Positions 1 to 28,067 of a DNA stretch of 28,067 nucleotides are shown here, piece after piece; positions within the stretch are counted from its first letter, which is position 1, and each line of letters opens with the position of its first letter. Location: positions 1-28,067 of IMG/VR virus record IMGVR_UViG_3300025570_000087; one strand, 5' to 3'. Source of the stretch: a virus. The position numbers and the translations under genes were made by a program. The notes below the pieces were generated by a model. It saw only the letters and a program-made list of their open reading frames with translations. It ran no database searches and was not told the origin of the DNA.

Positions 1-825
1 GAAAGCTCCACCTACGCCGCCCATAACACCACCACCTAGTGCACCTAATGCACCAGCTTCAACTAAGCGTCGAGTATTAGCATCTCTATTCTCAGGAGCA
101 AGTGCGTCGTAGTTAGGATCAGCAAAGTCTCTAGCACCTAATGCGATAGACTCTTGGATAACTTCTGTTCCACCTTCAACAGCACTAGTCAATGCTGCTT
201 TTTGTCCTATGTTAGATAGCCTTGTTCTACCACCTGTTTTACGTAGCAGGGATAAAGGACTTAATAAATCTATGCCACCTGCGGCAATACCAGCACCAAG
301 CGCTGTACCAGGCGCTTCAATCCCACTTTCTTGTTCAATCTCTTTGAATATACCACCGGCCTGCATACCAGCATTAGGTATAGTTGCACCGACGCCAGCG
401 CCTATTGCTAAGCCTCGTGATCTATTAGTTTGGGCAAAACCTCTACCGATTGCGCCACCCATGACGCCACCTGCTAACATCGTAGCCGCAGTAGGTACGA
501 GCGAGCCTAAGCCGCCGAGGGCCCAATCCATTACGTCAGTTAGGTTATTGACATCGTAGATACTTTCTACGCGACCAGCTAGCTCAGGTGCGGCGGCTTC
601 TTGATTGTTTCTGTCGTAGCCTTGATCACCGAATTGCTGGAGCTGTTCGTTACCTATCATGCTTCCAGCTAGGGAGGCGGCTCCATAGAGGTCAGCTTGC
701 AATCCGTTACCGGCTCGCTGCACGCCTTTTTGGAACTCGTTAAGTGTTGGCCCTGCTGCATCCTCGCCGGCAGGCTGTAACCCATTTGGGTTAGAGTAAT
801 GTACTTGACGTAGTCCTTGCGCCAT
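1..825 (-). CDS. Large virion protein, N-terminal part (possible ejection protein), runs off window
   Basis: The frame is open for 275 codons from an ATG at 825 to the window edge, so only the N-terminus is present. The Shine-Dalgarno site AAGGA lies 10 bases upstream. The protein starts MAQGLRQVHYSNPNG. From about residue 95 it has glycine/alanine-rich hydrophobic stretches (for example LVPTVAATMLAGG), then a segment containing EGGTEVIQES, then another Gly-rich stretch at the edge. Such alternating stretches are common in very large phage virion proteins that enter the cell with the DNA, including polyvalent and transglycosylase-bearing proteins. No catalytic domain is visible in this part. 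It is the last gene seen of the leftward virion operon and follows two other large helical proteins. The gene is certain, the role is inferred. Confidence 0.7.
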   Translation of the reverse strand, partial: MAQGLRQVHYSNPNGLQPAGEDAAGPTLNEFQKGVQRAGNGLQADLYGAASLAGSMIGNEQLQQFGDQGYDRNNQEAAAPELAGRVESIYDVNNLTDVMDWALGGLGSLVPTAATMLAGGVMGGAIGRGFAQTNRSRGLAIGAGVGATIPNAGMQAGGIFKEIEQESGIEAPGTALGAGIAAGGIDLLSPLSLLRKTGGRTRLSNIGQKAALTSAVEGGTEVIQESIALGARDFADPNYDALAPENRDANTRRLVEAGALGALGGGVMGGVGGAF

Positions 826-858
826 TTGAGACCGTCCTTGGTTTCTGTGTGCTTTGGT

Positions 859-880
859 GGCTACCCACTAAGGGGCAGCC
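859..880 (-). other. Intergenic hairpin
   Basis: The arms GGCTGCC and GGTAGCC (minus-strand reading) form a 7-bp stem with one G-U pair and an 8-base loop, in the 66-base gap between two virion genes. No T-run follows, so it is more likely an mRNA-processing or stabilising structure than a terminator. Confidence 0.4.
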
Positions 881-891
881 TTTAGAGTTAG

Positions 892-2934
892 CTACTGTCT
901 AAGTGAGTTAAAACCCAACTGCCTACCTACATCGTATTCCTCAGGTGTCGTTTGGTCTTCATAGATGCGAGCACCTTTTCCATTAGTGAGGTTGTTCCCA
1001 AAAAACGCGTTTGGTCCCCACCATTGACGCCAGCTATCGTCTTCTCTAAGGCCTTTGTGAGAGTCCGGTCCTGCAGGTAAAGAGTCAGCACTCCCATTCC
1101 CGAATAGGCCACTAGTCCAATCTATAAGGTTACCTGAGTTTTGCATTACGCGGTTAAGTGAATGCCTACTATTACTAACATCCGCTGGCGTTTGTATTCC
1201 GGCTTCTAAATTCGCCGAAGTCGCAATCGCGTTTTGTTGTCGGCCTTCAGGCGTTCGCTGTCTTTCCGAGGTCTCATCAGAGCGTTTTATACTCTCCGCA
1301 TCAGATTTCTGCTGTGCCTCGAACCCATACCGCGCCATCTCCATCTGCTGTTTCTGAGCAGCCGTTGCCGCGACTGATGCAGCGATAGACTTAGACGTGT
1401 TGTTGGTTTCGATACCTTGCAGTGCGTTTATTTGCTGCTGCGTAACGTTGTTCTTCTGTTTGTCACCTATGTTGCCTGAGCGCATAGTCTTAGCAAGCTT
1501 CATTATCTGTGCTTGCTCTGGGCTCATTCCTGTACGACCTGTGGCTACGCTTCTGCGTCCGTCTTGCATAGCGAGCTTAGATTCATAGTTCTGGCGGTTC
1601 TGCTCAGTAACGGCATCGATGCCTGCGACGTTAGAATCGATCTGCTGTTGTAATTCAGGTGTACGACCATACGGGTTAGATGCGCCTGGGCCAGTCGGGA
1701 CAGCGTAGCCGCCAGAACCTTCGCCGTTAGATACCATATTAAAGTTAGGATTAGATGCTTCAGCTGACGAAGGTAAAGGTGTGCCATCAGCCCCGTTCAT
1801 GTTGCCAGCTAAAATAGCTTCTGCGTTCGAACCAGGTTGTTGCCCTTCCGCAGGAGCCTGGTCACCACCACCAAACGTTGGAAGGTTCGCGCCTGGAGCG
1901 CCACTCATATCTTGTTGGGCTTGCTGTAAACCAGAAATACCAGCGATGTACTGCTCTTTGGTTATCGCACCATCGCCGAACTGTTGTTTCAAGCCTGATA
2001 AAGAGTCACGGAGTCCGCCAAGTTGCTCGTTATAGTCACTTAACCCTGTAACAGCTGACACGCCATCAACTATGTCTTCGCCATAGTTATCGTATATCTT
2101 ATCGCCTAAGTACTCTCCGGCTTTGTACGCTCCGTATTGTAGTGCGGCCGCGCCGCCAAATCTAGCGGTACCTAACCCAGCCCGTCCTACTGCATTGACG
2201 TACTTGCCGCCAGGAACTCTAGCTACTTGTTTACCAGCACTATCTAATAGGCCCGCTATTTTTCCTGGGGGCTTAGTTGTTTTAGCCTGTTTTTTAGCCT
2301 CTTTCGCAGCTTGCTTTTTATCCTTCGCTATCTTCTTTTCTTCAGCGTCAAAAACAGCTTTAGCTTTCGGGTTGTCGGCAGTATTGATCCCTTTTACTGT
2401 CTCAGTAGGGTTTATCGCTTTGTTTGGGTTACCCTCGGCATTAAAAGAAGCCCTGCGTGTGACTCGCTCATTTGCTGCTTTTTTATCCTGTGCTGTTTTT
2501 ACTACGCCCCGTAGAGCGGCGGTAGTTCCCTGACCCGCATCTTTAAGGACGCCTAAGCCTTTCTCTACTACAGGTTTGGCGAGATTGTACCCACCCTTAA
2601 CTCTCTCGACTCCTTTCTCTACTACAGGTTTGGCGTTCTCCAGCGTCTGTTTCGCGGCTTTAATACCTTGATTGATATAAGGCGTAGCGGTCTTGATAGC
2701 TTTCTTAACCTGTAAATCAGCTTTAGCTGTTGCGTCTTTGACGTCGAGCACTGTACCTTTTGACAGGTTATCCATCTGCCCTTGCAACGTAATAGAGGCT
2801 TTGCCAAGACTCCTCATAGAAGCTTCCGCCGCCTTTCTGGCTTGGCCTTTCAAGTCTTTGCTGTCTAGTCTTTCACGCAGTTTACCCATAGCCTCGACGA
2901 GCGACTGTCTACTTCTTTCTAGTGAAATATCCAT
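892..2934 (-). CDS. Large helical virion protein, internal/ejection candidate
   Basis: This 680-aa protein is not recognised by family. The N-terminal 130 residues are amphipathic helix with 18-residue repeats beginning AKPVVEKG. A lysine-rich stretch around residues 195-225 (KKIAKDKKQAAKEAKKQAK) could bind DNA. A Gly/Ala-rich region near 230-275 contains AALQYGAYKAGEYLG. The C-terminal half is low-complexity and rich in Q, N, S and G. The start ATG is 3 bases after the previous stop, with AGGA 6 bases upstream inside the end of that gene, so the two are probably coupled. Composition and position next to two other large proteins suggest an internal virion or ejected protein, by analogy with podoviral internal proteins. 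No enzymatic motif is visible. Confidence 0.72.
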   Translation of the reverse strand: MDISLERSRQSLVEAMGKLRERLDSKDLKGQARKAAEASMRSLGKASITLQGQMDNLSKGTVLDVKDATAKADLQVKKAIKTATPYINQGIKAAKQTLENAKPVVEKGVERVKGGYNLAKPVVEKGLGVLKDAGQGTTAALRGVVKTAQDKKAANERVTRRASFNAEGNPNKAINPTETVKGINTADNPKAKAVFDAEEKKIAKDKKQAAKEAKKQAKTTKPPGKIAGLLDSAGKQVARVPGGKYVNAVGRAGLGTARFGGAAALQYGAYKAGEYLGDKIYDNYGEDIVDGVSAVTGLSDYNEQLGGLRDSLSGLKQQFGDGAITKEQYIAGISGLQQAQQDMSGAPGANLPTFGGGDQAPAEGQQPGSNAEAILAGNMNGADGTPLPSSAEASNPNFNMVSNGEGSGGYAVPTGPGASNPYGRTPELQQQIDSNVAGIDAVTEQNRQNYESKLAMQDGRRSVATGRTGMSPEQAQIMKLAKTMRSGNIGDKQKNNVTQQQINALQGIETNNTSKSIAASVAATAAQKQQMEMARYGFEAQQKSDAESIKRSDETSERQRTPEGRQQNAIATSANLEAGIQTPADVSNSRHSLNRVMQNSGNLIDWTSGLFGNGSADSLPAGPDSHKGLREDDSWRQWWGPNAFFGNNLTNGKGARIYEDQTTPEEYDVGRQLGFNSLRQ
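2558..2635 (-). repeat. Perfect 24-bp direct repeat within the 680-aa gene
   Basis: The same 24 bases occur at 2558-2581 and 2612-2635, offset by 54 bp (18 codons). They encode AKPVVEKG twice. Identity at third codon positions points to a recent tandem duplication of an 18-residue helical unit. Confidence 0.85.
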
Positions 2935-2937
2935 TTT

Positions 2938-4842
2938 TTATCCTGTGCTCTCAAGAGCTGCTGTAGTTATAGTGTTAGTCGCGCTAGCTGCTGAGCTAGC
3001 TAAGCCTGCCATAGCATTCGCTACGCCAACTGCTGTTGAGCCACCGGAAGCGATGCCTCGTTGCGCTATCTCTCTAATACCTATTTCTGATTGTAGTGTT
3101 GCGCTAAGACTTGCTTTAGCGGCATCTAGATCCAGAGCGCTATGTTTGTATTTAGCATTGAAGGTGTCTAACGTTATTGCTTGGTACGCTTTGTAGGCTT
3201 CTATCCGAGCGCGATAAGCTTCGCTATCAGCACCGAATGTTGTTTTCGCAGCGTCTAGTTCTGCGCCGTAGGCGGATAGTTCAGCGCGATACTCATCTAT
3301 GATGTTTTTGTTATGGTCAGAGATGGCTCGTGAATGTGCTATCTCTACGTCTGCTATAGACTTAGCAGCGTTTACTTCTTGAGCGTAAGCTTGGACTTGT
3401 GTTGAGTAGGCTCTGACTTTAGCTTCGTCCCCTCCGATAGCGGCGGTATAGACGTCAAACTCGGCTTTCTTAGCTCCGACTTGGGCAACGTAGGCTCTGA
3501 CTTGCTCTCCATAGATTTCAACCTTTAGTTTCTCTAAGTTAGCTGCTGTAGACACACCTTGTAACTCGGCTACGTAGTTATCTATCTTGGTAGATTCCGC
3601 TTTGATTAAAGCGCTGTAGACATCAACGTCGATCTTCTCAATGTTCTTACTAAGTTCTGCTGCACGTATTTCCGCCTCAAAGATAGTGATGTCAGCTAGT
3701 GCTGCTTTTAACTGCGACTCATAGATCTGTGTTTGGATCCCCGCCAACTGCAACTCTGCTTTATAGCGTTCTAATCTAGCGTTGTACTCAGTGACTAGGG
3801 ATTCAGCTAGCTGCTTACTGTATTGCAGGGATTGGCCATTGATCTGAACTAACTGCTGTGCGTATTGCACAGCTGTACCAAGTAAACCCATATGTAATGT
3901 AGAGCTTAGGTTCATAATAAACTGTGCGTGCTCTTGCTCTAGCTTGGCTCTAGCGATAGCTGTTTCAGCAGCTGTACTCGCTAAGTTTTTAGCAGTAGCT
4001 TGTTGGATCTGATTAAGCCCAGCTGATATAGCGGATGGAGGAAGTTGGTATCCTCGCTTAGACATGCCTTCAAGGAGATCTTCACTAGCACGTTGTGCTT
4101 CTGCTTCTGTACGATCGCGGGCTCTGTCGTATATTTGTTGTTCTATAACGTCGGACATTGCTGTACCGCCGTTCATACCTGCGGCTATCTTAGCTTCAAG
4201 CTGTGACATCGCAGTTGAGTATTCAGGAGCGTATTTGCTCATCCACCCATTAACTACGTCGTCAAGAAATGCGCGCATTTGCGGAACTGCGTTGTCATAT
4301 GTAGAGCGAGTTAGTGCTAGTACATCGCCTATTTCACCAGGATCAGTAGCATCAGTATCAACAGGTACGAAGTCAGGGATAGTTATATCCGGAGCATTTG
4401 GGATATTAACTTCTGATATGACAGGTGTAGCCGGTATGTTTAAGTCAGGAGCGGCAGGAATATCTAGCTCAGTATCTACCGTAGGCGCAGTTTCGCTAAA
4501 GGGCGATACATCAAAAACAGGGGTAGCTTGACTAAATAAACTCGACGTGTCTAGTGTGGCTGGCGCACTAGAAAACGTAGGTATAGTGGGGATGTAGAGC
4601 GATTCTAGGTCAGTCAGCGACGCGTTATTAGTTGGCGCATTATAGACAGCCGAGAACACAGGTGGTGGCGCAACAGCCCCAGGTATTGGCGTACTATTTG
4701 TGAATGAAAGGTTCGCCTCGATAGCATAAGGTATATAACCACCTTGTGCTCGACTTGCAGCACTAAGTGCTTGTGCTACCGCTGAGGCTGCATACGTCTG
4801 CTGGTTGGCTATTATGCTGTTGATCTGATCAGTAATCGCCAT
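2938..4842 (-). CDS. Long coiled-coil virion protein
   Basis: This 634-aa protein has two parts. Residues 1-190 are rich in Pro, Ala and Ser, with recurring short units such as NIPATP and NIPNAP. Residues about 190-590 are almost entirely helical, with repeats of the form Y-x-A-x-V/L-x-x-Y-x-A (for example YVAQVGAKKAEFDVYTAAI), typical of a long coiled coil or helical bundle. The C-terminus is Ala/Ser/Gly-rich. AGGAG lies 6 bases before the ATG. The gene sits between a tail-region protein and the 680-aa helical protein, so a tail spike stalk, needle-like or internal virion role is plausible. No family is recognised with confidence. Confidence 0.72.
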   Translation of the reverse strand: MAITDQINSIIANQQTYAASAVAQALSAASRAQGGYIPYAIEANLSFTNSTPIPGAVAPPPVFSAVYNAPTNNASLTDLESLYIPTIPTFSSAPATLDTSSLFSQATPVFDVSPFSETAPTVDTELDIPAAPDLNIPATPVISEVNIPNAPDITIPDFVPVDTDATDPGEIGDVLALTRSTYDNAVPQMRAFLDDVVNGWMSKYAPEYSTAMSQLEAKIAAGMNGGTAMSDVIEQQIYDRARDRTEAEAQRASEDLLEGMSKRGYQLPPSAISAGLNQIQQATAKNLASTAAETAIARAKLEQEHAQFIMNLSSTLHMGLLGTAVQYAQQLVQINGQSLQYSKQLAESLVTEYNARLERYKAELQLAGIQTQIYESQLKAALADITIFEAEIRAAELSKNIEKIDVDVYSALIKAESTKIDNYVAELQGVSTAANLEKLKVEIYGEQVRAYVAQVGAKKAEFDVYTAAIGGDEAKVRAYSTQVQAYAQEVNAAKSIADVEIAHSRAISDHNKNIIDEYRAELSAYGAELDAAKTTFGADSEAYRARIEAYKAYQAITLDTFNAKYKHSALDLDAAKASLSATLQSEIGIREIAQRGIASGGSTAVGVANAMAGLASSAASATNTITTAALESTG

Positions 4843-4872
4843 CCTTGGCTCCTAGTGTTTCATATTCTCTAA

Positions 4873-6555
4873 TTATAACACGTAGAGATCGTGGGTAATA
4901 TAGCCATCGGCCTTACTGTATCCCGTTTCCATAGCAATAGAGGGTGTAGGTGTTTGCACGATATTCGCATTACCGCCATTCTCCCTTCCGCCCCAAGTGC
5001 TAAGGTCCTCACTAGCGTCGGCCGTAAGGTTGTACACATCTTCGTGATTAGTTAGGGGAAGGGCCCCACCTACTACTACATCTAGCGCATACGTGGCATA
5101 ATTATAAAACGGGTCAGCATAGTTAGTGTATTCCCCCGTGTTTAAATCAGGGTTAACACTTATAGCCGCCCCAGTATGATAAAACATCATCGTGTACCAC
5201 TCGAACTGGTTATTATTCTCTGGTAGTAACGGGGATAGAATATTAGTAGGTGGCGTCGCGAATCCTGCAGCAGTCACCTCATAAGAGACGTGTACATTAG
5301 GGGACAAACTAAAGTTCCACATAAACGTACTAAGCGCATTATCTCCTGAAGCCGCATCATAGTTCCTTGCAGCTAAGACCGCTAAGCCGAACCGGAGGTC
5401 TAAGCCTCGAACCATCGCTATATAATCCGCTAACCAATAAGGTGTCGGAGACGCATAGTGTCCATTCCATATACCGCCATCGTGTCGAAGTAGGGTCTTT
5501 ATGGCGTGGTCAGAACCGTCACGTCTTATAACTAGCTCAGAATATATATCAGCAACTGTTGGGGCTGGGTCGTCAGGATCATTACCTGTGTAGGTAGGAG
5601 AGTCGCCTTTAGTCGCAGGTCGGCCGTAGTTTCTAGTGCCAGCTACAACAATCTTGTCGAGCATCCCCTCGTTGTCATTCTCGGAACTATAAGAGAAATC
5701 CACACCTACTATTTTTACAGTGCTGTCCGTATATACTGTGTGCTGGGTAAAGTTAACTTTCTCTTCCTCAGCATCATAGTTAAACTTGATATAGCGATAT
5801 TCATGAACGCCCTCTGAACCGATACCCGCGTCGGCCCTTCTAACAGAATCACGTATCTCGCCACCTACGATAGCATTACCCGCTAAGTTAAACCGCCACT
5901 CAAACTGAGCGCCAGAGGGCACATTAGGTATGGGGAACGTAAGGTGTGTGTCAGCTCCTACATTCCATACGACTATATTAGAGTCTATTGTAGCTATAAA
6001 TAACTTGCTTTGTGCAGGATGGGCCGACGTCGGTGACACACCGTCTGGGAAAGGAATAGCTGCTTTGCCGGACGGTACTACGAATGCTAAAGACCACGCT
6101 TCTTTAAGTCTATCTAGTCCACCGCCGAAAAAACGCGCTTGGTAACCTTTATAGCGGGTATTAGGGAGAGAGATGTAACCCTTAGCGTACGGGATCATCT
6201 GCCCTGATTCTTCCTCAGTTCTCGGATGGATCTTAGTTACTTTAGGCGCGTTTTGCACACCATCCTCATCCTCACCGTACTGCATTTTGTCAGGTCGTAA
6301 CTTGACTGCATACTTATAGTACGAAGCCTCATCGTCAATAGTTCCTACGAATATATACTCAGGCGGCGTTCCACCACTAAGCATTATGTAAGGTGTAGCT
6401 GCATTAACAGACGTAGCTGTGATACCCTGCGCTATTAAGGTCTTACGGGAATTGAGTATATTCCCATTACGTTTAAGCTGCTTGAGCTTGTTCTTAGCAA
6501 GCACACTAAAACGTAGTGCCCTAGCGCCACTACCGGTTTTTCTAATACCAGCCAT
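4873..6555 (-). CDS. Tail/virion structural protein, unknown family
   Basis: This 560-aa protein has a basic N-terminus of about 45 residues (RALRFSVLAKNKLKQLKRNG). A mostly beta, aromatic-rich body follows, with few cysteines and no membrane segment. Its start shares one base with the stop of the 671-aa gene (TAATG), and AGGA lies 7 bases upstream, so translation is probably coupled. Position among fibre-like genes and beta-rich composition suggest a tail or baseplate-like component. No catalytic motif could be picked out. Confidence 0.65.
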   Translation of the reverse strand: MAGIRKTGSGARALRFSVLAKNKLKQLKRNGNILNSRKTLIAQGITATSVNAATPYIMLSGGTPPEYIFVGTIDDEASYYKYAVKLRPDKMQYGEDEDGVQNAPKVTKIHPRTEEESGQMIPYAKGYISLPNTRYKGYQARFFGGGLDRLKEAWSLAFVVPSGKAAIPFPDGVSPTSAHPAQSKLFIATIDSNIVVWNVGADTHLTFPIPNVPSGAQFEWRFNLAGNAIVGGEIRDSVRRADAGIGSEGVHEYRYIKFNYDAEEEKVNFTQHTVYTDSTVKIVGVDFSYSSENDNEGMLDKIVVAGTRNYGRPATKGDSPTYTGNDPDDPAPTVADIYSELVIRRDGSDHAIKTLLRHDGGIWNGHYASPTPYWLADYIAMVRGLDLRFGLAVLAARNYDAASGDNALSTFMWNFSLSPNVHVSYEVTAAGFATPPTNILSPLLPENNNQFEWYTMMFYHTGAAISVNPDLNTGEYTNYADPFYNYATYALDVVVGGALPLTNHEDVYNLTADASEDLSTWGGRENGGNANIVQTPTPSIAMETGYSKADGYITHDLYVL

Positions 6556-8570
6556 TACACTTTCCTGCTAAGTGCTTCGACCTTATATTCTACCGCTTCT
6601 ATATCAAGCGCATCACCTGCTGTATTCGAGATACTTAAACCCCAATACCGACCTCTAGCACCACGCGGTAAAACAACGCGACGCGTATGTGTACCTACTC
6701 TATCAATAGCGACAGCAATATGTGCCCCGCCACTCACTTCGTCTGCTTTAGGTTCTACGCTTATAGTCTGATTAGCACGCCCTGCAACATAGGCGTAAGG
6801 CACTCTTTTCAGCTGCGAGGAATTAAAATCAGTTGGCGCGAGTTCGGCCTTGGCGTTGATCTCAATCCCGTTATCCGTTTCGCCCTCTAACGAGAACAGC
6901 GTGTTATTCAATACACCGTAATAAACCCCGTTGAAACGGACAAGATGATCAAACTGGTAACTAACATACTTGGATATTGCCGAGTTAGCTATGTTCATAG
7001 CATAGGCTGTATACCCAGATGGAAGCTGGAATATTGACGCTTTAATAGCTATAGCTGGAACACCGAGCTGTGCAATACCGAATAGTGATGTTACGGCAGG
7101 TACTGCGAGTATCGCTGAGCCGTATACGCCTGGTGTTACTGTCGCTGTTAAACTAACAAGTGGTGCTGCAATAGTTGTCGTTGCTACCGCGCCGACGGTG
7201 GCTGAAGCTGTTATCGACGACTTCGGTAGTGCTAACCTAGCGTACCCACCTGAGTAGGAAACCAAAGATACGTTGAACGATATGCTTTGATCTACCTGTG
7301 CGACGCCGCCTACTAATCCTGATGCTGTGATTGAGCTAGCAGGGACAGACGCTTTGACGCGCGCTAGACTAGGTACTGTAGCAGACGCTGTTAATACGGT
7401 TGCTGGGGCTTTAAGCTTAGCACCATTTCCTGAGAATGCCGCTAAGGTTACGAGCGGTATATCAGCGACTACACCTTGCAGATCAGCGGGGTAGGCTGCG
7501 GCAGACATTCTGAAATCTGCTACAGGAAGTGTATGCTGGAATACGCCGTCAACTGCTACATACTCCCCGCCACGTGACGTAAAGCCAAACAACGAGGTAC
7601 TTGATTCGCCGTAATTATGATCTGCGGAAATAGTATCTAGGGCTAATAAATCGCTAGCGCCTGTACCGATTTCACCAGTAAGGACATGCCCTTTAGAAAC
7701 CAGACCTACAAGAGACGCGGTAGATGATGAGATAACAGGCGCAACAAAGCCACCGTTAGACTCTGAGATTAACGTTTCAAACGTCGAGTGTGATACGGCG
7801 GCTGGATAGTTTGTAGCCCAGGTATCGAGTGGTTGTAGTGAGACAGTCGCGCCATCATTATGAAGTGGCGACATTGTGCCGGTCATACTAGTGGCTGTGC
7901 TAAACGCACCACTGAATGATCTGCGTTTATTTGCTGTACCGGCTACTGATAGACTAGCTGGGAAGGCGCCACCTAAATGATGAACCCCGTCAACGGTTCC
8001 GTGGCTGGCCATTGTAAATGACATCGGAATAGCAGTGGCTAGTGTGTTGGTTACTGTCATCGGAGATACGACGACAGTAGGAGCCATTTTGAAAGTAGCT
8101 GCTAGCTTATACACATTATAGATAACTGCGTCAGCGATGTTATCCCCGCCTGCATAGAGCGACGAGTCAATTAGTAAAAACGAGGTGTCAGAAGGCGGCG
8201 CTATTAAGCTTGTATAAACCAGCACTTCGTCAACGTAATAGGTTATCTCAGAACCTATCCTAACTATTTTATATACTGTGGAGGTTGGAGCGGATATTAC
8301 GGGTGCCGTTTTGTCGACCCCAGATTCCATAATCCGGTAACCACCATTGGAGATATAGAACCCCCACTGGATTTCTTGGTAGCTATACCCCGTATTAGCG
8401 GACGGGTCTGAAAGACCTGTTACTACCCCTACTGGCGTGCCGTCGACTTGGAACTTATATATAGCATCGCCGTCAAGCATGCCGATACTTATAGCACCTG
8501 CATTCCACCCAGCATTAGGATCGAGTATGTATGTATCCGGTAGCTGTACCGTCTCGTATACGTAAGCCAT
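6555..8570 (-). CDS. Tail fibre-like protein with lectin-like N-terminus and Ala/Ser/Thr/Val repeats
   Basis: This 671-aa protein is beta-rich. Residues 1-155 look like a concanavalin/LamG-type sandwich, with alternating strands and motifs such as IQWGFYISNGGYRIMESG. Residues about 365-510 hold short degenerate repeats built on a Pro followed by SSITASATV-like strands (for example VPASSITASGLVGG and LPKSSITASATVGA). The last 150 residues form a separate domain containing VRFNGVYYGVLNNTLFSLEG and LKRVPYAYV. Such a layout is common in phage fibre or tail-tip proteins; a virion role is inferred. The start has only a weak Shine-Dalgarno site and overlaps the upstream stop by one base (TAATG), which points to translational coupling. 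Confidence 0.68.
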   Translation of the reverse strand: MAYVYETVQLPDTYILDPNAGWNAGAISIGMLDGDAIYKFQVDGTPVGVVTGLSDPSANTGYSYQEIQWGFYISNGGYRIMESGVDKTAPVISAPTSTVYKIVRIGSEITYYVDEVLVYTSLIAPPSDTSFLLIDSSLYAGGDNIADAVIYNVYKLAATFKMAPTVVVSPMTVTNTLATAIPMSFTMASHGTVDGVHHLGGAFPASLSVAGTANKRRSFSGAFSTATSMTGTMSPLHNDGATVSLQPLDTWATNYPAAVSHSTFETLISESNGGFVAPVISSSTASLVGLVSKGHVLTGEIGTGASDLLALDTISADHNYGESSTSLFGFTSRGGEYVAVDGVFQHTLPVADFRMSAAAYPADLQGVVADIPLVTLAAFSGNGAKLKAPATVLTASATVPSLARVKASVPASSITASGLVGGVAQVDQSISFNVSLVSYSGGYARLALPKSSITASATVGAVATTTIAAPLVSLTATVTPGVYGSAILAVPAVTSLFGIAQLGVPAIAIKASIFQLPSGYTAYAMNIANSAISKYVSYQFDHLVRFNGVYYGVLNNTLFSLEGETDNGIEINAKAELAPTDFNSSQLKRVPYAYVAGRANQTISVEPKADEVSGGAHIAVAIDRVGTHTRRVVLPRGARGRYWGLSISNTAGDALDIEAVEYKVEALSRKV

Positions 8571-8887
8571 TAGCGGGTTGCCCCATCGGCAAAGGAATAA
8601 TCAGATACCGGTAGTTTAGAGCTAGTTACTTGAGTAAAACTGCCGTTGCTTGTAGTGTTACTAAGTGAGCAGAAGCCAGCTACAGGTATGCCGCCGTATA
8701 TTAGACACTCGTATACTGTAACAGACGCTTGTCCATCCCATGGCACTTGCCATTCATTTGCTGACGTAGAAGCAGCGTTCTGGCTATCCCCAACTATAGG
8801 ATCAGGCACAAAGACGAGTACCTGCTCGGTTCCGCCAGGCACACGTTTTTGCACGAAGTCTTTAACTAATAGATTGATAGCAGCCAC
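8570..8887 (-). CDS. Small virion-operon protein, 105 aa, GTG start
   Basis: The start codon is GTG, with TAAGGAG 6 bases upstream, so this start is well supported. The product is beta-rich, with acidic patches and two Cys, and no recognised motif. Its stop overlaps the next ATG by one base. It lies between the small paralogous virion proteins and the 671-aa fibre-like protein, so a structural or assembly role in the tail region is likely, but only from context. Confidence 0.6.
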   Translation of the reverse strand: MAAINLLVKDFVQKRVPGGTEQVLVFVPDPIVGDSQNAASTSANEWQVPWDGQASVTVYECLIYGGIPVAGFCSLSNTTSNGSFTQVTSSKLPVSDYSFADGATR

Positions 8888-8897
8888 AGGCTACTCC

Positions 8898-9350
8898 TTA
8901 TAACGAAGGTAAGGTAACGCTATAGTAATCCACGTTCTGATCAGCACTGGCTGTCAGAGTAGTATTAGTAAAGTTCATCTCCGCATTAGCAGTAGCGATA
9001 GCGCCTTGCAATCTAGCCTCAGTTGTACTAAGTGTGCCTGTATCACCCACGGCTGTGTGGCGGTAGAAACTCGCTAGCCCTGAAGCTGCATTAGTGCCTT
9101 TCCAGCTTTCACCTGGCGCTTTAGCTAATACGCCTGATGCCGCCGCAGTATCCATATTGATGCCTGTTCCTAGCCCGTCAATAGAGATGGTACATAGTAA
9201 GGTATTCGCACCCGCTGAACCGATAGCGTTATCCGCATTGGTAGGAGCAGTTCCTGAGTATATCTTGATAAAGCCAGCCGCTAGTGTTGAAGCTAGCGAA
9301 CCAGTAGCAAGTAACTTGTTACGCATCCCTGCGCTTACTTTAAGAGCCAT
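8898..9350 (-). CDS. Small beta-rich virion protein, paralogue of the 153-aa protein
   Basis: This 150-aa product aligns end to end with the 153-aa protein two genes upstream. Both start MA-x-x-x-S-x-G-x-R, both carry an I-Y-S-G motif near residue 30, and they share patterns around GINMD/GINFD, ESWK/ENWK and the C-terminal strands. The start is supported by AGGAG 6 bases upstream, which lies in the end of the preceding gene. A repeated virion building block, possibly at the head-tail junction or tail surface, is the simplest reading. Function is inferred. Confidence 0.65.
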   Translation of the reverse strand: MALKVSAGMRNKLLATGSLASTLAAGFIKIYSGTAPTNADNAIGSAGANTLLCTISIDGLGTGINMDTAAASGVLAKAPGESWKGTNAASGLASFYRHTAVGDTGTLSTTEARLQGAIATANAEMNFTNTTLTASADQNVDYYSVTLPSL

Positions 9351-9351
9351 C

Positions 9352-9762
9352 TTAGTCTCCTGTGACTGTTACTGCGCCAGTAGCGAATGAAGCTACTTCT
9401 GCGGTGTTCAATGTGACGGTTGGAATACTAACCAAGAACAATAAGTTCCCAGCAGTAGCAGCATCGTAGATCCCTAGATACATGACGGCATAAGGAGCCG
9501 CGCCAGAGCCGTATACAACTGCTCCGTAAGTCTGGGCGTTAGTCGAAGTAGCTACGCCGCCTGAAGCTGCACCAAACGTAATTGACTGGCGGGCATAGGC
9601 TGTATCGTCGACTGTGGCACTGACTTCTGTTCCAGTATCAGCATCCGTTGGATCTGCTTTATGTAGCGATAGATAAAGCGTGGCGTTAGGTGATGTGTAC
9701 CCCGTCGCTGTGAGAACGTGGTTTAGCGCCGCATTCTCTAGGTAATCACTCATCCCAGCCAT
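9352..9762 (-). CDS. Small phage structural protein, Gp80-like tail-fibre-associated family
   Basis: The 136-aa product has the pattern of a widespread phage structural family: N-terminal SDYLENAALNHVL, then LYLSLHKADPTDADTGTEVS, a YARQSI strand, then alternating Ala/Gly/Thr/Val strands. Members are often annotated as tail-fibre or Gp80-like proteins; the exact role is not established. Its ATG overlaps the upstream stop by one base, and the Shine-Dalgarno site is weak, so it is probably translationally coupled. An alternative start is Met4. It is sandwiched between two paralogous virion proteins. Confidence 0.68.
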   Translation of the reverse strand: MAGMSDYLENAALNHVLTATGYTSPNATLYLSLHKADPTDADTGTEVSATVDDTAYARQSITFGAASGGVATSTNAQTYGAVVYGSGAAPYAVMYLGIYDAATAGNLLFLVSIPTVTLNTAEVASFATGAVTVTGD

Positions 9763-10223
9763 TAGTTAGCAGCCATTGTTAATTGGAATACATCAACTGT
9801 GCTTGGCGCGCCTCCGACAATAGCGGTATTGCTCAATGTCATATCACCGCCCGTCTTCGCTACACTACCGTCAATACGTGACAAAGTTGTGCTAGAAGTA
9901 CCGTCATCATTAGGGTTGCCTGCAAAACGGAACCAGCCGGCTGTGCCTGACGTTATCCCGTTAAACTTCCAGTTCTCTGATACTGCTTTGGCAATAGAAC
10001 CTGCCGCTGCATTATCAAAGTTAATACCGTTAGTTGCTACGCCGTGTGTAAAGGCCAACGCGTCTACGGTAACCTGGCCAAGCAGAACGCCTGCCGCAGC
10101 AGAGTCAGCAGTAGCGGGTTGCGCGCCTGAGTAGATGTAGATCGTGCCGTTAGCTAAGGCGGCGTCTAAACCCGTGCTGCCTAACATAGCGTCCCGTAAT
10201 CCTGTTGAAAATCGAACTGCCAT
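9762..10223 (-). CDS. Small beta-rich virion protein, paralogue of the 150-aa protein
   Basis: This 153-aa product has the same architecture as the 150-aa protein: an R-F-S-T-G-L-R-D N-terminus, a YIYSGAQPATAD segment, GINFDN, ENWKFNG and a TST-containing strand near residue 110. It differs enough that duplication was not recent. GGGA lies 8 bases before the ATG, and the gene begins only 2 bases after the previous stop. Role in the particle is inferred from position after the tail accessory protein and before the fibre candidates. Confidence 0.65.
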   Translation of the reverse strand: MAVRFSTGLRDAMLGSTGLDAALANGTIYIYSGAQPATADSAAAGVLLGQVTVDALAFTHGVATNGINFDNAAAGSIAKAVSENWKFNGITSGTAGWFRFAGNPNDDGTSSTTLSRIDGSVAKTGGDMTLSNTAIVGGAPSTVDVFQLTMAAN

Positions 10224-10225
10224 AA

Positions 10226-11425
10226 TTATATCCCTATATATTTATTATTTACTGTCCCACTATCCGTAGTGGAGACTAGAAACCTGTTATACCCGTCTTG
10301 CTCTATAAAAGCGGTGACACATCTGCCACCAGGTGCCACGCTCGCACGCGTTTGCGTAAGATTTTCAAACTCAGGTACTCTGCATACCCCTCGATTTGTC
10401 CAGAAATAGAGCACGCCATTTGGATCTTGAGATGCTTGATTCCCTTCTGGTACGCCGTAATCCGCGAGTTTCACTAACCCGTTGCTCATGGAGTACGAGA
10501 GTATTGTCTTATCTGTGGCGATTAATACGCCGCCTGTATACGCCTCTAGCATCCTGACCTGTCCAGACACTGCTTCGTATGATCCGAAGAGGTCAAACAA
10601 CCCTAGCCAAAAAGGCTCAGAGTGGAAGATATAAGTGGCGTCTTGAGGCTGTGAATAATCTGCAACATACATCCGCCCGTCTTGGTAGGTGAGCTTAGTG
10701 GCTGACATCGGTACTGGGTAACGTTGGTGTTGCTCCTTAGCTAGCGGAACGATTAAGTTCTCTAATGCGCCATCAAGGAGAAACGATATATTGGTTGTAG
10801 TGACCGCTTTGTATAGCGTCTCACCATTAGTAGCCGAGATATAGATAACCGTCTCGTGGTCAGCTAGTTGGGGTACTTCGATCTGAAGTCCTGAGTTAGC
10901 TGATGTATTTACAACGACAGGTGTGGGCGCAGCGCCTTCTTCTCCGAAACTATTACGGTGTGTGCACGTGACTTGGTATTGACCTGGCGGTATTGAGCCT
11001 GCGGCTAACGTAATACTAGGTTGCATAGCGGTTGCTACGCCCCACGGTTTAAATACGTCCGAGTCTATTACGCCTGTCTTAGGACCAAGGATGTAGATCT
11101 TATTTCCAACTTCTTCCCATTCATATACGCCTTCTGGAAAACCAGTAGCTAGAACCGTCGAGGTGAAGTCAGCTTCAATCGCGATAAGCGATCCGTCGTC
11201 GATGGCGTACATATGTTTCTGGTCGTCTGTCGAGAACATCCCGTAGACATCCGATAGCGATAAGCGGGAGGTATATCCGTCGCGCCTATGGATAGAATCC
11301 TCGTTGTCTATATTTATATTGTCGGCAACAAGTAGTGCCCCTTTCGGAGCTTGTAGCGGGTCGAGCGTGTTTACTAAACCCAGAAACGAGTTTACTTTGA
11401 GTGGGTCTTGTTTAGGTAGGGTCAT
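10226..11425 (-). CDS. Tail accessory protein, P22 gp10-like
   Basis: The 399-aa product begins with a conserved-looking segment (NSFLGLVNTLDPLQAPKGAL, then NINIDNEDSIHRRDGY) that is typical of phage tail-hub or DNA-stabilisation proteins. Many short strands that suggest a beta-propeller follow. A fibronectin-like insert lies near residues 135-180 (PPGQYQVTCTHRNSFGEEG). In P22-type phages such proteins plug the portal below the adaptor. The gene overlaps the adaptor gene by 4 bases (ATGA), with GGTGG just upstream, and follows it directly, as expected. The assignment rests on pattern and order, not on an alignment. Confidence 0.6.
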   Translation of the reverse strand: MTLPKQDPLKVNSFLGLVNTLDPLQAPKGALLVADNINIDNEDSIHRRDGYTSRLSLSDVYGMFSTDDQKHMYAIDDGSLIAIEADFTSTVLATGFPEGVYEWEEVGNKIYILGPKTGVIDSDVFKPWGVATAMQPSITLAAGSIPPGQYQVTCTHRNSFGEEGAAPTPVVVNTSANSGLQIEVPQLADHETVIYISATNGETLYKAVTTTNISFLLDGALENLIVPLAKEQHQRYPVPMSATKLTYQDGRMYVADYSQPQDATYIFHSEPFWLGLFDLFGSYEAVSGQVRMLEAYTGGVLIATDKTILSYSMSNGLVKLADYGVPEGNQASQDPNGVLYFWTNRGVCRVPEFENLTQTRASVAPGGRCVTAFIEQDGYNRFLVSTTDSGTVNNKYIGI

Positions 11426-12114
11426 AATCCACCATACTTAACCGTACCAACACGGCGTTGCTTTCTAGTCTGACGACCCTTCACGATCTTGCAGTATTGA
11501 TAAAACTGCATTTTATAACGATCGGCTAACTGCATATTACCGGAGTCAGAGTCTTGCTTCTCATAGGCCATGGCTTTACAGAACATCAACAAAGAGCGTT
11601 GGTGGGCTGACTCAGCTAGCTCTAGAACACTGCCGTCGTCAACAATATCGTTTACGGGTAACCGAATTACTGAGAACTGAATAGTGTCACTTGCACTAGG
11701 TATTGGAACGAGCCGTGCTTTGTTAGTCTGCTCATCAGTGACAAGAAGTCTGGGTGTACCTTTAGCCGTATCCCAGTTACCTGACAACTGCTCGCCGTAT
11801 CCACCTGTGGTGTATTCTTTGTCAAGTTCATTGAAGTTAACAATCCTCAGTGGACGAGAGCGCGAGCCTAATCTAGCACGTCGGATCTCGATGATCCGTG
11901 GATCAATATCAATCCACGGGCTGTCGATCGTAATAGCAGGCTGAGTTACAGCCGGTGTAGAGGAATCTTTAAAGTAATCGGTAAGACGTGCAAATTCTTT
12001 CTGGGCTTCATCTAGATACCAGAAGAACTCCTGGTCAGACCAGAAATACTCTTGTACTGTATCTTCCACTTCTGTGCGGAATATACCAAGGAGATCCTCT
12101 ACTAGATAAGCCAC
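11422..12114 (-). CDS. Head-tail adaptor protein (P22 gp4-like position), GTG start
   Basis: The 230-aa product starts with helical VEDLLGIFRTEVEDTVQEYF and a W-S-D-x-E-F-F-W-Y-L-D-E-A-Q-K-E-F helix. A beta middle (TPRLLVTDEQ) and a C-terminal helical half (HQRSLLMFCKAMAYEKQDSD) follow, then a basic tail. This helical-beta-helical layout is that of phage connector/adaptor proteins that dock under the portal. The start codon is GTG, 4 bases after the previous stop, with only a weak Shine-Dalgarno site, so reinitiation is likely. It ends in a 4-base overlap with the gp10-like gene. Confidence 0.6.
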   Translation of the reverse strand: MAYLVEDLLGIFRTEVEDTVQEYFWSDQEFFWYLDEAQKEFARLTDYFKDSSTPAVTQPAITIDSPWIDIDPRIIEIRRARLGSRSRPLRIVNFNELDKEYTTGGYGEQLSGNWDTAKGTPRLLVTDEQTNKARLVPIPSASDTIQFSVIRLPVNDIVDDGSVLELAESAHQRSLLMFCKAMAYEKQDSDSGNMQLADRYKMQFYQYCKIVKGRQTRKQRRVGTVKYGGL

Positions 12115-12118
12115 TATA

Positions 12119-12502
12119 CTACTCTACTGCTTCTTCGCCGATTGTAAGCCGAACGTCGGCCCACACTTCATCGCGTTCCCCAGCAAAGACTTGGAATCCT
12201 AAATCTTTTGACATGACGACTGCGTCTGGTTTACCAGACCCTGTGAAGTCACCACGCTTGTTGCGAGCGACCATAGAGCGGATCTGTTTTGCTAAGGCTG
12301 TTGTACGTTCTGGCCCTTCAAGTTGTACAGCAATTTTTGTCTCTTCAGCATCAAGGACTTCGCCTTGTACTAAATGAGCTCCGGCAGCTAGACAATCTTT
12401 AACGGCGGCAGCAGGTACATCAACTGGGGTGTTCTTTTTAAACTCGAAAGTGTAACCAACTAGGGTTACAACGAGCTTATCTACAGGCATTTGTAGTTTC
12501 AT
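12119..12502 (-). CDS. Unknown 127-aa head-region protein
   Basis: The product is not recognised. It has an N-terminal beta segment (MPVDKLVVTLVGYTFEFKKN), a short helix PAAAVKDCLAAGAHLV, an acidic loop, then a basic helix (KQIRSMVARNKRGDFTG) and a beta C-terminus. AGGA is 8 bases upstream of the ATG. The leader AGGAAATAAAT is nearly the same as that of the preceding 130-aa gene, so the two may be expressed at similar levels. Position between the capsid and adaptor genes suggests a head-completion or connector role. Confidence 0.6.
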   Translation of the reverse strand: MKLQMPVDKLVVTLVGYTFEFKKNTPVDVPAAAVKDCLAAGAHLVQGEVLDAEETKIAVQLEGPERTTALAKQIRSMVARNKRGDFTGSGKPDAVVMSKDLGFQVFAGERDEVWADVRLTIGEEAVE

Positions 12503-12538
12503 TATTTATTTCCTAAAGTGAGTGGTGTCCCCGAAGGG

Positions 12539-12586
12539 GGAAGGGAGTGACTAAACTCCCTTCCTAGTCAACCACTGCCGGTGGTT
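12539..12586 (-). other. Tandem intergenic hairpins after the 130-aa gene
   Basis: Two perfect stems fill the 82-base gap. One has 10-bp arms GGAAGGGAGT / ACTCCCTTCC (12539-12564, 6-base loop). The other has 6-bp arms AACCAC / GTGGTT (12570-12586), which include the stop codon. A shorter CCC-TTCG-GGG hairpin adjoins on the minus strand. There is no T-run, so these are not classic terminators. Confidence 0.6.
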
Positions 12587-12977
12587 AAACTGGTTGTACT
12601 TCGTTTGCACGTCCACCTACGATGTACGAAACAAGCACGTAACCATCACCGACTGTAGGCGTACCAGTGTTCGTGATGTTCAAAACAAGTGCATCTGTTA
12701 CAGAGAAAGCCGCGCCTGCAGGTACTAGGTTTGTTCCACCTGCAACTTTAGCGTCAACGTTTGCTGCATACTTATCACCAGTAGTCTTGTCACCTAAGTC
12801 AAGTACAGCTGATGAAGCAGAGTCAAATGCATTTACGATTACGACTGCGCCGCCAGTTACGACTGCGCCGCCAGGGATATCAATTAACTCTACGCTTACG
12901 CCATCAGCGTCTGCGAAGGTAAAATTGACCTTAGCTGTTAGTGGCCATTGACGACCACCATCTTTTACGATTGCCAT
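12585..12977 (-). CDS. Possible capsid decoration/cement protein
   Basis: The 130-aa product is Val/Ala/Gly/Thr-rich and predicted nearly all-beta. Motifs include IPGGAVVTGGAVVIVNAFDSAS and a C-terminal GDGYVLVSYIVGG. Small beta-rich proteins coded directly after the major capsid protein are often decoration or cement proteins, and that is the basis of the call. GAGGAAATAAATC precedes the ATG, a strong Shine-Dalgarno site. Hairpins flank the gene on both sides, which may stabilise its message. No specific family is recognised. Confidence 0.55.
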   Translation of the reverse strand: MAIVKDGGRQWPLTAKVNFTFADADGVSVELIDIPGGAVVTGGAVVIVNAFDSASSAVLDLGDKTTGDKYAANVDAKVAGGTNLVPAGAAFSVTDALVLNITNTGTPTVGDGYVLVSYIVGGRANEVQPV

Positions 12978-13001
12978 GATTTATTTCCTCTTAAGCAATA
13001 T

Positions 13002-13025
13002 GATGGGGCGGCGAACCGCCCCGTC
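13002..13025 (-). other. UUCG-loop hairpin between capsid and decoration genes
   Basis: On the minus strand, GGGGCGG-TTCG-CCGCCCC is a perfect 7-bp stem with a UUCG loop; it extends to 10 bp with one G-U pair. It lies 4 bases after the capsid stop. ATCATATT follows it, not a T-run. It could protect the 3' end of the capsid message or act as a partial terminator. Confidence 0.65.
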
Positions 13026-13028
13026 GGA

Positions 13029-14138
13029 TTAGATAGCAGTATCGATAGCGATAACACCGAAATCTTGTTCAGTACCAGAGATCTGACTATGGAACACAGG
13101 TTTCTTCATACCGATGATTTTGCCGGTAGAAATAGCTTGTTGATTGTCATAATCGAACATCTTCTCGATCCACTCAGGTGAACCAATATCAGCGAATGCC
13201 ATAGCTTGAGCACCACACATTAGGACACGTTGGCCGTCGACGTTAGAACCTGCACCCCATTTAGATCCAGCTAGTGCACCTTTAGTGTTGTACACGTGAC
13301 GGTATTCGTAGATCGCTAAGCCATCAACATAGATAACCGAAGCGCCTTTGAATAACGGGTTAGATGAGCTACGTGGTAACGCGTCTTTCCATGCAGCCAT
13401 AAAGTCTGGGTCAGCTTTAAGCTTCGCAATACCTTGAGGAGTCATGAATACGTTGTACACTTCCATACCATCACCACCACGGATTGGGCGGATGAAGTTG
13501 TCTTTAGCGTACGCTTTGGCTTCTACCAACATACGCCATGAAGGAGTATCAGTAGAGACTAACGATGCGTTAGAGGCATGGCTGAAATCTTTAGCAGTGT
13601 TGTTCCATGTAAGAACGCGATCTGTAGTTGGAGCAGATACATCACCAGAGAAATCTAAGTTTACGAAATCAGAACCAACACGATCACGACCGTTAGTGTG
13701 CTTGCTATAAGCAACACCAGACATTGTCAAGAACGCTAATTGGTCGCAACGATCAGCAAGCCAGTAAGACAAGTTGTCGCGTGAAGTTTCGCGGAAGTTG
13801 ATGATTGAACGTTGGTCAGCCATACGGCCTTCGTGGCGTGTAGCGTGACGTAGTTGATCAAGCTGAACAACCATGTCGTATGATTTACCAGCTTCTTCAT
13901 TACCTTCTAATGTGCGATCCCCTGCGATACCATCGCCTTCAAGATCTGCTACTAGGGTAATTACTGCACGAGCGCCTTTTTCGGACTTAGTCAACTCAGT
14001 GATTCGTTGAATCATTGCGTTGTTACCAGTACCCATAAAGCGGTTCATGAAAGAGTTGTTACGCGCTGCTTTCCAAAGATCTTTAGACCAGACGGTCTTT
14101 TCTTCGTTTGTAAGCAGGGCAAAGTTACTTAATGCCAT
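13029..14138 (-). CDS. Major capsid protein, DUF4043/N4-gp56-like
   Basis: The 369-aa product shows the signature of this capsid family: N-terminal helices (LLTNEEKTVWSKDLWKAARN), GDRTLEGNEE at about residues 73-82, and VVQLDQLRHATRHEGRMADQ about 10 residues later. The D-x-x-L-E-G-N-E-E loop followed by the L-R-H-A/V-x-R strand is characteristic. An HK97 fold is expected from family knowledge. AAAGGAA lies just upstream of the ATG. The gene follows the scaffold candidate after an unusually long 245-base spacer full of hairpins. Flanking structured spacers fit a need for much higher capsid expression than its neighbours. Confidence 0.85.
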   Translation of the reverse strand: MALSNFALLTNEEKTVWSKDLWKAARNNSFMNRFMGTGNNAMIQRITELTKSEKGARAVITLVADLEGDGIAGDRTLEGNEEAGKSYDMVVQLDQLRHATRHEGRMADQRSIINFRETSRDNLSYWLADRCDQLAFLTMSGVAYSKHTNGRDRVGSDFVNLDFSGDVSAPTTDRVLTWNNTAKDFSHASNASLVSTDTPSWRMLVEAKAYAKDNFIRPIRGGDGMEVYNVFMTPQGIAKLKADPDFMAAWKDALPRSSSNPLFKGASVIYVDGLAIYEYRHVYNTKGALAGSKWGAGSNVDGQRVLMCGAQAMAFADIGSPEWIEKMFDYDNQQAISTGKIIGMKKPVFHSQISGTEQDFGVIAIDTAI

Positions 14139-14159
14139 GTCGAATATTCCTTTATTCGT

Positions 14160-14374
14160 CGTATTAAAATCCCAAAACTATGGGAATGATTGGTCAAACG
14201 TTCTGAACCTATCGCGTCAGATAACTTTCGCTTAATACGGTTATTTATCGAGGGTGGCGATCCTCGCTCTATCTATCGCTATAGAGGTCGAAGTATGGAT
14301 CTAGCGCATCCTTGCGCATTTGATACATCCTTGTATCGCAGAACCATGTGAGCATGGTACCACAATACAAGGAT
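14160..14374 (-). other. Hairpin array between scaffold and capsid genes
   Basis: At least six short perfect stems lie in the 245-base spacer. They are TCCCA/TGGGA (14170-14185), CGAGG/CCTCG (14249-14266), CTCTAT/ATAGAG (14267-14286), GCGCA/TGCGC (14304-14317), GATACA/TGTATC (14322-14337) and ACCATG/CATGGT (14343-14358). The fourth and fifth have the same loop, AGGA on the transcript. Outer arms CGTATTAA (14160-14167) and TTAATACG (14232-14239) can also pair. A 10-bp pairing of 14327-14336 with 14365-14374 competes with the fifth stem. No gene is seen in this spacer. Confidence 0.7.
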
Positions 14375-14383
14375 TATAGTCAA

Positions 14384-15232
14384 CTAGTTGACGTCACCAC
14401 GCATTTTCCGCTTGGTTGATTCTGGTAACGCGTCGAACTCTTCCTCAGTCAGATCATTAACATCAGGGAGTACATCTTTTTTACCTGAGTTATCACTATC
14501 AAACCCTACCTTATCTAAACCAGGTGGTTGCTTATTAGCGGTATCTACGTTCTTCTTCACGTCCGTTTTTCGCTTCTGGGCTGGCTCTGCAGGTTCTGCA
14601 GCTGCTACACCTTTAGGCATGACGTAACGTACCGCATCTTGTAGTGCTGTAGAAGGTGCTGTACCTGACGAGACAAACGCGCGTTGTAGACGAAGTACTT
14701 CGTCTACCGAGTCTTGGTCATAGGTATCGGAGTCAGGGTCAAGATTAGGGTACTGGGTATTCAATGCTTCGATAGTAGAATCAAGACGGATAGACTCGCG
14801 AGTAGACTCGCTCGTACGTTGCGAACGTTGTTCGTGCTCTGCATCACGTTCTGCTCGTTCCATCTGACGGATCTGCTTATTGTAGCCAGCCGCAGCTGCT
14901 GTATCACCATCTGCTCTAGCTTGCTCTAGCTTAAGGTCTAAGTCTGCATAAGGATCAGCTTCTTCTTTCTGCTCTTCCTTAGGTGACATGCTAGCACGCA
15001 ACTCAGCCAGTTCACGCTCCGCTTCTCTTGCACGGTTTGCTGCTGAGTCGTAACGATGCTTTGGGATCATCCCATTAGATCGGGGTGCTTCCTCTTCTTC
15101 CTCTTCAGGCGCTTCAGCTTCTTCCTCTTCAGGCGCTTCCGCTTCTTCTAAGCCTTCTTCCTCTTCTTCTTCGACCGCTTGATCTTCAGGCAACAAGATG
15201 TCATCTTCGTCTTCCATGGCAGTGTTTGACAT
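14384..15232 (-). CDS. Putative capsid scaffolding protein
   Basis: The 282-aa product is highly charged. Residues 1-50 are an acidic low-complexity run with repeated EAPEEEE units. The middle is helical and rich in E, R and A, with coiled-coil character (RAREAERELAELRA). The C-terminal third is mixed charge, with DLTEEEFDALPESTKRKMRG near the end. Acidic, helical proteins coded between portal and major capsid protein are scaffolds in many phages, including P22-like ones; the call rests on this. AGGAGG lies 7 bases before the ATG and is held in a small hairpin with the portal stop codon. Confidence 0.72.
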   Translation of the reverse strand: MSNTAMEDEDDILLPEDQAVEEEEEEGLEEAEAPEEEEAEAPEEEEEEAPRSNGMIPKHRYDSAANRAREAERELAELRASMSPKEEQKEEADPYADLDLKLEQARADGDTAAAAGYNKQIRQMERAERDAEHEQRSQRTSESTRESIRLDSTIEALNTQYPNLDPDSDTYDQDSVDEVLRLQRAFVSSGTAPSTALQDAVRYVMPKGVAAAEPAEPAQKRKTDVKKNVDTANKQPPGLDKVGFDSDNSGKKDVLPDVNDLTEEEFDALPESTKRKMRGDVN

Positions 15233-15236
15233 TGTA

Positions 15237-15251
15237 AATCCTCCTAGGATT
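15237..15251 (-). promoter_or_regulatory. Hairpin enclosing the scaffold ribosome-binding site
   Basis: On the transcript, AATCCT-AGG-AGGATT is a 6-bp stem with a 3-base loop. It contains the scaffold Shine-Dalgarno site and the portal stop codon TAG. A ribosome finishing the portal gene would open it, so it could couple scaffold translation to portal translation. Confidence 0.5.
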
Positions 15252-17382
15252 CTTTAGTTTTAGTTTTGGCTTTTTCTTTATCAGCTCGCTCTGCTTGTTC
15301 TCGCTTCGCTTCGCCGTCTTGGATGGTAGCCAGCATCTTTATCTTTTGCTGGCCGACTGCTTTTTCTCGTTCTAGCTGAAGCTGCATGGCTTGTTTTTCT
15401 CTCGCCATCCACAACTCTGCATCTTGCTTCTCACGTGCCATTTCCAACTCCGCTGCTATCTTAGCGTGTTGTAATCTTAGCTCGCCTTGCCCGTCATCTT
15501 GCTGGTCTTTTTGCACTTCGGCCATTTCTTTACGGGCTCTTACTGCGTTGAGCGCTGCAGTAGATGATTTAACCTGGGTATCCGCTTCTTTGTCTTTATT
15601 TTCAAGTTCGAGTTTCTGCATCTCAAGCTGCTGCATTTTTTGCTCGGCTTCAGTTGCTTCACCGCCGCCTTGTAGTTCTTTAATGCGTGCTGCTATTTCT
15701 GTTTTACGAGACAGATGACTATTCTCAATTAACACATCGTCAGGAATAGCGATGCCTAGTTGACGTAGCTCAAGTGCTTCTTGGAACTGCGTAGTCTCGA
15801 AGTCATCTCTTGCAGGAACGTTCGTAACAACAATGCCGTATTCACCTAGCGTTAGATCATTAATTAGCTGACCTTCTGGTGTCATCTGGTTTACAGCCAT
15901 CTGCTCAGTCTGTGCTGTTAAGTCACGACCGACGACTTGGATAACACGTTCTTCTGTGTAATAAGTCTGAACTAAATTTAAGATCCGCTTAGCCAACATG
16001 TGGCGTGTTTTGGTTAGGTTATCTAGTGGTTTCGCTAAGTTGACAGCGCCAGCAGATTGTTTTGCTTTAATCGCTTTTGCTGCTACGTCGGCTCTATCCA
16101 TGCCGCGCTGTGAATCAGAGATACCTGATATTTCTTTAATGAACTCATCTGACTTATACGTTACACGATCGAGGCCAGTTGGCACTTGGTTCGGGCTGAT
16201 CTTCTCTAGATCGTTTACATCTGTTAGCTCAAACACAACACCTGTTTCAGCGCCGCGTTCTTCCAGATCTTCTACATCCATGTTCTGTAGTGAGCCGGCT
16301 TTAACTTTGTAACCACTGTTTGCTGTGGTGTTGATAATGTGTAGTTCTTGACTTGACGCTTTGTTGAGCTGGTCTTGTGGAGAAAGGAGATTCTCGACTA
16401 AGCCAATCGTCCGTCCGTTACGAAGGTATGGGAAGTAAGGCACGATAGTAAAGTAGGTGTAAGGACTCCACTCGTCGAACAGCACAATGTCATCAGCTGT
16501 TACCGTCCAGCGGATAGATTCCGCTAAGCGCTTAACCATTGACAAGCCTGCTTTGTTAGCAACATCTTGGCGTTTTGCACTGTCCCAGTTATCTGGAACC
16601 ATACGCATGTCGCCTGCTTCGATGTCTACGAACCACCACGCATTTCGGATCTTACGGTATTGTCTTTCGATAATACGCACTTTACGGCGTGTATTATCAT
16701 TCTCTCTGTCACCTTCTGGAACTTGAAACGAGCCAGCAAACGTACCGTGGTAGCGTTCGGCTGAGTCGTACCCAAACTGGAACTCGCTAGCCACTTTGGT
16801 CTTTAGGGTATCGGCGTGCTTTTTACTATAGAGTAGCTCGATGTCATTTATCGTTAGCCACTTAGTGATGAACACTTCTTTCCAGGTATCGGGATCGTAC
16901 TCGTCTGCATCAGGATCTATAACGACATTACGGGGGTTTATACGCTTAAGGCGTACCTCGCCTTGCATGTGATCGTCAAAAGCAGCACGTACATCGAAGA
17001 AGCCACGACTTGTTATGAACCCATCGTTGGAGACTTCTGATTCAATATCATCGAGCTTGTTACTGTTGGTGATCTGAATGTAAACTTTAGTGAGCGCGTC
17101 GGCGACTTCTTGTGTGCCATCTTTCAAGGGGCGAAAGGATACGTCTGCTCTATTACGCAGTTGCTCGCCCATAACCACAGCCATAGTAGACATGATTTTA
17201 TTTATGGTGAGTACTGGCTTGCCTTGCGATTCTAGTTTCTGGCGGACAGCTTCGTCCCACTGCTCTCCAGCAAAATACTTATCGCACAGGTCAGCCTTCT
17301 TGACGAAGTCAAGGTGGCCGTTGTCTCTCGCGTATGAGTATCGTTCGAACTGTTCGCTAGCTATTTCATAATCGGTCGGCAT
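15244..17382 (-). CDS. Portal protein, P22-like
   Basis: The portal forms the dodecameric DNA channel at the head vertex. The product (712 aa from this start) shows the P22-type layout: an N-terminal helix with an ADLCDKYFAGEQWDE-like segment, VLTINKIMSTMAVVMGEQLRNR, the clip/stem region with RINPRNVVIDPDA, and DEWSPYTYFTIVPYFPYLRNG. A C-terminal run of more than 130 residues rich in Q, K and E (LQLEREKAVGQQKIKML) matches the long helical barrel of P22-type portals. I chose the ATG at 17382 because AAGGA lies 8 bases upstream. An in-frame ATG three codons earlier (17391) has AAGG directly against it, too close to serve. Confidence 0.85.
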   Translation of the reverse strand: MPTDYEIASEQFERYSYARDNGHLDFVKKADLCDKYFAGEQWDEAVRQKLESQGKPVLTINKIMSTMAVVMGEQLRNRADVSFRPLKDGTQEVADALTKVYIQITNSNKLDDIESEVSNDGFITSRGFFDVRAAFDDHMQGEVRLKRINPRNVVIDPDADEYDPDTWKEVFITKWLTINDIELLYSKKHADTLKTKVASEFQFGYDSAERYHGTFAGSFQVPEGDRENDNTRRKVRIIERQYRKIRNAWWFVDIEAGDMRMVPDNWDSAKRQDVANKAGLSMVKRLAESIRWTVTADDIVLFDEWSPYTYFTIVPYFPYLRNGRTIGLVENLLSPQDQLNKASSQELHIINTTANSGYKVKAGSLQNMDVEDLEERGAETGVVFELTDVNDLEKISPNQVPTGLDRVTYKSDEFIKEISGISDSQRGMDRADVAAKAIKAKQSAGAVNLAKPLDNLTKTRHMLAKRILNLVQTYYTEERVIQVVGRDLTAQTEQMAVNQMTPEGQLINDLTLGEYGIVVTNVPARDDFETTQFQEALELRQLGIAIPDDVLIENSHLSRKTEIAARIKELQGGGEATEAEQKMQQLEMQKLELENKDKEADTQVKSSTAALNAVRARKEMAEVQKDQQDDGQGELRLQHAKIAAELEMAREKQDAELWMAREKQAMQLQLEREKAVGQQKIKMLATIQDGEAKREQAERADKEKAKTKTKES

Positions 17383-17419
17383 CCTTGCCATCCTTGGTAA
17401 GGTTTATTAATGGGTATGA

Positions 17420-17441
17420 TACAGTATTTTACGTGACTGTA
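17420..17441 (-). other. Small dyad upstream of the portal gene
   Basis: TACAGT and ACTGTA form a 6-bp stem around a 10-base loop in the 50-base gap between the beta-propeller gene and the portal. It has no T-run and no clear promoter motif. It may be incidental. Confidence 0.3.
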
Positions 17442-17444
17442 CTA

Positions 17445-18383
17445 TCAGAACTTATATATAGTGACGCCGTGCGTCTCAGTCCAGAAATCACTAGCGGGCG
17501 CTAATACGGAGGTTAAAAAAACATTATTGCTGAAACCATACGAAACGATACCATAAACCTCATTGCCTACTGCTTTGGCGCCAGGGTCATAAGAGGGGAC
17601 GTTGTCAAGCCCTGTTGACTCTATTAACCAGGATACGCCATTATCAATCGAGCTCACAATATCGTTCGTTGCTTCTCCGAATAAATAAATAGTACCATTC
17701 TCAAGTGCGACGCCATTGGAATAACTCTTGTTAGGTGCGCCGCTTTGGCTTATCCAGGCGAGGCCATCTGTGCTGGTCAACACGACGCCTTCGTAGGAGA
17801 CCAAACAAAAAACCGCACCATTATGGACAACGCAGGGCCAGTAGTCCTCGACGGGTAGGGCCGCGGCAGTCCAGCTTTTTCCATCTGTGCTGTGTATATA
17901 TGACCCATAACCGGCGGCGATATAGCGCGTTCCACTATCCGCTACGGTGTAGTAGTCACCCGTGGGGTAATTGATGGTACTACGTGTTGTACCGTCTGTT
18001 GTCCATAAGCCGCTGGAAGAGCCTATGATAAAAGCAAAGTCGTTGGTTCGGGCTAAATGTAAGGCGTACCAATTCGGGCCTGATGGAAGTGAAGTCGTCT
18101 GCACCCAATTTATGCCGTCGCTACTGATATCAACATTGAGGTCCAGACTGCTCCCCGCTGTAGTGGACAAATAGGTCGTGGGTAGTTTAACTACCGCACT
18201 GCCTGAGGCCGAGGTATATTCCCAAATACCAACGGGGAAATCCGAGAGCGGCATATATGAGTTCTGATCCCCACCTGTTAGGGCATATATGTAATCGCCG
18301 GCAATCGATACGCCTAAGTAGTTCCCATTATAGAGCCCGAAACCATCTGTCCCCTGGACTTCGTGTAATTCTAATATATCCAT
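17445..18383 (-). CDS. Asp-box beta-propeller protein, possible receptor-binding tail protein
   Basis: The 312-aa product carries at least four Asp-box-like motifs (S-x-D-G-x-x-W): SSDGINW near residue 87, STDGKSW near 165, STDGLAW near 204 and SIDNGVSW near 245. This spacing indicates a beta-propeller of the kind found in sialidases and many surface-binding proteins. I see no sialidase active-site Arg triad, so binding is more likely than catalysis. I chose the ATG at 18383 because it overlaps the stop of a 17-codon leader frame (TAATG), the same junction used elsewhere in this operon. An upstream ATG at 18395 is also possible but has no better ribosome-binding site. Confidence 0.65.
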   Translation of the reverse strand: MDILELHEVQGTDGFGLYNGNYLGVSIAGDYIYALTGGDQNSYMPLSDFPVGIWEYTSASGSAVVKLPTTYLSTTAGSSLDLNVDISSDGINWVQTTSLPSGPNWYALHLARTNDFAFIIGSSSGLWTTDGTTRSTINYPTGDYYTVADSGTRYIAAGYGSYIHSTDGKSWTAAALPVEDYWPCVVHNGAVFCLVSYEGVVLTSTDGLAWISQSGAPNKSYSNGVALENGTIYLFGEATNDIVSSIDNGVSWLIESTGLDNVPSYDPGAKAVGNEVYGIVSYGFSNNVFLTSVLAPASDFWTETHGVTIYKF

Positions 18384-18436
18384 TAGCAGTTCCATGCTGA
18401 AGTATTACCTAATCCTGTCCAGAATATACAACTCAT
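18383..18436 (-). CDS. 17-codon leader ORF linking two propeller genes
   Basis: The frame reads MSCIFWTGLGNTSAWNC then stop. Its ATG overlaps the stop of the 393-aa gene (ATGA), and its own TAA overlaps the next start (TAATG). It may serve only to carry ribosomes across the junction, or be the remnant of a longer N-terminus. Expression is unproven. Confidence 0.4.
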   Translation of the reverse strand: MSCIFWTGLGNTSAWNC

Positions 18437-19614
18437 AATTTTATCTCGTGTACTACGACTTGAGCATAGTAGTTCCCGTCAGGGTGGTATTCATCCCCTT
18501 CAAAGGCTATGTATGTTGTGTTACCGAAACTAGTTACTTTAGGGTTCGCTATATATTCATACTCTCCAATAGAGTAAGGCGCTTCAAATATCTGCGTTTG
18601 TCGGTTAAAAAGAGATACTTTCAAACTGTATTTACTACCATTAAACTCACTGTATAACACTACGTAACTATTTCCACATGGGAAGATGCCGCTTTCCCAC
18701 CCATCCATGTAGGATATATGAGGAAAGTCAGTTAGTGTTTGGATTACGCCGTCTTTCTTCCATATGTATCGTGTTACAGTTGGGTTCCCACTTAAACGTT
18801 TAGAGTTTTCTAAAGCCATCATTTCTTTATCAGTATGACTAGCTACTCCAGAAGGAAACCACTTATTGAGATTAAATTCGGTTGGAAACATCTGGGTCTT
18901 AGTCCACGTAGAACCGTTGTCATCAGAAATATATTCTTGGGATGCTGAATCGTCATTGAAGTTATTAGTAGGCTCGTTAGTATACAAGCGAATCTTGTTA
19001 TATGGCAAAGTCTGCATACTTATTACTCTGGGGTATAAGTTACCCGCAGAAACTGGATACGGCGTAGATTTCAGCGCCCATCCTACACCGACAGTATGTT
19101 CCCATACTTCTATCCGGTGATCCGCACTAGAATCAGGAGTATAACTTACAGCAACTAGCGCTTTCCCTGCACTGTTTTGGCACCCGGATAACTGAGACCC
19201 GACATTTATGGCAGCCCCAACTATAGTTTCGGCAGCGCTCCATGTATCACCATTGTCGCTTGATCGCCAGAACGCACTAAGTTTTCCGGCAATCGCAGTG
19301 ACTGCCGTAATATATAGATCATTCCCTACAGGAAATATAAATCGATCGAAAATGCTACCATTATTATTATTTTCTATTTCTACTGGTGTAGACCATCCAC
19401 TTCCTACTTCTTTTTTAGCGTACCAAAGATCGTAGTTCTCTTCGAATATAAGATGAAGCGTTCCATCAGGAGTAGTGGTTATATCAATATAATCATCCCA
19501 TGCAGTTTCAGACGGGTTAATTATATATTTCTTGCCTAAATCGTATTGTGCTTCAGTGACAGCCTTTTCTGCTCGCCAAAAACCACCATTCTGATTTGCC
19601 CAACACCCACTCAT
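18433..19614 (-). CDS. BNR/Asp-box beta-propeller protein, sialidase-like fold
   Basis: The 393-aa product has two clear Asp boxes, SSDNGDTW (about 118-125) and SDDNGSTW (about 230-237). It also has propeller-like repeats of the kind DGTLHLIFEENYDLWYAKK, which are typical of exo-sialidase/BNR proteins. The catalytic Arg triad, Tyr and Glu of true sialidases could not be assigned, so glycan binding at the tail is as likely as hydrolysis. The start overlaps the upstream stop by one base, and GAGGG lies 7 bases upstream. It lies in an insertion-like block between the terminase and portal genes. Confidence 0.68.
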   Translation of the reverse strand: MSGCWANQNGGFWRAEKAVTEAQYDLGKKYIINPSETAWDDYIDITTTPDGTLHLIFEENYDLWYAKKEVGSGWSTPVEIENNNNGSIFDRFIFPVGNDLYITAVTAIAGKLSAFWRSSDNGDTWSAAETIVGAAINVGSQLSGCQNSAGKALVAVSYTPDSSADHRIEVWEHTVGVGWALKSTPYPVSAGNLYPRVISMQTLPYNKIRLYTNEPTNNFNDDSASQEYISDDNGSTWTKTQMFPTEFNLNKWFPSGVASHTDKEMMALENSKRLSGNPTVTRYIWKKDGVIQTLTDFPHISYMDGWESGIFPCGNSYVVLYSEFNGSKYSLKVSLFNRQTQIFEAPYSIGEYEYIANPKVTSFGNTTYIAFEGDEYHPDGNYYAQVVVHEIKL

Positions 19615-21152
19615 CAGCTTGCCCTCGTTCCGTCGCAGCGGAGAGTCTGCGTGTTTGATCCATCGGTGACTGTGTACGTACCGTCGCTGTTAGCTGTCCA
19701 GACTAAGCCGCTAGTAAACGTAATAGTGCTCTGTCCATCTTTTAAACTCTGTGGAGCATCAGGATCATCGCTAGCAGCGTAAAACTTACCGCCACTCATT
19801 ATGATGTCGTAGTGTCCGTCTGAGGGCCAGCTTTCTTCGGTTGGTGCCGTGGCTACACAGCCTTCCTCAACTCCATGATATTCTGGGTTACATAGGTAGG
19901 CATTCGCGTTCTCTTCACCGATAGTTATATCGTCTGGTTGAGCCCCGTCGTATATATGGGTACGGGTACGCTGTACGACAGCAACGAACTCACTAGCTAA
20001 CCTTATAAATACGCAATCGTAGTATCGTGTGTACCACCCATATGCGTCGATATGTCTCGACCCGCCTTCTGGGGTCCATACTGCATAATATTCTCTAACT
20101 GCGGCTGCAGGAGTAGAGGCCTGCCCTTGTTTTAAATATGTCCCCGACGCCCGACTCCAAAACCTACCTGGAATCCAGTTAGGAATTAGTGGAGCTCCGT
20201 TCTCCCAGCCTGCCGGTACAGCTATAGTGCCGTCACAGCCTTTGAATGTAACTGTATCGCCTGACGTAGCATCAATCATTCCAGTTACGGAGCCTACTCC
20301 ACCGCTGCTTGGTAATCCTGGTGAAGCGCCGTCGGATGCTTCAGCGAAGTCATTCTCACCGAAGGGTTCTGTTACCGGTAGCGGTTCGTTGTTTAGTAAA
20401 TCATTAATATCATACGACGTTCCTGTCTCGTCCGTGCAGGACGTTGACGCGCCGAAGAGTGATGCGCCTCTCCAAAAGCAACTAGATACGCCGTTCACGA
20501 TAAGATTACCGTCAGCATCATAGGCCGCAGTCGTTCCGCCCTGGTCTATTGAGTACCCGTCGTCAGTGGCGGTTAACGTCTCTCCGCCGCCAAGCGCTAG
20601 TGATGAATCACTCGAGCCAGGACTTGGAGCGTCAGGGTCATATTGATTAGTTTCAAAGTTGCCATTAATTAGTGCTACGTCATAGCATGTATCTGAAGTC
20701 CACCCAGATGTATCAGTTGGTGCTACTGATGGACAGAAGGTGTCTACGTCTACGGTGCACAGTACAGTAGTAATCAGCCTGCTAGTGAGCGGCTGCCAGC
20801 CGCCAGAGAAATACTCAACCTGCACTTGTTGTCCCGAATCAACAACTCTGAATGAGTAGCCGCCAGATGCGTTCGCTTGGATATACTCCTTGCAATCAGC
20901 CATCATTTGATGCGCATCAGCATAAGCTAGCGCTTCAGTGTGAAAATAGCTCTGCACATTAGGTGCGACCCATGTTGCGCCATTAAATGACGCATCAGGG
21001 AACCCACTGCTAGACCCTCGCTCGCCCTGTACCCAACCATCGATGGCAGGAGGAGTGTCAGCATCTACCCAACCTTCAGGGACTGGATAAGTTCCGTCGG
21101 TATGTAGAATAAAGCAGTTGCCATCTGCATCTTGCATAGGGATACTAGCCAT
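19614..21152 (-). CDS. Virion adhesion-like protein with internal duplication
   Basis: The 512-aa product is rich in Gly, Ser, Thr and Asp, with paired cysteines, and is predicted beta-rich. The protein is two copies of one unit: residues about 9-205 and 306-497 share PVPEGW/AVPAGW, APTDTSGWTSDTCYDVALINGNF/APTEESWPSDGHYDIIMSGGKF, DPDAP in both, and TATDDGYSI/TANSDGTYTV. The DPDAP motif occurs in some phage attachment-type proteins, so adhesion is a guess. No signal peptide or membrane segment is seen. The start overlaps the terminase stop (TAATG), which suggests coupling to it. Family not recognised. Confidence 0.65.
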   Translation of the reverse strand: MASIPMQDADGNCFILHTDGTYPVPEGWVDADTPPAIDGWVQGERGSSSGFPDASFNGATWVAPNVQSYFHTEALAYADAHQMMADCKEYIQANASGGYSFRVVDSGQQVQVEYFSGGWQPLTSRLITTVLCTVDVDTFCPSVAPTDTSGWTSDTCYDVALINGNFETNQYDPDAPSPGSSDSSLALGGGETLTATDDGYSIDQGGTTAAYDADGNLIVNGVSSCFWRGASLFGASTSCTDETGTSYDINDLLNNEPLPVTEPFGENDFAEASDGASPGLPSSGGVGSVTGMIDATSGDTVTFKGCDGTIAVPAGWENGAPLIPNWIPGRFWSRASGTYLKQGQASTPAAAVREYYAVWTPEGGSRHIDAYGWYTRYYDCVFIRLASEFVAVVQRTRTHIYDGAQPDDITIGEENANAYLCNPEYHGVEEGCVATAPTEESWPSDGHYDIIMSGGKFYAASDDPDAPQSLKDGQSTITFTSGLVWTANSDGTYTVTDGSNTQTLRCDGTRAS

Positions 21153-23149
21153 TAGACTGACATCGGGTCTTTAGAACCCGCGCCTTGTGTGAATGCTTTT
21201 AGTTTGTCTTTCCAGCTGGCGTGCTCTTGCGCTTTAGGCGCGCGAGGTGCAGGGAAGCGCATCGCCATACGGACGACCCATGACAACGCATCGACGATAT
21301 CGTCGTGGACACCACCAGGGAACCGCATTAACTCAAACACCGCTTGCTCAACCCACGGTTGATTGCTGGGGAAGAAGACCATGCCTTGCTGCATACGGCC
21401 TTGTAACGGGCGAGCGCGTACTGACTTATCGTTAATAGGTGTAAGTGCATCCTTGCCCTCTGCCAACGTAAAGAACGCTTTTCGTTCTTGCATACGCCGA
21501 GCCAATATAGGTTTAATAGCCATCTCGAGATGTCCTTTCTCGATACCGACTAACTGGGGTTTGTAACGCATGGCGGTATCAATGATTGTTTCAACAATAC
21601 CAAGCGCATCCCATCGTCCTCTTATTATATCAAGAACATGGATCTGGTCCAAGTAATCAACACCGATGACAGCGCCTACCGTGTAATCGTTGGTCTGTTT
21701 CTCACCGATAGCCAAATCCCAGGCGATGTATACATTGTACTTGTGACCGACAGGCGTATACGGCTCCATCCTAAACATACCTTTAGTGAAGTACACACCT
21801 TCGTCAGGGACAGGATTTTGCTGGTATAACGCAGACCAATGTCGTGGCTGCATTGAGCGCCGCATATTAAGCAGTCGTGAATAAGGGAAGCGACTCTCAT
21901 GGAGTGGCTCGTCCTTCTCACGTAGCAATCGATAGCCGTCCTCAAGGTCAATGATATCTTTACCCTGAATAATTTGATGCGTCTCTAAATCTTCATACTC
22001 GTCATCAGTAGCAATCGCAGGGTAAGAAACAATCTCCCATTTATCAATAGAATCCATCTCAAATTGATATGACTTTATTTCGCCCTGTATGTTCGCCCGC
22101 TCTAGGTCGTTAGATGCAGCAGCTATCCGATCTCGTGCTTCTGCGATGAGTTCTTCCAGCTCGGCTGTCTGCTCCTGCATCTGCAGTATCATACGACCAC
22201 TCAAATCATCATCGTGCCAGCGGGTCTGGATTACAAGTGTCCCACCACCAGGCGCAAGACGCGTCTTCGCAGTAGAGCCCCACCAATCCCACGTTTTTTC
22301 GCGCATAGTTTCCGAATCAGCTTCCTCTGCATCCTTAACCGGATCGTCAATGATGAAGACGTGCGCACCTTTACCTGTGATACCACCCCCGACGCCCGCT
22401 GCAACATACCCACCTCCTGCTGTAGTAGCCCACGCTTCTGCGGCTTGGCTAGATTTAGATAAGGTCGCTTTAGGAAAGATAGCTTTGTACGTCGGCGTCT
22501 GCATCATGTCCCGCACCTTGCGAGAGAACCCCATCGGCAGTGACACGTTGTACGAGCTTGCTATAATCTCAAACGTAGGGTGATGCCCTAATATATACGC
22601 AGGGAAGTTCTTTGACGCTATCTCACTCTTGCCGTGACGGGGTGGCATGGCTAAGATCAACCTGGGGCTTTTCTTGTCGACCACATCTTGTAAGAACCGT
22701 TCTAACCGGTCACATATATCTTCGTGCACCCAGCCTGGTTCATAATCCGGCTTAAACTTCTGAATAAAGTGCAGTAGCCTACGGCGTGCTAACACCCGCG
22801 ACGCTAACTCTCTATCCGCCATGGTAGCGGCGGTCACCGCTTTTTTCTTCACTTCCTTCTCTTTCAGAGCAAGCCGCGCCATCCGTTTCTGGTCGTACAC
22901 CTTCTGATTACGTACGCCTTGCACGACTTTACGGTGTGACTCACGCTCAGCTGCAGCGGTCGCTATCTTCTCATTCCGTCGCTTAGCGACATCCGCTGCT
23001 AGCTTATCCGTGCTCGTCGTGTCACAACTCGTACACGTTGTACTATAGGTCGCTGGGTTACGGGTGAGCTGCTGAAAGCTCTTAACCGTTCTATCCTTAC
23101 TACAGACCTCACACTTCATCTTCATCAAACTCCGCGTCGATAATCCCAT
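21152..23149 (-). CDS. Terminase large subunit (packaging ATPase and nuclease)
   Basis: The 665-aa product is the DNA-packaging motor. A P-loop MPPRHGKSE lies at about 168-176 and a Walker B FIIDDP at 265-270. The RNase H-like nuclease has AWDLA (Asp478), VGIEKG (Glu537) and HDDIVDA (Asp616/Asp617). Two features are unusual: an N-terminal zinc-ribbon pattern (Cys13, Cys16, Cys39, Cys42), and a coiled-coil insert at about 325-365 between the ATPase and nuclease. The start is uncertain. Met1 at 23149 overlaps the small subunit by 41 bases with distant AGGA; Met9 (23125) and Met11 (23119) have GGAG closer by and would overlap far less. Confidence 0.92.
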   Translation of the reverse strand: MGLSTRSLMKMKCEVCSKDRTVKSFQQLTRNPATYSTTCTSCDTTSTDKLAADVAKRRNEKIATAAAERESHRKVVQGVRNQKVYDQKRMARLALKEKEVKKKAVTAATMADRELASRVLARRRLLHFIQKFKPDYEPGWVHEDICDRLERFLQDVVDKKSPRLILAMPPRHGKSEIASKNFPAYILGHHPTFEIIASSYNVSLPMGFSRKVRDMMQTPTYKAIFPKATLSKSSQAAEAWATTAGGGYVAAGVGGGITGKGAHVFIIDDPVKDAEEADSETMREKTWDWWGSTAKTRLAPGGGTLVIQTRWHDDDLSGRMILQMQEQTAELEELIAEARDRIAAASNDLERANIQGEIKSYQFEMDSIDKWEIVSYPAIATDDEYEDLETHQIIQGKDIIDLEDGYRLLREKDEPLHESRFPYSRLLNMRRSMQPRHWSALYQQNPVPDEGVYFTKGMFRMEPYTPVGHKYNVYIAWDLAIGEKQTNDYTVGAVIGVDYLDQIHVLDIIRGRWDALGIVETIIDTAMRYKPQLVGIEKGHLEMAIKPILARRMQERKAFFTLAEGKDALTPINDKSVRARPLQGRMQQGMVFFPSNQPWVEQAVFELMRFPGGVHDDIVDALSWVVRMAMRFPAPRAPKAQEHASWKDKLKAFTQGAGSKDPMSV

Positions 23150-23633
23150 TCAAATGAGATTCCTCAACTTCCAGCTCTTGTGCGGGGTTAATCTGTCCTT
23201 GTGCTTCTGTCATCGCCAACAGCTCGTCATCACTGAGCTCATTCAACCGATTAACAAAATCCTTCTGACTATTACTAAGCTCAATCTGTGCACGCTCTAT
23301 CTCATAGAAGCCACACATCTTATTAATCTCACTAGCGGCGCGTACCATCGCGTTGGCGTCGTCTGTCAGCTTTGCAACATCAAACGCCTCCATCACCATG
23401 GCCTGTACTTTATCTCGGGTCATCTTCATTGCGGATTGATTCCTTTCAAGGCGCACATTCATCTCTGACCGCATCTTAGGATCTGCAGTCTGAAGCTCAA
23501 CGTATTTACGGGGGTTTTGCGAGCCAGCTTTCTTAGCGGCTTGGGTCTTGGACATACCGAGCTCACAAAATTGCAGGTATCGCCACTGCATATCTGAGAA
23601 CTGGCTTTTGTAACCCACTAAATCCTGGGGCAT
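23109..23633 (-). CDS. Terminase small subunit
   Basis: The 174-aa product lies directly before the large subunit and overlaps it. The N-terminus carries WRYLQFCELGMSKTQAAKKAG, a helix-turn-helix-like segment of the type used to recognise the packaging site. A helical middle (VQAMVMEAFDVAKLTDDANAMVRAASEINKMCGFYE) is typical of the oligomerisation domain. The C-terminal tail is very acidic (DAEFDEDEV), as in many small terminases that contact the large subunit. AAGGA lies 9 bases upstream of the ATG. A promoter with an extended -10 sits about 40 bases upstream. Confidence 0.8.
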   Translation of the reverse strand: MPQDLVGYKSQFSDMQWRYLQFCELGMSKTQAAKKAGSQNPRKYVELQTADPKMRSEMNVRLERNQSAMKMTRDKVQAMVMEAFDVAKLTDDANAMVRAASEINKMCGFYEIERAQIELSNSQKDFVNRLNELSDDELLAMTEAQGQINPAQELEVEESHLNGIIDAEFDEDEV

Positions 23634-23667
23634 GGCTACTCATCCTTGAGTAATTGACTTAGAGCAT

Positions 23668-23676
23668 AGTATAGCA
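23668..23676 (-). promoter_or_regulatory. Extended -10 promoter before the small terminase gene
   Basis: TGCTATACT on the minus strand matches TGnTATAAT with one mismatch. No good -35 is visible. The predicted start, about 7 bases downstream, leaves a leader of about 28 bases, the same as at the HNH gene. Confidence 0.45.
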
Positions 23677-23730
23677 GCTTTGTAAAGCCTGTCCATGTAA
23701 CGACGTGTGGACGACCATGTAGCGGCGTTG

Positions 23731-24144
23731 CTAAGAAACCGTGTACGAGTTCCCCTTTGCTGTGTTGTCAGCGTGGGATAGCGCTTGTAGGTTACTAGGT
23801 ACGTGCAAGCCGCAAACTAAGAGGCCTCGTAGCGGGATAATGTGATCCATATCTTGTCCTGATACTAGCTTTGAGTACGCTTCATAGAAGTCAGGGCCAG
23901 ATACCCAACGAGGTATAACCGTCCGCTTCTTCAGCTTCTTCCAGGCGTCTTTCGCCCGAGCTCTCCCAAGACGGAGTAAACATACGTCCTGCTTCTTACT
24001 CACGCGATGTCGCTTTGAATAGCTCGAATTACGTACGGCGCGTCGACAACTTATGCACGAGGCATCTAGGCCGTCCTTGCTTTTCACCCTGTTACCGAAC
24101 TCTGCTTTGCTGAGCGTACGCTCACACTGGCTGCATTTCTTCAT
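23731..24144 (-). CDS. HNH endonuclease with zinc ribbon
   Basis: The 137-aa product begins with a zinc ribbon (Cys4, Cys7, Cys30, Cys33) and a basic middle. An HNH core follows: DMDHIIPLRG with catalytic-type Asp100-His101, then VPSNLQALSHADNTAKGN supplying the Asn and metal ligands. HNH proteins coded directly upstream of terminases assist cos cleavage in several phages; that role fits here but is inferred. A homing nuclease is the alternative. AAGGAA lies 8 bases before the ATG. It is the first gene of the leftward operon. Confidence 0.82.
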   Translation of the reverse strand: MKKCSQCERTLSKAEFGNRVKSKDGLDASCISCRRAVRNSSYSKRHRVSKKQDVCLLRLGRARAKDAWKKLKKRTVIPRWVSGPDFYEAYSKLVSGQDMDHIIPLRGLLVCGLHVPSNLQALSHADNTAKGNSYTVS

Positions 24145-24178
24145 CTGCTACTTCCTTATAGCTTGCTAAGTCGGATTC

Positions 24179-24215
24179 ATTATAGCAGCGCTGGCTATTT
24201 TTAAAAAATTTTTTT
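24179..24215 (-). promoter_or_regulatory. Leftward promoter with extended -10 and A/T tract
   Basis: TGCTATAAT at 24187-24179 on the minus strand is a perfect extended -10. There is no -35 consensus, but an uninterrupted A/T tract (six A then seven T on the plus strand, 24203-24215) lies at about -31 to -43, where it could act as an UP-type or bent-DNA element. Leader length to the HNH start is about 28 bases. It could drive the whole virion operon. Confidence 0.6.
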
Positions 24216-24234
24216 CGGCAAAAATGGGTATCTC

Positions 24235-24430
24235 AGGGGCTCAGCCTACCCTACCCCCTTACGTAGTGAGCGGGGTCGGTTCGGATTCCGATTCTCAGAC
24301 TTCGGTCTGGAGTCCCACGCTCTGTGTACAGAGAAACAACTTCGTTGCTTCTCATCCTCAGCCCCTCAGCGTAGCGCAGGTTCAGTATCAAAAACAACGG
24401 CACGTTGTATTGTGAGACTAGAACCTGCGC
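24235..24430. ncRNA. Highly structured non-coding segment (candidate structured RNA or packaging site)
   Basis: Successive stems are: ACCCC and CTTAC against GTGAG and GGGGT (24253-24276), TCGG/CCGA (24281-24291), CAGAC-TTCG-GTCTG (24296-24309), CTCTG/CAGAG (24320-24333) and GAGAA..CAA/TTG..TTCTC (24331-24353, competing). Arms AGGGGCT (24235-24241) and AGCCCCT (24360-24366) can close this domain. A second domain has 10-bp outer arms GCGCAGGTTC (24374-24383) and GAACCTGCGC (24421-24430) around a 6-bp hairpin with a 3-base loop (24394-24408). No family is recognised, and the transcribed strand is unknown. Confidence 0.5.
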
Positions 24431-24493
24431 AAGCTAGCTTAGTATACCACGCACAGCGACACGCAACCGCCTCTCCCCTCGTACCACATCACG

Positions 24494-24518
24494 CTATAGC
24501 TACGTCTACGTGCTATAG
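24494..24518. promoter_or_regulatory. Dyad, possible operator
   Basis: The perfect 7-bp arms CTATAGC (24494-24500) and GCTATAG (24512-24518) flank 11 bases containing CTACGT partly repeated. The right arm lies in TGCTATAG, a weak extended -10 for rightward transcription. Confidence 0.35.
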
Positions 24519-24633
24519 ACAACTCTGTTGGCATGTGCTAGGAGACCGGGAGCGGAGGGACAACACACTCGTAGAGAATCAGGTATGTCAATACATCATT
24601 GTATACACAGGAGTTGTTGTTTTAATACCACAC

Positions 24634-24678
24634 ACGTGCCAGCAGAGCATGGCACTACATTGGTTTACCTATGTGTAC
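24634..24678 (+). repeat. 45-base module, copy A: hairpin plus TTGGTTTACCTATGTGTA box
   Basis: The stem GTGCCA/TGGCAC (24636-24655) encloses GCAGAGCA. Inside it a GC/GC pair step and an AGA triloop can form. After 4 bases comes the 18-base box (24660-24677). Copy B at 25505-25549 is identical except for two stem bases that change together. It lies 37 bases before the first rightward gene. Confidence 0.85.
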
Positions 24679-24679
24679 T

Positions 24680-24693
24680 AGGCATCTTCGCCT
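24680..24693 (+). promoter_or_regulatory. Leader hairpin before the 78-aa gene
   Basis: AGGC-ATCTTC-GCCT. The 4-bp stem lies between the box and the Shine-Dalgarno site. A longer pairing of TGTACT (24674-24679) with AGTACA (24705-24710) would partly cover the Shine-Dalgarno site. Confidence 0.45.
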
Positions 24694-24714
24694 CATTCAT
24701 TAGGAGTACATCTC

Positions 24715-24951
24715 ATGTCAACTAACAAAGAAAACTTGGTTTCTATCGCTCGCGATTCTGTTCAAATCTCACGCACACTTGCAGGCATAACCGTTCAGCT
24801 TGCGGGTGCAGGCGTGGTCGTAGCAGGCGTAGCCATTGCGGCCGCTGGTGCTAGCGTGTCAATGGCTGGCGTTAAGATTGAAGGCGAAATGAACTTCGTT
24901 CGTCGCATGAGTAACAAGATGGAACGCATGATGGCTAAAGAAGCTCGCTAA
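24715..24951 (+). CDS. Small membrane protein, 78 aa
   Basis: This is the first gene of the rightward block. AGGAG lies 8 bases before the ATG. The product has one strongly hydrophobic Ala/Gly/Val segment (about residues 22-53, AGAGVVVAGVAIAAAGASVS), long enough for one membrane pass or a helical hairpin. A basic amphipathic C-terminus follows (FVRRMSNKMERMMAKEAR). No family is recognised. Size and layout resemble many small phage membrane proteins, including holin-like ones, but nothing here proves a lysis role. A UUCG terminator starts 22 bases after the stop. Confidence 0.7.
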   Translation: MSTNKENLVSIARDSVQISRTLAGITVQLAGAGVVVAGVAIAAAGASVSMAGVKIEGEMNFVRRMSNKMERMMAKEAR

Positions 24952-24972
24952 CGTTTCGGTCGCTAGTCTCTC

Positions 24973-25003
24973 AGCCTCAACACTTCGGTGTTGGGGCTAT
25001 TTT
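24973..25003 (+). terminator. UUCG-loop terminator after the 78-aa gene
   Basis: The 11-bp stem AGCCTCAACAC/GTGTTGGGGCT with a TTCG loop and one G-U pair is followed by ATTTT. The T-run is short and merges into the third copy of the TTGGTTTACC box. Confidence 0.75.
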
Positions 25004-25019
25004 GGTTTACCTATGTATA
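25002..25019 (+). repeat. 18-base box, copy C
   Basis: TTGGTTTACCTATGTATA differs from copies A and B at one base. Here the terminator hairpin, not the GCAGAGCA-loop hairpin, lies 3 bases upstream. Confidence 0.8.
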
Positions 25020-25033
25020 AGCACTTTCGCTTA
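25018..25033 (+). promoter_or_regulatory. Leader hairpin before the 47-aa gene
   Basis: TAAGC-ACTTTC-GCTTA, 5-bp perfect stem, directly after the box and 5 bases before the AGGAG site at 25039. Confidence 0.45.
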
Positions 25034-25050
25034 ATACTAGGAGTTCTACC

Positions 25051-25194
25051 ATGTTTTCATATCGTCAGTACAAAAAACAGCAAGCTAAGAACGAAGCAGT
25101 CTTCCGCATGGAAATATGCTTCATCTGTTTCATGGCGGGCTTGTTCGCCATGGATGCCTACTTGGGCAACTTCTACCTACTTGGAGGTGTGTAA
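25051..25194 (+). CDS. Small membrane protein, 47 aa
   Basis: The product starts MFSYRQYKKQQAKNEAVF and continues into a hydrophobic segment (about 21-45) with ICFICFMAGLFAMDAYLG, so it is a basic N-terminus plus one membrane pass. AGGAG lies 8 bases before the ATG. The stop overlaps the next ATG (TAATG), and GGAGG for that gene lies within this one, so the two are co-translated and may form a membrane pair. No family is recognised. Confidence 0.65.
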   Translation: MFSYRQYKKQQAKNEAVFRMEICFICFMAGLFAMDAYLGNFYLLGGV

Positions 25195-25466
25195 TGGATA
25201 TGTTTCTCCCTGGTATCATCAGCGGCATGGGCATACTCGTTGTGCTTATGCAGTTTGACTTTCGTAAGGTCCTTGGGTACTCGCTACTCATAGATATAGC
25301 AAGCACTGGTGGCTTGGCTTGGATCTTCTTGGGAACGTTCTCAGGAATGATGAGCGGCATCTTCGGTGGGCTCACCGTGTCGCTTGTCCTTGCCTTTAGC
25401 AAAAAGCTTCTTGGTTACAAAAAGCTCACTCGTGGTGGTTGGGTCTCACATCCGGCCACTTGGTAA
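25194..25466 (+). CDS. Membrane protein with two to three hydrophobic segments, 90 aa
   Basis: The start ATG at 25194 overlaps the previous stop by one base, with GGAGG 8 bases upstream, which settles the start against an in-frame ATG further left. Hydrophobic segments are at about 4-20 (FLPGIISGMGILVVLMQF) and about 29-73 (one or two passes, rich in Gly, Leu and Ile). A basic C-terminus follows (KKLLGYKKLTRGG). The two-gene arrangement with the 47-aa membrane protein is suggestive of a functional pair. Holin, superinfection-exclusion and plain accessory roles are all possible; none is shown. Confidence 0.68.
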   Translation: MDMFLPGIISGMGILVVLMQFDFRKVLGYSLLIDIASTGGLAWIFLGTFSGMMSGIFGGLTVSLVLAFSKKLLGYKKLTRGGWVSHPATW

Positions 25467-25472
25467 TCAGCG

Positions 25473-25503
25473 TTTAGCCTCAGCACTCAGTGTTGGGGCT
25501 AAA
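25473..25503 (+). terminator. Terminator-like hairpin after the membrane pair
   Basis: AGCCTCAGCAC/GTGTTGGGGCT with TCA loop extends with TTT/AAA to 14 bp and two G-U pairs. It is a clear relative of the other two terminators, but A residues follow instead of T, so termination may be weak on this strand. Confidence 0.5.
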
Positions 25504-25504
25504 A

Positions 25505-25549
25505 ACGTGTCAGCAGAGCATGACACTACATTGGTTTACCTATGTGTAC
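25505..25549 (+). repeat. 45-base module, copy B
   Basis: The stem GTGTCA/TGACAC (25507-25526) has the same GCAGAGCA loop as copy A, then the identical 18-base box at 25531-25548. The two differences from copy A form a C-G to T-A change in one base pair, so the stem is preserved. Confidence 0.85.
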
Positions 25550-25561
25550 CAACTTCGGTAC
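25546..25561 (+). promoter_or_regulatory. Leader hairpin before the 68-aa gene
   Basis: GTACC-AACTTC-GGTAC, 5-bp perfect stem overlapping the end of the box, 10 bases before AAAGGA. Confidence 0.45.
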
Positions 25562-25582
25562 TTACTATCTAAAGGATGGATT

Positions 25583-25789
25583 ATGAGCTCTCTCATACAA
25601 AGAACACACGAAGCTGTAAACAGCTACTACCGCACTCGCATGGTGGGTCTTTCAATCACACACCGTGCGCCTATTGAACAACTCCGTGTTCAAGCTTGCT
25701 TGAATCTAGGCGTTGACCCGTACTTCCAACCTGTCTTTGACGACCTAGCACTAGGCGTCCCAGCAACTATCTCAGGAGCACACTCATGA
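25583..25789 (+). CDS. Small protein of unknown function, 68 aa
   Basis: The ATG at 25583 has AAAGGA about 7 bases upstream and follows the second module. The longer reading from 25490 would start inside the terminator-like hairpin and is rejected. The product (MSSLIQRTHEAVNSYYRTRM...) is mixed helical, with no membrane segment or motif. Its stop overlaps the next ATG (ATGA), so it forms a pair with the acidic 59-aa protein. Confidence 0.62.
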   Translation: MSSLIQRTHEAVNSYYRTRMVGLSITHRAPIEQLRVQACLNLGVDPYFQPVFDDLALGVPATISGAHS

Positions 25790-25965
25790 GTAATCAACTA
25801 TTCATCGCTCGTTCTGACGACGGTTTACAAGACACGTTCATCGATGGCGAAGAAATCGCCTCTGATGACCTTATGGACAACCCAGAGTTCATGTACTTCT
25901 ACTCAGAAGTAGAAGACAACGATGAGCTGTCTCTTGAAGACGTCATCAAACTGTATCTCCTATAA
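25786..25965 (+). CDS. Very acidic 59-aa protein
   Basis: The frame starts at an ATG overlapping the previous stop, with AGGAG 8 bases upstream. The product has about 17 Asp/Glu against only two basic residues, spread along its length (for example SEVEDNDELSLEDVIKL). Strongly acidic small early phage proteins include DNA mimics that block host restriction or other DNA-binding proteins; that is a hypothesis only. No family is recognised. Confidence 0.62.
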   Translation: MSNQLFIARSDDGLQDTFIDGEEIASDDLMDNPEFMYFYSEVEDNDELSLEDVIKLYLL

Positions 25966-25975
25966 CAAAAACACT

Positions 25976-26000
25976 AGTGCCTAGCATTTCGCTAAGCACT
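25976..26000 (+). promoter_or_regulatory. Leader hairpin before the 277-aa gene
   Basis: The arms AGTGC..TAGC and GCTA..GCACT form a 9-bp stem with one C-A mismatch and an ATTTC loop, 8 bases before AAAAGG. It lacks the 18-base box but resembles the other three leader hairpins in its loop. Confidence 0.45.
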
Positions 26001-26022
26001 CATATCTAAAAGGTAACTAAAA

Positions 26023-26856
26023 ATGGCTAATTCAACTAAAACAAACAGCGTAGCTCAAGTTCAAAACTCAACGGGTAACATCCTTGATATTGAACGTATC
26101 ATCGACAGCGTAGAAGGTGGTCACAATGACTTCCTTTGGGATCGCATCGCGAGCAATGGCATGCATGCATTCTCATATGCTTTCATGACAATTGAGGACA
26201 TTAGCAAAGCGGCTGTACTCTCAGATGCACAGTCTACGTTCATCACTGCGCTAGAAGCTCAGCAGGCGGACGCTGTGGACTTAATAGCTTGGGCTTACCC
26301 CAACACCACAGGGTTACGTAATGCACGCACTACGCCTGAATCACAAGCCGCCTACGAAGTAGGTGCTGTGAACAAGAAACTAGTCACTCAAGCAGATCAA
26401 GATCTGCAGTTAATCACTCAAATGATTGACGGCGACTTAAAGAACAAGTTCATTAAGGCGGACGAGGCAGAGCTTCGTAAAATATCAGCTCAGGCTGACT
26501 ATGAAGAACAAATCGCTGGCATCAGCGAAGCGCTTACTAAGTCATCTGGCTTACAAGCTCGCCTTGCTAAGGCACTCACAGTAGCAACACAGGCTAAACA
26601 GTCAGCATTCGAGGTAACGAATGATACGCAAGCCTTCTTCATCATTGATAGCATGTACAACATCATCCGTGATGGTGCTGACTTTAACAAAGTCAAAGAG
26701 CTTCTTAAGAAGCAATCATCATCGTTCGTACGCGAACGCATCATGGTTAACCGTGTTATCTACCAAGGTGCTGTAGACTCAGTCAAAGCTATCTGGTCTA
26801 AACACAAATCAAACTACGAAGGCGCAGGTTACGCGCCTAGTAACAACATGCACTAG
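26023..26856 (+). CDS. Unknown 277-aa helical protein
   Basis: This is the largest rightward gene in the window. AAAAGG lies 10 bases before the ATG. The product is soluble and mostly helical: a polar N-terminus, a middle with DLIAWAYPNTTGLRNARTTPES, then long charged helices (AELRKISAQADYEEQIAGISEALTKSS broken by a short loop) and a C-terminal VRERIMVNRVIYQGAVDSV helix. No enzymatic motif, signal peptide or membrane segment is seen. A strong terminator follows at once, so it ends its transcription unit. An abundant early host-interaction protein is possible, but the role is unknown. Confidence 0.7.
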   Translation: MANSTKTNSVAQVQNSTGNILDIERIIDSVEGGHNDFLWDRIASNGMHAFSYAFMTIEDISKAAVLSDAQSTFITALEAQQADAVDLIAWAYPNTTGLRNARTTPESQAAYEVGAVNKKLVTQADQDLQLITQMIDGDLKNKFIKADEAELRKISAQADYEEQIAGISEALTKSSGLQARLAKALTVATQAKQSAFEVTNDTQAFFIIDSMYNIIRDGADFNKVKELLKKQSSSFVRERIMVNRVIYQGAVDSVKAIWSKHKSNYEGAGYAPSNNMH

Positions 26857-26863
26857 ATCCTAC

Positions 26864-26893
26864 AGCCCTAGCACTTCGGTGTTAGGGCTTTTT
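26864..26893 (+). terminator. Strong rho-independent terminator
   Basis: An 11-bp stem AGCCCTAGCAC/GTGTTAGGGCT with a TTCG loop and one G-U pair is followed by TTTTTC. It is 8 bases after the stop of the 277-aa gene. Confidence 0.9.
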
Positions 26894-26926
26894 CTATGTC
26901 GGTCTTACGTTGGTGGCTCCGACGAG

Positions 26927-26951
26927 TTAGAGAGCGTTACACGCCCTCTAA
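26927..26951 (+). other. Hairpin with one internal mismatch
   Basis: TTAGAG and GCG pair with CGC and CTCTAA across one A-C mismatch, with loop TTACA. No T-run follows. Confidence 0.4.
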
Positions 26952-26962
26952 GACTAATAGAC

Positions 26963-26992
26963 AAACTAACAGCGCTTAGGCGCTGTTAGTTT
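26963..26992. other. Perfect 13-bp hairpin
   Basis: AAACTAACAGCGC and GCGCTGTTAGTTT flank a TTAG loop with no mismatch. T's in the 3' arm and then AAAAAA follow, so it is not a standard plus-strand terminator. It could be a bidirectional terminator, a protein site or an origin element. Confidence 0.6.
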
Positions 26993-27041
26993 AAAAAACA
27001 CTGACTTACATGGGGTTTACTCGATGCCCATAGCTTAAGCG

Positions 27042-27069
27042 TTGGTACATATAGCTTTAGTGCTATAAT
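27042..27069 (+). promoter_or_regulatory. Sigma70-like promoter with extended -10
   Basis: TTGGTA, a 16-base spacer, then TATAAT preceded by TGC (TGCTATAAT). GGGCA begins immediately after the -10. It could drive the right-hand operon. Confidence 0.6.
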
Positions 27070-27350
27070 GGGCAGTAAATCTCGTACTTCGACGTTTACT
27101 CCTCCCATAGGGAACTATCACTCTTTTATTTTCTCTCTCTCTTCTTATATAGAAACTCTCTTAAATGTAGTGCCCTTAGTGCCCAGTAGTGTTTATATAA
27201 TAATAATATAGAGAGGTAACAAGCACTTAACTAAGAAATAAGGCGGGCAATGAAGCGGGCATTGGTCTGGGCATGCATTTTAGTGGACAGTGATATTTGC
27301 CCCTATTTAGCACCCGACAGGTTTACCCTGTTTCCACAACCCCCTTTATA

Positions 27351-27370
27351 ACCCTACTCTAAGTAAGGGT
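27351..27370 (+). other. Small hairpin in the leader of the right-hand operon
   Basis: ACCCTACT pairs with AGT and AGGGT, with one bulged A and a CTA loop. No T-run follows. Confidence 0.35.
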
Positions 27371-27397
27371 GCTAAGCTTAAATCACTGCCCTGGACA

Positions 27398-27411
27398 CAA
27401 CTGGCCAGTTG
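27398..27411. promoter_or_regulatory. Perfect 14-bp palindrome, possible operator
   Basis: CAACTGGCCAGTTG, 26 bases upstream of the 83-aa gene. Its twofold symmetry fits a dimeric regulator site. It is separate from the TGCCC boxes, although one of them ends 6 bases upstream. Confidence 0.45.
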
Positions 27412-27437
27412 CCAATGACCACTCTTTGGAGCATAAA

Positions 27438-27689
27438 ATGATCACTCAAGAGAAGCTAAAAGAACTCATCTATTACAAACCTAGTCATGGGACTGTCACC
27501 TTTCTCACTAAAAGAGCACCGATGAAGCCTAACGCCTACGCTATAAACATAGTGGGGGTGTCTTACCCTATAAAGAAGCTGATACACCTATATATGACAG
27601 GCGAGATGCCTAAGCACCCTGTCACCCCTCTAAATGGTATCGAATCAGACAACCGCTGGGTAAACTTAGCACAGCTACCGCTTCGTTAA
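27438..27689 (+). CDS. Degenerate HNH-endonuclease-like protein, 83 aa
   Basis: I chose the ATG at 27438 because GGAG lies 7 bases upstream; the longer in-frame start at 27369 would run through the palindrome. The product follows the line of phage HNH proteins: ELIYYKPSHGTVTFL, a strand with INIVGVSYPIKKLIHLYMTGEMP, then NGIESDNRWVNLAQL. In active relatives the segment before NG reads like I-D-H-x-N-G. Here it is VTPLNG, so the catalytic Asp-His is absent, and the usual H-R before the LIWLY-type helix is K-K. Nuclease activity is unlikely; a DNA-binding role is possible. Confidence 0.6.
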   Translation: MITQEKLKELIYYKPSHGTVTFLTKRAPMKPNAYAINIVGVSYPIKKLIHLYMTGEMPKHPVTPLNGIESDNRWVNLAQLPLR

Positions 27690-27733
27690 GAAACGTGATA
27701 CTGTACTCCTCACTTTATAACCAAGGACGGGAA

Positions 27734-27895
27734 ATGAAAGCAACAATCAAACGACTTCCCCGAATCCATCCCAGCGAGCATCTTGATGCGGTGAAGGTAA
27801 GCGTCATGTACTTCCGTTGTAGGATGGCGTTCAATAAAACGTGCGTCTCAAACAGCCGCTACCGCGAGTTTAGGGAGCTAATCAAAGATGCTTAA
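27734..27895 (+). CDS. Small basic protein, 53 aa
   Basis: The ATG at 27734 has AAGGA 6 bases upstream, a better start than the in-frame ATG at 27695. The product is basic (MKATIKRLPRIHPSEHLDAV, then YREFRELIKDA), with a pair of cysteines and no known motif. It overlaps the next gene by 8 bases. A small nucleic-acid-binding or regulatory protein is possible. Confidence 0.55.
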   Translation: MKATIKRLPRIHPSEHLDAVKVSVMYFRCRMAFNKTCVSNSRYREFRELIKDA

Positions 27896-28040
27896 AGCAA
27901 AACTTAAACGCCAACCAGCCTACAACGACGACGGCATCCCGCTCCGTAAGTTCAGATTCTGGAAAGAGCAATACTACTTTGACAAAAGGATGATAAGCGT
28001 TGGAGACAGCGTCACAGAATACTGGAGGATCCTGCAATGA
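27888..28040 (+). CDS. Small protein of unknown function, 50 aa
   Basis: The frame starts MLKAKLKRQPAYNDDGIPLR and ends EYWRILQ. GGGAG lies 10 bases upstream, and the start is nested in the end of the previous gene. The stop overlaps the next ATG (ATGA). Aromatic and basic residues dominate the middle (KFRFWKEQYYFDKR). No family is recognised. The tight packing supports it as a real gene in an operon. Confidence 0.5.
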   Translation: MLKAKLKRQPAYNDDGIPLRKFRFWKEQYYFDKRMISVGDSVTEYWRILQ

Positions 28041-28067
28041 AGCAACACCGTTCGCCCTCACGCCGTA
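28037..28067 (+). CDS. Start of a further rightward gene, truncated by the window
   Basis: An ATG overlaps the previous stop, with GGAGG 8 bases upstream, and the frame MKQHRSPSRR is open to the window end. Only ten codons are visible. Confidence 0.5.
   Translation, partial: MKQHRSPSRR

Follow-up and report, generated by a model that had tools for sequence, protein, structure and literature searches.

The host-takeover genes of phage SPO1 are arranged as cassettes, each with its own promoter and terminator. Autographiviridae combine the T7 promoter sequence with a 5' mRNA hairpin, T7 mRNA is processed at RNase III sites, and put and nut are RNA sites of antitermination. Phage N4 uses extruded DNA hairpins as promoters, which are read by an injected virion RNA polymerase (vRNAP); transcription starts at a set distance from the hairpin and depends on gyrase and single-strand binding protein. 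A purine is needed at position -11, the centre of the loop on the template strand (PMC4496689).

The stretch of viral DNA analyzed here (the window; 28,067 nucleotides, positions 1 to 28,067 of IMG/VR record IMGVR_UViG_3300025570_000087) belongs to a KPP25-related phage. Across roughly 80% of its length, the terminase has 40-41% identity to the terminases of KPP25 and phiR18 (Pseudomonas phages) and of phiA008 (an Aeromonas phage). The late genes run leftward. Beside the divergent terminase operon lies a cluster of small rightward genes that begins at the divergent junction; its last gene encodes 277 aa and is followed by a terminator-like hairpin. Within this cluster, three modules, each composed of a hairpin (hairpin I), a box and a second hairpin (hairpin II), precede the genes as follows.

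24636-24655, plus strand: hairpin I of module 1, GTGCCA-GC-AGA-GC-A-TGGCAC, with 6+2 pairs, an AGA loop and a bulged A
24660-24677, plus strand: box of module 1, TTGGTTTACCTATGTGTA, from the box scan
24674-24710, plus strand: hairpin II of module 1, outer arms TGTACT/AGTACA and inner AGGC/GCCT, enclosing the Shine-Dalgarno sequence TTAGGAG
24715-24951, plus strand: small gene (78 aa) after module 1, no PHROG match
24973-24998, plus strand: hairpin I of module 2, terminator-like, 11 pairs and a TTCG loop, followed by ATTTTGG
25002-25019, plus strand: box of module 2, TTGGTTTACCTATGTATA, from the box scan
25015-25037, plus strand: hairpin II of module 2, GTATAAGC-ACTTTC-GCTTA(A)TAC, from folding
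25051-25194, plus strand: gene of 47 aa, first of the pair after module 2, no PHROG match
25194-25466, plus strand: gene of 90 aa, its start overlapping the preceding stop (TAATG), weakly matching two functionally uncharacterized PHROGs
25507-25526, plus strand: hairpin I of module 3, like that of module 1 with one C-G pair replaced by T-A
25531-25548, plus strand: box of module 3, TTGGTTTACCTATGTGTA, from the box scan
25546-25561, plus strand: hairpin II of module 3, GTACC-AACTTC-GGTAC, from folding
25583-25789, plus strand: gene of 68 aa after module 3, followed by a 59-aa gene (25786-25965)
25976-26000, plus strand: hairpin AGTGCCTAGC-ATTTC-GCTAAGCACT (z -3.0), with no box, preceding the Shine-Dalgarno sequence of the 277-aa gene
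26023-26856, plus strand: gene of 277 aa, last of the cluster
26864-26889, plus strand: terminator-like hairpin closing the cluster, with 31-nt surroundings that share 84% identity with the region around the module 2 hairpin

The window is 99.96% identical over 28,066 bases to a 62,640-base contig (G001), which encodes an integrase, so the virus is probably a temperate phage. No DNA similar to the window was found in the phage collection, where the 277-aa protein had only weak matches and a 213-aa protein had none. Immediately ahead of the cluster (24229-24300), a C-rich CCTACCCTACCCCCTTACG stretch is followed by GTCGGTTCGGATTCCGATTC, and a similar ACCCCTA tract lies at the matching place in several relatives (e.g., L052, L071, L076, L098, and L110). 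Further rightward genes lie beyond the cluster terminator and are preceded by a sigma-70-like site (27042-27069, plus strand; TTGGTA-16-TATAAT with TG; 10 of 12 positions). The -35 region of this site is a near-complement of CTATGTGTACCAAC in module 3; the 14-nt inverted match between module 3 and 27041-27054 was set aside, being at about chance level for 4 kb by arithmetic. The cassette was not marked in any annotated record examined, and the titles and abstract openings among the literature matches listed contained neither a description of it nor a transcription map of a KPP25-like phage. The words promoter, RNA polymerase and terminator were absent from the available text of PMC13340246 in a word search.

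The preliminary description, made from the sequence of the window, reported two 45-base copies and a third box, and realignment bore out these claims. The copies at 24634-24678 and 25505-25549 are identical at 43 of 45 bases; loop and box are the same in both, and the sole differences are the two partners of one stem pair. The third box starts 3 bases past the 11-pair terminator-like hairpin and has a single G-to-A difference, and a rightward gene or gene pair does follow each of the three modules. With a tolerance of three mismatches, the window contained three occurrences of the box TTGGTTTACCTATGTRTA (0.04 expected; none of 100 shuffles had three), and at the same threshold G001 contained it at the same three places only. 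It is identical at 17-18 of 18 positions across the modules despite two upstream hairpins and different downstream stems, which argues that the sequence itself is kept. The spacing between hairpin I and TGTG/TGTA is 16 nt in module 1 and 15 nt in module 2; among relatives, it is 8 nt in the third cassette (c3) of prophage L074 and 10 nt before KPP25 ORF025.

Hairpin I changed as a pair between modules 1 and 3 (C-G to T-A), as the preliminary description had claimed. The chance that two random substitutions in 45 bases give a Watson-Crick compensatory pair in an 8-pair stem was 0.0027 by simulation. That description went on to call the change direct evidence for selection, which calls for caution: the paired change is real, but it is a single event, and template-switch repair of quasi-palindromes, which can produce paired stem changes, could also yield it. 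Hairpin I of relatives in the 212-229-aa clade (described below) has further paired changes from G-C to T-A (L140 vs. L141a and L143 vs. L144) and also broken pairs, one each in L142 and L148 and two in L146. A GC-rich stem followed by a T-run, as in an intrinsic terminator, occurs in module 2 as well as in five L074 cassettes but not in modules 1 and 3, whose stems are perfect or near-perfect with 3-base loops, as are those of KPP25 and phiA008. Hairpin I also stands before the first genes of the cluster (window module 1, KPP25 ORF025, and phiA008), where no upstream gene is present to be terminated, so that termination is unlikely to be its sole role. A third copy of the cluster terminator stem (CCTCAGCAC..GTGTTGGGG), without a T-run, lies directly before module 3 (25477-25501), as if module 3 had been inserted behind an old terminator.

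Each box in the window is followed by a second short hairpin of differing sequence, a feature that was absent from the preliminary description. Hairpin II lies just before or around the ribosome-binding site, and its 5' arm is the end of the box; if the hairpins are real, the leader RNA would be involved and not DNA alone. Folding-energy support, as computed for the three modules, is uneven. From TGTG/TGTA to the start codon, z was -1.7 (p 0.057) for module 1, -0.8 for module 2 and -2.3 (p 0.023) for module 3, and from the start of the box to the start codon it was -1.1, -2.8, and -0.8, respectively. The longer fold prefers a different outer pairing in module 1 and keeps the same hairpin in module 3. 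An alternative pairing is possible in module 2 between CCTA of the box (25010-25013) and TAGG of the Shine-Dalgarno sequence (25038-25041). Among 31 hand-chosen leaders the mean folding z was only -1.0, and five were no better than the mean of their shuffles.

In one clade of relatives, the final gene of the cluster encodes a protein of 212-229 aa; here, all 45 cells of hairpin II were paired across nine distinct rows. One of the five pairs changed on both sides (AU in seven rows and UA in two) and three never vary; covariation is small. Sliding the partner by 1-3 columns left at most 68% paired, but this control is biased toward a structure derived from those very sequences. Of 500 shuffles, 12 matched both the pairing and the covariation score, and 212 matched the count of doubly changed pairs. 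The Shine-Dalgarno sequence is inside the folded hairpin in module 1, in this clade, where the start codon is the end point of the 3' arm, and in L074 cassette c4. The arms in L074 cassettes c2, c3, and c5 could pair with the Shine-Dalgarno sequence by inspection, but those of c3 and c5 do not do so in the predicted best fold. The Shine-Dalgarno sequence lies outside, 3' of the hairpin, in module 3, L085, L088, L095, and L098.

Eighty of 85 viral loci found with a related terminase were kept; one (L042) is G001 itself and another (L043) is a nearly identical virus. The preliminary description had looked to relatives for further copies of its module. Within the collection of viral contigs, the exact module was found only in the near-identical contig, and cassettes of similar build were found in distant relatives. 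A scan of viral contigs for the exact 16-base box gave 30 stretches, of which one, in L016 (the near-identical contig), was the module; the other 29 were not flanked by hairpins in this arrangement and seem to be matches in coding sequence or by chance. A longer hairpin-plus-box pattern likewise matched the near-identical contig only. Relatives with terminases 40-49% identical carry the similarly built cassettes at the matching place in the genome, in the order hairpin I, short spacer, TGTG, hairpin II, and ribosome-binding site. In the 212-229-aa clade, the order is hairpin I, TTCGT (ATCGT in L146), 7-8 nt, (T/A/G)GTGTC, Shine-Dalgarno sequence, and start codon.

In the prophage L074 (61,880-base contig), the hairpins of five cassettes are terminator-like: 6-8 of the nine bases that follow are T, and the box (CCTGTGT, TCTGTGT, or CCTTTGT) comes directly after; a sixth, half copy stands ahead of the first gene. 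The T-run of two of these cassettes is followed by the next Shine-Dalgarno sequence after no more than about 15 nt. TTTTTTCTGTGT occurs four times in the L074 contig (up to one mismatch), always on the cassette strand. L074 is letter-identical over 17,464 bases to a locus of Parendozoicomonas haliclonae (L127), a KPP25-related prophage in the 702,795-base contig NZ_FWPT01000001 of this named host. KPP25 and phiR18 (Kochitakasuvirus) have small rightward genes in the same place and order (ORF025-028, the last of 263 aa), and ORF025 is preceded by a hairpin, CTTGTGTC, and a Shine-Dalgarno sequence, but the box sequence is not as in the window and TerL is about 41% identical. The last cluster genes of the window, KPP25, phiA008, and L074 had no mutual BLAST similarity. 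The sequence TGTGTACCAACTTC in L108, as in module 3, was not counted because it sits among many GGTGTACC repeats resembling origin iterons. Such iteron-like repeats (GGTGTACC, TGTGTGCCA, or TGACACA), the units of which differ between viruses, lie near the small-gene cluster in L108 (300-700) and also in L085, L091, L101, L110, and L116.

Leader counts were based on 57 of the 80 loci, deduplicated and with the window excluded, and comprised 66 cluster leaders, including those of L108 and other loci with TGTGT-bearing iteron-like repeats. TGTGT was present 22-65 nt before the start codon in 18 of the 66 (shuffles: mean 3.6, maximum 10), in none of 106 terminase-strand leaders and in none of 52 cluster-strand leaders more than 3.6 kb away. 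Separation from the same controls was less clean for (T/A)TGTG (20 of 66, 3 of 106, and 4 of 52) and GTGTC (10 of 66, 6 of 106, and 2 of 52). TGTG was followed by a stem of at least five pairs in 12 of 29 cluster leaders, compared with 10% in shuffles and 1 of 9 and 0 of 4 in the controls. The pattern TTSGT-N6-8-GTGT had 14 of its 24 matches near a gene start, compared with 0 of 15 and 2 of 16 in controls, and 13 of the 14 lay on the cluster strand; it was formulated after the leaders had been inspected and this count is descriptive.

An unbiased motif search of the 66 relative leaders gave, in a first run, the Shine-Dalgarno sequence only, and otherwise a GC-rich hairpin I/TTCGT stretch of one clade; the window box was not recovered. 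A covariance model was built from nine leaders of the 212-229-aa clade, with the window copies left out because their inclusion would have guaranteed a match, and searched against 13 sources. It matched the leaders of two other lineages at the right place (L046, E 0.006; L074, E 0.007) and missed the window modules; its one row in the window was at 17522-17549 on the minus strand. None of the 16 rows of an unfiltered scan of 20000-28067 was a plus-strand match to a module, and two of them, both on the minus strand, fell near modules: one at 25050-25095 (E 0.1), next to module 2, and one at 25506-25530 (E 6.2), covering hairpin I of module 3. Since the clade model misses the window modules, the link of the window to the family is architectural. 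Its basis is place, architecture, and a shared TGTRTA-like box end rather than a statistical alignment.

The comparison with N4 had been raised in the preliminary description and was not supported. By eye, the first two early leaders of N4 (P1 and P2) are built alike, with a hairpin, 2-4 nt, a second, 5'-leader hairpin, a Shine-Dalgarno sequence, and small early genes. Yet the template-strand loops of modules 1 and 3 are TCT with C at the center, the stem and loop of module 2 are unlike those of N4 promoters, the box is unlike N4's, and no relative of the vRNAP was found. The N4 mini-vRNAP matched none of six family genome records (G001 and five relatives; N4 control positive), nor did PF00940 (T7 and N4 controls positive), although these records may be incomplete and remote polymerase homologs could escape BLAST. 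Sequence searches of the largest virion protein (2415 aa) against PHROGs and the PDB gave no match to a polymerase, and its C-terminus resembles virion structural proteins; it is encoded at 19095-26342 of G001 (minus strand) and has an HEFGH metallopeptidase-like motif near residue 1402. A simple motif scan of G001 frames of at least 250 aa detected neither DxDxD nor a T7-type motif B. The KPP25 hairpins at L123:9022-9042 and L123:9323-9343 carry GCGGAGC on the coding strand, and the same sequence is present in the second N4 early leader, there on the template strand.

The modules share with T7-type promoters of the Autographiviridae a short kept sequence before single genes and a transcript that would begin with a hairpin, but the six records had no PF00940 polymerase and the sequence is unlike the T7 promoter. 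The cassettes resemble the gene-start regions of N4 and T7 somewhat in build and belong to neither class by the features examined. The small genes of L074, separated by terminator-like hairpins, are reminiscent of the SPO1 host-takeover cassettes, but the window box is no recognizable sigma-70 promoter. No sigma-70-like site with at least 9 of 12 positions (-35/-10 hexamers, 16-18 nt apart) was found on the plus strand of 24000-26050. The sigma-54 consensus is TGGCAC-N5-TTGC with GG and GC kept. Modules 1, 2, and 3 match it at 8, 6, and 7 of 10 positions without keeping the required dinucleotides, GC being GT in all three and GG being GA in module 3. Pfam or PHROG scans covered approximately 42 of the 77 genes predicted in G001 and detected no sigma factor, and a 181-aa G001 protein had a weak helix-turn-helix match. 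A search of 24200-27100 against Rfam gave three weak, chance-level matches, none near the gathering score and none on a module.

The preliminary description had narrowed the function to a phage-specific promoter or a translation/processing signal, and these are still the right options. We tentatively favor, at somewhat less than an even chance, the reading that the modules are expression cassettes for one gene or gene pair, in which the box would contain a transcription start specific to the family and the leader would open with a 5' hairpin. This reading builds on features seen in the sequences: the anatomy, repetition and place of the modules, the excess of TGTGT in the cluster leaders of related viruses, and the pairing of hairpin II in one clade. 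From these we infer that hairpin I may close or insulate transcription arriving from upstream and that the box may hold a start site; because the box is not a recognizable sigma-70 promoter, reading it would require a factor or polymerase particular to the family. With a start at TGTG or close to it, the first nucleotides of the transcript would fold into hairpin II, which may protect the mRNA end and set access to the Shine-Dalgarno sequence. Provided that the serial terminators of L074 are functional, expression of each gene requires either a separate start or antitermination. We favor a start at each gene for three reasons: L074 leaves so little room between T-run and Shine-Dalgarno sequence, the box is conserved even where its flanks are not, and a hairpin would stand at the very beginning of the leader.

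The strong rival is a leader element that acts in processing or translation, which accounts just as well for hairpin II and for the paired changes. In its processing form, which we consider possible with a probability nearer to one in four than to even, a single read-through mRNA would be made, hairpin I would guard the upstream 3' end, a host nuclease would cut the AU-rich box, and hairpin II would guard the new 5' end, comparable to mRNA processing at the T7 RNase III sites. Hairpin I lacks a T-run in two of the three window modules and need not terminate, its pairs change together in relatives, and hairpin II would be a structure at the RNA level near the Shine-Dalgarno sequence. However, an 18-base kept sequence exceeds what such cutting should need, the five terminator-like hairpins of L074 should hinder read-through, and module 1 has no annotated or predicted gene directly upstream on its strand to protect, only weak overlapping ORFs. 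A translational operator, in which hairpin II hides or shows the Shine-Dalgarno sequence and a phage protein or other signal switches several small genes jointly, is unlikely. It would suit module 1, L074 c4, and the 212-229-aa clade, where the Shine-Dalgarno sequence is enclosed and, in the clade, the 3' arm reaches the start codon, but not module 3, L085, L088, L095, or L098, where it is outside; the predicted energies are modest, and hairpin I and the T-rich part of the box are left unexplained.

The remaining explanations have less weight. It is quite unlikely, if a little less so than those that follow, that KPP25-related phages have their own class of hairpin-plus-box promoter starting each cluster gene, with hairpin I as an extruded DNA hairpin within the promoter, read by an unrecognized phage polymerase or a retargeted host polymerase in a lineage without an N4-type polymerase. 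Very unlikely is an antitermination site, a put- or nut-like RNA that lets polymerase pass the terminators between genes: two hairpins with a kept stretch between them adjoin serial terminator-like hairpins, but there is one copy per gene and not per operon, and no antiterminator protein was identified. An N4-type promoter has slightly less probability still. The 3-base-loop stems of modules 1 and 3, KPP25, and phiA008 and the build shared with the first two N4 early leaders are in its favor, but two defining features are already lacking; besides the polymerase searches and the missing purine at -11 (PMC4496689), the module 2 hairpin, with 11 pairs and a loop of four bases, counts against it. 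We give the least probability to a recent segmental duplication with a functionless hairpin, its paired change arising through template-switch correction of a quasi-palindrome. In its favor, just two of 45 bases differ and hairpin I of modules 1 and 3 is unlike that of module 2, but the module 2 box is kept without its flanks and similarly built cassettes occupy the matching place in relatives.

The tentatively favored reading, in which each cassette starts its own gene or gene pair, can be tested in the cultured relatives KPP25, phiR18, and phiA008 and in the prophage of a sequenced host. If it is correct, the mostly uncultured KPP25-related group would use a per-gene cassette of insulator hairpin, box, and leader hairpin. 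Such cassettes would offer compact, separately controlled expression parts and would point to a new phage transcription factor or polymerase.
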